NCBI RefSeq assembly: GCF_030690045.1
Contig: NZ_JAUYHK010000011.1
Location: 558,001 to 622,000 of the forward strand
Length of the DNA: 64,000 bases
Direction of reading: 5' to 3'
Source of the DNA: Thalassospira sp.
GTDB taxonomy: Bacteria; Pseudomonadota; Alphaproteobacteria; Rhodospirillales; Thalassospiraceae
Position numbers and translations under genes: made by a program. The notes under the pieces were generated by a model. That model saw only the letters and a program-made list of their open reading frames with translations, was not told where the DNA came from and did no database searches. Below, in pieces: positions 1 through 64,000 of the stretch (within the stretch, counting starts at the first letter, position 1; every line of letters begins with the position of its first letter).

Positions 1-720
1 GAAAAAATGATCACCAGCCACTTACGTCTGGTCGCAAAAATCGCCATGGGATATCGCGGCTATGGCTTGCCAATCAATGAACTGATTTCCGAAGGCAATG
101 TCGGACTGCTGCAATCAGTCAAACGGTTTGATCCGGATCGCGGTTTCCGGCTGGCGACTTATGCCATGTGGTGGATCCGCGCTGCCATTCAGGAATATAT
201 CCTGCATTCGTGGTCGCTGGTCAAAATGGGTACGACTGCCTCGCAGAAAAAGCTTTTTTTCAATCTGCGCCGCCTCAAAAGCCAGATGCAGGCCATTGAT
301 GATGGTGATCTTCGGGCCGAACAGGTTGAGCTGATCGCCACCAAACTGAATGTTTCCGAAGACGATGTTATCATGATGAACCGCCGCCTTGCCGGCCCGG
401 ACCATTCCCTGAATGCGCCTGTCCGCATGGACGGTGAAGGCGAATGGCAGGATTGGCTTGAAAGTGACGAAGACAGTCAGGAAACCTCTTATGGCAAGCG
501 GGAAGAATTTTTGTTGCGGATGAATATGTTGAAATCGGCGATGTCGCATCTTAATGATCGGGAACGCGATATCCTGACACAACGCCGTCTGACAGAATCC
601 CCCGTGACCCTTGAAAATCTCAGCATGGCGTATGGTATTTCACGCGAACGTATCCGCCAGATCGAAGTACGCGCCTTTGAAAAAATTCGCAAATCCATCC
701 ATGTGGAATTGCCTCACTGA
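1..720 (+). CDS. rpoH: RNA polymerase sigma-32 factor RpoH (5' end outside the window)
   Basis: Heat-shock sigma factor that directs RNA polymerase to stress promoters. The reading frame is open to base 1, so the N-terminal part lies outside the window; about 239 codons are present of the usual 290-300. Region 2 is clear (RLATYAMWWIRAAIQEY), followed by the diagnostic RpoH box QKKLFFNLRRLK near residue 82. Region 4 ends with a helix-turn-helix containing SRERIRQIE. The RpoH box separates it from sigma-70 and FliA. The gene ends before a strong terminator and faces the convergent pseudokinase/membrane protein pair. No frameshift is seen. Confidence 0.96.
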   Translation, partial: EKMITSHLRLVAKIAMGYRGYGLPINELISEGNVGLLQSVKRFDPDRGFRLATYAMWWIRAAIQEYILHSWSLVKMGTTASQKKLFFNLRRLKSQMQAIDDGDLRAEQVELIATKLNVSEDDVIMMNRRLAGPDHSLNAPVRMDGEGEWQDWLESDEDSQETSYGKREEFLLRMNMLKSAMSHLNDRERDILTQRRLTESPVTLENLSMAYGISRERIRQIEVRAFEKIRKSIHVELPH

Positions 721-742
721 ATCTCCCGCCAGAGAACACCTG

Positions 743-770
743 CGGACGGCATATGCCGTCCGTTTTTTTT
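743..770 (+). terminator. Intrinsic terminator of rpoH
   Basis: A perfect 20-base palindrome at 743-762 (arms CGGACGGCAT / ATGCCGTCCG) is followed by eight T residues, 23 bases after the rpoH stop. Confidence 0.9.
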
Positions 771-789
771 GATATGTGTGTTTGCGGGA

Positions 790-1266
790 TCATCCCCTGT
801 TTTCAACTTCCTTGATCAGACTGTCGCCCCAGCTTTTGATCAGTTCGCGCTGTTTTTTGCGCAGTTCCGACATCCGGCGTTGTGCGGCCAGATTAAGAAT
901 ATTGGCAACAATTGGCGGCATCGCAAGATACATGATCCAGCCCAACCCTGCCGCCCCATACATGATCGAAATCGTCAAGGGATCGATCAATTGCTGGGTA
1001 GCAACCGATACGCTTTGCCCTCCATTCTGCCAGACTTCAAGGATATAGGGCGCAACGCCGGAAAAATTCAGGCCGAAAATACAGCGCGACATATAGCGTC
1101 CCGGCCCGCGGTCAAACATAAAAGCCACCATGGACGGTAAAAGCCCGACCGCCAGCATCACAAAGGTTGGCAAGGCCACCATGAACAGCAATACGGCCGA
1201 GGCAATCACCGCCACCCCGGACATTCCGCTACGTCCCTTTTGTCCGCCGCCCCGCTGCCTCGCCAT
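790..1266 (-). CDS. Small conserved membrane protein next to the pseudokinase
   Basis: A 158-residue protein I cannot assign to a named family. It has a short basic, Gly-rich N-terminus, a long hydrophobic region at about residues 16-50 (probably two membrane passes), a second at about 95-122, and a charged C-terminal helix rich in Lys, Arg and Glu. The ATG is preceded by AAGGA and lies 9 bases after the stop of the pseudokinase gene, so the two probably form one operon. An inner-membrane partner of the tail-anchored pseudokinase is my inference. It is convergent with rpoH. Confidence 0.8.
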   Translation of the reverse strand: MARQRGGGQKGRSGMSGVAVIASAVLLFMVALPTFVMLAVGLLPSMVAFMFDRGPGRYMSRCIFGLNFSGVAPYILEVWQNGGQSVSVATQQLIDPLTISIMYGAAGLGWIMYLAMPPIVANILNLAAQRRMSELRKKQRELIKSWGDSLIKEVENRG

Positions 1267-1275
1267 TGCCTGTCC

Positions 1276-3408
1276 TTACCAGATATACATCAGAAAAAGT
1301 GCGGACACCGTCAAAAGTGCAATCATCGTCGAGGCAAATGCGGCGGCCTGCTGTCCAATCTGTTCGGCCAGTTCCATACGGGCGGGGCCAGACGAATCAA
1401 GTTCAAACACCTCGCTTTCGGAGGATGAATATTCCTCGACCGCCTTGATGAATTCATCCTGATCCTTGCGGCGTTCTTCTTCGTCATTAATCAGGTTGTA
1501 AAGCTCGACCAGATTGCCGCGCTTTGCCAGTTTGGGGATTTCCTTTTCCACCTTTTCCCGGCGGGTCTTACTATGAAATACTTTGACCGCAGGGTCCATC
1601 AGACGCGACACCCACAGGGACAGATGATGCAAACTGTCCGGGCCGTGCCGCCATTGCACTAGCGCCAAAAGGCTGATCACGGCCCGGCTGTATTCCACCT
1701 CATCCCCCGGATTTTGCAAGGCATTCAATTGTGCCTCGACATCATCTTGCAAATGGGCAGCGATAAAGGCCGCGATATGCCGATCCACCGGCCAGCTATC
1801 CTGCGGTGCCTTGCCCGCAATTTTGTCCAGCGCAGGTAAAAGCTGCGAAATATGAATGACATATTCGGGTTCGACCAGCGGACTGAGACAATGCTGGTTT
1901 CGATTGAGCGTATAAAGACACCGTTCATATCCATAACCGGCACTTTGTTGCTGAAGATAATATTTCAGGCTTTTGAAAGCCTGCTGATAGGGTTGTAATT
2001 CCGGTTTGTAACCTTGTTGGCGGGCGAACCAGTGAACCGGAATTTCACGCAACACCACCTCGACAAACCGTTGCGGGCCTTTGCCATGCTGAACATCATA
2101 GGACAAAATACCGCCCATTCCGTCCACCATCGCCGAAAAACCCTTGTGACGGATCGGCCCCGCCGGGTCCAGAATGGTGATGGTTCGAGATACCAGAACA
2201 TCCTCGCTGGTGCGTTTGTCACTGCCTGACCAGGTCAGTTGACGCATCGCATCGCCCAATGCCTTGGCCCGGTCATTATCGGACAGCCCCCGCCGCAACC
2301 AGACCTCGACAACCCCGTCCCGGATCGGTGCCAGTGCATTGGCCCAGTTATTGGAAATGCCATTGGCCAGCGCCCGCGCCGTATAATAATCCTTGCCTGC
2401 AATATTTTGCGACCGCGCCGCCCGACGGTCCGTATTGCCATGAACCGGCTTGGCCCGACGCCCGTCGATCCAGCTATTGAGTTCCGTCAGGCCCCAGCGT
2501 TCTTCGGGATCGTCACATAACAACCCCCGAACAGGTTCGATCAGGGTCAGCGGTAATTTTTCGTTTGAAACGACTGTCTGAAATGACCCCTTGGCCAGTT
2601 TCATTTCTATCATTTCATTCTCGTTCAATTTCCGAAGCGGCGTATGACCAATCCCCAGGGCAGCCATTGTCATGCCAAGCGCATAAAGATCATCCAGAAT
2701 GGACCCGGTTCCCCGTCCGGCCCGTTCTGCCGTCATCCGGCTGATCGGTTCATAGACCAGTTGCTGCATATAGCCCGGCGGTGTCGCCAGACATTCGCCC
2801 AGAACTACCCCGGTTCGCGCAGGATCGGAAAAAAACAAATTGTCCGCCCGCACATTGCGGTGCGTCATGCCCTTGTCGGCCAAGGCGCTTAGCGTATTGA
2901 GAATCGGGATGACGGCAACCGTTGCGATATCATGTTCGTCAATCGGCGGTTTTTTCTGATCTTCGACAAAAACCCTTGCCCCGCCCGGCTTTTCATAAAA
3001 ATAGACAATGGTATTGCGACCCAGCAACGGCCAATAGGTAACTTCATAATCAAGAAGGTCGATCTGTCCGCCGACATGAACCCCGACCAGGAATTTCAAC
3101 AAATCGGCCCGCGATGGCAAGGTTGGATCGGCGACCAGAGCAAAAGCCTGCCCTTCATCGCGGCGGTTGCTTTCGGCGACAAAAGCCTTGCCACCGCCCA
3201 TATCAAATTCAGGCAGGCGTAATTCGCTAAAAACCCGGAAATTGCCAATCTCGATATGGCGTGCGCCTGCAGCACCGCCCCCGGATTGAAGATCGGGCGG
3301 CAATATGGGTCTCAGAACAGCATCCTCTTCGGCCCGATCATCCTGATCGGCCTCATCGGAGCCTGTTACCGAATCCTCATCAGAAATTGCCTCAGCTTTT
3401 TCGGCCAT
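1276..3408 (-). CDS. Tail-anchored protein-kinase-like protein (probable pseudokinase)
   Basis: A 710-residue protein with an acidic N-terminus (about 1-35), a Ser/Thr-kinase-like fold at about 80-330, a long uncharacterised helical region, and one hydrophobic segment at the extreme C-terminus (STMIALLTVSALFLMYIW) typical of a tail anchor. The catalytic-loop position reads THRNVRADNLFF, so HRD has become HRN and the following Lys is Arg. The DFG position reads LGE, and the strand that should carry the VAIK lysine reads FALVAD. With all three motifs lost, it is unlikely to be an ordinary ATP-dependent kinase. It sits between purA, with its own terminator, and a small membrane protein gene. A scaffold or sensor role is inference. 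Confidence 0.8.
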   Translation of the reverse strand: MAEKAEAISDEDSVTGSDEADQDDRAEEDAVLRPILPPDLQSGGGAAGARHIEIGNFRVFSELRLPEFDMGGGKAFVAESNRRDEGQAFALVADPTLPSRADLLKFLVGVHVGGQIDLLDYEVTYWPLLGRNTIVYFYEKPGGARVFVEDQKKPPIDEHDIATVAVIPILNTLSALADKGMTHRNVRADNLFFSDPARTGVVLGECLATPPGYMQQLVYEPISRMTAERAGRGTGSILDDLYALGMTMAALGIGHTPLRKLNENEMIEMKLAKGSFQTVVSNEKLPLTLIEPVRGLLCDDPEERWGLTELNSWIDGRRAKPVHGNTDRRAARSQNIAGKDYYTARALANGISNNWANALAPIRDGVVEVWLRRGLSDNDRAKALGDAMRQLTWSGSDKRTSEDVLVSRTITILDPAGPIRHKGFSAMVDGMGGILSYDVQHGKGPQRFVEVVLREIPVHWFARQQGYKPELQPYQQAFKSLKYYLQQQSAGYGYERCLYTLNRNQHCLSPLVEPEYVIHISQLLPALDKIAGKAPQDSWPVDRHIAAFIAAHLQDDVEAQLNALQNPGDEVEYSRAVISLLALVQWRHGPDSLHHLSLWVSRLMDPAVKVFHSKTRREKVEKEIPKLAKRGNLVELYNLINDEEERRKDQDEFIKAVEEYSSSESEVFELDSSGPARMELAEQIGQQAAAFASTMIALLTVSALFLMYIW

Positions 3409-3524
3409 CGGTCCCGCAACCGTTCTTGTTTTAATGCGGAACGATACTTCTGATAGCGAAGCGGGGCAAGCTGTTATGCATTTCGGCTAACCGCCAGTTT
3501 TCGCTTAAATCTTTCAATCACAAC

Positions 3525-3552
3525 AAAAAACCGCCCGGCAGGCACCGGGCGG
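3525..3552 (-). terminator. Intrinsic terminator of purA
   Basis: On the minus strand an 8-bp GC-rich stem (CCGCCCGG / CCGGGCGG, plus-strand 3531-3552) is followed by six T residues, 27 bases after the purA stop. It separates purA from the pseudokinase gene downstream. Confidence 0.88.
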
Positions 3553-3578
3553 CTTGAAGATGTCATCGCAACGCCAAA

Positions 3579-4874
3579 TCAGGCGCTGAAAGGATCATGT
3601 ACCAGAATAGTGTCGTCACGTTCCGGGCTGGTGGACAGCAAGGCCACCGGTGCTTCGATCAGTTCTTCGATACGGCGAACATATTTAATCGCCGCCGCAG
3701 GCAGGTCGGCCCAACTGCGTGCCCCCTGTGTCGTCCCCGGCCAGCCTTCGATGGTTTCATAAACCGGCTTTGCCTTGGCCTGAAGACGCTGATTGGCGGG
3801 CAGATAATCATAAATTTCGCCGTCAATGTCATAGCCGGTACAAATCTTGATTTCATCGAAGCCATCAAGAACATCAAGCTTGGTCAGGGCAATACCATGA
3901 ATGCCGTTGACCTTGACCGACTGACGCACAAGAGCGGCATCAAACCAGCCACACCGGCGTTTACGCCCGGTGACGACGCCAAATTCATGGCCGCGTGCGC
4001 CCAGTGTTTCGCCATCCGCATCAAACAGTTCTGACGGGAACGGACCTTCGCCAACACGGGTGGTATAGGCCTTGGTAATGCCCAGAACATAACCGACACC
4101 CGACGGGCCAAGTCCTGAACCGGCTGCGGCCTGACCGGCCACCGTATTGCTCGACGTTACATAGGGATAGGTGCCATGATCGATATCCAGCATCGTACCC
4201 TGTGCGCCTTCAAACAAAATGCGTTTGCCCGCTTCCTTGAACTGGTTCAGGGATTTCCACACCGTATCGGAAAACGGCAGGATTTTCGGCGCAATTTCCT
4301 TGAGCTGCGCCAGAAGTTCCGCCCCGTCCACTTCGGGCTGACCCAGACCGCGCAACAGCGCATTGTGATGAGTCAAAAGATTGGCAACCTTGGCTTCCAG
4401 CAATTCGGGATCGGCCAGTTCGCCCACCCGGATCGCACGGCGCCCCACCCGGTCTTCATAAGCAGGACCGATGCCGCGACCGGTGGTACCGATCTTGTTG
4501 CCACCGCTAGCGGCGGCCTCGCGGGCCTTATCCAGATTGCTGTGCAGCGGTAAAATCAAACAGGCATTTTCGGCCAGACGCAGATTTTCCGGGGTGATAT
4601 TGACCCCCTGCCCCTTAAGACGGTCAATTTCCGCCAGCAAGGCCCAAGGATCAACCACCACACCATTGCCGATCACCGACAATTTGTTTTTCCGCACGAT
4701 GCCTGACGGCAGCAGGCTAAGCTTGTAGGTCGTACCGTCAATCACCAGCGTATGACCGGCATTGTGCCCGCCCTGGAAACGCACAACGACATCGGCACGT
4801 TCCGACAGCCAGTCAACGATCTTGCCTTTGCCTTCGTCTCCCCACTGGGAACCGACCACGGCGACATTGGTCAT
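3579..4874 (-). CDS. purA: Adenylosuccinate synthetase
   Basis: Catalyses GTP-dependent condensation of IMP and aspartate to adenylosuccinate, the first committed step of AMP synthesis, in the cytoplasm. The 431-residue length is normal. The N-terminal P-loop QWGDEGKGK, the GGHNAGHT motif, the IMP-binding [13 protein letters not shown] and the C-terminal TTQG segment are all present. The ATG has a strong AAGGAG eight bases upstream. It lies 33 bases after hisZ on the same strand, so the two may be cotranscribed. No anomalies are seen. Confidence 0.98.
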
Positions 4875-4907
4875 CGCAAAACTCCTTAAGCGATATATGT
4901 GTGCGTC

Positions 4908-6074
4908 TTACGCGGACAGCGGCTCTACCCTGCCATCCAGATAAATGAAATCACAGCCCATGCGTTTTGCTTCCTTGCGTGCCGCATCGGCAGTTTTGGC
5001 CTCGGCGGCTCCCTCAAGGGCGGCAACCGTCACATGGCCGTCACGACGCAATTGCCGCGCCGCGTGCTGGGCAACACCCAGCGGCAGATAAACCCGTGCA
5101 ACCGGTTCCGGGTCCGGCAGGCCCCGCAAAACCGTATCCATAAACAACGACATGCCTGTTGCCGCTTCGCCCGATGCACCACCGGCACGATAGCGCCCGC
5201 CACGGCCCAGTTCACCCCGGACATGTTTGCCGAAAATCGTAAAACTGACGCCGCTCTGATACCGGAAACCGGCCATTTCAACCGGGTCGATCGTCAATGC
5301 CGCATCATGATCGGATGCCAGAATGCGTTCGGCAACCTCAATCAGGCGGTATAATTCCTCGGCCGCACCTTGCGGCAATTCCAGTTTTTTCAACCGCGGC
5401 AAGGCGGTTGTCGCCGGGCCTGCGGCCTCCAGCAAGGTCACCAGAACATCGGTTACCGGACCGCTGGCGGCCCTGAGGGCGGCAACATCACGCCGTTCCA
5501 GTGCCTCGATCAGATGTTCACGGTCATCGGGCGCAACGCCAAACGCCTCGAACAGGCGCACCGGCAGGGTCGGCAAATTCAGATCAACCGACACATCGGG
5601 CATGCCGATATTCTCAAGCGCCTCAAGGGCGAGAAAAACGATTTCAGTGTCCGCCGCCGCACTGGAAACACCAATCAGTTCGGCGCCGACCTGGGCAAAT
5701 TGCCGTTCCGGGCGCAATTGCGTACCCTGAATTCGCAACACATCGCCAGAATAAGACAGCCGCAACGGACGCGGCGCATCTTTCAGGCGGGTGGCTGCAA
5801 TACGGCCAACCTGCGGGGTCATGTCGGATCGCACACCCATCATGCGGCGCGATACCGGGTCCATCAAACGAAAGGTTTGTTGTGCCAGTTCGGGGGCGGC
5901 CCCATCCAGCAGGCTTTCCTCAAACTCGACCAACGGGGTTTTCACCCGGTCGTATCCGGCAAGGCCAAAACTTGCCATCAGCTTTTCACGGATTTCGGAT
6001 TCACGCGCAGCAACGACAGGCAGGACATCCTGCAAACCGGCGGGGAGAAGCGCTTTCCTGGCGAGTTCGGTCAT
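4908..6074 (-). CDS. hisZ: ATP phosphoribosyltransferase regulatory subunit HisZ
   Basis: A catalytically inactive HisRS paralogue that forms a complex with short-form HisG in the first step of histidine synthesis. The 388-residue protein has the class II synthetase-like core: an N-terminal helix with LLPAGLQDVLP, motif-2-like RSDMTPQVGRIAATRL, and a Gly-rich segment GELGRGGRYR. Its length and the missing anticodon-binding domain fit HisZ rather than HisS. Its presence implies a short HisG elsewhere in the genome. It is immediately upstream of purA. Confidence 0.95.
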   Translation of the reverse strand: MTELARKALLPAGLQDVLPVVAARESEIREKLMASFGLAGYDRVKTPLVEFEESLLDGAAPELAQQTFRLMDPVSRRMMGVRSDMTPQVGRIAATRLKDAPRPLRLSYSGDVLRIQGTQLRPERQFAQVGAELIGVSSAAADTEIVFLALEALENIGMPDVSVDLNLPTLPVRLFEAFGVAPDDREHLIEALERRDVAALRAASGPVTDVLVTLLEAAGPATTALPRLKKLELPQGAAEELYRLIEVAERILASDHDAALTIDPVEMAGFRYQSGVSFTIFGKHVRGELGRGGRYRAGGASGEAATGMSLFMDTVLRGLPDPEPVARVYLPLGVAQHAARQLRRDGHVTVAALEGAAEAKTADAARKEAKRMGCDFIYLDGRVEPLSA

Positions 6075-6097
6075 ATGTGTCAGACTTTCCGGACTGT

Positions 6098-6146
6098 ACG
6101 CACGAAATGGTGCGTCCGGTAGCGGTTACTACCGCGTTGTACCGGA
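6098..6146. repeat. Two adjacent hairpins in the serC-hisZ intergenic region
   Basis: The first hairpin has perfect 6-bp arms ACGCAC / GTGCGT (6098-6115). The second has nested arms TCCGGTA / TACCGGA (6115-6146) around GCGGT / ACCGC. Neither has a T-tract. They could be a processing site or a weak attenuator between serC and hisZ; this is only a structural observation. Confidence 0.4.
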
Positions 6147-6186
6147 CAGAGCAACGGTAAATCCCGAAATACGCAAATATTACGTA

Positions 6187-7368
6187 TCAGGCGTTCTGAA
6201 TCTCGGCCTTGGCAACACCATAAGCCCAGTCAAGCCACGGTAACAGGGCACGAATATCGTCCGGTTCGACCGTCGCCCCGCCCCAAATACGAAGGCTGGG
6301 CGGCGCACTGACATAACCATTGATGTCAAAGGCAACATTTTCGTCCTCCAGCAACTGTGCAATGCGTTTGGGCAAGGATTTTTGCGTCGCTTCATCTTGC
6401 GACAGCGCCCACGGATCGGAAATCCGCACACACATCGATGTATTTGATTCCGTTTCTGGCAAATCGGCCAGATTGGTCGCCCAGTCACTATCCGTCAGCC
6501 ACGCCCGCAAAATGGCATGGGATTCGCGGGTCCGTTTCAAAAGCCCCGGCAATCCGCCAAGACTTTCAGCCCATTTCAGAGCATCAATCGCATCTTCAAC
6601 CACCAGCATCGAAGGTGTATTAATGGTTTCACCCCGGAAAATACCATCCATCAACTTGCCACCCTTGGTCATGCGGAATATTTTCGGCATCGGCCATGCC
6701 GGTTCATGATTTTCAAGACGTTCAATCGCCCGAGGGCTGAGGATGATAATCCCGTGGCCACCCTCGCCGCCCAGAACTTTTTGCCAGCTATAGGTCACAA
6801 CGTCGAGTTTCTGCCACGGCAGTTCCATGGCAAAAATCGCCGATGTGGCATCACAAATCGTCAATCCCTTGCGATCATCGGCAATCCAGTCGCCATTGGG
6901 CACCCGCACTCCGGATGTCGTGCCATTCCACGTAAAGACGACATCGCGGTTAAAATCAACAGCACCCAGATCGGGCAGTTTGCCGTAATCGGCCTCCAGC
7001 ACACGGATATCATCCAGTTTCAGTTGCACTTTCACATCTGAAACCCAGGTCGCCCCGAAACTTTCCCATGCCAGCAAATCCACACCGCGCGGCCCCAAAA
7101 GCGACCACAGCGCCATTTCAACCGCCCCGGTATCTGATGCTGGTACCACGCCCAGAACATAGCCTTCGGGCAGGTTCAACAGATCGCGGGACCGGTCAAT
7201 AACCTCTGCCATCCGGGTTTTACCAAATTTGGACCGGTGCGAACGCCCCAGAACACGCACATCAAGCGCATCTGCCGACCAACCCGGACGTTTTTTGCAT
7301 GGACCCGACGAAAAATGCGGGCTTTGCGGTTTTTGGACAGGTTTGGCAAAGGCAGGGGTCGCAACCAT
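6187..7368 (-). CDS. serC: Phosphoserine aminotransferase
   Basis: PLP enzyme of serine synthesis that converts 3-phosphohydroxypyruvate and glutamate to phosphoserine. With the start at 7368 it has 393 residues; this ATG has AGGA about nine bases upstream, whereas an earlier in-frame start lacks comparable support. The N-terminal [12 protein letters not shown] and the HRSKFGK segment match the alphaproteobacterial SerC type. The Schiff-base lysine is Lys197 in [13 protein letters not shown]. In many relatives serA follows serC, but here hisZ comes next after 112 non-coding bases. Confidence 0.95.
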
Positions 7369-7443
7369 CAGATTTTTTCCTGGAAAACCGGGGAAATATC
7401 CCCCAAAAGCAAACAAAATTAATCTTGTCATAAGGTAATGTGT

Positions 7444-9327
7444 CTAACCCGCCGACATCGGCAAATCATAATACCACGGCGCAAACAGGCTAAAAACGAT
7501 CCACAGCAAGATGATCAGCGGCGTTCCCGCCCGCAGAAAATCAACAAACCGGTAATGCCCCGGCCCCATCACCAAAAGATTGGTCTGATATCCGACAGGG
7601 GAGGCAAAGGAACAGTTTGCCGCCATCAAAACCGCAATGGCAAAAATATGCGGATCAACGCCCAGTTTCTGCGCCATACCAATGCCAATCGGCGTAAACA
7701 GCACCGCACAGGCATTGTTCGACAGCACATTGGTAAAGACCGCCACCACCAGAAAAAACAACGACAAAATCACCGGGGCTGGTGCCCCGCTCAGCGCGTC
7801 CAGCATCTGAGTGGCAACAAAGGATGCGCCGCCGGTCAGTTGCAGGGCATTACCCAAAGCAAGAGCGGCGGCCACCAGAAGGACAATCTTGCGATCAATT
7901 GATCGCGACGCCTGCCGCAAATTCAGCGCCCCGGATGCAATCATCAAACCGGCACCGATAAAGCTTGAAACCATGATCGGCAAGATGCCGGTCGCCGCAA
8001 CCGCAATCACCCCCAAAAAGATGAATGCCGCCCGCCGGGCATGAAAGGGGCGCGGCAAGGCGCGGGTTGACCATTCCAGCAACACGACATCACGGATCAC
8101 GCGCAACGCCTCGACATCATCAGCCCGCCCCTGCACCAGCAAGACATCGCCTGCCTCCAGCCGGATTTCGGTCATCTGGGTGCGGATCATCCGCGACCGG
8201 CGCTGAATACCCAGAACCAGACATTTGTACTGATAGCGAAACCCGATCTGTTCCAGATTGAACCCGATCAGGCGCGATCCCGGCGGCACCATGACTTCAG
8301 CCAAAAGCTGGCTGGCCCGGTTTGCCCCTTCATCGCCGCCTTCTTCATAAACAGCCGCAGCCTCGGCATGCAAAAGGCCTAGGTCTTTTTGCAAGGCCTC
8401 AGTCAATGCCTTGCGGGTCGCCGCCACCACCAGAACATCGCCGGGGCGGATTTCCATGTTTTCATCAAAGGGGGGTAAATCGGCATGTTCGCGCCGGACA
8501 ATCATCTGAATGGTTACATTGGGCAAGTTTTTAAAGAAACCCGCCACCGGTTTACTGCCGATCATCAAGGATGCCGGGCCGACTGTAATCTGGGCGATAA
8601 ACTGTTTGCCGCTGCCATCCGGTGCGGCCAGCTTGCTGCGCATTGACGCCATGGCGGGCAACAAATGGGGCGCAACCAGCATCACATAGGCGAAACCTGA
8701 CAGGGCCAGAACCGTGCCGATCACGGTAAATTCAAAAAATTCCAGCGCAGGCATCCCCAGTTCGATCAGGGAACTGGACACCAGAAGGTTGGTCGAGGAC
8801 CCGATCAGCGTCGTCATCCCGCCCAGAATCGCGGCATAGGATAACGGGATCATCAAGGCACTGGGTGAACGTTGAATTCGTTCCGACAGCGCCTGAATGA
8901 TCGGAATAAAAATCACCACCACGGGGGTATTGTTAAGAAAGGCAGACAACAACATCACCGCCAGCAACCCGATCAGAATCGCAACACCGGGATTTTTGCC
9001 GCCATGTTCGGTCACCAGCCCGGCCACGTAACTGACCCCACCGGTCAGAACCATGCCCTGCCCGACCACCAAAAGCGCCAGAACCGTCAATAATGCCGGA
9101 TTGGCAAATCCCGACATCAGCGTATCCGCACCCAACAAATTATTGCCCGCGCCATCATCAAGCGGCATCAGATGGAAAAACACCAGCAAAATGGCAATGA
9201 TCGTCATCGAGGTCAGTTCAAGCGAAATGCGTTCCCATCCGTAAAATACGAGGGACCCCACAACCAGCGCAAGAACGACCCACATCTGAAGGGGCGTCGC
9301 AGAATTTGCAACAACGCTGTCTAGCAC
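7444..9327 (-). CDS. SLC13-family permease with two TrkA-C domains
   Basis: An inner-membrane transporter of the DASS/SLC13 superfamily, 627 residues long. The two membrane halves (about 1-215 and 440-627) flank two cytoplasmic RCK-C/TrkA-C domains at about 235-430, each with a typical RPGDVLVV or EAGDVLLVQG strand. SLC13-like substrate-binding segments are visible as NNTPVVVIF and GSSTNLL in the first half and NVLSNNACAVLFTP and SPVGYQTNLLV in the second. The start is GTG, with GGAG ten bases upstream. The substrate (sulfate, a dicarboxylate or another anion) cannot be told from sequence. serC follows 75 bases downstream. Confidence 0.92.
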   Translation of the reverse strand: MLDSVVANSATPLQMWVVLALVVGSLVFYGWERISLELTSMTIIAILLVFFHLMPLDDGAGNNLLGADTLMSGFANPALLTVLALLVVGQGMVLTGGVSYVAGLVTEHGGKNPGVAILIGLLAVMLLSAFLNNTPVVVIFIPIIQALSERIQRSPSALMIPLSYAAILGGMTTLIGSSTNLLVSSSLIELGMPALEFFEFTVIGTVLALSGFAYVMLVAPHLLPAMASMRSKLAAPDGSGKQFIAQITVGPASLMIGSKPVAGFFKNLPNVTIQMIVRREHADLPPFDENMEIRPGDVLVVAATRKALTEALQKDLGLLHAEAAAVYEEGGDEGANRASQLLAEVMVPPGSRLIGFNLEQIGFRYQYKCLVLGIQRRSRMIRTQMTEIRLEAGDVLLVQGRADDVEALRVIRDVVLLEWSTRALPRPFHARRAAFIFLGVIAVAATGILPIMVSSFIGAGLMIASGALNLRQASRSIDRKIVLLVAAALALGNALQLTGGASFVATQMLDALSGAPAPVILSLFFLVVAVFTNVLSNNACAVLFTPIGIGMAQKLGVDPHIFAIAVLMAANCSFASPVGYQTNLLVMGPGHYRFVDFLRAGTPLIILLWIVFSLFAPWYYDLPMSAG

Positions 9328-9415
9328 ACTTTAAACTCCCCTGCCGTACATGGCCGTGACGGTTTCACCGCCAGAATTTTGTCCTTACTTAGACGAAAGG
9401 CCCACGACATGGTCA

Positions 9416-9446
9416 ACAAAAAAGACAAGGGGCTCCAAAAGCCCGT
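9416..9446 (-). terminator. Possible terminator after the PhzF-family gene
   Basis: On the minus strand a 5-bp stem GGGCT / AGCCC is followed by CTTGTCTTTTTTG. The stem is short and the T-run is displaced, so this is a weak call. Confidence 0.4.
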
Positions 9447-9509
9447 AGCCTGCAAATTTTTCGCACGCACTTATCCCATTGTTATTTAAATGACATTCCG
9501 CATTTATGA

Positions 9510-10340
9510 TCAAATATCGATATATATTTCGCCTTTCAGATACAGAACAGCGACCCCTTTCAGATGGACCCGTTCACCGGCAATACGACATTCGATTACC
9601 CCACCGCGTTGCGACGCCTGATAACCGGTGACACTTTCCTTGCCCAGACGATGCGCCCAATAAGGGGCAACGACACAATGCATATAACCAGTCACCGGGT
9701 CTTCATTGATGCCAAGGGCAGGCAGGAAATACCGCGATACCATGTCATATTGCGCACAGTCCGACGGGGCGGTGACGATCACCCCGCGTTCGGCCAGTTT
9801 CCCCAATGCCGACATATCAGGCGTCATCTTGCGCACCGCATCGGCATGATCATAAACCAGAACAAAATCGGTATCGCGGCTCTGCACCCGAAATTGTTGC
9901 GATGGTTGATCCGGACCAAGGGCTGCAATGATCTTATCGGCTACCGTGACAGGTACAACCGGCTGTTTCGGGAAATCCAGAATGATCGCATCCCCATCGC
10001 GCTGCGCGGTTAAAATGCCACTTTTGCTGCGCAAACGCAGAGTCGATAATGCGCAGCCCAATTCGGTGAACAGCACAAAGGCACTGGCCAGCGTCGCGTG
10101 ACCGCATAATGGCACCTCAACGGTCGGAGTGAACCAGCGAATGTGATAATCGGCATTTTCCTGTGGGCCCAGTTTCACAATAAAGGCCGTTTCCGACAGA
10201 TTATTTTCCAACGCAATCGCCTGCAAAACCGCATCGGGCAACCATGCCAGCAACGGCACCACCGCCGCCGGGTTTCCGGCAAACATTTTCGGGGTAAAGG
10301 CATCCACCTGATAAATTGGCAAATTATAACGGGTCATCAT
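9510..10340 (-). CDS. PhzF-family isomerase
   Basis: A 276-residue protein with the double hot-dog fold family signature of PhzF and diaminopimelate-epimerase-like enzymes. The N-terminal segment YQVDAFT is followed by AGNPAAVV, the likely catalytic Glu50 in LSETAF, and WFTPTVEVPLCGHATLASA. PhzF itself isomerises a phenazine precursor, but most family members have unknown substrates and no phenazine genes are nearby. Its ATG overlaps the stop of the PLP decarboxylase gene as ATGA, so translation is probably coupled. It is the last gene of a three-gene unit that handles amino-acid-like substrates. Confidence 0.92.
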   Translation of the reverse strand: MMTRYNLPIYQVDAFTPKMFAGNPAAVVPLLAWLPDAVLQAIALENNLSETAFIVKLGPQENADYHIRWFTPTVEVPLCGHATLASAFVLFTELGCALSTLRLRSKSGILTAQRDGDAIILDFPKQPVVPVTVADKIIAALGPDQPSQQFRVQSRDTDFVLVYDHADAVRKMTPDMSALGKLAERGVIVTAPSDCAQYDMVSRYFLPALGINEDPVTGYMHCVVAPYWAHRLGKESVTGYQASQRGGVIECRIAGERVHLKGVAVLYLKGEIYIDI

Positions 10341-11743
10341 GCGTCATCCTGATCTGATAAAAGAGCTTCAAGGGTGGATACCACAATTGCAAGATCATTG
10401 GCACCGGTGCGCCAGTTGGAAAAGGCAGCACGAAAGCCAAAACGTCCTTCATAAACCGTCGGAGTTAAAAACAGTTTTTGCGTCGCATTGATTCGATTCA
10501 ACAAGGCACGATTGGCGGCATCGTTCCCCTTGGCACAAAACATCACGACATTAAGTTGTGGTGTGCGCAACAAATCCAGCTTCGGGTGTTGTGCCACCCA
10601 ATTGGCAAGATCGCACGCCTGATCGCAATTACGTCGGATAATTCCGGCAAAACCATCACGACCATAGGCCTCAATCGCCAGCCACAAGGGCAAGGCCCGA
10701 AACCGGCGGGAATTTTCCACCCCGCGATTGATGTAATGATTCCCCGCCGTTCCGGTATCCAGATAGGGCGCAAAGGCGCGGAAACATTTTTCCAGAATGC
10801 CTATATGCCGGGTCAGGAAAATACCGCAGTCATAGGGTACATTCAGCCATTTATGCCCGTCCGATGTAATGGAATCGGCACGTTCCAGTCCAGCAATCAG
10901 ATGGACCCGGCGGTCATCAAGGGCCGCAAACATGCCAAAGGCGGCATCGACATCGACATGCAACCATGCCCCATGTGCAGCACACAAATCGGCAATTGCC
11001 ACCAGATCATCAAAATCAGTGGCATTGACTGTCCCGGCACTGGCAATCACCAGCTTCGCCTTGGCATCACTTTGGGACAGTTTTCGAGCCAAGTCTGCGA
11101 TATCGGTCGCCTCGGTTCCCGGCAGGGTCGCAATTTTGATCACATTATTGCGCCCCACACCGGCCACCGACAAATCCTTGACCATGCTGGCGTGCGGGGT
11201 AGCGGCAAAAACGGCAAAGGATGGCAACGCCACCGCCCCGTTATCATCCACATCAATTCCGATCTGCTCACCGCACCACTGACGCCCGGTAACAATTCCC
11301 AAAAGATTGGACGCCGTTGCCCCGGTGGTCAGGGTGCCGTCAAAAATGTGGCGCGGCAGCCGGGCCATGTCACATATCCAGTTGATCACCTGTTGTTCGA
11401 CCGATGAGGTCACACTGCCTTCCGGTCCGGTGGCGTTCTGATCGATTGCACTGGCAAGCCAGTCTCCGGCAAGGGCGGCAGGCGTTGTTCCACCGGTCAC
11501 AAAGCCCAGATACCGCGGCCCGATCGAACAGGCTAGTAACGGCACGATGTCATCTTTGATCCGTTGCAGGGCAGACATCGTCCCCGTTCCGGTATTGGGC
11601 AAAGGCCGTTCAAGGTCGAATGCCGAAATATCGCGACAGGTAACCGGGGCGTCATCACCGCCCCTTACATAGTCGCGGGCTATTTTGCGGGTCGCATCCA
11701 GAATGTCATCAAGATGCGCCAAATCATCGAACATGTGTGCCAT
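10337..11743 (-). CDS. Group II pyridoxal-dependent decarboxylase (aromatic amino acid type)
   Basis: A 468-residue fold-type I PLP decarboxylase related to aromatic-L-amino-acid, glutamate and diaminobutyrate decarboxylases. The family elements LGFVTGGTTPAAL, TTGATASN, HVDVDAAFG (PLP-binding Asp near 266) and SDGHKWLNVPYDCG (Schiff-base Lys298) are visible. The start at 11743 has GGAG nine bases upstream and overlaps the end of the dehydratase gene by 20 bases; an in-frame start 45 bases further up is less likely. The substrate is not determined. Position between a dehydratase-like enzyme and a PhzF protein suggests catabolism or modification of an unusual amino acid. Confidence 0.9.
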   Translation of the reverse strand: MAHMFDDLAHLDDILDATRKIARDYVRGGDDAPVTCRDISAFDLERPLPNTGTGTMSALQRIKDDIVPLLACSIGPRYLGFVTGGTTPAALAGDWLASAIDQNATGPEGSVTSSVEQQVINWICDMARLPRHIFDGTLTTGATASNLLGIVTGRQWCGEQIGIDVDDNGAVALPSFAVFAATPHASMVKDLSVAGVGRNNVIKIATLPGTEATDIADLARKLSQSDAKAKLVIASAGTVNATDFDDLVAIADLCAAHGAWLHVDVDAAFGMFAALDDRRVHLIAGLERADSITSDGHKWLNVPYDCGIFLTRHIGILEKCFRAFAPYLDTGTAGNHYINRGVENSRRFRALPLWLAIEAYGRDGFAGIIRRNCDQACDLANWVAQHPKLDLLRTPQLNVVMFCAKGNDAANRALLNRINATQKLFLTPTVYEGRFGFRAAFSNWRTGANDLAIVVSTLEALLSDQDDA

Positions 11744-12704
11744 CGGGATTTTCTCCGGCCAGAATGCGGGCATAGAGGGCGCGGTCAATATTGCCGCCGC
11801 TGAGGATCACGGCCACTTTCTTACCAATATTGTGGTCACGATCTGCAATGGCGGCAGCCAGCGATGCAGCCCCGGCCCCTTCGGCGATGTTATGGCAACA
11901 ACTGAAATAAAGCCGGATCGCGTCCGCGATTTGATCGTCACGGACGGCAATGATATCAGCCACCCCTTTTTTAATAATATCAAAAGCATCCGGATCGGGG
12001 CAACGGCACGCCATACCATCGGCAAATGTAGCGACCGATACGGTTTCAACAATCTTCCCCTGCCGGAAAGACTGCAATACCGCATCGGCACCGGTGGCAA
12101 CTACGCCGATAATTTCAGTTTTCAGACCCAAGGCATCGCGCACCGTAATCAGACTGCAAATGCCCGACCCCATGCCAATCGGCACATAAATCCGATCAAT
12201 ACCGTCAATGGCCGAAAACAGTTCCATACCATAGGTCGCAACACCCCGGATCAGTTCCGGGTGAAAGGCGGGCACCATAATCAGGTCTTGCTGTGTTGCC
12301 AGATCGCGGGCATGACCAACAGCATCCTGAAAATCATCCCCATATTCGATCACCTCGGCACCCCAGGCACGCATGGCAGCATTTTTTTCAACGGAGTTGC
12401 CACGGGGCACGACTATCATCGCCCGCATGCCAAACAGGCTGGCGGCATGGGCCAGGCTTTGCCCGTGATTGCCACGGGTCGCACTGACGATGCCAGAACC
12501 AATTTCGACAGAACTGCGCAAATAACGTAAAAAGGTCAAACCACCCCGCAGCTTGAACGCCCCTAGCCGGGTATGATTTTCATGTTTGACATACAGGGAC
12601 AATCCGGTTTCCCGATCCAGAAGCGGCCAGCGAATTGTCGGAGTTGGCAGGATGTGACGATGGACAAATTCCGTTGCTTCAATCAGAGCAGCGCGATCAA
12701 ACAT
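11724..12704 (-). CDS. Threonine/serine dehydratase-like PLP enzyme (fold type II)
   Basis: A 326-residue member of the tryptophan-synthase-beta superfamily, closest by motifs to threonine ammonia-lyases without an ACT domain. The PLP lysine is Lys51 in GAFKLRGG; canonical dehydratases read SFK(I/A)RGA, so the flanking Ser is replaced by Ala. ATRGNHGQS and the glycine loop GMGSG follow, and LSGGNID lies near the end. The ATG at 12704 has AGGA eleven bases upstream; an in-frame upstream extension would run into the neighbouring terminator and is rejected. It is first in the unit with the decarboxylase and PhzF genes. The exact reaction is unknown. Confidence 0.88.
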   Translation of the reverse strand: MFDRAALIEATEFVHRHILPTPTIRWPLLDRETGLSLYVKHENHTRLGAFKLRGGLTFLRYLRSSVEIGSGIVSATRGNHGQSLAHAASLFGMRAMIVVPRGNSVEKNAAMRAWGAEVIEYGDDFQDAVGHARDLATQQDLIMVPAFHPELIRGVATYGMELFSAIDGIDRIYVPIGMGSGICSLITVRDALGLKTEIIGVVATGADAVLQSFRQGKIVETVSVATFADGMACRCPDPDAFDIIKKGVADIIAVRDDQIADAIRLYFSCCHNIAEGAGAASLAAAIADRDHNIGKKVAVILSGGNIDRALYARILAGENPDGTHVR

Positions 12705-12742
12705 CACAATTGTATCCTTTTTTGAGATAACTGGCACCAAAC

Positions 12743-12782
12743 AAAAAAGGGCGGAAACGCGAGGGAGCAACGTTTCCGCCCA
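12743..12782 (-). terminator. Intrinsic terminator of the DUF1127 gene
   Basis: On the minus strand an 11-bp stem (GGGCGGAAACG / CGTTTCCGCCC) is followed by six T residues. It lies eight bases after the DUF1127 stop and just upstream of the dehydratase start, so the PLP operon needs read-through or its own promoter. Confidence 0.88.
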
Positions 12783-12789
12783 ACCGGAA

Positions 12790-13077
12790 TTACCGTCGAC
12801 GCTCTGGAAAATCAGACCAGAGCGAACGCGATAATTCACCATCCAGATCGGCGCGAGTCATGCCAATGTCTTTCAGCATCCGGTCATCCAGACGCGACAT
12901 CATATTGCGGTCACGCGATTTTTTTTGCCAATGATACAATGCTGCGACCAAAAAGGTGACAATGCTGGCAATCGCGATGTAACCGGATTTGCGCACTTGC
13001 GCATCGGTGGTTGCGGTCTGCGATGCGCCCCGGATCATGATTTCGGGCGCCGATATTGTATCGTTACAATTTGCCAT
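12790..13077 (-). CDS. DUF1127 domain protein with an N-terminal membrane segment
   Basis: A 95-residue protein. The C-terminal 35 residues (SRLDDRMLKDIGMTRADLDGE) are a clear DUF1127 motif, a short basic helix pair found in many small alphaproteobacterial proteins, some of which act in RNA turnover and nutrient responses. A hydrophobic segment at about 32-48 (GYIAIASIVTFLVAALYHW) precedes it, so this copy is probably membrane-anchored. The ATG follows a strong AGGAGG. It is divergent from the MocR-type regulator with a 79-base shared promoter region, which suggests control by that regulator. It has its own terminator. Confidence 0.88.
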   Translation of the reverse strand: MANCNDTISAPEIMIRGASQTATTDAQVRKSGYIAIASIVTFLVAALYHWQKKSRDRNMMSRLDDRMLKDIGMTRADLDGELSRSLWSDFPERRR

Positions 13078-13119
13078 AACATCCTCCTGTCGAATAATTG
13101 TATCGATTTCCTTTTGTCA

Positions 13120-13166
13120 TTGACATCGCGATTGTGTCAATTTAAACATTGTCACCATGACAATGT
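13120..13166 (+). promoter_or_regulatory. Probable mocR promoter and operator overlapping the start codon
   Basis: A perfect TTGACA lies at 13120-13125; the -10 about 17 bases later is weak (TAAACA). A perfect inverted repeat ACATTGTCA / TGACAATGT (13146-13154 and 13158-13166) covers the ATG at 13157. More TGTCA/TGACA half-sites lie at 13115-13124 and 13135-13139. This would allow autoregulation and a nearly leaderless mRNA. Confidence 0.5.
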
Positions 13167-14605
13167 CATTTCCAGAGCTTCCGGCGGGCAATGGTCCGGT
13201 TTATCGCAAGATTGCCCATGCCATCCGAAATGCCGTCGAACAGGGGCAATTGCGCACCGGCGACCGGCTGCCGACCCATCGTGACCTTGCCTATCATTTG
13301 GGGGTGACCGTCGGCACCGTAACCCGAGCCTATCGCGAGGCCGAACGTTTGGGGCTGGCGGCAGGTGAAGTTGGTCGCGGGACATATATTCTGGGCGATC
13401 CCGGTGTAACGTTACCGATGATGACACCGCAACAGGCCGCCCAATTCAGCAACGAACACGGCAAACGCTCAGCCCGCGACGATGTGGCGGGTAATGACAA
13501 TCTGGCCGAAAGCGGCCCGATCAATTTCCGCATGAATTGCCCCCTGCCGCCGCGGGAAAACCATATCCGCGACGTTCTGGGCGACATGTCGCGCACGGTA
13601 CCGCTTGATGATCTGATTGCCTATAAAACCGAATATGGCATGCCCCATCACCGTCGCGCCCTTGCCAGCATGGCCGGGAAACTTGGGCTGGATGACAATC
13701 CGGAACGCATCCTGCCAACGGCCGGGGTTCAGCATGGCATGACGGTATCGCTGATGACGATTGTCCGCCCCGGCGATCTGGTCCTGTGCGAAGAACTGAC
13801 CTATCCGAATTTGCGCAGTCTGGCGGCGATGGTTCAGTTCCGCCTGCGTGGAATAACCATGGATGACGAAGGCATTTGCCCCGACGCACTGGAACTTGTC
13901 TGTCGCACCCAGTCGCCGCGCGCCATCTACCTGATGCCAACCTTGCACAATCCGCTTTGCTGCACCATGAGCCACGAACGCCGTATGCGGATTGCTGAAA
14001 TCCTGCGCAAATATGATCTGATCCTGATCGAAGACGGCATTTACAGTTTTTTGAACCCGGACGCCCCACCGCCGCTGTCATGTTTTGTACCGGAACGCGC
14101 GATTTATCTGGATGGTGTATCCAAAAGTGTCGGTGGTGGCCTGCGGGTTGGCTATATTCATGCTCCGATTGAACTGACCGCCAAATTGGCCAGCGGCATC
14201 CGTACCACCTGCTGGATGGCATCGGGAATTAATGTCGAACTGGTATCGCGCCTAATTCAGGATGGCAGTGTTGCACGCTACGAAGCCTGGCACCGCGAAG
14301 AAGCCGCCCGACGTCTGGGCGTTATCCTTGGGACGCTCAAGGGATATGATGTACGCTTTCACCCAACCAATTATCACATCTGGCTGACCCTGCCCACCCA
14401 TATCGACACCAGCGAACTGGTGATGAATGCCGCCAATAACGGGGTTTTACTGACAGCGGCCCAACAATTTGCAGTTGGCATCCCCCCGCGTGGGTTACGC
14501 CTGAGCTTCGGGGCGGAACAATCGACCGAACGCCTGAAACAAGGGGCCCTGATTCTGGACCGCCTGATGCAAACCAGCGAATTCAGCGATGCTGCGGTGA
14601 TGTAA
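13157..14605 (+). CDS. MocR/PdxR-type regulator (GntR HTH fused to aminotransferase domain)
   Basis: A 482-residue one-component regulator. Residues 10-80 form a GntR-type winged helix (YRKIAHAIRNAVEQGQL, THRDLAYHLGVTVGTVTRAY), and about 110-475 form a fold-type I aminotransferase-like domain. The PLP lysine is conserved at Lys323 in DGVSKSVGGGLRVGY. MocR proteins usually sense PLP-amino-acid adducts and control adjacent genes. Here the neighbours are the DUF1127 gene and the PLP decarboxylase/dehydratase/PhzF unit. No Shine-Dalgarno precedes the ATG and an inverted repeat covers it, which suggests a leaderless, self-regulated transcript. A second in-frame ATG is two codons in. Confidence 0.93.
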   Translation: MTMSFPELPAGNGPVYRKIAHAIRNAVEQGQLRTGDRLPTHRDLAYHLGVTVGTVTRAYREAERLGLAAGEVGRGTYILGDPGVTLPMMTPQQAAQFSNEHGKRSARDDVAGNDNLAESGPINFRMNCPLPPRENHIRDVLGDMSRTVPLDDLIAYKTEYGMPHHRRALASMAGKLGLDDNPERILPTAGVQHGMTVSLMTIVRPGDLVLCEELTYPNLRSLAAMVQFRLRGITMDDEGICPDALELVCRTQSPRAIYLMPTLHNPLCCTMSHERRMRIAEILRKYDLILIEDGIYSFLNPDAPPPLSCFVPERAIYLDGVSKSVGGGLRVGYIHAPIELTAKLASGIRTTCWMASGINVELVSRLIQDGSVARYEAWHREEAARRLGVILGTLKGYDVRFHPTNYHIWLTLPTHIDTSELVMNAANNGVLLTAAQQFAVGIPPRGLRLSFGAEQSTERLKQGALILDRLMQTSEFSDAAVM

Positions 14606-14611
14606 TCCCGC

Positions 14612-15484
14612 TTAGCTTTGTGGGGGAAAATACCAGAATTGCGGGTTCAGCAACGGTGTTTCATTGCTCAGATTGGAGTTGGGCAGCCTGAATATTCGGC
14701 GCTGACTTAATTGCGCTTTGTCGATCATTTCCTGATGATATTGCAAAAAGAACGTATCAAAACTGCCATCGGCAATCATCGCCAACAGCCCTTCTTCGAT
14801 GCGATGTGCCAGTTCAGGACGAGTCGGGGTGACGAAAAAATAGGTCGGCAGGGGAATATAGAGTGCCAGCGTTTCTTCGATTCTCAGATCGGGAAACATG
14901 TCTTTCTGAGCGTCATATTCGTCAAAAATCTCGTTCATCCCACGACCAAATGTCACAAACCGCCCGATATCAAGCATTTGAAACAGCCCTTCGTAGCTGG
15001 CCCCGACAACAACATCAAAACCTGCCTGCTCCATAACGACCTGTGTAGACCATTGCACCCCTGATCCGGTCGGAAAGGCCTTAAGCTCCTCCAATGTCCG
15101 AACCTGTTTCAGGGCATCGACATTATCCTTGTGAATCAAAAACAGCCGGTATCCCTGAATGCCCTTACGAATGGGAATCCTGACCGGCAGCAAATCCTCT
15201 TCCCAGCCGGGCTTGGGGGCTTCGGCAATGACATGGAGATATTGGCCTTTTTCGATTTCCAGTTTTGTCCGGTCACGGGAAAAGGAAAAGTCCGATTGCA
15301 CCACAATGGCTGCGCCATATTTTTCTTCGGTTCGGGCCATCACCAGACGCAGCAATTCTTCGGGATAGTGATACCGCACATCCTGATCGGAATAAGGACG
15401 ATAGGTCAGAACGACTTCCTGCGCCTGAATAACAGGCACAACCATCATTACCATCCAGAATCCGCACACCATACGCATCCACAT
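14612..15484 (-). CDS. Periplasmic solute-binding-protein-like (SBP family 3 type), orphan
   Basis: About 290 residues with an N-terminal signal peptide (MWMRMVCGFWMVMMVVPVIQAQ). The mature part resembles the extracellular solute-binding fold, with strands such as YRLFLIHKDN and a C-terminal GLLAMIADGSFDTFFLQYH, but family conservation is weak. The start at 15484 has AGGA eight bases upstream; earlier in-frame TTG and ATG codons lack a well-spaced site. No permease or ATPase gene is nearby, so it may work as a sensor module or with a distant transporter. It is convergent with the MocR gene, six bases away. Confidence 0.75.
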   Translation of the reverse strand: MWMRMVCGFWMVMMVVPVIQAQEVVLTYRPYSDQDVRYHYPEELLRLVMARTEEKYGAAIVVQSDFSFSRDRTKLEIEKGQYLHVIAEAPKPGWEEDLLPVRIPIRKGIQGYRLFLIHKDNVDALKQVRTLEELKAFPTGSGVQWSTQVVMEQAGFDVVVGASYEGLFQMLDIGRFVTFGRGMNEIFDEYDAQKDMFPDLRIEETLALYIPLPTYFFVTPTRPELAHRIEEGLLAMIADGSFDTFFLQYHQEMIDKAQLSQRRIFRLPNSNLSNETPLLNPQFWYFPPQS

Positions 15485-15548
15485 GCTGCGCATCCTGATC
15501 AACTGTCAAAATCATTCTTATAAGTTTAATGGGTATGGTGATTTAAAA

Positions 15549-16508
15549 TTACAAGGCAGGACCACCCAACCGGTCATGGAACCATTCGGCGGGTTTTCTG
15601 GCAGTTTCATCATTACCATCGACCAGCATCCGGGTAACAAAGGGTTCGGACAATGGCACCAGTCGCCAATACAAATCGCGAATCAGGGTTCTGGCACGAT
15701 ATCCAGCCCAGTCATCGGGTAACAAATGGGGCGGCAATCCCGGATCGCGCAAGACGACTTCCTTAAAACCATGCATCAACAAAAGACGTACGGTAAAGGC
15801 CAGGCCGGGCGTGCATTCCCGCGTCAGATCACAGGTCGCCAGTGGCGCAAAAAGGTCCAAAAGCCGCACATATTCCGCCTGCAACCAGTCCAGTTTCCAG
15901 GTCGAGGCAACCATATCGCCCAAAGCCGCTGTATATGAAATATCCTGCGACTCCGCCCGCAAGGCAATCGCCACCCCGGTCAGCCCGGTTTCGCCCAGAA
16001 TATCGCCAGTCAGTGTCAGGTCGATTCCCGGATGGGCAAACACATTGCCCGCCACCATGCCAAAGCCGCGCCAGCCCAGAATACGGGCAGCCGCCCGACG
16101 TTGTTCCGCAGTTGTCCGTTGATTATCGAGAAAAATCAGGGTCCATTTACCATCCCAGTCCGACCCGACCGGCTGATAAAATTGACAGCAACCCGGATCA
16201 ATTCGCCCCCATCCCTGTTGCGTGACCCGATAAACCGCCTTGCGTCCCGTGCGGCTGGCATCCAGCCAGCCATCGCGGGCCAGACGAAAAACCGCCGTAC
16301 GCACCAGCCGTTCATTTACCCCCAGAACCGACAACATGCCAATCAGCGAGGACAGGTAAATCGTCTCGCCGCGCGGGCGCAAAACATCGCACAGCAAGGT
16401 CACGATAATCGCTCGCCCCGGCACATCAATCTTTGCCAGGATATCGTCGCAAATTCGCTGTACCGGACTGTCCGCACCCTGATCCCGGACCATTTTGGAT
16501 CGTACCAT
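15549..16508 (-). CDS. PaaX-family transcriptional regulator
   Basis: A 319-residue protein with an N-terminal winged-helix segment (SLIGMLSVLGVNERLVRTAVFRLARDGWL), the basic wing RTGRKAVYRVT and the PaaX middle and C-terminal domains (GKWTLIFLDNQRT, AEYVRLLDLFAPL, LIRDLYWRLVP). PaaX represses phenylacetate catabolism and is relieved by phenylacetyl-CoA, but no paa genes are present here, so its target is unknown. The ATG at 16508 has GAGG six bases upstream; an upstream TTG is less likely. Confidence 0.88.
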   Translation of the reverse strand: MVRSKMVRDQGADSPVQRICDDILAKIDVPGRAIIVTLLCDVLRPRGETIYLSSLIGMLSVLGVNERLVRTAVFRLARDGWLDASRTGRKAVYRVTQQGWGRIDPGCCQFYQPVGSDWDGKWTLIFLDNQRTTAEQRRAAARILGWRGFGMVAGNVFAHPGIDLTLTGDILGETGLTGVAIALRAESQDISYTAALGDMVASTWKLDWLQAEYVRLLDLFAPLATCDLTRECTPGLAFTVRLLLMHGFKEVVLRDPGLPPHLLPDDWAGYRARTLIRDLYWRLVPLSEPFVTRMLVDGNDETARKPAEWFHDRLGGPAL

Positions 16509-16707
16509 CGCCACCCTCGGTTGACACAAACTTTTACCAAATCTGAAAATATCGTATCATTTAAACACACAAAAAACCCGTCAGACTTTTGTCTGCGCGA
16601 AAACAGATATCATCGCTTGACCATTGATATGGCTTGCTTCCAAGATGGAGGCAGGTGACCGGTTTTTAACGGTTAGCGTGCCCCCTTGCGCAGCAGAAAG
16701 ATACAAA

Positions 16708-19092
16708 ATGCCGATTTCCCGCCTCGACGCCGAAGATTGCGGATTCCCGCATTTCAACATTCGCAGCCCGCGCAAAGATCTGGTTTCCGAATTTTTTGCC
16801 TTTTCATCCCATTACCGGGCGGCAGAAGCCCTGAAATTCGGGCTTTCGATGTCCGAACCCGGTTTTAATATTTTTGTTCTGGGAATTGATCGTGCCGGGC
16901 GCATGACGGCGACGCTTGATTACCTGAAAAAGGCGATGAATGAACGCCCGGCCCCGCAGGACTGGATATATCTGAACAATTTTTCCCGCACCCACCGCCC
17001 CCGCCCCTTTGCCCTTCCGGCGGGTCAAGGCATCCGCCTGACCGAAGCGATGGAAACCCTGATTTCACATCTGCGCGAAGCCTTTTCGGCGGCCTTTAAC
17101 GCTCCGGCTCACCTGACCGAAACACAGGCCCAGACCGAAGAACCGCGACGTCAGGTCAAGGAAAAATTCGATGCCTTGCGCGACTTTGCGCAGGAACGCG
17201 GCCTTGATGTTCAGGAAAACGAAAAAGGCGTAATGATTGTCGCACTTAGCGCCGAAGGCGAACCGGTATCAATGGATGAATTGCCCAAGGCACGCCGCAT
17301 GGCCGCCGAGGCTGCCTTTGACATTGTTGCCGAAGAAGCACGTAAGACCCTGATCTCCTCACGCGATCTGGAAGATCAGATTGGCGATACCATGACTGCA
17401 CTGCGCCGGTCGGCGGCAAAGGTTGTCCTGAAACCCCGCATCAAAAAACTGCGTGACAAATTTACTGCCCCCGGTCTCAAGGCCTGGTTCGAGGCGCTGG
17501 AAAAAGATATTCTGGATAATATCGACGCCTTTGAAGAAGCAGGCGACCAACCCGCCATCGACAGCGGCGATGGCAAAATGCCTGAAACGGTCGAAGACCG
17601 TTATGCCGTCAATCTGTTGATTGACCATTCACGCGACGAACATCCCGACATCGTTCTGGAACCAAGCCCCAGTTACGATAATCTGTTTGGCCAGATTCAG
17701 TACCGCCCGATGGGCGGCGGCATGCATCCGCATTTCACGCTGATCAAGCCAGGTGCATTGCATCGCGCCAATGGCGGCGTTCTGGTTCTGCGTGCCGAAT
17801 CACTTGTCGAACATGAAGAAAGCTGGTCATTCCTGAAAGCTGCCCTGCGCGACCGTGAAATCCGCATCGAAGAACATCAGAAATCCGGCCCGCCGATTGC
17901 CGGTTCCCCGGAACCGCGCCCGATCCCGCTGGACGTCAAGGTCGTGATCGTCGGTGCGCCGAAATATTATTATACCTTCTTTTCGCTGGATGTGGATTTC
18001 CGCAACCATTTCCGGGTCAAGGCCGATATCGACGCCGACATGCCTGCGGTTGCCAAAAACATCGCTATCTATACTGGCCTGTTGCGAGATTCGGCGATGG
18101 CCCGCGCCGGAATTCCGCTTGAAAACGGGGCGATCCGGCAATTGCTGGGACAGGCAGCACGTTGGGCCGGGGAACGCGATAAACTGACGGCCCAGATCGA
18201 ACAGGTCGAAGACGTCGCCATCGAAGCCGGATCACTGGCCAAGGCCGATGGCCGAGATTGCATCCGCGCGGCCGATGTCAAACGCGCCATCGAGGAACGC
18301 CGCCACCGCAACAGCCGCCTTGAAGACAGATCGCACGAACGGGTGCAACGCCGTGAAGTGCTGATTGACAGTTTTGGCAGCGTAATCGGGCAGGTCAATG
18401 CCTTGACGGTACTTGATTACGGCGACCATGTTTTCGGCCTGCCATCCCGCATCACGGCACGCAGTTATGTCGGCAGCCTGGGGGTTTTGAATATCGAGCG
18501 CATGGTGGATCTTTCCGGTCCACTACAACAAAAATCGGTGATGACGATTGAGGGTTTCCTCAAATCCCGCTTTGCGCAGGAATTTCCGCTGTCTTTTGCC
18601 TGCTCGGTCACTTTTGAACAAAATTATGGCGGCATCGAAGGGGATTCGGCATCAATGGCGGAATTGTGTGCCATCATTTCTGCCGTCGCCAATGTTCCGA
18701 TCAAACAGAATATCGGCGTCACCGGGTCGTTAAACCAGTTTGGCGAAGCGCAGGCCGTGGGCGGCGTCTCCCACAAGATCGAGGGTTTCTATCGCATCTG
18801 TGCCGATCAGGGCTTTACCGGCGATCAGGGCGTAATCATTCCAACCGCCAATGCCGAAAATGTTGTTCTGCGCGACGAGGTGGTACAGGCCATACGTCAA
18901 GGTAAATTCAACATCTGGACGGTTGATCATATCAACGAGGCGATAGAGCTTCTCACCGGCCTGCCCTGCGGCGATATTGCCGATGGCAATTACCCCGAAG
19001 GCACGATTTTTGGCAAGGCGATGGCCCGATTGCGACGCAATGACATCATCTTGCGTGATCGCCATGCCTATCCGGCGCGGCAGGAAGAATAA
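16708..19092 (+). CDS. Lon-like ATP-dependent protease, YcbZ/LonH type
   Basis: A 794-residue protein with an N-terminal AAA-like region and a C-terminal Lon protease domain. The Ser-Lys dyad is intact: Ser647 in EGDSASMAEL and Lys690 in GGVSHKIEGFY. The C-terminal core has GSLNQFGEAQAVGG as in S16 peptidases. The P-loop is altered: the region expected to read GxxGxGRx reads LGIDRAGRMT, so nucleotide use may differ. The chosen ATG sits after a weak AGAAAG and matches the usual family start; in-frame TTG/ATG codons 63-84 bases upstream cannot be excluded. The SPOR-protein gene begins two bases after its stop. Confidence 0.9.
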   Translation: MPISRLDAEDCGFPHFNIRSPRKDLVSEFFAFSSHYRAAEALKFGLSMSEPGFNIFVLGIDRAGRMTATLDYLKKAMNERPAPQDWIYLNNFSRTHRPRPFALPAGQGIRLTEAMETLISHLREAFSAAFNAPAHLTETQAQTEEPRRQVKEKFDALRDFAQERGLDVQENEKGVMIVALSAEGEPVSMDELPKARRMAAEAAFDIVAEEARKTLISSRDLEDQIGDTMTALRRSAAKVVLKPRIKKLRDKFTAPGLKAWFEALEKDILDNIDAFEEAGDQPAIDSGDGKMPETVEDRYAVNLLIDHSRDEHPDIVLEPSPSYDNLFGQIQYRPMGGGMHPHFTLIKPGALHRANGGVLVLRAESLVEHEESWSFLKAALRDREIRIEEHQKSGPPIAGSPEPRPIPLDVKVVIVGAPKYYYTFFSLDVDFRNHFRVKADIDADMPAVAKNIAIYTGLLRDSAMARAGIPLENGAIRQLLGQAARWAGERDKLTAQIEQVEDVAIEAGSLAKADGRDCIRAADVKRAIEERRHRNSRLEDRSHERVQRREVLIDSFGSVIGQVNALTVLDYGDHVFGLPSRITARSYVGSLGVLNIERMVDLSGPLQQKSVMTIEGFLKSRFAQEFPLSFACSVTFEQNYGGIEGDSASMAELCAIISAVANVPIKQNIGVTGSLNQFGEAQAVGGVSHKIEGFYRICADQGFTGDQGVIIPTANAENVVLRDEVVQAIRQGKFNIWTVDHINEAIELLTGLPCGDIADGNYPEGTIFGKAMARLRRNDIILRDRHAYPARQEE

Positions 19093-19094
19093 CC

Positions 19095-19688
19095 ATGATG
19101 CCGCGTCCTGCGCCTTTGCGACCGCGATGGACAGGCAAGGTCTGCACAGCCCTTGCGATTGTCGTGACGGTTAAAATGGCACTGGCGCAAAGTGATACGG
19201 CCCCGGTCAAAAGCGGGCTGGACGCAATCCCCGACGATTTGCCGGTACATGCCCGGCAAATCGTCCCGGCCCAGACACCCCACCCGCTTTTTGCAACCGC
19301 CCCGACATCCCAAACCGTCTCCAATGAACCGGTATCGCTGTCGGATCAATATCGTCAGGATCACGGACATCGCCAGCCGGTGCGCAAACAGACCTCCACG
19401 GGCGTAAATGCCACAAGGGCAGCAGCGACAATGCCCCCCAAACCGGCCAGCCTTCAATTGGGCATTTTCGCCGATGCCATTGCCGCCGAAACCTATTGGG
19501 CCAGTTTCAAGGTCCGCTATGACGATCTGGCCAGAACCTATCAAAAACAGATCAGCCCCGGCGGACATGGAATCGGCGGGCAATTGCACCGTTTGCATCT
19601 TGGCGGACTTGCCAGTCTGGATGACGCCGAACAAAAATGCCGTCAGCTTAAGGCTGACGGCACGGATTGCTTTGTCATGCAGCCGTAA
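19095..19688 (+). CDS. Secreted or periplasmic SPOR-domain-like protein
   Basis: A 197-residue protein with a basic N-terminus and a hydrophobic signal segment (VCTALAIVVTVKMALAQ), a Pro/Thr/Gln-rich linker at about 35-115, and a C-terminal fold resembling a SPOR domain (SLQLGIFADAIAAETYWASF, LHLGGLASLDDAEQKCRQL). SPOR domains bind denuded peptidoglycan glycans. The gene starts two bases after the Lon-like protease stop, so the two are probably coupled. Two ATGs in tandem begin the ORF. Confidence 0.75.
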   Translation: MMPRPAPLRPRWTGKVCTALAIVVTVKMALAQSDTAPVKSGLDAIPDDLPVHARQIVPAQTPHPLFATAPTSQTVSNEPVSLSDQYRQDHGHRQPVRKQTSTGVNATRAAATMPPKPASLQLGIFADAIAAETYWASFKVRYDDLARTYQKQISPGGHGIGGQLHRLHLGGLASLDDAEQKCRQLKADGTDCFVMQP

Positions 19689-19700
19689 ATGGCGCAGTAC

Positions 19701-20021
19701 TTATTGCGCTGTATCCTGTGCCGGTGTCAGCAGAACGATTTTATCGACAATCAGGGTCGTTGCCTCCGGACAGGTGGTCATCAGGGCTTCGTGCCCGGTA
19801 ACACGCACCTTGTCGCCGGGGCGGAACCGCGACGCGCCATTTGCCAACGCATAAAGGGTGCCATCCTCGGCGCGGAACGTCACGCATTCGCGCCCATGAT
19901 CGGTAATATCCCCTGCAAGCGTCATATTGTCGCGCTGCAAACTGCCACACGCCGCCAGTGTCATCATCAGCGCCAGCAGCAGGCCCGTTTTCAAAATTGC
20001 GGGTCTCGAGGCGTTTTTCAT
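19701..20021 (-). CDS. Small predicted lipoprotein
   Basis: A 106-residue protein with a type II signal peptide and lipobox LAAC near residue 25, so probably lipidated and outer-membrane or periplasm-facing. The mature part is a small beta-rich domain (VTFRAEDGTLYALANGASRF, GDKVRVTGHEA, IVDKIVLL) that may be an OB-like fold. AGGAG lies eight bases upstream of the ATG. It is convergent with the SPOR gene. No specific function can be assigned. Confidence 0.75.
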   Translation of the reverse strand: MKNASRPAILKTGLLLALMMTLAACGSLQRDNMTLAGDITDHGRECVTFRAEDGTLYALANGASRFRPGDKVRVTGHEALMTTCPEATTLIVDKIVLLTPAQDTAQ

Positions 20022-20194
20022 CGCCAGTCTCCTGAAAACAAATTAAACCGGCGTCACAAAACCGTCCGGAATACGTTAAGAGTCTTGTAACGCCTTGGTC
20101 TGTAAAAGTTAATGATAATTCTGTATGTCTATGGTTTGATCTTCTACGCGTTTCAATGGGCAATGTCATTGTACAAAGGACGTAAGACCCTTCG

Positions 20195-20872
20195 ATGAGC
20201 GATGCTGACCTTCTTTATCTGCAACAGCTATCACAGGATATTTCCGAAACGGAAACGTCCGCGCACAATAAATTTGCGCGAACGCAAACTGTTTCGACCC
20301 TGCTGGAACTGGCCGAAACGCTGCAACGCAAACTTGATCATCAACAGGCTCGTATCAACCAGCTTGAAACACTTGTCGAATCCGACGAACTGACCGGGCT
20401 TTATAACCGGCGCGGCTTTACCCGTCGTCTGCGCGAAGTCCTGATTCAGGCCAGCCGTCACAATGAAACAGGTATTTTGTTAATTACCGATCTTGACGGT
20501 TTCAAGGCAGTCAATGATCAGCATGGTCATGCCGCCGGAGATGCCCTGTTGTGCCATCTGGCCCGACTGATCCGCCGTCATATTCGTGCCGACGATTTTG
20601 TCGCCCGCCTGGGCGGCGATGAATTTGCCGTATTGCTGACCAGAGCAGATCCGGCAATTGCCCAGCGAAAAATCAATGAAATCAGTGACGCCATCGAGAA
20701 TCATCCGCTGACATGGCAGCAGGCTCACCTTTCGGTCGCCGCCAGTTTCGGACACAGCATTTATCGTGCCGGTGACGAGGTCGATGCCCTGATGCAGACG
20801 GCCGATGAAAACATGTATGTTCAGAAAAATGCCCGCCGCCGCCAGAATGCCGCAAACATTAACGCAGCCTGA
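20195..20872 (+). CDS. Soluble diguanylate cyclase (GGDEF domain)
   Basis: A 225-residue cytoplasmic protein made of an N-terminal coiled-coil-like helix (about 1-65, LAETLQRKLDHQQARINQLETL) and a single GGDEF domain. The DELTGLYNRRGF start, the metal-binding DLDGFKAVND and the catalytic RLGGDEF (140-144) are intact. The product-inhibition I-site RADD lies five residues upstream of GGDEF. It is therefore expected to make c-di-GMP and to be feedback-inhibited. No sensory domain is visible. It lies upstream of the EAL/PAS-GGDEF operon but is separated by about 140 bases. Confidence 0.93.
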   Translation: MSDADLLYLQQLSQDISETETSAHNKFARTQTVSTLLELAETLQRKLDHQQARINQLETLVESDELTGLYNRRGFTRRLREVLIQASRHNETGILLITDLDGFKAVNDQHGHAAGDALLCHLARLIRRHIRADDFVARLGGDEFAVLLTRADPAIAQRKINEISDAIENHPLTWQQAHLSVAASFGHSIYRAGDEVDALMQTADENMYVQKNARRRQNAANINAA

Positions 20873-21015
20873 CCTGTTGTTCAGCTCTGACAGGTATTTT
20901 TTCTGTCTTTTCCTTTATAAACCCCTGCATAATCGTTATCTGAAACAACAGACGATGTATTTGTGGACGGGAACCACCCGGCACACAGACAGTTTGGCAG
21001 GGTGACGGTTTGTCC

Positions 21016-22791
21016 ATGACTTCAATATCCGCAGATCATACCGAAAACAGTGATCGCCACCTTCTGGCAGCGATGGCTTTTTGCTGGGCCGATATCCTGC
21101 TGGAAATTGACGAAAACGGATACATCCTGTTTGCCGCCGGGGCCTCAGACAGTCTTTTGGGTTGCCCGCCGGACCGGCTGGTTGGCGAAGCACTGGAACG
21201 TCTGGCATTGCGTGAGGAACGACCGTTGCTACGCGCCTATCTACATGTAGGCCCCGGCATCAAACGCCTTGAAGAACTTGATATCAGCCTGCGCCTGCCC
21301 GACACATCCGAACAAGAATCGCCCTGCCCGGTTATCCCGGTATCGCTTAGCGGTTATCTGATTTCGGACCGGATAACGCGCTATTATCTGGCGGTGCGCC
21401 ACCGCGCCATCCGGCCCCGTGCCCGGTCTGGCATTGATTGTATGGTCCTGCAACATACGCTGGTTGCTGCCGATCAGAACAATTTCATCACCCGTCGCCG
21501 TCATTTACCCGATCAATCGGCAAAACATACCGTTGACACAATCCCGCTGACGCATAACGAAGCCCTTATTGTCCTTGAAAATCTGGCGGCATCGCGTAGC
21601 AAGGCCGAAACCGATGCCGCAGGCGAACTGGCCGGCTTGATCCGCATGCGCGGACGCGAAACCACAACCCTGTCACTGACCGGGGGCAATCGCGCCATGC
21701 ACGAACCGATGATCGATCTGGAACGGCGCATTGTCGCCTATGCCAGTGCCTTGCGCGCCGATCTGGACGATCCGACTCTCTCCGATACCAACCCGCATCA
21801 GACAATTGCCGGGACACAGAAACATTCCGAAGACCGGCAGATTTTTGCCGGGCAGGATTACGACATCGCCCGTGCTGTTCATCATTTACCCGACATTGCC
21901 GGAAACGGCACGGAAACCAATTTGACCCGTGCGGTTGCCTATGCGCTGAACCGCCTGCAAGCCAATGATGAAAGCGATGTGACCGCCGAACGTCTGTCGG
22001 CCAGCATGCCTCGCCTGATTCAGGAAACCCTGAAATCGGTGCGCGCCTTTCGCGAAATCATTCAAAGCGGGTCATTTGGTGTTGCCCTGCAACCGATTGT
22101 CGATCTGAACACCCAGCAAATGCATCATTACGAAGCACTGGCACGGTTTAACGATCCGACAGGTAACCTTGCCGTGGACCAGATCATTCATTTTGCCGAA
22201 GGCACTGGCCTGATTACGGATTTTGATCTGGCAATGTGCGGCAAAATACTTGCGTTTCTGGAATCACCCCACAACCAGAGCGATTATCAGATTGCGGTCA
22301 ATCTGTCAGGTCATTCTCTGGAACAACCGGAATTTATCACCGCCCTTGAAGCCCTGCTTGATCAGCATGCGATTGCCCCGAATAGTTTGCTGTTCGAGGT
22401 CACCGAAACTGCCCGCATCATCAGCCTGCCCGATGTCAACGCCATCCTGCAACGTTTGCGGCGGCGCGGGCATCTGGTTTGCCTTGATGATTTTGGGGCC
22501 GGTGCGGCAAATTTTGAATATCTCAGCGCGCTTGATGTGGACATCATCAAATTTGATGGCAAGGCCATGCAAACCGCCCTTGCCAATCAGAAAGGCCGGG
22601 CCTTTATCCGGGCCACTGCCCTTCTGTGCCGTGAACTGAATATCAGCACCATCGCCGAAATGATCCATGACGATGCTACGTTCGAAACAATCCGCGATCT
22701 GGGGATTGAATTCGGGCAGGGCTATCATTTTGGCCACCCTCAAACCATCGCCGCCTCGCTGGATGGCGCAACATCCGGGGCAAAATCATGA
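21016..22791 (+). CDS. c-di-GMP phosphodiesterase (EAL domain) with PAS-like N-terminus
   Basis: About 591 residues: a PAS-like domain at about 15-130 (WADILLEIDENGYILFAAG), a poorly conserved linker, and an EAL domain from about 350 to the end. Key positions look intact: EAL at 373-375 in YEALARF, the Asn in VNLSGHSL, the Glu in FEVTETA, DDFG, the Lys in IIKFDG and the AE in TIAEMI. It should hydrolyse c-di-GMP. A TTG six bases upstream of the ATG has a better-spaced AGGG and may be the true start. The 3' end overlaps the next gene as ATGA, so the genes are coupled. Confidence 0.92.
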   Translation: MTSISADHTENSDRHLLAAMAFCWADILLEIDENGYILFAAGASDSLLGCPPDRLVGEALERLALREERPLLRAYLHVGPGIKRLEELDISLRLPDTSEQESPCPVIPVSLSGYLISDRITRYYLAVRHRAIRPRARSGIDCMVLQHTLVAADQNNFITRRRHLPDQSAKHTVDTIPLTHNEALIVLENLAASRSKAETDAAGELAGLIRMRGRETTTLSLTGGNRAMHEPMIDLERRIVAYASALRADLDDPTLSDTNPHQTIAGTQKHSEDRQIFAGQDYDIARAVHHLPDIAGNGTETNLTRAVAYALNRLQANDESDVTAERLSASMPRLIQETLKSVRAFREIIQSGSFGVALQPIVDLNTQQMHHYEALARFNDPTGNLAVDQIIHFAEGTGLITDFDLAMCGKILAFLESPHNQSDYQIAVNLSGHSLEQPEFITALEALLDQHAIAPNSLLFEVTETARIISLPDVNAILQRLRRRGHLVCLDDFGAGAANFEYLSALDVDIIKFDGKAMQTALANQKGRAFIRATALLCRELNISTIAEMIHDDATFETIRDLGIEFGQGYHFGHPQTIAASLDGATSGAKS

Positions 22792-24509
22792 AATCCTTCC
22801 TGTCAAACCCGACGCCGGAAACAACACCGGTTCGTTTCGAACTTGATCCCGCCGTCATGGCACAGGCAGAAGCCCCCGTGATGGTTATGGATTCCCGTGG
22901 CACGCCATTATTTGCCAATAAAAATGCCACCGGTTTTGCCGAGGGCATTCGCGAAGGTCTGTTTCCTGAAATCATCGAACTGGTGGGGCGTGCGCTGAGA
23001 ACACCGGGCGGGGTTGTTGAAATGATGACCTTCGAGGTTCAGCGTGGCACCGCCACCCTTGAACTCACCGTTCTGCCCATGCAGGACGACCTTGTTTTGA
23101 TGTTGCCGCGCGATGTCAGCATGGATCGCAATTTGCGCGATGCCCTGATTGATTCGCGTCAGCGCTATCGCGATATTGTCGAAGTATCTTCGGCCTTTGC
23201 CTGGGAAACCGACGAAACCGGAAAATTCATTTTTGTTTCCCCGCGCGGGGCGGTCGATTATCGCGCCGAAACACTGGTCGGGTGCGATCCATCGGAATTT
23301 TTGCTTGATACTGCGGACCGCGATTCCGATGTGGTTTTCCGCAGCCAGAAGGCCGTCCGCGATGTGCCGATCTGGTTTCGCCGTGCGAATGGATCGGCGG
23401 CCTGTTTGTCGGTATCCTCCACCCCGATTTTCAGCCGCGACGGGCGCTGGGTCGGGGCACGCGGACTGGCACAGGACATTACCGAACAGCGCCACCGCGA
23501 AGTTGAAATCGCCACGGCGCGAAATCGTGACCGGCTGATGACCTATATCGTCCGCACCATGCGCGATGAAATTGACCCCAGGGCCGTCTTGCAAAATGCC
23601 GCCGATGCCAGCGCACGCGCACTGGTCTGTACCGGATGCACTATATATCAGCTTGATCCAACCGATCATGAATTGAAAATCATTGCCCATCACGGCGAAG
23701 ACACCCTGCGCCAGATCGCAGATCAGGCCATTATCAGCCTGAAAGACGGCACAGACAGCTTTGATGGCCCCCTTGGTGATTTCAGGGTTATGGCCCTGCA
23801 ATGCCATTATCACCAACATATCAACGGGGCAGTTATTTTCATTTTTGACGGCGAACATCCCGCTGCCAATGCCGGGGAACGTGCCATCATGACCGAGGTT
23901 GCCGATCAGGTCGGCATCGCGATTGAACAGGCCGCCAACCATGACAGGATTGTCACCCTGTCGCGAACCGATGGCATGACCGGTCTGTTGAACCGGCGGG
24001 CGTTTTTTGATGAATTAACCCGTCATTATGCCCGCCTGCGCCGCGAAGACCGTCCGGCAGCCCTGATGTATGTCGATATGGATAATTTCAAACTGGTCAA
24101 TGATGTCCACGGGCATCAACGCGGTGACGAGGCGATCCTTGCCCTTACCCGCCTGTTAAACGACAACACCCGACCGACCGATCTTGTTGCCCGACTGGGC
24201 GGTGATGAATTTGTCCTGTGGCTGGATGGTGCGGACGAGGAAACGGCGGTCAAACGCGCCCGCCTGCTGATTGCCGCCAGTGACATTTTAAAGCCTTTTT
24301 CCGGCAGTACGGACAAACCGCTTGGCATTTCGGTCGGTATTGCCGTCCATCAGTCGGGCGAAGATGAAAGCCTTGATGCCCTTGTACAACGCGCCGACAG
24401 CACGATGTATCAGGTCAAGAAAAGTGGCAAAGGCAGTTTTGGCGTGGCCGCGCCTGCCGGGTCTGACCATCCGGCCGAAATAGACGACCAGGGAGTATCC
24501 ACCCGATGA
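22788..24509 (+). CDS. PAS-GAF-type diguanylate cyclase (GGDEF)
   Basis: A 573-residue protein. It has a PAS-like segment at about 20-110, a second PAS domain at about 125-240 ending in the PAC motif GLAQDITEQRHRE, a GAF-like domain at about 260-385 and a GGDEF domain at about 395-555. RLGGDEF (471-475) is intact, and the I-site RPTD lies five residues upstream. It is coupled at both ends by ATGA overlaps to the EAL gene before it and the DUF2336 gene after it. An opposing cyclase and phosphodiesterase in one operon suggests local c-di-GMP balancing. No membrane segment is seen. Confidence 0.92.
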   Translation: MKSFLSNPTPETTPVRFELDPAVMAQAEAPVMVMDSRGTPLFANKNATGFAEGIREGLFPEIIELVGRALRTPGGVVEMMTFEVQRGTATLELTVLPMQDDLVLMLPRDVSMDRNLRDALIDSRQRYRDIVEVSSAFAWETDETGKFIFVSPRGAVDYRAETLVGCDPSEFLLDTADRDSDVVFRSQKAVRDVPIWFRRANGSAACLSVSSTPIFSRDGRWVGARGLAQDITEQRHREVEIATARNRDRLMTYIVRTMRDEIDPRAVLQNAADASARALVCTGCTIYQLDPTDHELKIIAHHGEDTLRQIADQAIISLKDGTDSFDGPLGDFRVMALQCHYHQHINGAVIFIFDGEHPAANAGERAIMTEVADQVGIAIEQAANHDRIVTLSRTDGMTGLLNRRAFFDELTRHYARLRREDRPAALMYVDMDNFKLVNDVHGHQRGDEAILALTRLLNDNTRPTDLVARLGGDEFVLWLDGADEETAVKRARLLIAASDILKPFSGSTDKPLGISVGIAVHQSGEDESLDALVQRADSTMYQVKKSGKGSFGVAAPAGSDHPAEIDDQGVSTR

Positions 24510-25870
24510 AAGGGTTTCTACAGCGGGTTTTTGCACGGCGAACCGAAGTGCCGATTTCCTATGAGGAATCGCGCGACATGGCTGCCAGCGATGATGCCAA
24601 AACACGCGGAACACTGGCACGCCGTCATGATACCAAACCGGAAATCCTGTATTATCTGGCAACCGATGCCGACAGTTCAGTTCGTCGCCAGATCGCCGAA
24701 AACGAGGCCACCCCGGTACAGGCCGACCTGCTGCTGACCGATGACCGCGATGAAACCGTGCGCGGCAGTCTGGCGCAGAAAATTGCCAATCTGGCGGCGG
24801 GGTTGACCCCGAACGAAACCGACAAACTGCGCCAGATGACCTATCAGGCACTGGACAAACTGGCACGCGATCAGGCCGTGCATGTGCGTCAGGTGATTGC
24901 CGAAACCCTCAAGGACATCGCCAACGCCCCGCAACCGATCATTCAGCAACTGGCCCGCGATACCGAAAGTGTCGTCTGCGGTCCGATCCTGCAATATTCG
25001 CCGGTGCTTGATGAACTTGATCTTCTGGAAATTATCGAGGCCGGCACGGCCAAGGGGGCGCTCAGTTTCATTTCGCGTCGGCGCAATGTGGGCGAAAAAC
25101 TGGCCGATGCCATTGCGGCGAGCAGCGATACCGATGCCATTTCACATCTTTTGGGCAATAAATCGGCCCAGATTCGCGAAGAAACCCTTGATCAGCTGAT
25201 CGATCGTGCACCCGACATTCCCGACTGGCATGGCCCCCTGGTCCATCGCCCCCGACTGCCCCCAACGGCGGCGGGAAAACTGGCTCGGTTTGTGGCCGAA
25301 AGCCTGATCAAGGTTCTGGAAAACCGCAAGGATTTGAAAAAAGACCAGATCGCTGCCGTGCGCGATGTCGTCGAACGCCGCATTGCATCGGGTGAATTTG
25401 ACAAACGCGACGAATCCCCTGCCCCGGAACGAAAAAGCGGTGGCAAATCGACAAAGGGCAAAGCGGTTGCAGAGACTGCGGACACCCCGAAGGAAGAGGA
25501 AGAAGAACCGGCCTTCGACAAAGCCCTTGCCCTGCATGCCAAGGGTAAACTGACCGACAAGGAAGTTGCCACCGCCATTGCCGCCAATGATGTCAAATTT
25601 GCACGGGCGGCCCTTGCCGTTCTGGCCGGAATTCCACCCGAAGCGGTTTCAAAGGTGCTTAATACCCATTCGGCCAAAGGCGTTGTATCGCTGGCATGGA
25701 AGGCTGGTCTTCCTGCTGATCTGGCAGTTAAAATTCAGGTCAAGCTGGGGCATGTTCCGCCCAGCCAGACCCTGAACCCGCGCAGCGGCAATCAATATCC
25801 GCTGAGCGAGGAAGACATGAAATGGCAGTTGGAATTCTTTACCGGCATGGCCACTGTCGGCCTGCGTTGA
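24506..25870 (+). CDS. DUF2336 protein (HEAT-like repeats), coupled to c-di-GMP enzymes
   Basis: A 454-residue cytoplasmic protein. Residues about 40-290 form helical HEAT-like repeats typical of DUF2336 (RRQIAENEATP, VRQVIAETLKDIANAP, IREETLDQLIDRAPD). A low-complexity linker rich in Lys, Glu and Pro follows at about 300-335, and a conserved-looking C-terminal helical part comes last. Its ATG overlaps the stop of the GGDEF gene as ATGA, so it is third in the coupled operon. DUF2336 has no established biochemical role. A scaffold or effector for the c-di-GMP enzymes is inference. It ends one base before the convergent GNAT gene. Confidence 0.88.
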   Translation: MKGFLQRVFARRTEVPISYEESRDMAASDDAKTRGTLARRHDTKPEILYYLATDADSSVRRQIAENEATPVQADLLLTDDRDETVRGSLAQKIANLAAGLTPNETDKLRQMTYQALDKLARDQAVHVRQVIAETLKDIANAPQPIIQQLARDTESVVCGPILQYSPVLDELDLLEIIEAGTAKGALSFISRRRNVGEKLADAIAASSDTDAISHLLGNKSAQIREETLDQLIDRAPDIPDWHGPLVHRPRLPPTAAGKLARFVAESLIKVLENRKDLKKDQIAAVRDVVERRIASGEFDKRDESPAPERKSGGKSTKGKAVAETADTPKEEEEEPAFDKALALHAKGKLTDKEVATAIAANDVKFARAALAVLAGIPPEAVSKVLNTHSAKGVVSLAWKAGLPADLAVKIQVKLGHVPPSQTLNPRSGNQYPLSEEDMKWQLEFFTGMATVGLR

Positions 25871-25871
25871 C

Positions 25872-26357
25872 TCAGGCTGGCCGCTTCATGGCAATATGGG
25901 CAATGCCGTCTTCCTCGAACACCCTGCCAAAGGCGACAAAGCCCAGACTTTCATAGAATGACCGCAGATAAAGCTGCCCGTTCAGAAACACCGGCTGGCC
26001 GGGAAAGATCGACTCGCAGGCCAGAATGGCCTGTTCCATCACCGACTTGCCCAACCCTGATCCCCGTCGGGAAGACGCACTGACAACCCGGCCAATTGCC
26101 GGGCATTGCCCCTGTTGCCGGTGCGCAGGATCAATCCCCGGCGGTACGATACGTGCCGCCGCAACGATCATTCCGTCCAGCACACCCAGAACATGATGAC
26201 ATTGCGGGTCCAGCCCGTCGATTTCAGGAAAAATACAATTTTGTTCGATCACAAAAACCTGCTGACGCAAATGCAGTAAATCATGAACCTGCTGCGGCCC
26301 CAGATCCTCAAACCGGCGATGCAGCCATTCCACGCTGTCAGGCCTTTTCAATGTCAT
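25872..26357 (-). CDS. GNAT acetyltransferase, ElaA-like
   Basis: A 161-residue ElaA-type GNAT. LLHLRQQVFVIEQNC near the N-terminus and the acetyl-CoA motif region with SSRRGSGLGKSVMEQAI are typical, as is the C-terminal LRSFYESLGFVAFG. The start at 26357 has GGAG nine bases upstream; an ATG 18 bases further up has only an adjacent AGG. It overlaps the end of the TusA-like gene by 20 bases, so the two are probably coupled. The substrate is unknown. Confidence 0.85.
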   Translation of the reverse strand: MTLKRPDSVEWLHRRFEDLGPQQVHDLLHLRQQVFVIEQNCIFPEIDGLDPQCHHVLGVLDGMIVAAARIVPPGIDPAHRQQGQCPAIGRVVSASSRRGSGLGKSVMEQAILACESIFPGQPVFLNGQLYLRSFYESLGFVAFGRVFEEDGIAHIAMKRPA

Positions 26358-26595
26358 AGGTAAAAACTCCGTCATCCTGATTGGAGGCCAAAAGACGGTT
26401 TCCGGTCATCTCGCAAAAGGATTTTATATCCGCAACCGACCCGGGATCAGTTGCCAAAACTCGCAGGATACCGCCAGAACGGACATCGCGCAGGGCCTTT
26501 TTTGCCTTCAAAACCGGCATCGGACACATCATACCCTGCGCATCAAGAAGAACATCGAATGGATCGTCTGGCAAAATGGACACGAAAAACCTCAT
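26338..26595 (-). CDS. TusA-family sulfur carrier protein
   Basis: An 85-residue protein with the SirA/TusA signature: LLDAQGMMCPMPVLKAKKAL with the sulfur-carrying Cys24, then GGILRVLATDPGSVADI and a C-terminal beta strand. TusA proteins relay persulfide sulfur for tRNA thiolation or sulfur oxidation. The start is uncertain: this ATG has a weak ribosome site, and in-frame codons 24 and 84 bases upstream exist. A TauE-type exporter and TIGR02186 gene lie just across the divergent promoter, which fits a sulfur-related role. Confidence 0.88.
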   Translation of the reverse strand: MRFFVSILPDDPFDVLLDAQGMMCPMPVLKAKKALRDVRSGGILRVLATDPGSVADIKSFCEMTGNRLLASNQDDGVFTYDIEKA

Positions 26596-26706
26596 ATAAA
26601 TAACCGTCAGAATCGACATTCTGGCGAATTGGCGATTGTTGCATTTGCACAATATGTTAGAGTGACATCTAATAATCAATCAAACGCGTAAGCCTTTGCC
26701 GCTCAG

Positions 26707-27627
26707 ATGCAAATATATCTCCCGATCGCCGAAATGTCGGTCAACATCTTTTTAATTCTGGGGCTGGGCGGTGCAGTCGGCTTTTTGTCTGGCCTGTTTG
26801 GTGTCGGCGGGGGATTTCTGATCACCCCGCTTTTGATTTTTTATGGAATCCCCCCCGCCGTTTCGGTGGCAACCGCTGCCAATCAAATCGTTGCATCCTC
26901 GGTTTCCGGGGTTTTTGCCCATTGGCGACGCGGCAATGTCGATCTGAAAATGGGTCTGGTGTTACTGGTTGGCGGCATCATCGGATCGACAATCGGCGTT
27001 TGGGTGTTTGCCTGGTTACGTGCGTTGGGCCAGATCGATCTGGTCATTTCCCTGTGTTATGTGATTTTTCTGGGGGTGATCGGCGCATTGATGCTGATCG
27101 AAGCTATGCGGGCGATTTTCCGGACCCGGCGGCGCGGCGGCAATCTGCGAAAAGTCAAAAAGCATCAGCACGGTTATTTTCACGGCCTGCCGTTTAAAAT
27201 GCGGTTTTATCGCTCCGGTCTTTATATCAGCGCGTTATTACCACTGCTAGTGGGCTTTTTCGTTGGTATTCTGACGGCCCTGATGGGGGTTGGCGGAGGG
27301 TTCGTTATGGTCCCGGCGATGATTTACCTGCTGGGTATGCCAACGGCGGTAGTGATAGGCACTTCACTATTCCAGATCATATTTGTCACCGCCAATGTTA
27401 CCTTTTTGCAGTCGGTCCAGACCCAGACGGTCGATGTCGCCCTTGCCATCCTGCTTCTGGTTGGCGGGGTTATCGGGGCACAATTCGGCGCGCGTTTCGG
27501 ATCAAAACTCAAGGGTGAACAATTGCGGGCCCTGCTGGGGTTACTGGTGCTGTCGGTTTGCCTGAAACTGTTGTTTGATCTGGTGGCAACACCAGGCGAC
27601 CTTTATTCCATCATGGGGAATTCGTGA
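26707..27627 (+). CDS. TauE/SafE-family membrane exporter
   Basis: A 306-residue polytopic inner-membrane protein with the two internal repeats of the TauE/SafE family, each opening with a Gly-rich motif: LFGVGGGFLITPLL near residue 32 and LMGVGGGFVMVPAMI near 195. About eight membrane segments are visible around a basic cytoplasmic loop (FRTRRRGGNLRKVKKHQHGY). Family members export sulfite or organosulfonates. It overlaps the next gene by one base (TGATG), which supports a two-gene unit. Confidence 0.93.
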   Translation: MQIYLPIAEMSVNIFLILGLGGAVGFLSGLFGVGGGFLITPLLIFYGIPPAVSVATAANQIVASSVSGVFAHWRRGNVDLKMGLVLLVGGIIGSTIGVWVFAWLRALGQIDLVISLCYVIFLGVIGALMLIEAMRAIFRTRRRGGNLRKVKKHQHGYFHGLPFKMRFYRSGLYISALLPLLVGFFVGILTALMGVGGGFVMVPAMIYLLGMPTAVVIGTSLFQIIFVTANVTFLQSVQTQTVDVALAILLLVGGVIGAQFGARFGSKLKGEQLRALLGLLVLSVCLKLLFDLVATPGDLYSIMGNS

Positions 27628-28406
27628 TGGGAAAATCCCGCATCGCTTTTTATCGTGCCCCATATTGCTGGTTTTATGGAGTCATCGCGATTCTGAGTGT
27701 GTTGATCCTTGACAGTGACCGGGTGCGCGCAGATCCGCTGGTCGTGGATTTATCCAATCATCTGGTGGCGATCACCACCGGCTTTACCGGCACTGATGTT
27801 TTACTGTTTGGTGCGGTTCAAAACCAGGGCGATGTTGTTGTCACCGTGCGTGGCCCCGATCAGGATATGGTCGTGCGACGCAAGGAACGCAAAATGGGCA
27901 TCTGGGTTAACAGCGAAAGTGCCAAATTTCGCAATGTACCGGCCTATTACGCAACCGCATCAAGCCGGTCGATGGATATCATCGCCAATGACCGCCTCTA
28001 TGAAAATTACCGCATTGGTGTTGATCATCAGCGTTTCATCACCGAACTGGATGATGCCGAACGGGGCGACGGCGTTTATCGCGAGGCCCTGATTCGCAAT
28101 ATGCGCAATTCAGGGCTGTTCAACCGTCATCCCGCCAAAATCAGCTTTTTGTCCAACCAGCTGTTCCGCACCAACCTGCATTTTCCGGCCAATACCCCAA
28201 CCGGCACCTATACCATCAATGTTTATCTGATCCGCGATGGCAGGGTCGCCAGTGTCAAAACCACGCCCCTCGTTGTTTCCAAAACCGGGGTCAGTGCCGA
28301 AGTTTATGATTTTGCTCATCGTTATTCCGCGCTTTATGGCATCATTGCCGTTATCATCGCGGTCTTTGCTGGCTGGTTTGCCAGTGTGGCCTTCCGCAAA
28401 AGCTGA
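27627..28406 (+). CDS. TIGR02186-family protein, partner of TauE
   Basis: A 259-residue protein with an N-terminal hydrophobic signal or anchor (residues about 12-30, ending near RVRA), a large beta-rich extracytoplasmic domain (HLVAITTGFTGTDVLLFGA, FRNVPAYYATASSRSM) and a C-terminal membrane segment (ALYGIIAVIIAVFAGWFASVAF). This matches the TIGR02186 family often found next to TauE in alphaproteobacteria. The role is unknown; a periplasmic accessory to the exporter is inferred from the one-base overlap. The start has GGGGA seven bases upstream. Confidence 0.88.
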   Translation: MGKSRIAFYRAPYCWFYGVIAILSVLILDSDRVRADPLVVDLSNHLVAITTGFTGTDVLLFGAVQNQGDVVVTVRGPDQDMVVRRKERKMGIWVNSESAKFRNVPAYYATASSRSMDIIANDRLYENYRIGVDHQRFITELDDAERGDGVYREALIRNMRNSGLFNRHPAKISFLSNQLFRTNLHFPANTPTGTYTINVYLIRDGRVASVKTTPLVVSKTGVSAEVYDFAHRYSALYGIIAVIIAVFAGWFASVAFRKS

Positions 28407-28417
28407 CGCATACCCCC

Positions 28418-28434
28418 CATGACGTTACGTCATG
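28418..28434. promoter_or_regulatory. 17-base palindrome, possible operator
   Basis: Perfect arms CATGACG / CGTCATG surround TTA, 12 bases after the TIGR02186 gene stop and about 140 bases upstream of the universal stress gene. No T-tract follows, so an operator is more likely than a terminator. The cognate regulator is unknown. Confidence 0.35.
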
Positions 28435-28576
28435 CTGATATTCTCGCACCAAAATAAATAACGCTTGGATCACAGGGGCTATTTGCGGCACAATTTTAAT
28501 GTTTTCTGATGCCTTGCTGGTCATGGATCGCATAACATCCGACAACGATGGATAAACGGATCACAGGCAGGACTAT

Positions 28577-29080
28577 ATGAATCTTGATTTTACCGATGAT
28601 GAGTTGCGCGCCGCCTCAAGCCGGACGTTTCTGGTGGTGGTGGACGACAGCGACGAAATGACCAAGGCCCTGCGCTATGCCAGCCGTCGGGCGCAACATA
28701 CCGGCGGTCGGGTGGCGTTATTGAGCGTGATTGAACCAGCCGAATTTCAGCACTGGATGGCGGTTGGCGATCTGATGCAGGAAGAAGCCCGCGAAAATGC
28801 CGAGGCCCGCATCAACGAACTGGCGGCCTATGTCCATGAAAAAACCGGCTCCATGCCGCTTTTGTTTATTCGCGAAGGGCGTCTCAAGGATGAATTGCTA
28901 ACATTGCTGGCTGAAGAAGAACAAATTTCAATTCTGGTTCTGGCCGCTGGCAATCAAAGCGATGGTCCCGGCCCGCTGATTACCGCCCTGACCAATAGCG
29001 ACGTTATCGGGCAATTGCGCCTGCCGCTGACCATCGTTCCCGCCGCCCTGTCGGACGCCGATATTGACGCGCTGAGTTAA
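28577..29080 (+). CDS. Universal stress protein family
   Basis: A 167-residue UspA-fold protein with an ordered beta-alpha pattern (RTFLVVVDDSDEMTKALRYA, RVALLSVIEP, ILVLAAGNQ). The classic ATP-binding glycine motif (GxxGxxS near the C-terminus) is not convincing, so ATP binding is doubtful. AGGA lies six bases upstream of the ATG. It is convergent with the TPR-glycosyltransferase gene. Stress-related function is inferred from the family. Confidence 0.85.
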   Translation: MNLDFTDDELRAASSRTFLVVVDDSDEMTKALRYASRRAQHTGGRVALLSVIEPAEFQHWMAVGDLMQEEARENAEARINELAAYVHEKTGSMPLLFIREGRLKDELLTLLAEEEQISILVLAAGNQSDGPGPLITALTNSDVIGQLRLPLTIVPAALSDADIDALS

Positions 29081-29090
29081 GAAAGCCGCA

Positions 29091-31496
29091 TCAACCCGTT
29101 CTGGATTCCAGAAAATCCATATAGGCCCACATCGATTTCTGATCGCCAAACAGGGCGTGTGCGCGACTGCGGATCGCCTGCGAGACAATATCGCGACGAC
29201 GTTTGTCCGTCGCCAGCGTCAGAGCGGTTTCAACATAATCGGCGGAATTATAGGCAACACAGTCAAAAACCGAAATCTGGCGATAACAGGTATGGCTACG
29301 CCGGGTTCGGGCTGCCTTGCCCGGCAGGGTTACCAAAGGCACCCCCATGCCAAGACAATCAAAAGCCAGCATTGCATCATTCCAGGACGGGCTTTCCAAG
29401 ACAACATCCACCGCACATAACAATGACAACATATCCGCCCGGTTGCGCACAGTGACAAAGCGCATGCGCCCGGCAACATCAGCGTGGCTGACGGAAAACC
29501 GCCGTCCCCATGCCGCGTCCCAGCTATCGCGGGCAGGGGCAATCAGCAACAATTCCGCCGTTTCATCCAGACGCAAAATCTCGGCAATCAACGGATCGAA
29601 ATCCGCCGTCAGTACGTCAAGGGGCTGCGGACACAGATAACTGTTACGGTCCTGATCAATCCGCCATTGTTTGCGCAGTTCACCGGGCGACATATCAGGC
29701 ATTTCGGGCCGCTGGCCTTGTGCAAACAGGCCGGGCAGACGCACCAGTTCCTCGGTAAATCGGGCTTCACCCCCGGCAGGTTCCCAGTCATCGGCAACAA
29801 CATGCACATCAATGCTGGCAAGGCCCGTGGTTGCGGCAAGTCCGCCCCCGGCAATCTGCAACGGGGCCAAACGCCAGCTTGCCAGCAACATGGTATAGGC
29901 ATCCGATTGCGCATCGGTGTAATGCAGCACATCCAGATCCAGCCCGGCAATCACCCCGGCGGAATGGATCGGATCCAGCGGCAGACGCACCACCAGATCA
30001 GCGTCGCGGTCGATTCTGGCGGTAATATCATCCTCGCCCAAGGGCGGACGAATCACCGTGACATCAAAACGATCACGGTCCAGACCGCCAATCAGTCCGG
30101 CGATCCAGCGCCCGATACCGTTATCATGCATATTGGCCGACACAATCCCCAGCCGCACCTTGCGCCCGGCGGTCGATACCACCGAACTCGCCGGGGCAAC
30201 ATCATAGGACGCGGCAATCGTTTGCCACAAACCACCCACCATGCGCAGTTGCGCATCCCCTTCGGGGCGCAAGGCCGCCCGCCAGACCGGCGGAAAACGC
30301 GTCAGGGTCAACGGATCGATCCGTGATTGTATCAGACCGTCCTGATCATCGCTGGCAAAGGCATCCGCCACAATGTCACGGACCACTTCGTCATTCTGGG
30401 CTTCGATATCGGCAGGCACCGGGGAAAAGAACAAACGCCGCGCCATCCGAAACAAGGTGGCGTCGCGCCCCCCCGCGATCCGTTCGTCGATGGTGTTTTG
30501 CAACAGATTATGGGCCGACACGGTATCGCCATCCTCGGCCAATTCAACGGCCAGACGGAAAATCGCATTATCTCCGCCCCCGGCCCCGACCGCCGCCCCG
30601 AAACGTTCCATCGCCTCGTTATGCCTGCCCGACAGACTCAGGGCTTCGCCCATCATCAGTAACAATTCAGGATCATCGGGCGTCTGACGCAACAAAAGGT
30701 CAAGCGCACTTGCCGCTTCGATGCCTCGCCCGGTACGCAAATTCAGCAAGGCAAGGGTGCGGCGTGCCTCGCGGGCATCGGGATCAAGGGCCAGAACCTG
30801 TTTGAGGCAATGCAGCGCCCCGGCAAACTGGCCAAGACGAAACAGCGCCTCGCCATAGGCGGTCAAAGCCCCCTTGTGTCCGGGGGAAAGATCCAGAGCG
30901 CGCAAAAGCGGATCACTGGCCGAAACGGTTCGGCCCTGATCAAGCAAAATCTGGCCCAACACCACCAGCGCCATCACATGGTCGCTACGGATTCGCAGAG
31001 CATGACGGCAGGCGCTTTCAGCGGCAAGGGTTTCCCCGGCCTCGCGCAGGAAAGACGCATAATTGGCATGAATTTCCGCCACACCTGGGGCAAGATCAAG
31101 GGCGGCAAGATAATTTTCCCGTGCCGGCTCCAATTCGCCCAACTGCCGATAGGTATTGGCAAGATTGCAATACAGGGCCGGTGAATCCGGGCACAGGCGG
31201 ATCGCCCGGCGAAAAGCACCAACGGCATCGCGCAATTTCCCGGCAGCTTTCAGGGCCTGGGCGTGGTCATGCTGGATTTCGGCATTGCTGGCATCGACAA
31301 TTGCCGCCCGCCCCATGCGTTCGGCGGCAACATCGGGACGGCCCTGTTGCAGGGCAACAAGACCTGCCAGATGCATCGGCTCCACCGCCTGCGGAAAGGC
31401 AAGGGCCAACATCCGGCAGGCATCTTCGGCCTCCGTCAAATGACCCGATTCAAACAGGCCCAACGCGGAACGAAACAATTCGCCAAGATCAGACAA
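29091..31496 (-). CDS. TPR-repeat GT41 (OGT/SPINDLY-like) glycosyltransferase
   Basis: An 801-residue protein. Residues 1-340 carry about nine tetratricopeptide repeats (for example ALYCNLANTYRQLGELEPARENY). The C-terminal half matches GT41, which includes eukaryotic OGT and bacterial protein glycosyltransferases: LGIVSANMHDNGIGRWIAGL aligns with the N-lobe start, and DAMLAFDCLGMGVPLVTLPG with the sugar-nucleotide lobe. The only start extending to the first TPR is TTG at 31496; an in-frame stop lies 21 bases upstream. The target, perhaps flagellin or a surface protein, is unknown. Confidence 0.88.
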   Translation of the reverse strand: MSDLGELFRSALGLFESGHLTEAEDACRMLALAFPQAVEPMHLAGLVALQQGRPDVAAERMGRAAIVDASNAEIQHDHAQALKAAGKLRDAVGAFRRAIRLCPDSPALYCNLANTYRQLGELEPARENYLAALDLAPGVAEIHANYASFLREAGETLAAESACRHALRIRSDHVMALVVLGQILLDQGRTVSASDPLLRALDLSPGHKGALTAYGEALFRLGQFAGALHCLKQVLALDPDAREARRTLALLNLRTGRGIEAASALDLLLRQTPDDPELLLMMGEALSLSGRHNEAMERFGAAVGAGGGDNAIFRLAVELAEDGDTVSAHNLLQNTIDERIAGGRDATLFRMARRLFFSPVPADIEAQNDEVVRDIVADAFASDDQDGLIQSRIDPLTLTRFPPVWRAALRPEGDAQLRMVGGLWQTIAASYDVAPASSVVSTAGRKVRLGIVSANMHDNGIGRWIAGLIGGLDRDRFDVTVIRPPLGEDDITARIDRDADLVVRLPLDPIHSAGVIAGLDLDVLHYTDAQSDAYTMLLASWRLAPLQIAGGGLAATTGLASIDVHVVADDWEPAGGEARFTEELVRLPGLFAQGQRPEMPDMSPGELRKQWRIDQDRNSYLCPQPLDVLTADFDPLIAEILRLDETAELLLIAPARDSWDAAWGRRFSVSHADVAGRMRFVTVRNRADMLSLLCAVDVVLESPSWNDAMLAFDCLGMGVPLVTLPGKAARTRRSHTCYRQISVFDCVAYNSADYVETALTLATDKRRRDIVSQAIRSRAHALFGDQKSMWAYMDFLESRTG

Positions 31497-31623
31497 GGAT
31501 ATCCAGCCATCCGTTTACTGCACAGGCGGCAAACATACCGCGCAAGCGTTAACAAACCACGCAATCGCAATAAACAGAAATGCCCGCAGATCATAGCGGA
31601 AAGATGGCAGCAGCCCGGTTATT

Positions 31624-32505
31624 TTAATGCCCTGCCCCCGGATTCAAAACCGCCCAATCGGCTGTTTCATCATGAAGGATACCGCCCTGACGCAAACATT
31701 TTCCGATAAAACCGTTATTGCGCAAAATCGTAATGCCGCGATTCAGGGCCGCAACAATTTCCGGCGCATTGGGTACGGCGCGCGACACCATGAAATGTTG
31801 GGAACCAGGCAAGGCAACAGTAATCCCCGGTACGGGCACCAGACGAATACCCTCCACCTCGCGCCCCATATCGGGGGCAGATGAAAATTCCAGCAAGGTA
31901 AAATCGGCCCGGTTTTCCGCAATCAGTCGAAACATCTGAGGGGTGGTGCTGGCCGAAAACAGGGTTGGCATATCGAACTGTTCAAGGATTTGCCAATCCA
32001 GCCGCCAGTTAGGATTCATCACCGCCCGTAACCGGCGTAAATCTTCCAGGCGGGTAACCGATTGCAATATTGCATTATCCGCCAGACCGTAAACCCCTTT
32101 TTTGAAATCACCTGGCATCATGAAAGCTTGCGTTTTGTACACCTGATCATTGCCGTCAATATTGAAATTCCAGTCCGTCTTTACGGTCGCCTGCCCCATA
32201 AACACCATCATGCGGCTACGTTCGGAATTGGGTGATTCGACCGGCAATATCTGTGCCGCCATGCCCCCGGCCTGCAAGGCATGGCGCAGTATGGTGTAAT
32301 TCACCAGCGACACATTATTATGGTTGGCAACATCACACCGGTCACAATAAGCGTTTTGCCCACGAGAACAGTCTTCTATTCCGGTCAGATCAGCCGTTTG
32401 CACCGGAAACAGGATCATTGTTTCGGCCTGCGCCATGCCAGTCACGGCAAAAAAACACACAAACCCGATCATCACAAAGGCATGGAACGCAGAACGAAAA
32501 CGCAT
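31624..32505 (-). CDS. Periplasmic solute-binding-like protein with a Cys-rich N-terminus
   Basis: A 293-residue protein with a clear signal peptide (MRFRSAFHAFVMIGFVCFFA...GMAQA). The mature part resembles family 3 solute-binding folds (LFSASTTPQMFRLIAENRADFTLLEF, GSQHFMVSRAVPNAPEIVAALNRGI). A segment soon after the signal has three cysteines (CSRGQNAYCDRC) that could form a disulfide or bind metal. AGAGG sits five bases upstream of the ATG. No permease is nearby, as with the similar orphan at 14.6 kb. Sensing rather than transport is possible. Confidence 0.75.
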   Translation of the reverse strand: MRFRSAFHAFVMIGFVCFFAVTGMAQAETMILFPVQTADLTGIEDCSRGQNAYCDRCDVANHNNVSLVNYTILRHALQAGGMAAQILPVESPNSERSRMMVFMGQATVKTDWNFNIDGNDQVYKTQAFMMPGDFKKGVYGLADNAILQSVTRLEDLRRLRAVMNPNWRLDWQILEQFDMPTLFSASTTPQMFRLIAENRADFTLLEFSSAPDMGREVEGIRLVPVPGITVALPGSQHFMVSRAVPNAPEIVAALNRGITILRNNGFIGKCLRQGGILHDETADWAVLNPGAGH

Positions 32506-32656
32506 AAAGCCTCTGTGCAAAAAAGAAGTTCCACCGGAAAATACACCATTATCCGGTATATAGACTTCGGAACATCTTTTTAAATGCAACCGGCATGCGC
32601 ATAATCAGGTAGTTTTCAGGAAAAATGCCAAAATCCCAACGGAAAACCGGCACGAC

Positions 32657-33730
32657 CTAGCCGAAATAACGCCCAAATCGGTTAACAAGGAAATCGTCCA
32701 GCCGCACCTGTTCCTGTTGAAGATATCCCTTGCCCGGCAAGGTTCCAGTCAGGACCATATCGACCAGCGTGCAAAGCCCTGCGGATGTTGTGACCTGAAT
32801 AGCCGACCAGTCGATACCGCCGATTGTCGCGCCATGTACCTTGCGGATCAGGCTTTCTTCGCGCAATTGACCATCACGGATGCCCACCGCATCGGCAAAA
32901 ATCACTATGACATCCTGACTGGTGACAGGCAGGGATTTTTCAAAAATATCTTTCATCAATTCGGGCCGTTTACCCAACCCCAAATCCTCGATCAGGATTT
33001 TCAGGATTTCCTGATGCCCCGGATAGCGCACCGTCTTGTAATCCAGATTTTCAACCCGGCCTTCCAGCATATCGCACAGCGCTCCAACCCCGCCCGAAGT
33101 GTTAAAGGCCTCGTATTCGGTGCCATCAATCGTAAAACGCTCATATCCTTCCAGCGGCAGGACCTCGACGCGGCGGCCATTATGGATTGCCTCGCATGGA
33201 TTAAGATATTCATTGATCAGGCCGTCGGTTGACCAGGTCAGGTTATATTTCAAACGGTTGGTCGGATTTTGCGGCAAGGCCCCGACCCGCAGGCGCAAAT
33301 TGCGCACTGTTTCAAACCGTTTGAACAAATCATGGGCGGCAATCGAAATAAAACCGGGGGCCAATCCACATTGCGGCACAAACGCTCCCGTCGCATCCTT
33401 TGCAATCTCGCGAATGGCGCGGGTGGTTTCAACATCTTCGGTCACATCGAAATAGGATGCCCCCACCACACGGGCAACGCGCGCAATCCCGACATTCAGA
33501 TAAAACGGACAGGTTGATAAAATCGCATCATGCCCGGTGGCAACTTCGGCCAATGCTGTTTCGTCGGTGACATCGACCTTGACCGATGTTGCCGGGCCAT
33601 CCTTGGCACAAAGTTCAAGCATATGACCGTTGGCATCGGCCAGTGTAACCTCGTAATCGCCGCTGTCGCGCAACATGACCGAGGCAATGCGGCCGATTTT
33701 CCCGGCTCCCAGAATCAGAATTTTTTTCAT
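32657..33730 (-). CDS. Saccharopine dehydrogenase-family oxidoreductase
   Basis: A 357-residue enzyme with an N-terminal Rossmann motif ILGAGKIGR and the saccharopine/lysine-6-dehydrogenase pattern: ILSTCPFYLNVGIARVA, YFDVTEDVE, CGLAPGFISI. The family includes saccharopine dehydrogenases, lysine 6-dehydrogenases and carboxynorspermidine synthases, and sequence alone does not separate them here. GGGAG lies seven bases upstream of the ATG. It is divergent from an Lrp/AsnC regulator, which fits amino-acid-responsive control. It ends in TAG. Confidence 0.9.
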   Translation of the reverse strand: MKKILILGAGKIGRIASVMLRDSGDYEVTLADANGHMLELCAKDGPATSVKVDVTDETALAEVATGHDAILSTCPFYLNVGIARVARVVGASYFDVTEDVETTRAIREIAKDATGAFVPQCGLAPGFISIAAHDLFKRFETVRNLRLRVGALPQNPTNRLKYNLTWSTDGLINEYLNPCEAIHNGRRVEVLPLEGYERFTIDGTEYEAFNTSGGVGALCDMLEGRVENLDYKTVRYPGHQEILKILIEDLGLGKRPELMKDIFEKSLPVTSQDVIVIFADAVGIRDGQLREESLIRKVHGATIGGIDWSAIQVTTSAGLCTLVDMVLTGTLPGKGYLQQEQVRLDDFLVNRFGRYFG

Positions 33731-33885
33731 TTTTATCTCCCGGATTTTAACTGGAACGCCCTGAAATTCCGTTCCAGCCTGTTAAAAATATACCCTTATT
33801 CATGCTCCGCCACTGGACCGCCGGTTACAACCCGGCGATACTGTCAAAACATCTGTAAAAACCATCAAATCGCCGGGTGAAACTG

Positions 33886-34323
33886 ATGAAACGCAAGCTT
33901 GACGATATCGACCGTCGCCTGATTGGCCGGTTACAGCAAAATGCCCGCACCCCGATTGCCGCCTTGGCCCGCGAAGTAGGCCTGTCACGCAGTGCGGTTC
34001 AGGAACGCCTTTTCCGCCTTGAAAACAGCGATGTCATTCACAGCTATACAGTGACGCTGGGCAACGAATCGCGACCCTTGTTGCTGGCCGAAGTCATGAT
34101 TCAGGTGGAACCACAAAAAGCCGCCGGTGTCGTGCGGGAGTTGCAAAAAATTATGTGCTGCCTGCGTTGCCTTGCGATATCCGGTGAATATGACCTGATC
34201 GCCGAGGTTGCCACCGATACCGCCGAACAACTCGATACAATCATTGACCAGATCGGCGCCCTTCCCGGCATAAAACGCACCGCAAGTTCGATCATCCTTT
34301 CCACCAAGTTTGATCGGCGGTAA
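33886..34323 (+). CDS. Lrp/AsnC-family transcriptional regulator
   Basis: A 145-residue protein with an N-terminal HTH (LDDIDRRLIGRLQQNARTPIAALAREVGLSRSAVQERL) and the C-terminal RAM/AsnC ligand-binding domain (EYDLIAEVATDTAEQLDTIIDQIGALPGI). It probably senses an amino acid and controls the divergent saccharopine-dehydrogenase-like gene. The ATG has GGGTGA upstream; a GTG nine bases earlier lacks a ribosome site. A partial dyad CGCCGG / CCGGCG lies in the shared promoter near 33820-33838. Confidence 0.93.
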   Translation: MKRKLDDIDRRLIGRLQQNARTPIAALAREVGLSRSAVQERLFRLENSDVIHSYTVTLGNESRPLLLAEVMIQVEPQKAAGVVRELQKIMCCLRCLAISGEYDLIAEVATDTAEQLDTIIDQIGALPGIKRTASSIILSTKFDRR

Positions 34324-34370
34324 TCTGGTGGCCATTGCACTGCAAAATCAATCTTGAGGCGCGTCCATAC

Positions 34371-36224
34371 GTGGTTGAAAAAAGAAGATTCTCAGTTCTT
34401 AGCGTCCTTCTGGCCGGTTTTTCCGCCACCAGCATCCTCGGGGTTGGACTAGCCCTTTATATCGGACTGAACGCCGCCTATGAAAACACCCGGAATTTAT
34501 GGGTAACACTCGCCGATATCGATCTGACATCGGTGCAGCGCAGCATGCAACAACGCATGGACAGTGTCGGCCAACGGGCCAACTGGGTGGCTGATAATGT
34601 CGCAGAAGGATTGCTGGACCCTGGCTTTCAATATGGCTGGGACAATGCCATGCGCGCCCTTGCCGCCGATGAAATTGATGTCATGGCCTATGGCCTGATT
34701 ACCGGTGAACGGCAATTTATCGGCTATGATACCGATGACATGTCTATAGTGCGTCGCACTTTGCCGATTGATGACATGTTGTTTTCCGAACTGGCGCATC
34801 TTCGAGGCCCCATTACCAATCGCACCAGCTTTCCACGCTGGGACCCCTATTTTCAACAGCCGGTCATTGCCGACTGGGTTCCGCTGTTTTACGAGGGGCG
34901 ATATCTTGGGACGTTTATCCAGTATCTATCCCTGTCCAACCTGTCGCGCAGCCTCAGCCGCGGGCGCGAAGATGCACCCGGTATTCCTTTCATCATCGTT
35001 GCCGGAAACCGGGTTTTGGCGCATCCACTGTTACAACAATGGGGATCAACCAAGGCATCGTCACTGGTCAGCGGCAGCGAAATCGCCCGCAGTCCGATTC
35101 CCCTGCCAAACATCAATGATATCGGCGATCCGGTTCTGGCCAATCTTGGCCGGTCCGAACGCCTTGATTACACCGGCACGAACACATCCCGCCCTGACAG
35201 CGACGTACAGATTTCAGGCCTTGAACTGGATAACGAGTTCAAGCTGATTGTCACCAAACAAATCGATGATACCCCATTCGGGACGGCACTGATCGGGATG
35301 CATTTTGAAGAATCCCTGTTTAACGAGGAATGGAACCGTCTGGTTTTGTCGTCGGTGCTGGGCGGATTTGTGATGTTGCTGTCGCTGGCGGTAGCCATCA
35401 TCATTGCCCGAAATTTCACCCACCCGATCCGGCGTTTTGCTGCTGCCACCCGGAAACTTGAAAACGATCTGCCGCAAGACCTTCCCGTTCTGCCCGGAAG
35501 CCGCATTCGCGAATATGACGATGCGGCACGGTCTTTTAACCATATGGTCGCCGGTTTGCGGGATCGCGAACGCATCAGCAATCTGTTTGGCAAATTTCTG
35601 CCACGCTCGATTGCCAAACAATTGCTGGCCTCGGGCACCGATTCCGGGGTTTTGCCGCCGCAACAATGCGAGGCAACTGTCCTGTTTGTGGATATTGCCG
35701 GTTTCACCGCCCTGTGCGAACAATTGCAACCACCCCGGATCGTCGCCATGCTGAATACCTATTTCGACATGATCACCAACATCATCGAAGAACATGGCGG
35801 CATCATTACCCAGTTTCAGGGCGATGCCGTTCTGGCGGTTTTCAATGCCTTTGACGAATTGCAGGATCATGCCGACGCAGCCCTTGATACCGCCATCAAC
35901 ATCCAGAAATCCGTGCGCACCACCCGTTTCGACGGGCAGGAATTGCGCTGCCGCTGCGGGATCAATACCGGCGGCATGATTGCCGGGAATGTCGGCGCAA
36001 CAGACCGGTTATCCTTTACAGTTCATGGGGATGCCGTCAATTCAGCCGCCCGGCTTGAAACCGAAAACAAGATTCTGGGAACCGAAATTCTTCTTTCGGA
36101 AACCACACGCGATTTGTTGTCGGCACCCGAACGGGTAATACGCGCCGGGGAGATCCAGTTACGGGGCCGCAGCGAAAAAACGGCGGTCTACACCGTCTCC
36201 CTGACAGACATAACGCCACAATGA
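34371..36224 (+). CDS. Membrane class III adenylate/guanylate cyclase (tandem copy 1)
   Basis: About 617 residues with a GTG start that aligns with the start of the tandem paralogue and has GAGG eleven bases upstream. TM1 is at about 8-33, a large periplasmic Cache-like sensor follows to about 335, then TM2 (about 338-362), a HAMP region and a cyclase domain at about 430-610. Metal-binding Asp441 (FVDIAGFTAL) and Asp485 are present, as are the transition-state Asn and Arg in GDAVNSAARLE. The base-recognition Lys is Gln481 (TQFQGD) and its partner position is Thr. Nucleotide specificity is therefore uncertain; some characterised class III enzymes use Gln here. Confidence 0.92.
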   Translation: MVEKRRFSVLSVLLAGFSATSILGVGLALYIGLNAAYENTRNLWVTLADIDLTSVQRSMQQRMDSVGQRANWVADNVAEGLLDPGFQYGWDNAMRALAADEIDVMAYGLITGERQFIGYDTDDMSIVRRTLPIDDMLFSELAHLRGPITNRTSFPRWDPYFQQPVIADWVPLFYEGRYLGTFIQYLSLSNLSRSLSRGREDAPGIPFIIVAGNRVLAHPLLQQWGSTKASSLVSGSEIARSPIPLPNINDIGDPVLANLGRSERLDYTGTNTSRPDSDVQISGLELDNEFKLIVTKQIDDTPFGTALIGMHFEESLFNEEWNRLVLSSVLGGFVMLLSLAVAIIIARNFTHPIRRFAAATRKLENDLPQDLPVLPGSRIREYDDAARSFNHMVAGLRDRERISNLFGKFLPRSIAKQLLASGTDSGVLPPQQCEATVLFVDIAGFTALCEQLQPPRIVAMLNTYFDMITNIIEEHGGIITQFQGDAVLAVFNAFDELQDHADAALDTAINIQKSVRTTRFDGQELRCRCGINTGGMIAGNVGATDRLSFTVHGDAVNSAARLETENKILGTEILLSETTRDLLSAPERVIRAGEIQLRGRSEKTAVYTVSLTDITPQ

Positions 36225-36329
36225 CCTGCCGGTTGACGAACATATTGTCTTGCAAAATCCTTTCTTCGCCTGGCCTTCCCCGCTACTGTTCCGGGATAAA
36301 ATATAAATCATCGCGGGACATGGCGGGGT

Positions 36330-38177
36330 ATGATGCGCTACAGGGGCAAACTTTCAATTATGGCCGTGTTGCTGGGCGGGTTTCTGCTAACCAGCGTACT
36401 GGGCATGGGGCTGACACTTTATCTTGGCCTGAATGTCGCCTATGACAATACCCGCAAATTATGGCTGACCATCACCCATGACGATCTTTCTGCCGTTCAT
36501 CTCACGATGCAGGAACGTATTGAGCGGATCAAACACCGCAACAAATGGATTGCCACACAGGTTGCAAAGGGAGCCCTGAACCCCGATGCGGTTGATGACT
36601 GGAACAGCGCCATAAATGTACTGAGTGCGGATGACATCGAAATCACCGCCTATGGCCTGATTACCCCGGACGGACGATTTACCGGTTTCAACGCCCGCGA
36701 CATGACACCAATCCAAAGTAACATCAATCCGGATGAAGTTGTTTTTTCGGATCATTTGCTGGCTTTGGGGCCAAGCCCCGGCGTCACGACATATCCCCGT
36801 TGGCACCCGGTATTGATGCAAACCGTGGTATCGGAACGAATTCCATTGTTTTACGGCGGAAATTATCTGGGTACTTTCGTGCAATATCTGTCTCTGTCCA
36901 ACCTGTCGCGCGATCTTATCCGCGGTCAGGACACCTACCTTCGCGTTCCTTTCATTATTGCCCCGGATCGCGTGATCGCCCATCCCGGGCTTTTGGAATG
37001 GCAAAACACGGTCACGGATAACCCCGATCACCCTGCCAATGCCGCTACCAATACGGTACAGGGCGCAGTGGATTTGCCCCATATTGCCGATATTGGCGAT
37101 CCGGTTCTGGCCCGGCAAGCCGATTGGCAGGATATCATCCTTGAAGCCCCCCTTGCGGATGTAGCAGGCAATATCCGCCTGGCCGGGCTGGAACTGGACG
37201 ATCGTTTTTACGTGATCATGACCCGGCAGTTTGACGAAACATCCATGGTGCCGATTATGATCGGCATGCATTTTGATGAATCTTTGTTTCGCCCGGAACA
37301 GGACAAACTTTCCTTCTCCTATATGGTCGGCATTGGCGTGTTAATTCTTGCGATCCTTGTCGCCATTGCCATTGCCCATAATTTCGCACGTCCCCTGCGA
37401 CGGTTTTCGCGTGCAACCCGCCTGCTTGAAACCGATTTGATGGATGATTTGCCGGTTTTACCCGGCAGCTATATTCGCGAATATGACGATGCCGCCCGAT
37501 CCTTTAACAATATGACCATTACCTTACGAGACCGCGAACGGATCAGCAGGCTGTTTGGCAAATTCCTGCCCGCATCAATTGCCCGCGAACTTCTGGAATC
37601 GGGTACGGATTCAGGAATCTTACCGCCACGACAAAGGGTCGCGACCGTTTTGTTTGTTGATCTGGCCGGATTCACATCCCTGTGTGAACAAATTGAACCC
37701 ACCCGGATCATCGCAATCCTCAATGCCTATTTCGACAAGGTAACGACAATCATCGAAGGGCATGGCGGGATCATTACCCAGTTTCAGGGGGATGCCGTTC
37801 TGGCTGTATTCAATGCCTTTGGCGATCTGGAAAACCATGCCGACGCCGCCCTTGAAACATCCATCGACATTCAAAAGATCGTTCACGCACAACAGTTTGA
37901 CGGGCAAACATTGCATTGCCGCTGCGGCATCAATACCGGCCCGATGGTTGCTGGCAATGTCGGAGCGACCGGCAGATTGTCCTTTACCGTTCATGGCGAT
38001 GCGGTCAATACCGCCGCCCGCCTCGAAGCAGAAAACAAGGTTCTGGGCACCAAAATCCTGCTGTCGCAAACCACACGCGATTTGTTGCACGACCCGGCAC
38101 AGGTGACGCAGGCCAGTCAGGTTCAGTTGCGGGGGCGCAGTGAAATGACGGCAATATATACCGTTTCTCGGCCCTGA
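36330..38177 (+). CDS. Membrane class III adenylate/guanylate cyclase (tandem copy 2)
   Basis: A 615-residue paralogue of the preceding gene in the same order: TM1, Cache-like periplasmic sensor, TM2 at about 333-357, HAMP region and cyclase domain. Catalytic Asp444 and Asp488 and GDAVNTAARLE are intact, and the base-recognition Lys is again Gln (Gln484 in TQFQGD). The cytoplasmic parts are much more alike than the sensor domains, which suggests duplication followed by ligand divergence. A bidirectional terminator follows. The start is the first of two tandem ATGs. Confidence 0.92.
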   Translation: MMRYRGKLSIMAVLLGGFLLTSVLGMGLTLYLGLNVAYDNTRKLWLTITHDDLSAVHLTMQERIERIKHRNKWIATQVAKGALNPDAVDDWNSAINVLSADDIEITAYGLITPDGRFTGFNARDMTPIQSNINPDEVVFSDHLLALGPSPGVTTYPRWHPVLMQTVVSERIPLFYGGNYLGTFVQYLSLSNLSRDLIRGQDTYLRVPFIIAPDRVIAHPGLLEWQNTVTDNPDHPANAATNTVQGAVDLPHIADIGDPVLARQADWQDIILEAPLADVAGNIRLAGLELDDRFYVIMTRQFDETSMVPIMIGMHFDESLFRPEQDKLSFSYMVGIGVLILAILVAIAIAHNFARPLRRFSRATRLLETDLMDDLPVLPGSYIREYDDAARSFNNMTITLRDRERISRLFGKFLPASIARELLESGTDSGILPPRQRVATVLFVDLAGFTSLCEQIEPTRIIAILNAYFDKVTTIIEGHGGIITQFQGDAVLAVFNAFGDLENHADAALETSIDIQKIVHAQQFDGQTLHCRCGINTGPMVAGNVGATGRLSFTVHGDAVNTAARLEAENKVLGTKILLSQTTRDLLHDPAQVTQASQVQLRGRSEMTAIYTVSRP

Positions 38178-38205
38178 TCGGGCCACTCTGTCAGATTTCA
38201 GGCAA

Positions 38206-38246
38206 CACAAAACGCCGCAACCGGAAACCGGATGCGGCGTTTTGTA
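38206..38246. terminator. Bidirectional terminator between cyclase 2 and rpmJ
   Basis: A 12-bp stem CAAAACGCCGCA / TGCGGCGTTTTG encloses an inner CCGG / CCGG stem. The T- and A-rich arm ends can act in both directions for the two convergent genes. Confidence 0.82.
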
Positions 38247-38273
38247 AAACTCGAGAACAAGGAAACGACAGGA

Positions 38274-38399
38274 TTAACCCTGACGCGCCTTAAAACGCGG
38301 GTTCTTTTTATTGATCACGTATACGCGGCCACGGCGGCGCACGACACGGCAGCCTTTTTCCCGCAGTTTCGCGGATTTCAGCGAATTTCGGATCTTCAT
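38274..38399 (-). CDS. rpmJ: Ribosomal protein bL36 (zinc-free type)
   Basis: A 41-residue basic protein, [17 protein letters not shown] then [20 protein letters not shown]. It has only one Cys and lacks the Cys/His zinc set, so it is the C-minus bL36 form usual in alphaproteobacteria. The ATG at 38399 is preceded by TAAGG. A longer in-frame extension has no family support. It is monocistronic and separated from the cyclase gene by a bidirectional terminator. Confidence 0.97.
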
Positions 38400-38520
38400 G
38401 ATACTAAACCTTAGAAACTTGGGTCCCTCGGGAGAGCGGAAAATAGAAGGGGGACCATCCTCTGTCAACACCTAAACTCAACCCTGCTGTAACAAAATCA
38501 CAACAGGCGTCAAATCGGCG

Positions 38521-39573
38521 TCAGTCGTGTGTTGCATAGAACCGGTAATAGGCAAGCTCGCCAGTTTCAAGCAATTTCACACGGCGCATCCACATTTCCA
38601 GTTCCTGCTCCAGAAAAGTGTTGAAATCCGGGTCTATTTCCCCGCCTTTCATTTCCTGCGCCAGCCCCGCCCACGCCGATTTGATGTGCGAAAGATGCAA
38701 GGCCGTTTCATCTTTCGAGATTCGGATATCGAATTTCAGCTTCTGCAAAACATCCTTATACCGCTCCGCCGTCCACGGATGGGGCATGATTTCTTCATGT
38801 GCCAGCCAGTTTTTATAAAGATCGGACTGCTCGCTGCTCTTGTTTGTCATCACATAATCGGTCAGCAACAATTGCCCCTGCTCGCGCAGGGATTCGGCAA
38901 TTTGCAGCAAAAACGTATCTTTTTTCTCGATCAGGAACATCTCGCCGACCGAATAGACAACGTTAAAATATTTCTGCCGGATTTCCGGGTTTTGCGGGTC
39001 ATATTTCTGCACCGGCACTTTTTTCTGTACACCCGCCGTCACCGACCGGTCCATCCCGATCAGTGCCAGTTCACCGTCCTGTTCAAGGGCTGTGACCCAA
39101 ACGCCGAACTTGTCGGCCAGCAAGCGCGCCGCCCCGCCAATGCGTGCGCCGATTTCAAGGCAGCTCATGGTTTCGTCCAGTGCCAGCGGTTTGGCCAGTT
39201 CCATCGCATAATCATGCCCGCCGGGCTTCATGATGCCGCGATCAAACAGTTTGGCATACAGTTTCAGGCGTTCGGGCGGCCAATTGCCGATTTCGTCATC
39301 AAGATCAAGATCAGGCAACTCTTCCTCGACCGGACGCGCCGCATAAACCAGCATCTTGCGCAACCAGTTGCGATAAGCATCCAGTTCCTGCTGAAGCATG
39401 TAATATTCAACCGGATCGTCATAGCCTTCCCACCGCGCCTTAAGACGCCATTTGAAAGGCACCGAGGAAATATCGGGCAATGCCATCGCCCCGTGGCCCG
39501 CCATGTCGGCCATCATGTCCCCGTGATTTTTCGGGGAAGATTTTTGCCAGAATTTAAGTTTCAATGACGCCAT
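38521..39573 (-). CDS. Class I SAM-dependent methyltransferase
   Basis: A 350-residue protein with an uncharacterised N-terminal helical region (about 1-135) and a class I methyltransferase core at about 137-290. The SAM-binding motif I reads CLEIGARIGGAARLLADKFG, followed by the acidic strand end VTALEQD, as in phosphoethanolamine or sterol-type methyltransferases. A C-terminal helical tail (FLEQELEMWMRRVKLLETG) follows. No membrane segment is seen. The substrate is unknown. It faces away from the J-domain protein gene with a 225-base divergent spacer. Confidence 0.85.
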   Translation of the reverse strand: MASLKLKFWQKSSPKNHGDMMADMAGHGAMALPDISSVPFKWRLKARWEGYDDPVEYYMLQQELDAYRNWLRKMLVYAARPVEEELPDLDLDDEIGNWPPERLKLYAKLFDRGIMKPGGHDYAMELAKPLALDETMSCLEIGARIGGAARLLADKFGVWVTALEQDGELALIGMDRSVTAGVQKKVPVQKYDPQNPEIRQKYFNVVYSVGEMFLIEKKDTFLLQIAESLREQGQLLLTDYVMTNKSSEQSDLYKNWLAHEEIMPHPWTAERYKDVLQKLKFDIRISKDETALHLSHIKSAWAGLAQEMKGGEIDPDFNTFLEQELEMWMRRVKLLETGELAYYRFYATHD

Positions 39574-39798
39574 CCGGTGTTCTTATCATAATCCAATCAT
39601 TTACGATCTGTCCCGCAAGGTAAAGAACGAATACATCATACTTGGCCTTCCCCCAAAGCCACATCCCTGACCGGCGATCATAAATTGCAATTTACGGTAA
39701 GTGAGAACGTGTTAAGAATTCATCGTTATGATGGCCTTGCCCGCCAGCATGGCAGGTAACCGGTTCCGGCATCAGGCCGAACACAACACGATATAAAG

Positions 39799-41121
39799 AT
39801 GACCAACGATCCGCTCGGCCCGTATTATCGCCTGTTAAAAATCAGCGCCACCGCCACCGAGCGGGAGATCAAGCTTGCCTATCGCAAGCTGGCCTTTGAA
39901 TTCCATCCGGACCGCAACAATGATCCGAATGCCGAGGATCATTTCAAGGATGTCACCGAGGCCTATGAAATCCTGACCGGCGTCCGGCCGGCCCCGAAAC
40001 CGGCAAAAGCACAACAGGCCGGATACCGTCCCGGCGCATCTGCGGGATCAAAACCCAATGACGCAAAAGGGGCCGCCAATAGCTCCAAAGACCAAAAAAA
40101 AACACAAGAAACCAAATCACCCCGACCCGAAGACCGTTTTGCCGAAGCAGCCGCAGCCTATAAGGCCCAGCAGGAACGCGATGCCAGCCGCAGGGCCAAA
40201 ATCCATCCCGGTGCCCGCCGCCATCCCAAAGAAAGCACCCCGCCCGATCAGGCCGGATTTGCGCGCTGTGTTGTTACATCGGTCGTCTCGGCCCAGCCCC
40301 GTCAGGTGGAATTTACCGTCGTTCATGGTTTTCTGAATACGGTTAAAAGCGAAAAAATCAACGCCATTCTTGCGCCAAAGGGTGCACGCAAGCTTGCACT
40401 GCGCGCCAGTTGGCGTACCTGGTTACGCGGGTTTTGGGGATGGCGCAGCATTGTCCCCGCATGGCGGGCCATTCTGGGCAATATGCGCGGCGGTATTTTC
40501 CCGCCCGAGGCCAATGCCCATCTGCTGTTTAATCAGGCCCGCGCCTTTGAGCGAACCGGCAACAAACCGCTGGCTCGTGCTGTTTTGATGCAGGCTGTTG
40601 ATTTTATTGGCACGAACAGATCAGCCCTGTCGGAACAAATTCGCGCCAATCTGCGCCGTCTGGATGATGGAAAACCAGCCCGGCGTGTGCGCGATGAATG
40701 GCGTACGACCTCAACACTGGACATGTTCCTGCATCTTAGTCCGCTTTTTGTGGTTATTTTTATGCTGTTGACAGTCTTTGGCCCGGCGCAGGGGCTTTTG
40801 ACCCGTCAAATTCCCGAAATCGCCAGCCAATATATTCACGACATCCGCGATCAGGTTCAGGGTCTTTTGGTCGACAAGGCCGAACCATATTATATTGACC
40901 GCGATTTGTTAAATATGCGCGAAGGGGCAGGTGTTGAATACCCTGTCACCCGTCGACTGGCCCGGTTTGAAACCGTTTATCTGGTCGGTCCGAATGAAAG
41001 TTTCTGGATCGAAATCCGCACCGCCCTTGGCGAAAAGGGCTTTGTGAATGCCGATGCCCTGGTGCCAGGTAATGGCAGCATCGCCCGGGATCGCTGGTGC
41101 GCGCAAAATAATTGCGACTGA
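39799..41121 (+). CDS. Membrane J-domain protein with C-terminal SH3-like domain
   Basis: A 440-residue protein with an unusual order. Residues 5-62 form a J-domain ([23 protein letters not shown] motif) that should stimulate a DnaK. A charged low-complexity linker (about 65-150) follows, then a central uncharacterised helical region (about 160-300), one hydrophobic segment at about 312-332 and a C-terminal SH3b domain ([30 protein letters not shown]). Glycine-rich and zinc-finger DnaJ regions are absent. A chaperone partner acting at the envelope, sensing peptidoglycan through SH3b, is inference. The ribosome site is weak. Confidence 0.85.
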
Positions 41122-41157
41122 CCGCGTAAACGATCAGCCGCACAGTAATCTGCTATG

Positions 41158-42621
41158 TCAGGCGGCCTTTTTCGGAATTGCCTTTAACGCAGCACACAAA
41201 TAATCCCAGAACCGGGCTACACTGGGAATATGGGCACATTCATCGGGGCTGTGCGCCCGTTTGATGGTCGGGCCGAACGAGATCATATCCCAATGCGGAT
41301 ATTTCGCCCCCAAAACCCCGCATTCAAGGCCAGCATGGATCACCCGGATTGCCGGGTCGATCCCAAACATTTCCTTGTGAACATCACGCATCATCTGCAA
41401 AACCGGGCTGTCCATGTTTGGTTGCCATCCCGGATAGGCATCGCCCCATTTCACTGTCGCGCCGATATTTTCAAACACCGATGTCGCCATTTCACGCGCC
41501 GCATCACGCGCGCTGGCAATTGAACTGCGCGCCGACAGGGTGACCTGCGCCTTGCCATCCCCTACCCGGACAATCGCCAGATTGATCGAGGTTTCCACAA
41601 CACCTTCGACACTGGTGCTCATCGCCAGCACCCCGTTGGGAGCCGCCACGATGGCATTGTTCAACCGAATGCTATCCGCATGGCTCATCGCCTGATCCGG
41701 TGTTGCCTGTTCCGTCGCCGCCATCGCGAAATTCGGCTCCAGCGCTGCATATTCATTGCCAATATCCCCTGCATAGACCGTTAGGGCGGCATCAAATGCC
41801 GCAACCTTGTCCGCAGGCAGGACGATTGAGGCAAAGGATTCACGCGGGATCGCATTACGCGCCGTACCCGCATTGATTTTGACAATCCGCGCCCCGCAAT
41901 CACGCAAGACACTGCGCAGGAACCGTGCCATCAATTTGTTGGCATTGCCAAGGCCCAGAATAATATCAATGCCCGAATGCCCGCCCTTCAGGCCGGTAAT
42001 GGCAATTTCACGCGCCACATATCCGGCCTCAATGGCGACGGGTTGATAGTCAAGGCTGGCGACCAGATCCCCACCCCCGGCACAGCCGACGCACAATTCA
42101 TATTCATCTTCGGTGTCGAGATTCAGCAAAACTTCACCCTTCAGCCATCCGGCCTCAAGGTTCATCGCACCGGTCAGGCCGCGCTCCTCATCAACCGTAA
42201 ACAGCAATTCCAGCGGGCCGTGTTCCACACTGTCATCAACCATCACGCCCAGCATCGCCGCAGCCCCGATGCCGTTATCCGCCCCCAGCGTAGTATTGTC
42301 GGCTGTCACCCAATCGCCATCGACATAGGCACGGATCGGGTCTTTGGCAAAATCGTGAGTACTGCCGCTATTGGCCTGGCTAACCATATCGACATGGGCC
42401 TGAAGGACGGTAATTTTGCGGTCTTCATAACCCGGTGTTGCCGGTTTGCGGACCACAAGATTACGGCCACTGTCACGCGCATGCGACAGGCCTCGTGCAT
42501 CGGCCATTTTTTCGATCATCTGCAAAACGGCTTCTTCTTGCAATGACGGACGCGGGATGTCGCACAGTTTTTGAAAGTTTTCCCAAATGGCGGTCGGTTG
42601 CAGATGGCTGATCTGGCCCAC
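41158..42621 (-). CDS. pepD: Aminoacyl-histidine dipeptidase (PepD family)
   Basis: A 487-residue M20C zinc peptidase that hydrolyses Xaa-His and related dipeptides. The catalytic pattern is intact: AHVDMV (metal His and catalytic Asp), TLGADNGIG (bridging Asp), VDEERGLTG (catalytic Glu pair), DTEDE, KGGHSG, and a C-terminal metal His in RAHSPDE. The GTG at 42621 is chosen because AGGAG lies seven bases upstream and the family N-terminus (ISHLQPTAIWENF) follows at once. An ATG 39 bases upstream would add a non-conserved extension. Confidence 0.94.
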   Translation of the reverse strand: MGQISHLQPTAIWENFQKLCDIPRPSLQEEAVLQMIEKMADARGLSHARDSGRNLVVRKPATPGYEDRKITVLQAHVDMVSQANSGSTHDFAKDPIRAYVDGDWVTADNTTLGADNGIGAAAMLGVMVDDSVEHGPLELLFTVDEERGLTGAMNLEAGWLKGEVLLNLDTEDEYELCVGCAGGGDLVASLDYQPVAIEAGYVAREIAITGLKGGHSGIDIILGLGNANKLMARFLRSVLRDCGARIVKINAGTARNAIPRESFASIVLPADKVAAFDAALTVYAGDIGNEYAALEPNFAMAATEQATPDQAMSHADSIRLNNAIVAAPNGVLAMSTSVEGVVETSINLAIVRVGDGKAQVTLSARSSIASARDAAREMATSVFENIGATVKWGDAYPGWQPNMDSPVLQMMRDVHKEMFGIDPAIRVIHAGLECGVLGAKYPHWDMISFGPTIKRAHSPDECAHIPSVARFWDYLCAALKAIPKKAA

Positions 42622-42734
42622 AATGATGCTCCTGTGGTGGAAAGGACGATATGATGACATGCTGATTACCGCAAATCAGGGATGATTTCCACCCCGGCTA
42701 CGGGTTTTCCCGCACAGCAAGTCATATTTCCCGA

Positions 42735-44357
42735 TCAGCAATCCGGAAGGTCCGTCACCACGCGATCGCGGCCTTCCTGTTTGGCCCGATACAGGGCCTT
42801 GTCAGCAACCAGCAGTGCCTTGGACAAATCAATTTCGACACCGGCCACCTGCCCACCAACAGTCACGCCGAAACTGGCAGAAATCGTAATATCCTTGCCC
42901 TTCATCCCGGAAATCCGAATCTCGCGGATCATATGGGTCAGACGGTTGGCAATCTCGACAGTGATCTTGCTGGTCGCCGATGGCAACAGCACGGCAAATT
43001 CCTCGCCCCCCATCCGCACCACCAGATCATCATCGCGCAAGGCCGTGCGCAACCCCGCCACCACCGTCTGCAATAATTTATCGCCGCAGGCATGGCCGTG
43101 GCCGTCATTGACGGCCTTGAAATAATCCAGATCAAGAATGATCAGGCCAAATTTCCACGATTGTCCTTTCATCTGGCGGACATCGCGCAACCGCGCCACA
43201 GCGGCTTCAAACCCGCGCCGGTTCAACGCGCCGGTTAACGGGTCTGTCGCCGCCAATTCGCCCAGTTGCTGCTCGATCCGTTTATGATCGGTCACGTCCT
43301 GGGCCGCCACCATCATACCACCATCTTCAAGCCGGTTGGTCCGCACATCCGCCAGCAATCCCGATGGCGTTTCCAGAGACCGGCGATCGGCATGATCATG
43401 ACCGGCATCAATCATATCCTGATAAATCTGCGCCAGAACATCGACATCAAATTGCGGCACAGACTGATCACCGGCCTGAAATCCGGTTGCAAAAAGACGT
43501 TTAAATTCACGGTTATAATGGCGCACCTTCATGTCACCATCGAGCATCGCCACCGCCGATGGCACCATGCGGATCACATCGGATACTGCATTTTCAAGAC
43601 TGTTTTTGGCACGGACCAACGCATCGGTCATATTGACCTCGGCCTGGGCATCGTGGGCGGTTGTCAGGATCGCCGGTTTGCCGTCATGCCATAAAATCCG
43701 GTCATCGGTCAGATCCCGCCATACCTTCGATCCATTGTCCAGATTGTCACATACCCGGTGGCGTTCACCCTCACGGCGGCCCTGCATGATATCTTCAACA
43801 TGCTGCCACGCCACGGCCTGCCGTTCGACCGGGATAAAGCGCGTCAATTCAGGGTTGCGCATAAAATCATTGGCATCTCTGGTGCCCATCAGGCGGGCAA
43901 AGGCATCGTTGACATAAAGAGCCTTCATATCGCGATGCACCATCACCCCGATAAAGGACCGACCCAGCAAATGATCGACCTGCATGGCCGTCATACCATT
44001 CTCAACCATCTGCGCTGTCGTCAGGATGGCGTTGCTGTCTTCCCATTTGATGGTTTCATCGCTGATTTCCAGCCAGACCGGTGTTCCGTCCGTCCGGATA
44101 TTGTAAACCTTTTTCCAGCCATGAAACGACACGTCCCGGACAAATGCGCCGGACAATTCTTTGGCATGGTCATGAAAAGCCGATGGGATATATTGCACCA
44201 GTAACGGATCACGCATGAAATCCGCCGCATCGCGCCGCCCCATCATCCGGGCGTAGGAATCATTGACATAAATAGCCACAAGGTCACGATGAACCACGGC
44301 ACCAACGCGGGACTGTCCGTACAGTTTTTCAATTTCCGCGGTCGTGAACTGCGTCAA
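42735..44357 (-). CDS. Multi-PAS diguanylate cyclase
   Basis: A 540-residue soluble protein with two similar PAS domains (about 1-118 and 125-240; VHRDLVAIYVNDSYARMMG and VHRDMKALYVNDAFARLMG), a third PAS at about 258-365 and a GGDEF domain at about 375-535. The active site is the GGEEF variant and the I-site RDDD is five residues upstream, so an active, feedback-inhibited cyclase is expected. The start is TTG with GGAG eight bases upstream; no nearer ATG precedes the first PAS. The two N-terminal PAS domains look like an internal duplication. Confidence 0.92.
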   Translation of the reverse strand: MTQFTTAEIEKLYGQSRVGAVVHRDLVAIYVNDSYARMMGRRDAADFMRDPLLVQYIPSAFHDHAKELSGAFVRDVSFHGWKKVYNIRTDGTPVWLEISDETIKWEDSNAILTTAQMVENGMTAMQVDHLLGRSFIGVMVHRDMKALYVNDAFARLMGTRDANDFMRNPELTRFIPVERQAVAWQHVEDIMQGRREGERHRVCDNLDNGSKVWRDLTDDRILWHDGKPAILTTAHDAQAEVNMTDALVRAKNSLENAVSDVIRMVPSAVAMLDGDMKVRHYNREFKRLFATGFQAGDQSVPQFDVDVLAQIYQDMIDAGHDHADRRSLETPSGLLADVRTNRLEDGGMMVAAQDVTDHKRIEQQLGELAATDPLTGALNRRGFEAAVARLRDVRQMKGQSWKFGLIILDLDYFKAVNDGHGHACGDKLLQTVVAGLRTALRDDDLVVRMGGEEFAVLLPSATSKITVEIANRLTHMIREIRISGMKGKDITISASFGVTVGGQVAGVEIDLSKALLVADKALYRAKQEGRDRVVTDLPDC

Positions 44358-44559
44358 ACCCCAATCTCCCAGCCCGTATTTCGCAACTTGTCTGGCAACT
44401 GCACATTATAAGGAATCCATGCTGGACTGCATTTGCTTCCAGTTGCTGTTTTTCTTATATGGGAAGACCAGATGCTACGAAAAGGACTGTTTTGCGCAAA
44501 AGTCATATTATATTTTTGTCCAGTTCGATCCTAGACCATAAGATAGACAGGAAATCCGC

Positions 44560-45204
44560 ATGAATCGCGATGATGTTGATATAATTGGATGCAAACGGGG
44601 TTGGGACGGTTATTTCAAGCTTGATGTCTATCAGGTTAGGCACAAACGATTTGATGGTGACCTTAGCCCGGTTTTACATCGGGAAATTCTGGATCGCGGC
44701 CATGCGGTAGCGGTTCTGCCTTATGACCCGCTGCGTGATGAAGTTGTGCTGATTGAGCAATTTCGCCCCGGTACGCTGGCGGTGCAGGATCGTCAGCCTG
44801 ATATGCCGATCTGGCTGATTGAAATCGTTGCCGGCATCATTGAAGAAGGCGAAACGGCCCTTGATGTCGCCCGGCGGGAAACCCGCGAAGAATCAGGTTG
44901 CGAGATCATCGGTGATTTGATGCCGATATCGCAGTATTATGTTTCGCCGGGGTGTTCCACCGAAACGGTGACGCTGTATTGCGGACGGGTCGATGCCGCC
45001 TCTGTGGGCGGCCTGCATGGTGTGGCCGATGAGGGCGAAGATATCCGCGTTTTTACTGTCCCCGCCCCCGACTGTTTTGCCATGATGGCCCGTGGCGAGA
45101 TTTGCAATGCCGTAACCATCATTGCCCTGCAATGGCTGATGCTGAACCGGGATCGCCTGCGTAACGAAGCAGGTGTGTTGAAAAGCCAAAAATTAAACAT
45201 GTAA
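44560..45204 (+). CDS. Nudix hydrolase, ADP-ribose pyrophosphatase type
   Basis: A 214-residue protein of the NudF/TrgB type that should cleave ADP-ribose or related nucleoside diphosphates. The Nudix box is complete: GIIEEGETALDVARRETREESG. Upstream GHAVAVLPYDP and VVLIEQFRPG and downstream YYVSPGCSTE fit the ADP-ribose pyrophosphatase subgroup. AGGA lies nine bases upstream. It precedes the cysteine synthase gene with a promoter between them. Confidence 0.9.
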   Translation: MNRDDVDIIGCKRGWDGYFKLDVYQVRHKRFDGDLSPVLHREILDRGHAVAVLPYDPLRDEVVLIEQFRPGTLAVQDRQPDMPIWLIEIVAGIIEEGETALDVARRETREESGCEIIGDLMPISQYYVSPGCSTETVTLYCGRVDAASVGGLHGVADEGEDIRVFTVPAPDCFAMMARGEICNAVTIIALQWLMLNRDRLRNEAGVLKSQKLNM

Positions 45205-45218
45205 ATTATGTTGTTAAT

Positions 45219-45247
45219 TTTAAACTGTGTTGACTTTTGTGTATAAA
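45219..45247 (+). promoter_or_regulatory. Probable sigma-70 promoter of the cysteine synthase gene
   Basis: TTTAAA at 45219-45224 and TATAAA at 45242-45247 are separated by exactly 17 bases and lie about 49 bases before the ATG. Confidence 0.4.
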
Positions 45248-45295
45248 TACCCCTATCAACAGGGAACATATTTTTCACCTGATTCGGAGTCTGTC

Positions 45296-46294
45296 ATGGA
45301 CATTCGCAATGGCACCATCGAGGCCATTGGCCGCACGCCGCTGATCCGCCTGAAAAAGGTTTCGGAACTGACCGGCTGCACCATTCTGGGCAAGGCCGAA
45401 TACGCCAATCCCGGTGGATCGGTCAAGGACCGCGCGGCCCTTGCCATTATCCGCGATGCCGAAAAACGCGGTGTACTCAAACCCGGCGGCGTCATTGTCG
45501 AAGGAACGGCCGGCAATACCGGTATTGGCCTTGCCGTTGTTGGTAATGCGTTGGGCTATCGCACCGTGATTGTCATCCCGGAAACGCAAAGTCAGGAAAA
45601 GAAAGACCTGTTGCGGCTTTTGGGGGCAGATCTGCGCGAGGTTCCGGCCGTCCCCTATCGCGATCAGAACAATTATGTGCATGTATCGCGCCGTCTGGCC
45701 GAAGAACTGGCAAAATCCGAACCCAATGGTGCCATCTGGGCCAACCAGTTTGACAATATCGCCAACCGGCAGGGTCATATCGATACCACCGGCCCGGAAA
45801 TCTGGGATCAGACCGATGGCAAGGTCGATGGTTTTATTTGTGCGGTCGGGACCGGCGGAACACTTGCCGGGGTTGCGATGGCACTGCGTGATCGCAATAA
45901 AAACATCCAGATCGGTCTGGCCGACCCGATGGGGGCTGCTTTGTTCAGCCATTACAAACATGGCGAACTGAAATCCGAGGGCAGCTCGATTTCCGAAGGT
46001 ATTGGTCAGGGCCGCATCACTGCCAATCTTGACGGGCTTGAAATCGACCATCCCTTCCAGATTTCCGACGATGAAATGTTGCCGATCGTCTTTGACCTGT
46101 TGAAGGAAGAAGGCCTGTGCATGGGCGGATCAACCGGGATCAACATCGCCGGTGCCGTCCGCCTCGCCCGTGAACTGGGCCCGGGCAAAACCATCGTTAC
46201 CATTCTGTGTGACCTTGGCACCCGTTATCAAAGCAAATTATGGAACCCGGCGTTTCTTAAGGAAAAAGGTTTGCCGGTGCCGGACTGGCTGTAA
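45296..46294 (+). CDS. cysK: Cysteine synthase A
   Basis: A 332-residue fold-type II PLP enzyme that makes cysteine from O-acetylserine and sulfide. The PLP lysine is Lys44 in NPGGSVKDRAA; the substrate loop GTAGNTGIGLA and the phosphate-binding GTGGTLAG are intact. GGAG lies seven bases upstream of the ATG; an upstream TTG would add 23 non-conserved residues. It ends in a good terminator and appears monocistronic. A cystathionine-beta-synthase-like role is possible but less likely because there is no C-terminal domain. Confidence 0.93.
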   Translation: MDIRNGTIEAIGRTPLIRLKKVSELTGCTILGKAEYANPGGSVKDRAALAIIRDAEKRGVLKPGGVIVEGTAGNTGIGLAVVGNALGYRTVIVIPETQSQEKKDLLRLLGADLREVPAVPYRDQNNYVHVSRRLAEELAKSEPNGAIWANQFDNIANRQGHIDTTGPEIWDQTDGKVDGFICAVGTGGTLAGVAMALRDRNKNIQIGLADPMGAALFSHYKHGELKSEGSSISEGIGQGRITANLDGLEIDHPFQISDDEMLPIVFDLLKEEGLCMGGSTGINIAGAVRLARELGPGKTIVTILCDLGTRYQSKLWNPAFLKEKGLPVPDWL

Positions 46295-46314
46295 ACCTGC
46301 CTGCCTGATCAGAC

Positions 46315-46350
46315 AAACAGCGGTACTTCATGGTGCCGCTGTTTTCTTTT
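46315..46350 (+). terminator. Intrinsic terminator of cysK
   Basis: A 12-bp stem AAACAGCGGTAC / GTGCCGCTGTTT with one wobble pair is followed by a T-rich tail, 20 bases after the stop. Confidence 0.82.
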
Positions 46351-46452
46351 GGGCTATCAGGGACTGGCAAGGCGCTGATTTTGGCTTAAATTACCTTCAA
46401 CCGTGCAATCTGGCGCGCCCGGTAATGGCTGCGCCCAACCGAAAGTCAGTTG

Positions 46453-47475
46453 ATGACCCGTTTTTCCGTTCTTGATCTTTGCCCTGTCAATCAGGGTGAA
46501 CATCCAGGCAATGCCTTGCGCAATACGCTTGATCTGGCCCGTCATGCCGAAAATCTTGGCTTTTATCGTTACTGGCTGGCCGAACATCACAATATGCCCG
46601 GCATTGCCAGTGCCGCTACTTCTGTCGTGATTGCCCATGTCGCAGCGGGTACAAAGACTATCAGGGTCGGATCGGGTGGCATTATGTTGCCCAATCATGC
46701 GCCTTTGGTCGTCGCCGAACAATTTGGCACCCTTGATGCCCTGTATCCCGGCCGGATTGATCTTGGCATTGGCCGGGCACCGGGCACGGATCAACGCACC
46801 GCCGCTGCCCTGCGCCGTGATATGACCGGCTCCGAAGACCGGTTTATTCAGGATGTGTTACAGGTGCAGAATTTTCTGGCCCCGCTGGAAGGCAACCCGC
46901 CGATCCGGGCTGTGCCGGGTTATGGGTCCGAAGTGCCGATATGGTTACTGGGCAGCAGCCTGTTTTCGGCCGATCTCGCCGCCCGGCTGGGCCTGCCATT
47001 TGCCTTTGCCTCTCATTTTGCCCCTGATTATCTGCTGGATGCGCTGGCCTTGTATCGCGACCGTTTTGAACCCTCCCGACAGCTTGACGCCCCCTATGCG
47101 GTGGCAGGAATCGGTTTCTTTGCCGCAGATACGGATGAAGAAGGCCAGTTCATTGCCACCTCGATGCAGCAACAATTTCTCAATCTGCGGCGCGGCACGC
47201 CGGGGCAATTACCCAAACCGGTTGAAAACATGGATCCGCTTTGGAACCGCGTTGAAAAAGCCGGGGTCGATCACGCCATGCGCTATGCCGCGATTGGCGG
47301 GCGCGACACGGTACGCCAACATCTGCGTGAATTTCTGGAACTGACCGGGGTTGATGAATTGATCCTGACCGCAAATATCCATGATCATCAGGCCCGCCTG
47401 AAATCCTTTGCCATCGCGGCCGATATTCGCGATGAACTGATTGCGGAAACCGCATCGAAACGCGATTGCGCCTAA
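46453..47475 (+). CDS. LLM-class flavin-dependent oxidoreductase
   Basis: A 340-residue luciferase-like monooxygenase-fold protein of the YhbW-like type: [68 protein letters not shown] reduced flavin (FMN or F420-like) is expected, but the substrate is unknown. The ATG follows a weak ribosome site; the TTG three bases upstream is an alternative. A hairpin follows the stop. Confidence 0.9.
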
Positions 47476-47485
47476 ACAGGCTTTC

Positions 47486-47520
47486 GGGATTCCCGTGATG
47501 CGGGAATCCCTTGCCTTTTC
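47486..47520 (+). terminator. Probable terminator after the LLM oxidoreductase
   Basis: A perfect 10-bp stem GGGATTCCCG / CGGGAATCCC is followed by TTGCCTTTTC, 11 bases after the stop. The T-tract is interrupted. Confidence 0.65.
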
Positions 47521-47649
47521 CACCATACGGAATGAGGGTTTTCATCCTCTTGTTTATCATCGCTGCTTCGGCCATCATGGCGGCGCGGTGATCTTTATCT
47601 CTTTTTTCGCCGCAATCCTTTGTTTTCACGAATGCTTCCGGCGCACATA

Positions 47650-49227
47650 ATGACCGATTTCCTTTTGGCTTCCCTGCCGATTGCCACCATTCTGCTGTTG
47701 ATGATCAAGGCCAATTGGGGGGCGGCGCGCGCCGGGGCGGCGGCGTGGTTTGTCACGGTCGTCATTGCGATTTTCGCCTTTGGAGCCTCGACCGATATCC
47801 TGATCCATGCCCAGGCCAAGGGTGTGATGCTGGCCCTTTATATTCTTTATATCGTATGGGCCGCCCTGATCCTGTATTTCGTGGCCGATGAAGCCGGGGC
47901 GATTGCCACCATTGGCGCGGCCATTCGCCGCCTGACCGATGACCGTCCCCTGCAATTGCTGATCCTTGGCTATGTTTTTGCCACCTTCCTGCAAGGTGTT
48001 GCCGGGTTTGGGGTGCCGATTGCGGTGATTGCGCCGCTATTGCTGGGCATCGGGTTTTCGCCGGTAATTGCGGTTGCCGCCCCGATGATCGGGCATAGCT
48101 GGTCGGTGTTGTTTGGCAATATGGCAACATCGTTCGAGGCCCTGATCGGCGTCACCGGCATTCCGGGCGAGATGTTGACGCATTATTCCGCCATTTTGCT
48201 GGGCCTGTCGGGATTTACCTGCGGGGCGGCGGTGTTATGGCTGGATGGCGGGTTTCGCACCGTCCGCCGCCGGATTGTACCGCTTGTGATCATTGCCGGG
48301 GTGATGGGAATTGTGCAGTATCTGATGGCCAATTACGGCGTCTGGACGCTGGGCGGCCTGACCGCCGGGATTGCCGGGCTGGCGACCTCGATTATCGTCA
48401 CCCGTTTCTGGCAACCCCACCCCGACGATATTGCCGAAAAACAGGACGCCGACCCCGATCACATGCCCCTGATTGAAGGATTAACGCCTTATCTTGTTTT
48501 CATGGTGGTTGTCGGACTGGCAACCTTTGTCAAACCGGTGGCAGATTTTCTGGGCGGTGTAACGCTGTTTCTGGAAACACCGGCGATGACCACGCAAACG
48601 GGATGGCAAATCGCCGCAGAAAGCAGCGCCAAACTGGCCGTTTTCGGCCATCCCGGTGCCTTGTTGCTTTATACCGCCGCCATCAGTTTTATATTTTTCA
48701 AAACACGCAAACGATATCGCGATGGGGCGGCACAACGCATCTGGCAACGCACGGTCAAAAGCGGCTTGCCAACCAGTATCGGCATGGTTTCGGTCATTGG
48801 TCTTGCCCTGATCATGGATCATGCCGGGATGACCTATGCCCTAGCGCAGGGCGGGGCCATTCTGTTTTCCGGATCAATGGCGATTGCCTATCCGTTACTG
48901 GCCCCGGCGATTGGCGCGCTGGGTGCCTTCATGACCGGCAGCACCAATAATTCCAATGTCGTCTTTGGCATGTTTCAGCGCCACACCGCCGAATTATCGG
49001 GGATTTCTACCGCCCTTGTTCTGGCAGCACAGGCGACCGGTGCGTCACTGGGCAGCATGTTGGCCCCGTCAAAAATTCTGGTCGGCTGTTCAACGGTGGG
49101 ATTGTCGGGCAAGGAAGGCCCGGTTTTATCGGTTGTATTGAAAACCGGGGTGATCCTGACTGTCCTGAGCGGGTTGTTTGCCCTTGGCCTGATGGTGCTG
49201 ATTATGATGAATGGGGGGGCGGCATGA
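47650..49227 (+). CDS. lctP: L-lactate permease family transporter
   Basis: A 525-residue polytopic inner-membrane permease of the LctP family that imports lactate or glycolate with protons. FLQGVAGFGVPIAV, APMIGHSWSVLFGNMATSF and FMTGSTNNSNVVFG are characteristic. The chosen ATG begins MTDFLLASLPIATIL; the ribosome site is weak and an upstream in-frame TTG exists. Its stop overlaps the start of a 52-codon membrane-protein gene as ATGA. No lactate dehydrogenase lies nearby. Confidence 0.93.
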   Translation: MTDFLLASLPIATILLLMIKANWGAARAGAAAWFVTVVIAIFAFGASTDILIHAQAKGVMLALYILYIVWAALILYFVADEAGAIATIGAAIRRLTDDRPLQLLILGYVFATFLQGVAGFGVPIAVIAPLLLGIGFSPVIAVAAPMIGHSWSVLFGNMATSFEALIGVTGIPGEMLTHYSAILLGLSGFTCGAAVLWLDGGFRTVRRRIVPLVIIAGVMGIVQYLMANYGVWTLGGLTAGIAGLATSIIVTRFWQPHPDDIAEKQDADPDHMPLIEGLTPYLVFMVVVGLATFVKPVADFLGGVTLFLETPAMTTQTGWQIAAESSAKLAVFGHPGALLLYTAAISFIFFKTRKRYRDGAAQRIWQRTVKSGLPTSIGMVSVIGLALIMDHAGMTYALAQGGAILFSGSMAIAYPLLAPAIGALGAFMTGSTNNSNVVFGMFQRHTAELSGISTALVLAAQATGASLGSMLAPSKILVGCSTVGLSGKEGPVLSVVLKTGVILTVLSGLFALGLMVLIMMNGGAA

Positions 49228-49382
49228 AGAAAATAATCTTTAATCCGGTCGTGCTGGTAATGGCATCGCTGATCCTGCCCCTGCTGGCTTATGGGGCGGA
49301 AACCGCCAGTCTGCATGGATTTGCCATGGCCCTGTTTATCGCCTTTGCCGCAACCATGGCAGTTTTGGTCATCCGCAAATAA
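49224..49382 (+). CDS. Small membrane protein coupled to lactate permease
   Basis: A 52-residue ORF starting MKKIIFNPVVLVMASLI with two hydrophobic segments, at about 8-24 and 32-50, separated by GAETASLHG, and ending VIRK. Its ATG overlaps the permease stop as ATGA, and GGGGGGCGG lies just upstream as a plausible ribosome site. The stop is next to the convergent LysE gene. I do not recognise a family. Overlap, orientation and composition support a real gene that could be an accessory subunit of the permease. Confidence 0.7.
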   Translation: MKKIIFNPVVLVMASLILPLLAYGAETASLHGFAMALFIAFAATMAVLVIRK

Positions 49383-50015
49383 TCAGGGTTTCAGGGCAAT
49401 CAGCCTGATCCCAAATCCAATAAAGATCGCCCCTGTCACCCCTTTGAGCCAGCGTTGGAAAACGCCGTTGCGCATCGCATTTCCCAGGCGGGACAACAGC
49501 AAAACCATCGCCGAAAACCAGACGATATTGATCGCCGAATGCACCACAACCAGCAGGAATGCATTCAGAACCGCGCCCTCGCCAACCGGCATGAATTGCG
49601 GAAAGGCAGCCAGATAGAACATCGATACCTTGGGATTAAGGACATTGGTCAGAAATCCTTCGCCACAGGCAATTGCCAATGTCCGTTTGCGCCGGGCCGG
49701 TTCCACCTTTTTCATCACTGCCGCCCCGCGCCACGCCTCGCGCAGGGCCTTGATGCCGATCCAGCACAAATAGGCCGCCCCGATGATTTTAACGATCATG
49801 AAAGCCTGTGCCGATTGCACAAGAATCATCGAAATCCCCAAAATCGCCAAGGCACCATGCACATAAAAGGCGGCGACAAAACCGGCAATATTGGCAAACC
49901 CCGCCGCCCGCCCGGATGTTGGCACCGTTTTGGCAACCAAAACCCCGTTCGGGCCGGGTGACATCACCAGCAAAGCCGTCACAAAGGCAAAACTTAAAAC
50001 ATGTGTCCATTCCAT
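49383..50015 (-). CDS. LysE/RhtB-family amino acid exporter
   Basis: A 210-residue inner-membrane protein with the family pattern VTALLVMSPGPNGVLVAK at the N-terminus, AAYLCWIGIKALREA in the middle and a conserved GFLTNVLNPKVSMFYLAAFPQF. About six membrane segments are present. The ATG at 50015 has GGGGA eight bases upstream; an upstream TTG would add six residues. It probably exports an amino acid or derivative, substrate unknown. It is immediately convergent with the small lactate-permease partner. Confidence 0.92.
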   Translation of the reverse strand: MEWTHVLSFAFVTALLVMSPGPNGVLVAKTVPTSGRAAGFANIAGFVAAFYVHGALAILGISMILVQSAQAFMIVKIIGAAYLCWIGIKALREAWRGAAVMKKVEPARRKRTLAIACGEGFLTNVLNPKVSMFYLAAFPQFMPVGEGAVLNAFLLVVVHSAINIVWFSAMVLLLSRLGNAMRNGVFQRWLKGVTGAIFIGFGIRLIALKP

Positions 50016-50088
50016 GACGACATCCCCGGACAAAGTGGCAGATGACGCACTCTATACCCGTTCTGAAACATCCGGCAAGCAGGCAAAA

Positions 50089-51141
50089 TCAAGCCGAACC
50101 CAGCCGTTCCAACCCGTATTTCCGATCCAGTATCGGTTGCCACCAGTCGCGCCGGGCCATATACCACGCCACGGTTTCACGCAGACCGCGGGCAAGATCA
50201 TATTGCGCCCGCCAGCCCAGTTCATCCCTGATTTTTGACGCATCAATCGCATAACGCCGGTCATGGCCGGGGCGATCCGGCACAAAGGTAATCAGATCAT
50301 CGGCATGGCGCACCGGAATATCGGGCGCACATTCCAGCACAGCCGCAAAAATCCGGCGGACCATGTCGATATTGCGGGATTCGTTATGGCCGCCGACATT
50401 ATAGGTTTCGCCCGCCCGGCCCTTTTCAACAATCAGCCTTAACGCCCGTGCATGGTCATCGACATGCAACCAGTCGCGCACATTGCCGCCATCGCCATAC
50501 ACCGGCATGGATTGCCCGGACACAGCATTCAGGATCATCAAGGGCACAAATTTTTCGGGGAACTGATACGGCCCGTAATTGTTGGAGCAGTTGGAAACAA
50601 TCACCGGCAAACCATAGGTATGATGCCACGCCCGCACCAGATGATCGGACGCCGCCTTGCTGGCCGAATAGGGCGATGTCGGGCGATAGGGACTGGTTTC
50701 ATCAAACAACCCTTCATCCCCCAACGCCCCATAAACCTCGTCAGTCGAAATATGATGAAACCGGAACGCCTTCTGGCGTGGCCCCGGCACGCCGCGCCAA
50801 TATTCCAGTACCGCCATCAGCAATTCATACGTACCGACAATATTGGTCTGCACAAACACACCCGGCCCGTCAATCGACCGGTCCACATGGCTTTCAGCCG
50901 CCAGATGCATGACCGCATCGGGTTGAAACCGCGCCAAGGCATCACGAATCGCCGCACGGTCACCGATATCGGCCTGCACAAATTGATAATCGCGGTGGGT
51001 TTCAATATCGCGCAAGGATCGCAGATCAGCGGCATAGGTCAGCTTGTCGATATTCAAAACCTGCCAGCCGCATTCCCCCACCAGATAACGGCATAGCGCC
51101 GATCCGATAAACCCCGCACCGCCCGTCACCATCACCCGCAT
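50089..51141 (-). CDS. rfbB: dTDP-glucose 4,6-dehydratase
   Basis: A 350-residue extended short-chain dehydrogenase. The NAD-binding [21 protein letters not shown] and the catalytic YSASK are intact, with [17 protein letters not shown] and RDWLHVDDH typical of RfbB/RmlB. It makes dTDP-4-keto-6-deoxyglucose for rhamnose or other deoxysugars in surface polysaccharides. The ATG at 51141 has AAGG nine bases upstream; the 90-residue N-terminal extension of the longest ORF is not family-like. rmlA, rmlC and rmlD are not in the window, so the gene is isolated here. Confidence 0.94.
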
Positions 51142-51389
51142 TGCCAATACCTTTGTCCCGTTGGTCTTTTCTCTTGTGCGACAGCGAAACACCGAAAAAT
51201 GGCCCGGAAAAGGCAATCCGGGTATCGGTCCATATCGACAAGCGGGAAAATTTCGTGTGGTTGTCGTTGCGGTCGCGATGGTTATTTTGACCGTTGCCAT
51301 AGCCCCCATGATACTCAACCCTTTGATTTTAAGCCGTTTTTGGTCGGGTAGCGGTGCGCCTGTAAAGTTTTTCAGATTTTTTGAAAAAA
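51142..51389. other. Region upstream of rfbB, no confident gene
   Basis: This 248-base stretch must hold the rfbB promoter. On the plus strand an ORF at 51161-51397 (TTG or GTG start) encodes a hydrophobic stretch that could be one membrane pass, but it has no ribosome site and ends in AT-rich codons, so I do not call it. The last 20 bases are A/T-rich with an imperfect TTTTTCA / TGAAAAA dyad. Confidence 0.5.
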
Positions 51390-51404
51390 GTTCTTGATTT
51401 GTTC
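51390..51404 (+). promoter_or_regulatory. LexA box (alphaproteobacterial type), copy 1
   Basis: GTTC-N7-GTTC (GTTCTTGATTTGTTC) is an exact match to the alphaproteobacterial LexA consensus. It overlaps a candidate promoter with -35 TTGATT (51394-51399), a 17-base spacer and -10 CATAAC (51417-51422), so bound LexA would block polymerase. A near-identical copy lies at 52342. Confidence 0.75.
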
Positions 51405-51428
51405 TTTTCACTGTGGCATAACAGAAAA

Positions 51429-51490
51429 GTCAAGGGGATAAATCCGCCCGGACCGAAACCCGCAAGGCCTTGTGCCTTGCGGGTTTTTTC
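51429..51490 (+). ncRNA. Candidate SOS-controlled small RNA or terminated leader
   Basis: The transcript is predicted from the promoter at 51394-51422 to the intrinsic terminator at 51457-51490, about 62 nt with no start codon. The 5' part is A-rich, and the 3' part is a 10-12 bp hairpin plus T6. It could be a small RNA or an attenuated leader for the 35-codon ORF beyond. I recognise no RNA family. Confidence 0.45.
51457..51490 (+). terminator. Strong intrinsic terminator inside the SOS locus
   Basis: Stem CCCGCAAGGC / GCCTTGCGGG with loop CTTGT is followed by six T residues. No protein gene lies between the LexA-box promoter and this hairpin. Confidence 0.9.
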
Positions 51491-51513
51491 GTTTGGGCCA
51501 GAGGAAAGAGGCG

Positions 51514-51621
51514 ATGATGATGCAGCGATATAAAGACAGACAAGGCGGCGGGCGAACCACCCGCAAAATCATGACCGGCGGATGGAGAAGCCATTACGGG
51601 GGCATTCTGCCGGTCCGCTAA
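51514..51621 (+). CDS. Candidate 35-residue small protein behind the SOS promoter
   Basis: The ORF reads MMMQRYKDRQGGGRTTRKIM then TGGWRSHYGGILPVR and stop. It is basic, Gly-rich and not hydrophobic. A strong GAGG (9 bases) and AGAGG (2-8 bases before the three tandem ATGs) precede it. Expression from the LexA-box promoter would need read-through of the terminator 24 bases upstream. I recognise no homologue. The ribosome site is the main support; chance cannot be excluded. Confidence 0.4.
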   Translation: MMMQRYKDRQGGGRTTRKIMTGGWRSHYGGILPVR

Positions 51622-52341
51622 CCCGGCCATTTGTCAGGACGCCCGAATTGCGTCTTGTCGGTGGCGTCCTGCCCGGATCGTGCCGGGAGCCATCCGGTCT
51701 TGCCGGGGGTGGCAGGAGCGGGTGGTGGGTCCGTTGGTGAGGCTGACGGATGCCCGAGGTGCGCCTTGTGGCTGGCCGTGCCTGCCCGGATCTCGTGGCG
51801 GGAGCTGTCGGCCTTGCCGGGGGTGTTGGTACGGCGGGCGGAAGCCCGAAGTGTGTCCGGTTCCCGTGATTGCGGGAAAGGCGGGTTGTGGCCGGGCCGT
51901 CTTGCGGCGGGTTCGGTGTGATCGGGGCGAAAGCCCGGCGGTGGAAGGAAGACCCAAGCCTGCATTTTCGGATGCGGCTTGTGAGGCAGACGGGGGTATG
52001 GGCGCCATATCAGGTACCCCTGATGGAGCCGCACCAAAATCCCACGGGGGTAGTCCGTCTTGTGTGCATCGGTCCTGCCCGGTTAGCGATTCGGGGGCCA
52101 TCACAGCCGTTATATGGCGGTTTTCCGGGGCGGAGGGGTGTAGTGCGGCAACTTTACCGGTTGTTTTCATGGATCAGGATTGATTGCTGAAAGCGAGTCG
52201 GCGACGCCAGATTTTTTGATCTCATTAATCAAGGGTGATCATTGAAATGACAGGGTGCCACAACCGCGAAAGCGAGGGCATGGTGCGGCGGGGCCGGTTG
52301 GCGGCAAGGGCGAAGACACGGGGAATTTATTTCGCTTGAAT
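51622..52341 (+). other. G-rich, repeat-containing, hairpin-rich region with no credible protein gene
   Basis: This 720-base stretch is G/T-rich on the plus strand. Several long overlapping ORFs on both strands lack ribosome sites and have low-complexity Pro/Arg/Gly/Cys products. An imperfect repeat with 111-base spacing starts at GCCCGA 51641 and 51752, with a partial third copy at 51844. Hairpins include CCCGG / CCGGG (51672-51687), CGGGC-GGAA-GCCCG (51835-51848), TTCCCG / CGGGAA (51861-51878) and GGGC-GAAA-GCCC (51925-51936). Two of these have GNRA loops. It does not contain the conserved P4 core of RNase P RNA or a tmRNA tag. A structured RNA is possible. Confidence 0.5.
51641..51870 (+). 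repeat. Imperfect tandem repeat, about 111 bp, two and a half copies
   Basis: Copies starting at 51641 and 51752 share GCCCGA, TGCG(T/C)CTTGT, CTGCCCGGATC, CGGGAGC and CTTGCCGGGGGTG in the same order, with small indels. A partial third copy begins at 51844 (GCCCGAAGTGTGTCCGG). Each full copy includes a CCCG / CGGG hairpin. Confidence 0.6.
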
Positions 52342-52356
52342 GTTCTTATTTTGTTC
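52342..52356 (+). promoter_or_regulatory. LexA box (alphaproteobacterial type), copy 2
   Basis: GTTC-N7-GTTC (GTTCTTATTTTGTTC) lies 14 bases before the radical SAM ATG. With three more T residues it matches copy 1 at 51390 in all but two bases. A -35-like TTGAAT (52336-52341) abuts it. Confidence 0.8.
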
Positions 52357-52370
52357 TTTAGGTTGGTCCC

Positions 52371-53534
52371 ATGCAAAACACCCTCAAACCACCATCCGAT
52401 CATGCAGGAAGGACCCTGCCCGGCGAAGGCTGGAGCCATCCGGATTTCGACCCGGACCTTTTGCCTGCACGTAGGCAAAAGGGGCGCGGGGCGGTATCGA
52501 ATATGGATGGTCGTTACGAGAAATTCAGCCATCAGGCCCGTGATGATGGCTGGATGTCCGGGCTGGTGGAAGAGGCCGATCCGCCGCGCCTCAAGACCAC
52601 CCTTGGCATTGATGGGGCGCGCAGCGTCATCACCCGCAATCAAAGCCCGGATGTGCCGTTTGACCGGTCGATCAACCCTTATCGCGGTTGTGAACATGGT
52701 TGCATCTATTGTTTCGCCCGCCCCACCCATGCGTGGCTTGGCCTGTCGCCGGGGCTGGATTTTGAAACGAAACTGTTCTGGAAACCCGATGCGCCAAATC
52801 TTTTGCGCCAGCAACTTGCGGCGCGCAGTTACCAACCAGCAACCATCGTGATTGGCACCAATACCGATCCCTATCAACCGATTGAACGGGACAAAAACCT
52901 GACCCGGCACATTCTTGAGGTTCTGGCCGATTGCCGTCATCCCTTTTCGCTGATCACCAAATCCGCGCTGGTGACCCGCGATATTGATGTCATCGCGCCA
53001 ATGGCGGCCCAAAACCGTGCCTCGGTCGCCATTTCAGTCACCAGCCTTGACCACCGGTTATCCAATTTGTTGGAGCCACGCGCATCCGCCCCGCATCGCA
53101 GGCTTGAAGCGATCCGCAAGCTCAGCACGGCGGGTATTCCGGTTATTGCCCTGTGCGCCCCGATCATTCCCGGATTGAATGACAGCGAAATTGAAAATCT
53201 TGTCGCCGCCTGTGCCGATGCCGGGGCGCAATCGGTTTCGCATATTGTGGTGCGCCTGCCGCTGGAAATTGCCGGATTGTTTGAGGAATGGCTGGAAACC
53301 CATTATCCTGACCGCAAGGACAAGGTGATATCCCTGATCCGGCAAATGCGCGGCGGCAAGATTTACGACGCGCAATTTGGCACCCGCATGCGTGGCACTG
53401 GCCCGATTGCCGATCTGATCGCACAACGCTTTGCCCTGGCCCGGCGCAAACACGGGTTGACCGGACGGTCGCTTGACCTTGATTGCAGCGGGTTCAAACG
53501 CCCAAGTGCCGACGGGCAGATGTCGTTATTTTGA
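52371..53534 (+). CDS. Radical SAM protein, PA0069 / spore-photoproduct-lyase-like family
   Basis: A 387-residue cytoplasmic enzyme. The 4Fe-4S motif CxxxCxxC is at Cys107, Cys111 and Cys114 in YRGCEHGCIYCFARPTH, and the rest fits the SplB-related PA0069 family (GTNTDPYQPIERD, SLITKSALVTRDID, APIIPGLND). No reaction is established for this family; spore photoproduct lyase is a distant DNA-repair relative. The ATG has AGG eight bases upstream and a LexA box just before it, so DNA-damage induction is likely. It is convergent with tyrS, 15 bases away. Confidence 0.92.
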   Translation: MQNTLKPPSDHAGRTLPGEGWSHPDFDPDLLPARRQKGRGAVSNMDGRYEKFSHQARDDGWMSGLVEEADPPRLKTTLGIDGARSVITRNQSPDVPFDRSINPYRGCEHGCIYCFARPTHAWLGLSPGLDFETKLFWKPDAPNLLRQQLAARSYQPATIVIGTNTDPYQPIERDKNLTRHILEVLADCRHPFSLITKSALVTRDIDVIAPMAAQNRASVAISVTSLDHRLSNLLEPRASAPHRRLEAIRKLSTAGIPVIALCAPIIPGLNDSEIENLVAACADAGAQSVSHIVVRLPLEIAGLFEEWLETHYPDRKDKVISLIRQMRGGKIYDAQFGTRMRGTGPIADLIAQRFALARRKHGLTGRSLDLDCSGFKRPSADGQMSLF

Positions 53535-53549
53535 CACCTGCCCGCCCCT

Positions 53550-54851
53550 TTAACCAACACGCTTTATCGCGGCATGGCGTTTTCGACCAACCGACAATTT
53601 CAGCAACTCGCCATCGTCAAAGGCATAGTTCAGAATACTGTGTTCGGGATCGGTAATATTCTTCTCGTCAATTCTGACCGCCCCGGCTTCAACCAGACGG
53701 CGGGCCTCACTGTTTGAGCCGGCAAACCCTGCCATCACAAGCAAGGACAAGACACCAACGCCGTCTTTCAGGGCATGGGCCGAGAATTCAAGCGTCGGCA
53801 ATCCGGCAAGACTGCCACTTGTTCCAAAGACACCACTGGCCGCGGCCTTCACCGCATCCAGTGCAGTTTCGCCATGGGCCAGTTGTGTGGCTTCGTCGGC
53901 CAGAACAATCTTGGCCGCGTTGATATCGGCCCCCGACAGGTTTTCAAGCTGTTCGATATCGCGCAGCGGCAGATCGGTAAATAACCGCAAGAACCGCCCA
54001 ACATCGCCATCCTCGCAATTGCGCCAGAATTGCCAGTAATCAAAGGGGGCCAGCCGGTCGGCATTCAGCCACACCGCCCCGGCGGCGGTTTTGCCCATTT
54101 TGACCCCCGATGCGGTGGTCAAAAGCGGCGCGGTCAGGCCAAAGACCTCCGGCCCGTCCACCCGGCGGACCAGATCAACCCCGTTGAGGATATTGGCCCA
54201 TTGATCCGCCCCGCCCATTTGCGCCCGACAGCCAAAACGGCGCGACAATTCCAGAAAATCAAACGCCTGCAAAATCATGTAATTGAATTCAAGAAAACTG
54301 AGATTTTCCTGTTTTTCCAGCCGGGTGCGCACCGAGTCAAACGACAACATGCGATTGACCGAAAAATGCCGCCCGACATCGCGCAACAAATCAACATAGC
54401 CCAGCCGGTCCAGCCAATCGGCATTATTGACCAGAACGGCATCCGAAGGGCCGTCGCCAAACCGGACGAAACGGTCAAACACCTTGCGAATGCCCGCAAT
54501 ATTATGGGCGATCTGATCATCCGTCAGGATCGGCCGTGCCTCGGTCCGGAAACTGGGGTCGCCGATCCGCGTTGTGCCGCCCCCGACCAGAATGATCGGT
54601 TTGTGCCCCCGTTTCTGAAGCCAGCGCAACGTCATGATCGGCAACAAATGCCCGACATGCAAACTGTCGGCGGTGGCATCAAAACCGATATAGACCGGCA
54701 CGCACCCGGCCTTGAAAAGCCCATCAAGCCCGGCAAGGCCGGTGCATTGATGAACGAATCCGCGCGCCAGCAAGGTTTGCAGGGCACCTGATTGCGCAAC
54801 AAAGGCGATATCGGCCGGATCGGCGGAATCGATAGGGGAAAGGTCGTTCAT
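53550..54851 (-). CDS. tyrS: Tyrosyl-tRNA synthetase
   Basis: A 433-residue class I synthetase that charges tRNA-Tyr. The HIGH-type motif is HVGH at 65-68, the KMSKS-type loop is KMGKT, and the C-terminal S4-like domain is present (SNSEARRLVEAGAVRIDEKNI). The ATG at 54851 has GGAG eight bases upstream; the longer frame adds 32 non-conserved residues. A terminator-like hairpin lies in the upstream region. No T-box is seen. Confidence 0.97.
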   Translation of the reverse strand: MNDLSPIDSADPADIAFVAQSGALQTLLARGFVHQCTGLAGLDGLFKAGCVPVYIGFDATADSLHVGHLLPIMTLRWLQKRGHKPIILVGGGTTRIGDPSFRTEARPILTDDQIAHNIAGIRKVFDRFVRFGDGPSDAVLVNNADWLDRLGYVDLLRDVGRHFSVNRMLSFDSVRTRLEKQENLSFLEFNYMILQAFDFLELSRRFGCRAQMGGADQWANILNGVDLVRRVDGPEVFGLTAPLLTTASGVKMGKTAAGAVWLNADRLAPFDYWQFWRNCEDGDVGRFLRLFTDLPLRDIEQLENLSGADINAAKIVLADEATQLAHGETALDAVKAAASGVFGTSGSLAGLPTLEFSAHALKDGVGVLSLLVMAGFAGSNSEARRLVEAGAVRIDEKNITDPEHSILNYAFDDGELLKLSVGRKRHAAIKRVG

Positions 54852-54891
54852 TTTTCGTCTCCGGTGAGGGCCACCCCGGGGAGACTGCCGG

Positions 54892-54920
54892 AAAACAAGA
54901 AAGCCGCCCTGGGGCGGCTT
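54892..54920 (-). terminator. Terminator-like hairpin upstream of tyrS
   Basis: An 8-bp stem AAGCCGCC / GGCGGCTT with loop CTGG is followed on the minus strand by a T-rich tail. It probably ends the gene at 55.0-55.5 kb, though a tyrS leader attenuator is possible. Confidence 0.55.
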
Positions 54921-55047
54921 GGTCCTGTTTGATACACAACGACACACACCGCACTTATGAGTGCAGCGGATAATAACCCTGATTATGGCGGTTCATCTGT
55001 GTCATGGGCACAGCATTAGGAAGTTTCCCGCACAACGTCAACCGGAA

Positions 55048-55530
55048 TCACACCACCCGATACCGGGTCTGGGGCGCAACATCGGCCAGGATCGCCGGAT
55101 CAATCCCGATCCCGTCATCCTGTTCATTGGCGGCCGTTCCGGCCAGATGGGACGGGCAGCAAAACTGCAAACCGCGTTTTTCCAGAACATAAAGCGGTTC
55201 CCCGGCCCAATCCCCGCGCCAGACAAGCCCGCCCAGCGCATCAAGTTCGGCGGCAATCCGCCCCGGTGCCACCGGGCGTTCCAGCGAGGTCGTCAGTAAA
55301 AAGGACAGTTCGGCAGCGGTTACGCCGTCTTCGCTGCATTCCTCGGCCAGAATGGCCAGAACCGCCATCGCCGCAACCCGCAATGGCGCATCGCAGGGTT
55401 TGATCCCCGGAAAACGGGTGTGATGAAGTTGTGCGATGTTGGCGGCAATCCGCCCGACATCGCCCCGAATGACATAGCGCCCGCGCCAGACCCGGCATTG
55501 CGCCCGAATTTCCCATTCCCGTGTCATCAT
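55048..55530 (-). CDS. Unknown 160-residue protein with winged-helix-like C-terminus
   Basis: I do not recognise the family. The N-terminus is a basic beta-rich segment (EWEIRAQCRVWRGRYVIRGDVG). The middle and C-terminal parts look like a winged helix: VAAMAVLAILAEECSEDGVTAAELSFLL, then GRIAAELDALGGLVWRGDWAGEPLYVLEKRG as recognition helix and wing. Two ATGs open the frame after AGGCGGGG. Upstream lie a TTGACA -35, 17 bases and TAGGGT, with a GGTTATC / GATAACC dyad over the -10, which suggests tight regulation. It pairs with the next gene on the same strand. Confidence 0.65.
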   Translation of the reverse strand: MMTREWEIRAQCRVWRGRYVIRGDVGRIAANIAQLHHTRFPGIKPCDAPLRVAAMAVLAILAEECSEDGVTAAELSFLLTTSLERPVAPGRIAAELDALGGLVWRGDWAGEPLYVLEKRGLQFCCPSHLAGTAANEQDDGIGIDPAILADVAPQTRYRVV

Positions 55531-55549
55531 GTCCCCGCCTGATGTTTCC

Positions 55550-55582
55550 GGTTATCCCATATGTCGTATCCCTGAGATAACC
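55550..55582. promoter_or_regulatory. Operator-like inverted repeat over a promoter
   Basis: GGTTATC (55550-55556) and GATAACC (55576-55582) form a 7-bp dyad. On the minus strand it overlaps the -10 (TAGGGT, 55580-55585) of a TTGACA-N17 promoter (TTGACA at 55603-55608) for the gene ending at 55048. Confidence 0.45.
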
Positions 55583-55628
55583 CTACAACACGCATACATA
55601 ATGTCAAACACTTTGTAGAATTATTGTA

Positions 55629-56186
55629 TTATTTTATACAGTTATCGCGAAACCACTGATATCCCGCCTGCGCCACGGCGAAATCCCCGTCATCGACGTC
55701 AGACAGCGGCGCGATATAGCCCCGCGCCACGGCATTTTGAAAATCGCGGCTGAAATTGCGGGGTTGGCGCAAATGGTCCTGACGGCGAATTTGCCGGTGC
55801 AGATCGGACCGGGCAAAAGCATTGCGGCCATCCCGATAATGCAGCCAGATCGCGGCAATCAGAATGGTTTCGGCATAGCCCCGCGGTTGCATCCGCAAAA
55901 CCAGATCGGCAAAATCGCCTGAAAACCCGGCAAAAAAGGCCACCGGATCGGCGACACGCACCGCCCCCTTGGCCGCAAGGGCAGAATGACCGGCCCCAAC
56001 ACCGTCAAACGACGGGGCAGAAACATCGTCTGCCGCCACCGTTGCGGCCATCGCGACCGGACCACGCCCGCCCGGTGGCGCGCCAAACAACGCGGCCATG
56101 ACATAGGGCAAACGCGCCGGGGGGATGGTGCATTCCAAATCGACCGGGCCGAAATCACCCTCGCCGGTCAGCCTGACATTTATCAT
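55629..56186 (-). CDS. Unknown 185-residue protein, partner of the preceding gene
   Basis: I do not recognise the family. The N-terminal half is beta-rich (INVRLTGEGDFGPVDLECTIPP). A Gly/Ala-rich middle follows, and the C-terminal 70 residues resemble a winged helix (ILIAAIWLHYRDGR, NFSRDFQNAVARGYIAPLSD, FAVAQAGYQWFRDN). The start at 56186 is chosen because the longer frame adds an AT-rich, unconserved 46 residues; the ribosome site is weak. It is divergent from alaX across an AT-rich 203-base region. Its AT-rich surroundings differ from the neighbouring genes. Confidence 0.6.
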   Translation of the reverse strand: MINVRLTGEGDFGPVDLECTIPPARLPYVMAALFGAPPGGRGPVAMAATVAADDVSAPSFDGVGAGHSALAAKGAVRVADPVAFFAGFSGDFADLVLRMQPRGYAETILIAAIWLHYRDGRNAFARSDLHRQIRRQDHLRQPRNFSRDFQNAVARGYIAPLSDVDDGDFAVAQAGYQWFRDNCIK

Positions 56187-56389
56187 TGCCGCCAAAGTCG
56201 CCTCACCTGAAACAAGGCACCCGCAATACCATACATTTCGTATAAATTTAAACCATATTTTTATTGTTTTGTAAAATTTACGACAAACCCGACATATCAA
56301 CATTCCCTTTTGGTGAAAAAACATCTCGACACCTCCCCCGCCCTGCCGCCACGATGTTCCCGGAAAATCAAAAAGATCAGGAGGACACC

Positions 56390-57100
56390 GTGACCCGATT
56401 GCTGTTTCGCGAGGATGCCTATCAACAAAGTTGCGCCGCCCGGGTGATCTCGGTGCAGGATCGCGGAGTGGAACTGGACCAGACGGTGTTTTATGCCACC
56501 AGCGGCGGTCAGGCAGGCGATTGTGGTGTTCTCAGATGCGGCGATGGCCGCGAAATCCCGGTGACCACCACAATCAAGGATCGCGAGTCTGGCCGGTATT
56601 TGCATATGATTGCCGACGGGCATGACCTGCCCGATACCGGCAGCAGCATCGAGGCCATGCTGGATTGGGAAACCCGGTATCGCCACATGCGGTTTCACAC
56701 CTGTTTGCATTTGCTGTGTGCGGTGATTGACGGGTCGGTCACCGGTGGCAACATCGCAAGTCACAAATCGCGCCTTGATTTCGACATTCCCGATACGGTG
56801 CCCGACAAGGATGCGTTAACCGACCAGATCAATGCCCTGATCGCCCGCAATGCCCGCGTTTTTGACGGGGAAATCAGCGAGGCCGAATTGCGTGCCAACC
56901 CCGAACTGGTCCGCACCATGTCGGTCAGTCCGCCGATGGATGGCGGGGTGATCCGCACGATCACGATCGAGGGCATTGATTATCAGCCGTGCGGCGGCAC
57001 CCATGTGCGCCAGACATCGGAAATCGGCAAAATCATCGTCGCCAAAATCGAGAAAAAAGGCCGTCAGAACCGCCGGATCAATATTGTCTTTGACGAATAG
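56390..57100 (+). CDS. alaX: Trans-acting alanyl-tRNA editing protein (AlaX)
   Basis: A 236-residue free-standing editing domain that removes serine from mischarged tRNA-Ala. Zinc ligands are present as HxxxH (His103, His107 in RFHTCLHLL) and CxxxH (Cys201, His205 in CGGTH). The start is GTG with a perfect AGGAGG five bases upstream; an ATG 36 bases earlier is less likely. sseA follows 112 bases later on the same strand. Confidence 0.93.
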   Translation: MTRLLFREDAYQQSCAARVISVQDRGVELDQTVFYATSGGQAGDCGVLRCGDGREIPVTTTIKDRESGRYLHMIADGHDLPDTGSSIEAMLDWETRYRHMRFHTCLHLLCAVIDGSVTGGNIASHKSRLDFDIPDTVPDKDALTDQINALIARNARVFDGEISEAELRANPELVRTMSVSPPMDGGVIRTITIEGIDYQPCGGTHVRQTSEIGKIIVAKIEKKGRQNRRINIVFDE

Positions 57101-57212
57101 GCTTCGAGCCCACAAAATTCATCCGATCCGGGCCCACCCCGGAATTTTTAAAAATCAACTTTCGGGAACATTCGATCTATCGCAGGTCCCATCATTGCAG
57201 CCGGAGCTTTTT

Positions 57213-58076
57213 ATGACTTATAGCAATCCTGATGCGCTGGTATCGACCCAGTGGCTGGCGGACCATCTTGACGCCCCCGACATAAGGGTGATTGACGCCA
57301 GCTGGTACATGCCCGGACAGGACAAGGACGCCCGCACCCTGTATCATGCGCAACATATCCCCGGTGCCGTGTTTTTTGACATTGACGATATTGCCGCGGA
57401 TGACAGCGCCCCCCTGCCCCATATGATGCCCGACGCCATCAAATTTTCGGCACGGGTGCGCAAACTGGGCCTGGGTGACGGTGTACGCATTGTCGTGTAT
57501 GCCCAGACCGGCATGGCATCGGCGGCGTGTCGCGCCTGGTGGATGTTGCGGCATTTCGGACATAATGATGTTGCCGTCCTTGATGGGGGCCTGCCGAAAT
57601 GGATAGCCGACGGAAACCCGGTCACCGATGCGCCAACCCCGCCGCGTGAACGCCATTTTACCGTGCGCGCCAACAGTTTCCTGATCCGCGAATATGATCA
57701 GGTTCTGGCCAATATCACCACCCGGCGCGAACAGCTTGTCGATGCAAGGTCATCGGCACGGTTTAACGCCAGTGCCCCCGAACCGTGGGGCGATCCCGGC
57801 CATATTCCCGGTGCGCAAAACCTGCCGTTTGAAACCCTGATTGCATCGGATGGCACATTCAAACCCGCCGATGATTTGCGTGCCGCCTTTGATACCGCGG
57901 GCATTGATCTGGGCAAACCGGTGGTTGCCAGTTGCGGGTCCGGTGTGACGGCCTGCGTTCTGGCGATGGGGGCCTATCTGATCGGCAAGAAAGAAGTCGC
58001 GGTTTATGACGGGTCATGGGCGGAATGGGCATCGCGCCCCGACAGCCCGCGTGCCACAGGCACCGCCCCGTCATAG
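57213..58076 (+). CDS. sseA: 3-mercaptopyruvate sulfurtransferase
   Basis: A 287-residue protein with two rhodanese domains. The C-terminal one carries the active-site loop CGSGVTA with Cys241, which fits mercaptopyruvate rather than thiosulfate specificity. The N-terminal domain is inactive as usual. GGAG lies seven bases upstream of the ATG. A GNAT gene starts one base after its stop, so the unit sseA-GNAT-GNAT is probably cotranscribed. Confidence 0.94.
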   Translation: MTYSNPDALVSTQWLADHLDAPDIRVIDASWYMPGQDKDARTLYHAQHIPGAVFFDIDDIAADDSAPLPHMMPDAIKFSARVRKLGLGDGVRIVVYAQTGMASAACRAWWMLRHFGHNDVAVLDGGLPKWIADGNPVTDAPTPPRERHFTVRANSFLIREYDQVLANITTRREQLVDARSSARFNASAPEPWGDPGHIPGAQNLPFETLIASDGTFKPADDLRAAFDTAGIDLGKPVVASCGSGVTACVLAMGAYLIGKKEVAVYDGSWAEWASRPDSPRATGTAPS

Positions 58077-58077
58077 G

Positions 58078-58569
58078 ATGTCATCGCGTTCCGCTTCCGC
58101 CCTGAAAGGGCGCATCACCTTTCGCCGCCTGCATCCCGACGATAAAAACGGATGCAAGGCGGCAATCCGCCTGTGGCAACGATGCGGTCTTGCCGATGAC
58201 CGCACCATTGCCGCAAAGGACCTGCAAGATTGCCTGTCATCCGGGCATGGCTGTGTGGTTCTGGCAAGCCCGGTTGAAAGCCTTGTGGTATCGGGGACGG
58301 TGATGGTCGGATATGACAGGGATGGCACCGGATGGGTTCATTATCTGGCCGTTGCCCCGTCGCGCCAGCAACAGGGAATCGGTGCGGCCTTGTTGACGAT
58401 GGCCGAAGATATCCTGCGTGCCGCCGGGCTGAGCGAATGCCGGGTGATGGCACATTCCCCCGCCATTGGCGGGTTTTATCTGGCGCAAGGTTATGATGCC
58501 GCACCGGTGACAAACGACCAATCCGATCCGCCCGCAAGGCGGATTTATGTAAAAAGGCTGATCCCATGA
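58078..58569 (+). CDS. GNAT acetyltransferase
   Basis: A 163-residue GNAT with the acetyl-CoA motif A SRQQQGIGAALLTMAEDILRAAG and a C-terminal beta bulge (FYLAQGYDAAPVTND). The ATG starts one base after sseA with an AGG overlapping it, so translation is probably coupled. Its stop overlaps the next gene as ATGA. The substrate is unknown. Confidence 0.88.
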   Translation: MSSRSASALKGRITFRRLHPDDKNGCKAAIRLWQRCGLADDRTIAAKDLQDCLSSGHGCVVLASPVESLVVSGTVMVGYDRDGTGWVHYLAVAPSRQQQGIGAALLTMAEDILRAAGLSECRVMAHSPAIGGFYLAQGYDAAPVTNDQSDPPARRIYVKRLIP

Positions 58570-59219
58570 GCGTGAAAACGCCCCCGAAACTTGACGTTGT
58601 CGTGACTTTTCTGGAAATGACCGATGCCCCCAACCGGCCTGCGGCGATTGTGCCGCCGGGCAAGGTGGCAATTGTCCGCGCCGAGAATCCGACCCTGTCG
58701 TTTTATCATTATCTTTATAACACGGTTGGCGAACCGTGGATGTGGTGGTCGCGCCGCCTGATGGATGATGAAGAACTTGGCACCATTCTGGCCCGCCCGG
58801 AAACCCATGTTTATGTCCTGTATGTCGCCGGGGTTCCGGCGGGCTATGCCGAACTTAATCTGGCGCGGATGGAAACGGACCGGGTGATCGATCTGGCCTA
58901 TATGGGGCTGATCCCGGAATTTATCGGCAAGGGATATGGCAAATATCTGTTGAACTGGGTGGTTGACACCGCCTGGAGCCTGTCGCCCGCCCGCCTGACG
59001 GTCAATACCTGCTCTTTGGATCATTCTTCTGCGTTAGGGGCTTATCAAAAGGCCGGGTTTGAGGTATATGACCAGCGTACCGAAATTATTGATGATCCGC
59101 GTGAAACCGGTCTGATCCCGAAAACGGTTTTAACAGCCGGAACGCGGAATTCCCCAAAAGGGAATGAAAATACAGATCCCGACACTTTGATCGTTGACTT
59201 TCCCGGACGCGCACGGTAA
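58566..59219 (+). CDS. GNAT acetyltransferase
   Basis: A 217-residue GNAT. Recognisable parts are YVLYVAGVPAGYAELNL, DLAYMGLIPEFIGKGYGKYLLNWVVD (motif A with GKGYGK) and SSALGAYQKAGFEVYDQR. The ATG overlaps the previous stop as ATGA, giving a coupled pair of unlike GNATs behind sseA. The C-terminal 35 residues are polar and unconserved. The substrate is unknown. Confidence 0.9.
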   Translation: MSVKTPPKLDVVVTFLEMTDAPNRPAAIVPPGKVAIVRAENPTLSFYHYLYNTVGEPWMWWSRRLMDDEELGTILARPETHVYVLYVAGVPAGYAELNLARMETDRVIDLAYMGLIPEFIGKGYGKYLLNWVVDTAWSLSPARLTVNTCSLDHSSALGAYQKAGFEVYDQRTEIIDDPRETGLIPKTVLTAGTRNSPKGNENTDPDTLIVDFPGRAR

Positions 59220-59260
59220 CAAGCGCGCCTGAGTTTACCCAAGCCAGAGGATGATGACCC

Positions 59261-59440
59261 ATGGCAGTGCCAAAAAGTAAAGTGACCAAGTCCCGTCAGG
59301 GCATGCGTCGCTCGCATGACAAGCTCGCCAAGGGCTCGTACCGCGAAGACAAAGAAACCGGCGAACTGCATCGCCCGCACCACATCGACCCGAAAACCGG
59401 TATGTACCGGGGTCGTCAGGTGACCGAGCCCAAGATGTAA
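59261..59440 (+). CDS. rpmF: Ribosomal protein bL32
   Basis: A 59-residue basic protein starting [20 protein letters not shown], the standard bL32 N-terminus. The zinc-binding CxxC pair found in many phyla is absent, as is usual for alphaproteobacteria. It lies 41 bases after the GNAT gene. plsX and fabH, which often follow, are not here; two hairpins end the transcript. Confidence 0.97.
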
Positions 59441-59493
59441 TTCGCACCCATCGGATTTCGGTCCGGTGACGGTTTTGCGACGAAGATATTCCA

Positions 59494-59513
59494 CGTCACC
59501 CTTCGGGGTGACG
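59494..59513 (+). terminator. Hairpin after rpmF
   Basis: CGTCACC / GGTGACG closes a CTTCGG loop and is followed by TTTGGTTT. It may act as a weak terminator before the stronger one that follows. Confidence 0.5.
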
Positions 59514-59521
59514 TTTGGTTT

Positions 59522-59557
59522 AAAAAAGGACAAAGCCGAAAGGTCTTGTCCTTTTTT
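59522..59557. terminator. Bidirectional terminator between rpmF and the dehydratase gene
   Basis: A 12-bp stem AAAAAAGGACAA / TTGTCCTTTTTT has A-tract and T-tract arms, so it can serve both convergent genes. Confidence 0.85.
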
Positions 59558-59582
59558 AATGCGCGATGCGCATAATCCGGGA

Positions 59583-60551
59583 TCAGGTCAGGCCATCCGC
59601 CCCGGTGCCGCAAATGATCACCCCGGTCTTGCCGGAATCATCAATGCCCAGACGGCGCGCCATGATCGCCGCCATTCCGGCGGCCGCCGACAATTCCACC
59701 GCCAGTCCCAGTTCCTGCCACATCCATTGCGCAGCGGACCGCATTTCATCATCACTGACCAGAACGATGCGATCAACGTGACTGCCGATCAGATCCACAT
59801 TGATTGCCGAGGATTGCCGGGGGGCAAGGCTGGTCGCCGCGGTATTGACACTGGGCAGGCAGATAACTTCCTGCGCCTTGAGGCTTTCAAACAGGGTGGG
59901 TGCGCCCACAGGTTCGACCCCGATAATCCGGATGGACGGGCGGATCATGCGTGCCGCCGTTGCCACCCCGGCAATCAGCCCGCCGCCGCCAATCGCCACC
60001 ACCAGCGTTTCCAGACCGGGTTGCTGTTCGAGCATTTCCAGCGCAATTGTGCCCTGCCCGGCAATCACCCGTGGATCGGCAAAGGGATGGATATAGGCCA
60101 TGCCGCTTTCACGCGCATAATCCATTGCCGCCCGGTTGGCATCATCCCAGACTGCCCCGGTCAGAACGACATCCACCCCCTGTTTTTTCAGCTTGCTGAC
60201 CTTGGGGCCGGGGGTGTTGACCGGCAAATAAATCCGCACCGGCACTGCCAGAACACGGGCGGCATAAATCACCCCCATGCCATGATTGCCCCCCGATGCC
60301 GTGACCAGCCCGCGCGACCGTGCCTCGGGTTCCAGCGACAAGGCGGCATTGAGCGCCCCGCGCGCCTTGAACGACCCGGTTACCTGCATGTTTTCAAGTT
60401 TCAAAAACAGTTCGGGGACATTGGCATTGCCGGGCAAGGCACCGGGGAAACCCGTGCCCCCGGACACCGGCCCCATCGCCATCAGGGGTGTGGTTCGGAT
60501 ATGACCGTTCAGGCGAGAACGGGCTGTCTGGAAATCCTCAAGATCGATCAC
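59583..60551 (-). CDS. Threonine/serine dehydratase-family PLP enzyme
   Basis: A 322-residue fold-type II enzyme. The PLP lysine is Lys62 in GSFKARGA, with SGGNHG and the phosphate loop GGGGLIAG intact. There is no ACT domain, so it is a catabolic or biodegradative type, or a serine racemase-like enzyme; motifs do not separate these. The start is GTG with AGGAGG four bases upstream. It is divergent from metC. It is more canonical than the related gene at 11.7 kb, which has AFK in place of SFK. Confidence 0.9.
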   Translation of the reverse strand: MIDLEDFQTARSRLNGHIRTTPLMAMGPVSGGTGFPGALPGNANVPELFLKLENMQVTGSFKARGALNAALSLEPEARSRGLVTASGGNHGMGVIYAARVLAVPVRIYLPVNTPGPKVSKLKKQGVDVVLTGAVWDDANRAAMDYARESGMAYIHPFADPRVIAGQGTIALEMLEQQPGLETLVVAIGGGGLIAGVATAARMIRPSIRIIGVEPVGAPTLFESLKAQEVICLPSVNTAATSLAPRQSSAINVDLIGSHVDRIVLVSDDEMRSAAQWMWQELGLAVELSAAAGMAAIMARRLGIDDSGKTGVIICGTGADGLT

Positions 60552-60726
60552 GCTGCCTCCTTGATCGTCAATTGCTGTGCTGTGTTCTTAACCCAATCTG
60601 TCGCCCGTCGCGAGAATAACAACAGTTTGTTGGTAAAAGACCTTGAACCCCGCATTCTGAAATGCTTTGAGTGACATCATACAACAATCAACAGGGCATA
60701 TCCGTGCGCGGCTGAGGAGATTTGAG

Positions 60727-61911
60727 ATGTCAGGCAAAAAAGACCAGAAACCGGCAACCCGGCTGGTACATTCCGGGCGGCGGTCCCGCGACTATCACGG
60801 GGTGGTCAATCCGCCGGTTTTTCATGCCTCGACCATTTTGTTTGAAACGCTTGCCGACCTTGAAGAAGCTGGATCATCGGCACCCGGAAAGGTCACCTAT
60901 GGGCGGCATGGCACGCCAACGCGGTTTTTGCTTGAAGAATCGATTGCCGAACTTGAAGGCGGTTTTGGTACGCTTTGCGTCTCATCGGGTGTCGCTGCCA
61001 TTACAAATTCGATCCTCGCCTTTGTCAAACCGGGCGACCATATTCTGGTCACAGACAGCACCTATTACCCGACGCGCCATCTGTGCAACAGTTTCCTGAA
61101 ACGGTTCGGTGTTGAAACGGAATATTACGATCCGGCCATCGGCGGTGACATTTCGCACCTTATGCGCGACAATACCGCCCTTGTCTGGTGCGAAAGCCCC
61201 GGTTCCCTGACCTTTGAAATGCAGGATATCCCGGCGATTGCCAAGGTCGCCCATGCGCGCAATGTCAAGGTGTTGCTCGATAACACCTGGGCCTCGCCGA
61301 TGCTGTGCCGCCCGTTTGAACTGGGCGTTGATGTGTCGGTACAGGCGGGCACGAAATATATCGTCGGCCATTCCGACGTCATGATGGGCACGATTACTAC
61401 CGCCAGCGAAGAAGACCTTCTGACCATCAAAAAACAGGTCATCATATCGGGCGACGCCATCGGCCCCGATGATTGCTATCTTGCGCAGCGCGGCCTGCGT
61501 ACCCTTGGCGTGCGCCTGCGCCAGCATCATGAAAGCGGCCTTAAAATCGCGACATGGCTGCAAACACGGCCCGAGGTCAGGCGTGTGCTGCATCCCGCCC
61601 TGCCCGATGATCCGGGTCATGCGATCTGGAAACGTGACTTTATCGGGGCCAGCGGCCTGTTTTCCTTCATCCTGCATCCGGTGACAAAGCCGCAGCTTGC
61701 CAATATGGTCGATCATATGGACCTGTTTGGCATGGGGTTTAGCTGGGGCGGATTTGAAAGCCTGATCCTGCCATCCGATCCGAAAAACATCCGCACGGCC
61801 ACCAAATGGGATGAAGACGGCCAACTGATTCGCCTTCATATCGGCCTTGAAGATACCGACGATCTGATCGCCGATCTTGAAGCCGGGTTTGCCCGCCTGA
61901 AGACGGTCTGA
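60727..61911 (+). CDS. metC: Cystathionine beta-lyase
   Basis: A 394-residue trans-sulfuration PLP enzyme that cleaves cystathionine to homocysteine in methionine synthesis. The MetC pattern is clear: TRLVHSGRRSRDYHG, YGRHGTPTRFLLEE, LLDNTWASPM, and the Schiff-base Lys210 in QAGTKYIVGHSD. The ATG has GAGGAG eight bases upstream; an earlier in-frame codon adds non-conserved residues. It ends in a terminator. Confidence 0.95.
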   Translation: MSGKKDQKPATRLVHSGRRSRDYHGVVNPPVFHASTILFETLADLEEAGSSAPGKVTYGRHGTPTRFLLEESIAELEGGFGTLCVSSGVAAITNSILAFVKPGDHILVTDSTYYPTRHLCNSFLKRFGVETEYYDPAIGGDISHLMRDNTALVWCESPGSLTFEMQDIPAIAKVAHARNVKVLLDNTWASPMLCRPFELGVDVSVQAGTKYIVGHSDVMMGTITTASEEDLLTIKKQVIISGDAIGPDDCYLAQRGLRTLGVRLRQHHESGLKIATWLQTRPEVRRVLHPALPDDPGHAIWKRDFIGASGLFSFILHPVTKPQLANMVDHMDLFGMGFSWGGFESLILPSDPKNIRTATKWDEDGQLIRLHIGLEDTDDLIADLEAGFARLKTV

Positions 61912-61918
61912 AACAGCA

Positions 61919-61946
61919 ACGGCGCGGAAAATATCCGCGCCGTTTT
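61919..61946 (+). terminator. Intrinsic terminator of metC
   Basis: A stem of about 10 bp, ACGGCGCGGA / TCCGCGCCGT, is followed by TTTT, eight bases after the stop. Confidence 0.85.
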
Positions 61947-61949
61947 GTG

Positions 61950-62753
61950 TTATCGGGATTTCAGGATTTTGCGGAACGGCTGGACAATACAGGACAGCAA
62001 AAACAATCCTGCGGCGGCCACCACGATGCTGGGCCCGGCCGGGCTGTCGATATGCCAGGACAGGCCGATACCCGCCAGAACGGCGGCAACGCCAAACAAC
62101 GCCGCCCCCACCGCCATTTGTTCGGGTGTGCGGGAGAAAAACCGGGCGCTGGCCGCCGGAACAATCAAAAGGGCCGTAATCAGCAACACCCCGACAATCT
62201 TGATTGCCATGCCAATCACCAACGCCATCAGCAACATAAAGACCAGCCGCAATTTTTCGACCGGCACCCCTTCGACAGCGGCGATTTCCGGGCTGACAGT
62301 CAGGGCCAGCAAGGGCCGCCACATGGCGACAAGTGCGATCAGAACCGCGCCGCCGCCAAGGGCCAGCAACCACAAATCAGCAGCATTGATCGCCAGAATA
62401 TCGCCAAACAGATAGGCCATGATATCGACCGCCACCCCCTGCACAAAGGCCAGCGCCACCATGCCAAGGGCCAAAGTCGAATGGGCCAGCATCCCCAGAA
62501 CCGTATCGCTGCCCAGCCGGTTTTGCCGTTGCCCAAGGGCCAGCAACAACGCCACCACAACACAGGCAACAATCATCCCCAGACGCACATCAATGCCCGT
62601 CAACAGACCAAGGGCAACGCCCATCAAGGCCGAATGCGCCAGTGTATCGCCAAAAAACGCCATGCGCCGCCAGACGATGAACGCGCCAAACGGCCCGCAA
62701 ATCAGCGCCAGAAAAATGCCGCCCATCACCGCACGGATCAGGAAATCATCCAT
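61950..62753 (-). CDS. znuB: Zinc ABC transporter permease ZnuB
   Basis: A 267-residue ABC-3 family inner-membrane permease with about seven to eight membrane segments. FGDTLAHSALMGVALG near residue 34, YLFGDILAI and KIVGVLLITALLIVPAA are typical of ZnuB/MntB. Its start overlaps the end of znuC by eight bases and the operon carries zur, so zinc is the likely substrate. The periplasmic ZnuA is not in the window. Confidence 0.95.
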   Translation of the reverse strand: MDDFLIRAVMGGIFLALICGPFGAFIVWRRMAFFGDTLAHSALMGVALGLLTGIDVRLGMIVACVVVALLLALGQRQNRLGSDTVLGMLAHSTLALGMVALAFVQGVAVDIMAYLFGDILAINAADLWLLALGGGAVLIALVAMWRPLLALTVSPEIAAVEGVPVEKLRLVFMLLMALVIGMAIKIVGVLLITALLIVPAASARFFSRTPEQMAVGAALFGVAAVLAGIGLSWHIDSPAGPSIVVAAAGLFLLSCIVQPFRKILKSR

Positions 62754-63552
62754 GAATATGTTCCTTTACCGGCGACGCAGCATGATCATGGCCGTGATCG
62801 TGACCACAACCGGCCGCCCCGATCACATGGCCGGACAAATCATGCTGATGATCATGTTCATGATGATAAATGCCAATGGCATCGGCGGCCTGCCGCCCGA
62901 ACAGGGATTGATATTCGGGGTGCTGACGCACGGTTTCGGGTTGCCCCGAACAACAGACATGGCGGTTGAAACACACCACCTGATCGGTTTTCGCCATGAC
63001 CAGATGCAAATCATGGGAAATCATCAAAACCGCACAGCCAAATTCGGCCCGGATGGTTTCGATCAAACGGTACAATTCCGCCTGTCCATTGACATCCACC
63101 CCCTGGGTCGGTTCATCAAGCACCAGCAATTGCGGCCTGCGCAACAGGGCCCGCGCCAGCATCACCCGTTGATTTTCCCCGCCCGACAAATCGCCCATCT
63201 GGCTGTCGATCACATGTGCCGCCCCGACCTGTTGCAGGATGGCAAGGCGTTCGGCCCGGCTGGCACGTTGCGTCAGGGTCAGAAACCGTGCCACCGTCAT
63301 CGGCAGGACCGCATCAATCGCCAGTTTTTGTGGCACATAGCCCACCCGCAATCCGGCCTTGCGCGTGACCGAACCGTCATCGACCGCCTGCAAGCCCAAC
63401 AGCGCCTTGACCAGGGTTGATTTCCCCGCGCCATTCGGCCCGATCAGGGTGATGATTTCGCCCGGTGAAATTGACAGGCTGACATGATCGAGCACCCGTT
63501 CCCCGCCAAAGGACAGCGACAGGTCCCGCCCCTCAATGAGTGGCGCAGTCAT
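62746..63552 (-). CDS. znuC: Zinc ABC transporter ATPase ZnuC
   Basis: A 268-residue ABC ATPase. Walker A GPNGAGKST, signature LSGGENQRV, Walker B LLVLDEPT and the switch His in ISHDLH are all intact. The C-terminal tail has 12 His in the last 39 residues (YHHEHDHQHD, GHDHGHDH), which could bind zinc and sense or buffer it. The ATG at 63552 has AGGGG eight bases upstream and overlaps the end of zur by 20 bases. Confidence 0.95.
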   Translation of the reverse strand: MTAPLIEGRDLSLSFGGERVLDHVSLSISPGEIITLIGPNGAGKSTLVKALLGLQAVDDGSVTRKAGLRVGYVPQKLAIDAVLPMTVARFLTLTQRASRAERLAILQQVGAAHVIDSQMGDLSGGENQRVMLARALLRRPQLLVLDEPTQGVDVNGQAELYRLIETIRAEFGCAVLMISHDLHLVMAKTDQVVCFNRHVCCSGQPETVRQHPEYQSLFGRQAADAIGIYHHEHDHQHDLSGHVIGAAGCGHDHGHDHAASPVKEHIHG

Positions 63553-64000
63553 GGCACAGCCCCTTGATTTCAATGGTGGTCGCTTCGATCCGGAATTGCA
63601 CCTGCCGGGCGGCCTTGCGCACGGCGTTGCTCATTTCCTCGTCCACTGCCTCGGCCACGCGACCACATTGGCGGCAGATGAAATATTGCCCCAGATGATG
63701 GTGATGGGGCATGTCACAGCCAAAATAGGCATTGAGCGATTCGATCCGGTGGATCAGGCCCAATTGGGTCAGAAATTCCAGCGCCCGGTAAACCGTTGGC
63801 GGTTGCACGCGCTGCCCGCCAGCCTGAATGGCATCGAGCAATTCATAGGCCGTAATCGCCTTGTGCGATTTCCAGATCAGCGAAAATACCAGACGACGCA
63901 TGTCGGTAAAGCGGGCATTTTCCGCATCGCAGACTTTTTCTGCCTCGCGAAGTGCGCTATCAACGCAACGGCTGTGATCATGTCCCTTCTGCGGGAAAAG
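63533..64000 (-). CDS. zur: Zinc uptake regulator Zur, Fur family (5' end outside the window)
   Basis: The frame is open to base 64000, so the N-terminus lies outside the window; at least 155 residues are present. Reading upstream of an internal Met at 63901 gives GHDHSRCVDSALREAEKVC, which matches the usual N-terminus of alphaproteobacterial Zur. The winged helix follows (AYELLDAIQ, QPPTVYRALEFLTQLGLIHR). Metal sites include MPHHHHLGQYFICRQCGR and a C-terminal CHDC. It overlaps znuC by 20 bases, and zinc-dependent repression of the operon is expected. Confidence 0.94.
   Translation of the reverse strand, partial: LFPQKGHDHSRCVDSALREAEKVCDAENARFTDMRRLVFSLIWKSHKAITAYELLDAIQAGGQRVQPPTVYRALEFLTQLGLIHRIESLNAYFGCDMPHHHHLGQYFICRQCGRVAEAVDEEMSNAVRKAARQVQFRIEATTIEIKGLCHDCATH

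What the first reader, a model, noticed from the sequence alone, without database searches (positions are those of the whole stretch)
51390..52356. Two near-identical LexA boxes 952 bp apart bracket an uncharacterised locus
GTTC-N7-GTTC occurs at 51390-51404 and 52342-52356. Over 18 bases from the first G the copies differ at two positions. This consensus is well known for LexA in alphaproteobacteria. The first overlaps a promoter for a non-coding transcript, and the second lies just before a radical SAM gene. Such conservation between two sites suggests a dedicated DNA-damage unit.
Basis: partly seen in the sequence, partly recalled or inferred. Interest (0 to 1): 0.72.

Follow-up and report, generated by a model that had tools for sequence, protein, structure and literature searches.

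The report
SOS boxes: one lone, one repeated
The two DNA-damage control sites are real, but they belong to two different things: one looks like the known switch of a repair-type gene, the other sits in a small genetic element scattered some thirty times through this marine bacterium, with a promoter matching that of an inherited virus-like gene cluster.

Summary
Both GTTC-N7-GTTC boxes are present as described, and this motif also precedes lexA and recA in this Thalassospira genome, so it is the SOS-type box. The "dedicated unit" reading fails. Box 2 is a solitary box before a PA0069-family radical SAM gene, conserved in 28 of 29 Thalassospira genomes; SOS control of such splB-type genes is in print. 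Box 1, GTTCTTGATTTGTTC, occurs 30 times in this genome (reversed control 0). It contains a -35 and is followed by a -10, a conserved start region and a terminator-like hairpin; 25 of the 30 copies then have a complete ORF of 32-38 aa with the motif ..W[KR]xHYGG... Six of 29 Thalassospira genomes carry 21-30 copies, three carry two, 20 carry one. In 28 of 29 a copy lies 3.1-4.7 kb before the capsid gene of an inherited podovirus-like cluster. Best reading: an SOS promoter-plus-early-terminator module shared between the resident phage-like cluster and a dispersed small-gene family. LexA binding, induction, read-through and the peptide's role are inferred.

The parts
51315..52258 (+). one copy of a dispersed repeat element: promoter, hairpin, small ORF, GC-rich tail (ends approximate)
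   Evidence: similarity to at least three other copies spans about -75 to +868 around the box; no match in the phage or plasmid collections
51390..51404 (+). SOS-type box 1, GTTCTTGATTTGTTC, core of the family
51394..51399 (+). -35 element TTGATT inside the box
   Evidence: 17 bp from the -10; read on 122 distinct copies that were selected by the exact 15-mer
51417..51422 (+). -10 element CATAAC
51427..51434 (+). conserved start region (consensus AARTCAAC; here AAGTCAAG)
   Evidence: 98% or more at each of the first seven positions (R at the third) and 90% C at the eighth, in 122 copies; shared with the phage-like cluster
51446..51498 (+). terminator-like hairpin some 20 nt after the inferred start; inner stem 51455-51487 followed by T-rich DNA
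   Evidence: -39.9 kcal/mol, z -4.7; hairpin plus T-run in 121 of 122 copies against 38 of 110 control windows
51500..51511 (+). likely ribosome-binding site AGAGGAAAGAGG
   Evidence: sequence
51514..51621 (+). 35-aa ORF MMMQRYKDRQGGGRTTRKIMTGGWRSHYGGILPVR
   Evidence: no Pfam or NCBIfam family
51622..52258 (+). GC-rich tail of the element
   Evidence: the tail of one relative (L125) is a tandem array of 106-109 bp units
52342..52356 (+). SOS-type box 2, GTTCTTATTTTGTTC, inferred operator of the radical SAM gene
   Evidence: conserved in 28 of 29 genomes
52371..53534 (+). PA0069-family radical SAM gene
   Evidence: NF033668 499 bits, cut-off 360
50089..51144 (-). dTDP-glucose 4,6-dehydratase, neighbour of the element, not part of it
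   Evidence: TIGR01181 over its cut-off

Best explanation
Two independent members of the SOS (LexA) regulon happen to lie side by side. Box 2 is the operator of a PA0069/SplB-type radical SAM gene. Box 1 is the operator of a sigma-70 promoter whose -35 lies inside the box, so bound LexA should block RNA polymerase. Transcription from it soon meets a strong hairpin with a T-run, so the default product should be a short RNA; read-through would give a cationic peptide of about 35 aa with the motif ..GGW[KR]SHYGG.. and a long GC-rich tail. The same promoter-leader module precedes an inherited podovirus-like structural cluster (portal, scaffold, capsid, tail, terminase, GTA-type holin) in Thalassospira, and in six species it also heads a dispersed family (16-37 peptide hits per genome). 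DNA damage should therefore release the cluster and the elements together. Shown by sequence: the module, its copy number and distribution, the gene order, the coding pattern of the C-terminal motif. Inferred: LexA binding, termination and read-through, origin of the dispersed module from the cluster, function of the peptide.
For: lexA and recA carry the same motif. Box 2 is conserved in 28 of 29 genomes. Box 1 15-mer: 30 exact copies; 29 of 29 Thalassospira genomes have at least one; in 28 of 29 one lies 3.1-4.7 kb before the capsid gene on the same strand (coordinates; G028 not visible in the cut listing). Outside the genus 25 hits in 268 genomes against 2 reversed, 6 of 19 loci read being radical SAM genes of five families. 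Copies chosen by the peptide rather than the box: 66 assessable of 69 given, 57 exact, 6 with one mismatch, 1 with two, 2 without. -35/-10 spacing 17 and start region conserved. Hairpin plus T-run in 121 of 122 copies, control 38 of 110; z -4.7 to -6.6 in the four leaders folded. Codons of W[KR]SHYGG vary at silent positions. Peptide hits: 37, 17, 19, 19, 16 and 20 in six genomes. Cluster content and shared flanks.
Against: No binding or expression data. The 15-mer of the family is more invariant than the boxes of lexA, recA and the radical SAM gene, which may mean a second protein reads it. An S24-type repressor gene stands near the cluster and could be the true regulator. pN/pS of the ORF is only 0.60 in own copies and 0.72 in others, on sequences picked by their motif. 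RNAalifold over 46 leaders gives only 4 consensus pairs with no two-sided change: a hairpin is present in nearly every copy but not in one alignable form. In 16 of 19 clusters outside Thalassospira no box passing my filter stood at the head of the cluster; three of those 16 had one elsewhere in the stretch.
Confidence: 0.72

Rival explanations
1. Box 1 is the loading site of a phage-type processive anti-terminator (like lambda Q, AlpA or GafZ), or an operator of the S24-type repressor near the cluster, rather than a LexA operator; the early hairpin is the terminator that such a factor overrides.
For: Promoter plus immediate terminator-like hairpin plus conserved start region in front of a phage-like cluster. 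In Caulobacter the putative GafZ element lies between -35 and -10, like those of Q and AlpA (passages of PMC11150451). S24-type repressor gene near the cluster. The 15-mer is more invariant than other SOS boxes here.
Against: The same 15-mer stands before PA0069 radical SAM genes in genomes of five other families, and it fits the box motif of lexA and recA. No Q or GafZ relative was sought. LexA repression and anti-termination may both operate.
Confidence: 0.2
2. The dispersed element is a non-autonomous mobile repeat that captured an SOS promoter; peptide and tail are passengers or transposition parts.
For: 16-37 peptide hits in each of six genomes; copies reach about 900 bp in this genome and several end at contig ends. 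One site is filled in G007, G008 and G019 and empty in G027.
Against: Many places are stable: of 23 exact-box loci of G008, 12 share both flanks and 5 one flank with a G027 locus, and one matches only a non-corresponding flank; another locus is shared by five species. Tail lengths differ. Terminal repeats and target duplications were not tested.
Confidence: 0.3
3. The element is a type I toxin-antitoxin-like unit: SOS promoter, structured leader, tiny protein.
For: SOS-type promoter, leader hairpin, multicopy ORF under 60 aa.
Against: The peptide is cationic with no evident hydrophobic span, unlike known type I toxins (recalled); no antisense promoter was sought.
Confidence: 0.1
4. One reading: boxes 1 and 2 bracket one dedicated DNA-damage unit.
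For: Two good boxes 952 bp apart on one strand.
Against: The element recurs at some thirty other places. In 28 of 29 Thalassospira loci of the radical SAM gene no box-1 15-mer lies in the fetched stretch, while box 2 stays in 28 of 29. The hairpin should end the first transcript early.
Confidence: 0.03

Closest known systems
SOS-regulated splB-type radical SAM gene of alpha- and betaproteobacteria (PMC3323433, passages read)
   Same: box 2: GTTC-N7-GTTC operator before a radical SAM gene (PA0069 family, NF033668); that PA0069 is the splB of that paper is my inference
   Different: nothing essential; here the box is shown conserved across Thalassospira
Mycobacterium tuberculosis 13E12 family, placed with the LexA-regulated repair genes in PMC4181829 (passages read)
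   Same: a multicopy gene family linked to an SOS regulon
   Different: 13E12 genes are described there as HNH-endonuclease-domain genes; here the gene encodes a peptide of about 35 aa behind a promoter shared with a phage-like cluster
Caulobacter gene transfer agent with GafY/GafZ anti-termination (PMC11150451, passages read)
   Same: phage-like cluster with a regulated promoter and a downstream terminator
   Different: structural genes here are podovirus-type, the box is SOS-type, the hairpin lies before the first gene, and the module is copied around the genome
Podoviruses with a related capsid, such as Pelagibacter phage HTVC010P
   Same: capsid similarity over nearly full length: listed Pelagibacter phages 30-46% identical; the closest record is an unannotated 'Bacteriophage sp.' at 62%
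   Different: here one chromosomal copy per genome at a shared place, with no integrase among the 20 ORFs scanned

Membership tests
Alphaproteobacterial LexA (SOS) box | direct repeat GTTC-N7-GTTC | tested here: met
   both sites exact
Alphaproteobacterial LexA (SOS) box | same motif before lexA and recA of the genome | tested here: met
Alphaproteobacterial LexA (SOS) box | placed so as to block a promoter | tested here: met
   by sequence only: box 1 contains the -35; box 2 lies just before the start codon, at -29 in 22 of 29 loci
Alphaproteobacterial LexA (SOS) box | LexA binding and induction by DNA damage | not testable with these tools
   needs the bench
PA0069-family radical SAM protein | family model above its curated cut-off | tested here: met
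   NF033668, 499 bits against 360
Gene transfer agent (in general) | inherited cluster at a shared chromosomal place | tested here: met
   seven Thalassospira genomes compared: inositol monophosphatase and S24-repressor genes lie upstream in G000, G004, G008, G010 and G018; G005 shows only the repressor in the stretch, G002 neither; capsid in 29 of 29 Thalassospira and 149 of 297 of the order
Gene transfer agent (in general) | no integrase or replication genes of its own | tested here: inconclusive
   20 ORFs of the cluster and flanks, 10 from each of two genomes, scanned with Pfam, none an integrase; not every ORF was scanned
Gene transfer agent (in general) | particles packaging host DNA | not testable with these tools
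   needs the bench
RcGTA-type gene transfer agent | RcGTA-type head and tail genes | tested here: not met
   family models only: capsid PF19821, portal PF12236, T7-type terminase NF033889; the holin does match PF11351. No direct comparison with RcGTA proteins was run
Type I toxin-antitoxin | small hydrophobic toxin | tested here: not met
   cationic peptide without an evident hydrophobic span, judged from its letters
Type I toxin-antitoxin | antisense RNA partner | not tested
   no antisense promoter sought
Insertion sequence or MITE | terminal inverted repeats and target duplications | not tested
   element ends known only roughly from similarity

The most novel reading that the evidence does not exclude
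Thalassospira carries a podovirus-derived gene-transfer-agent lineage, widespread in its order, that LexA represses directly, and six species have copied its promoter-terminator module to 20-30 chromosomal places, so that DNA damage fires a genome-wide set of tiny peptides and short RNAs in step with particle production; these elements may serve or exploit the particles, for instance as cargo, immunity or packaging marks.
Probability: 0.22. Interest if true: 0.87.

Novelty: new variant of a known kind. Interest (0 to 1): 0.6.

Why it matters
If right, one short operator would tie a conserved, apparently inherited virus-like cluster and about thirty dispersed small genes to the DNA-damage response of a marine genus. 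That gives a simple test (one mitomycin C RNA-seq) of whether an inherited phage-like cluster can be under direct SOS control, and a rare case of a regulatory module copied across a genome. Box 2 extends a known result: the SOS-type box of the PA0069/SplB radical SAM gene is kept through Thalassospira.

Tried and rejected
The bare GTTC-N7-GTTC count is no evidence, being near chance. Rfam: two sub-threshold hits, one a snoRNA family over the promoter-hairpin, taken as chance. Covariation over 46 leaders: 4 pairs, none with a two-sided change, so no covariation is claimed. The tail as a structured RNA: z-scores from -2.1 to +0.9 over five pieces, not convincing; Tandem Repeats Finder found no array in the window copy. 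Phage and plasmid collections: no match to the element. Viral contigs: 35 hold the 19-mer GTTCTTGATTTGTTCTTTT; they entered the class counts only and were not studied further. Literature: the listings of searches showed no paper that I recognised as describing this module or an SOS-boxed podoviral cluster in Thalassospira; beyond listings I read only passages (PMC10582014, PMC11150451, PMC3323433, PMC8565304, PMC7739468, PMC10783043, PMC4181829, PMC6821227), so this is a weak absence. In PMC6821227 I saw the table row for Rhodospirillales with zeros, not its column heads; I make no claim from it.

Selection to bear in mind: one search uses copies chosen by the exact 15-mer, so its 100% columns there are by construction; one search is the fair count. 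In one search I gave 34 of the 37 own peptide hits, leaving out three partial ones; 3 more of the 34 were too close to a contig end. In one search, 19 of the 25 outside hits were read. In one search only boxes with at least five A or T in the spacer were printed; in 6 of the 19 outside loci no portal was found in the stretch. Classes rest on motif searches in all three frames. The 15-mer search of the order drew 297 genomes from a larger group. Positions are counted from the start of the window protein as extrapolated, not from each annotated start.

Full report
Observation. The pattern itself is common: 130 hits in 4.23 Mb against 94 for the reversed pattern. The full 15-mer of box 1 is not: 30 exact copies, none for the reversed string.

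The motif is the local SOS-type box. The lexA gene has GTTCTACTTTGGTTC just upstream of the matched frame, and recA has GTTCCTTTTATGTTC about 147 bp upstream of the matched frame. GTTC-N7-GTTC as the alphaproteobacterial LexA motif is stated in PMC3323433 (passages).

Box 2. The gene at 52371-53534 encodes a PA0069-family radical SAM protein. It is in 29 of 29 Thalassospira genomes. A GTTC-N7-GTTC box precedes it in 28 of 29, at -29 in 22; the 29th, G018, has GTTTCTGTTTTGTTC. Outside the genus, the exact box-1 15-mer was found in 22 of 268 genomes of the order, 25 hits against 2 for the reversed string; in 6 of the 19 of these loci that I read, a PA0069-type gene follows, 23-24 bases after the box (in L260 an earlier in-frame start also exists). 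SOS control of splB-type genes in alpha- and betaproteobacteria is in print (also Bacteroidetes, PMC8565304, passages). Box 2 is therefore of a known kind.

Box 1 belongs to a dispersed family. All 30 exact copies in this genome were read. In 25 the similarity to other copies runs to +313 or beyond, two (L023, L035) share only promoter and hairpin (to about +110), and three are cut by contig ends at +171 to +175. The window copy runs from about 51315 to 52258. 25 of the 30 have a complete ORF of 32-38 aa with the motif W..HYG. A profile of it finds 37 hits in this genome and 17, 19, 19, 16 and 20 in five others, one weak hit with stops in G021, and none in 22. A pattern-based scan of named genomes found six loci, all Thalassospira. 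Copies chosen by the peptide keep the box: of 66 assessable, 57 exact, 6 with one mismatch, 1 with two, 2 without. The motif W[KR]SHYGG varies at silent codon positions while the residues stay, but overall pN/pS is only 0.60 and 0.72, on sequences chosen by that motif. Only in the window's genome, 1 of 29, does a box-1 15-mer lie in the stretch fetched around the radical SAM gene, so the pairing of the two boxes is local.

Anatomy of the module. Over 122 distinct Thalassospira copies selected by the 15-mer, a -35 (TTGATT) lies inside the box, a -10 (cATAA) follows at 17 bp, then AARTCAAC near the expected start and CCCG at the base of a hairpin. A hairpin with a T-run is found in 121 of 122 leaders against 38 of 110 control windows further downstream. 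Four leaders were folded: z -4.7, -6.6, -4.7 and -4.8. The hairpin sequence differs among groups, and RNAalifold shows no two-sided change.

The same module heads a phage-like cluster. 20 of 29 Thalassospira genomes have exactly one exact 15-mer, three have two, six have 21-30. In 28 of 29, one copy lies 3.1-4.7 kb upstream of, and on the strand of, the capsid gene (coordinates; G028's listing was cut). The own cluster holds a T7-type terminase, portal PF12236, scaffold PF05396, capsid PF19821, tail proteins and a GTA_holin_3TM protein, and an S24-type repressor gene lies upstream. Many of its genes are found in the same order in seven genomes compared; an inositol monophosphatase gene and the repressor gene flank it in five of them, G005 showing only the repressor and G002 neither in the stretch fetched. 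The capsid occurs in 149 of 297 genomes of the order, mostly once, at 49-72% identity outside the genus among the rows listed. Its closest record in the phage collection is an unannotated phage at 62%; listed Pelagibacter phages have 30-46%. Of 19 loci outside Thalassospira, 13 had a recognisable portal in the stretch, and three (L343, L344, L350) had a strong SOS-type box (GTTCTTCATTTGTTC, GTTCTTCTTTTGTTC, GTTCTTGTTTTGTTC) near the start of p161, the gene at the head of the cluster. SOS control of this cluster may thus recur but is not general.

Turnover. Of 23 exact-box loci in G008, 12 share both flanks and 5 one corresponding flank with a G027 locus; one more matches only a non-corresponding flank. 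Behind the tRNA gene next to an rpoD-like gene end, G007, G008 and G019 have an element and G027 has none. At a second locus the distance between the flanks is about 1.05 to 1.97 kb among five species, in keeping with a tail that in one G027 copy is an array of units of 106-109 bp.

Mechanism. Shown: the sequence anatomy, the distribution and the coding pattern of the C-terminal motif. Inferred from established knowledge of LexA: binding over the -35 blocks the promoter until RecA-stimulated cleavage. Inferred: the hairpin ends most transcripts, so the ORF needs read-through. A promoter followed by a terminator in a phage-like cluster recalls Q-, AlpA- and GafZ-type anti-termination (passages of PMC11150451); whether a dedicated factor acts here is open. 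Since at least 28 of 29 genomes have the cluster copy and only six have the dispersed set, the cluster copy is probably the older one.

Verdict. The finding is real but mis-framed. Box 2 is ordinary. Box 1 opens on an unusual multicopy SOS-type promoter family linked to an inherited phage-like cluster; its function is not known and its SOS control is untested.

Noticed in passing
G000:C8 about 204100-226100 (L241, L057) and orthologues: Podovirus-like structural cluster with a GTA-type holin at a shared chromosomal place; its capsid is in 149 of 297 genomes of the order. It may be a gene-transfer-agent lineage.
   Followed up: partly
L343, L344, L350 (other families of the order): Strong SOS-type boxes near the start of p161, a conserved gene without a match in Pfam, PHROGs or NCBIfam, next to an S24-type repressor gene at the head of the cluster.
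   Followed up: partly
L125:3222-4607 (G027): Tail of one element is an array of 106-109 bp units, about ten copies; purpose unknown, RNA folding not convincing.
   Followed up: partly
L145 (G005) and L188 (G006): The same promoter-hairpin module stands before an ORF that looks like a multi-span membrane transporter (family not tested).
   Followed up: no
L186 (G001:C23, about 770): The module stands before two small ORFs that may be a toxin fragment and its partner; resemblance recalled, not tested.
   Followed up: no
L175 (G008) and L183 (G027): Divergent orthologous copies with the exact 15-mer but TTTT instead of AAAA upstream and a changed leader; L183 lacks a terminator-like hairpin.
   Followed up: no
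L254 and L263 (outside Thalassospira): The exact 15-mer stands before ORFs of 195 aa and 254 aa that are not radical SAM genes by the search used; possible further SOS genes.
   Followed up: no
L272-L306 (viral contigs): 35 viral contigs hold the 19-mer GTTCTTGATTTGTTCTTTT; several are 16-20 kb long, perhaps the cluster called as a provirus.
   Followed up: no
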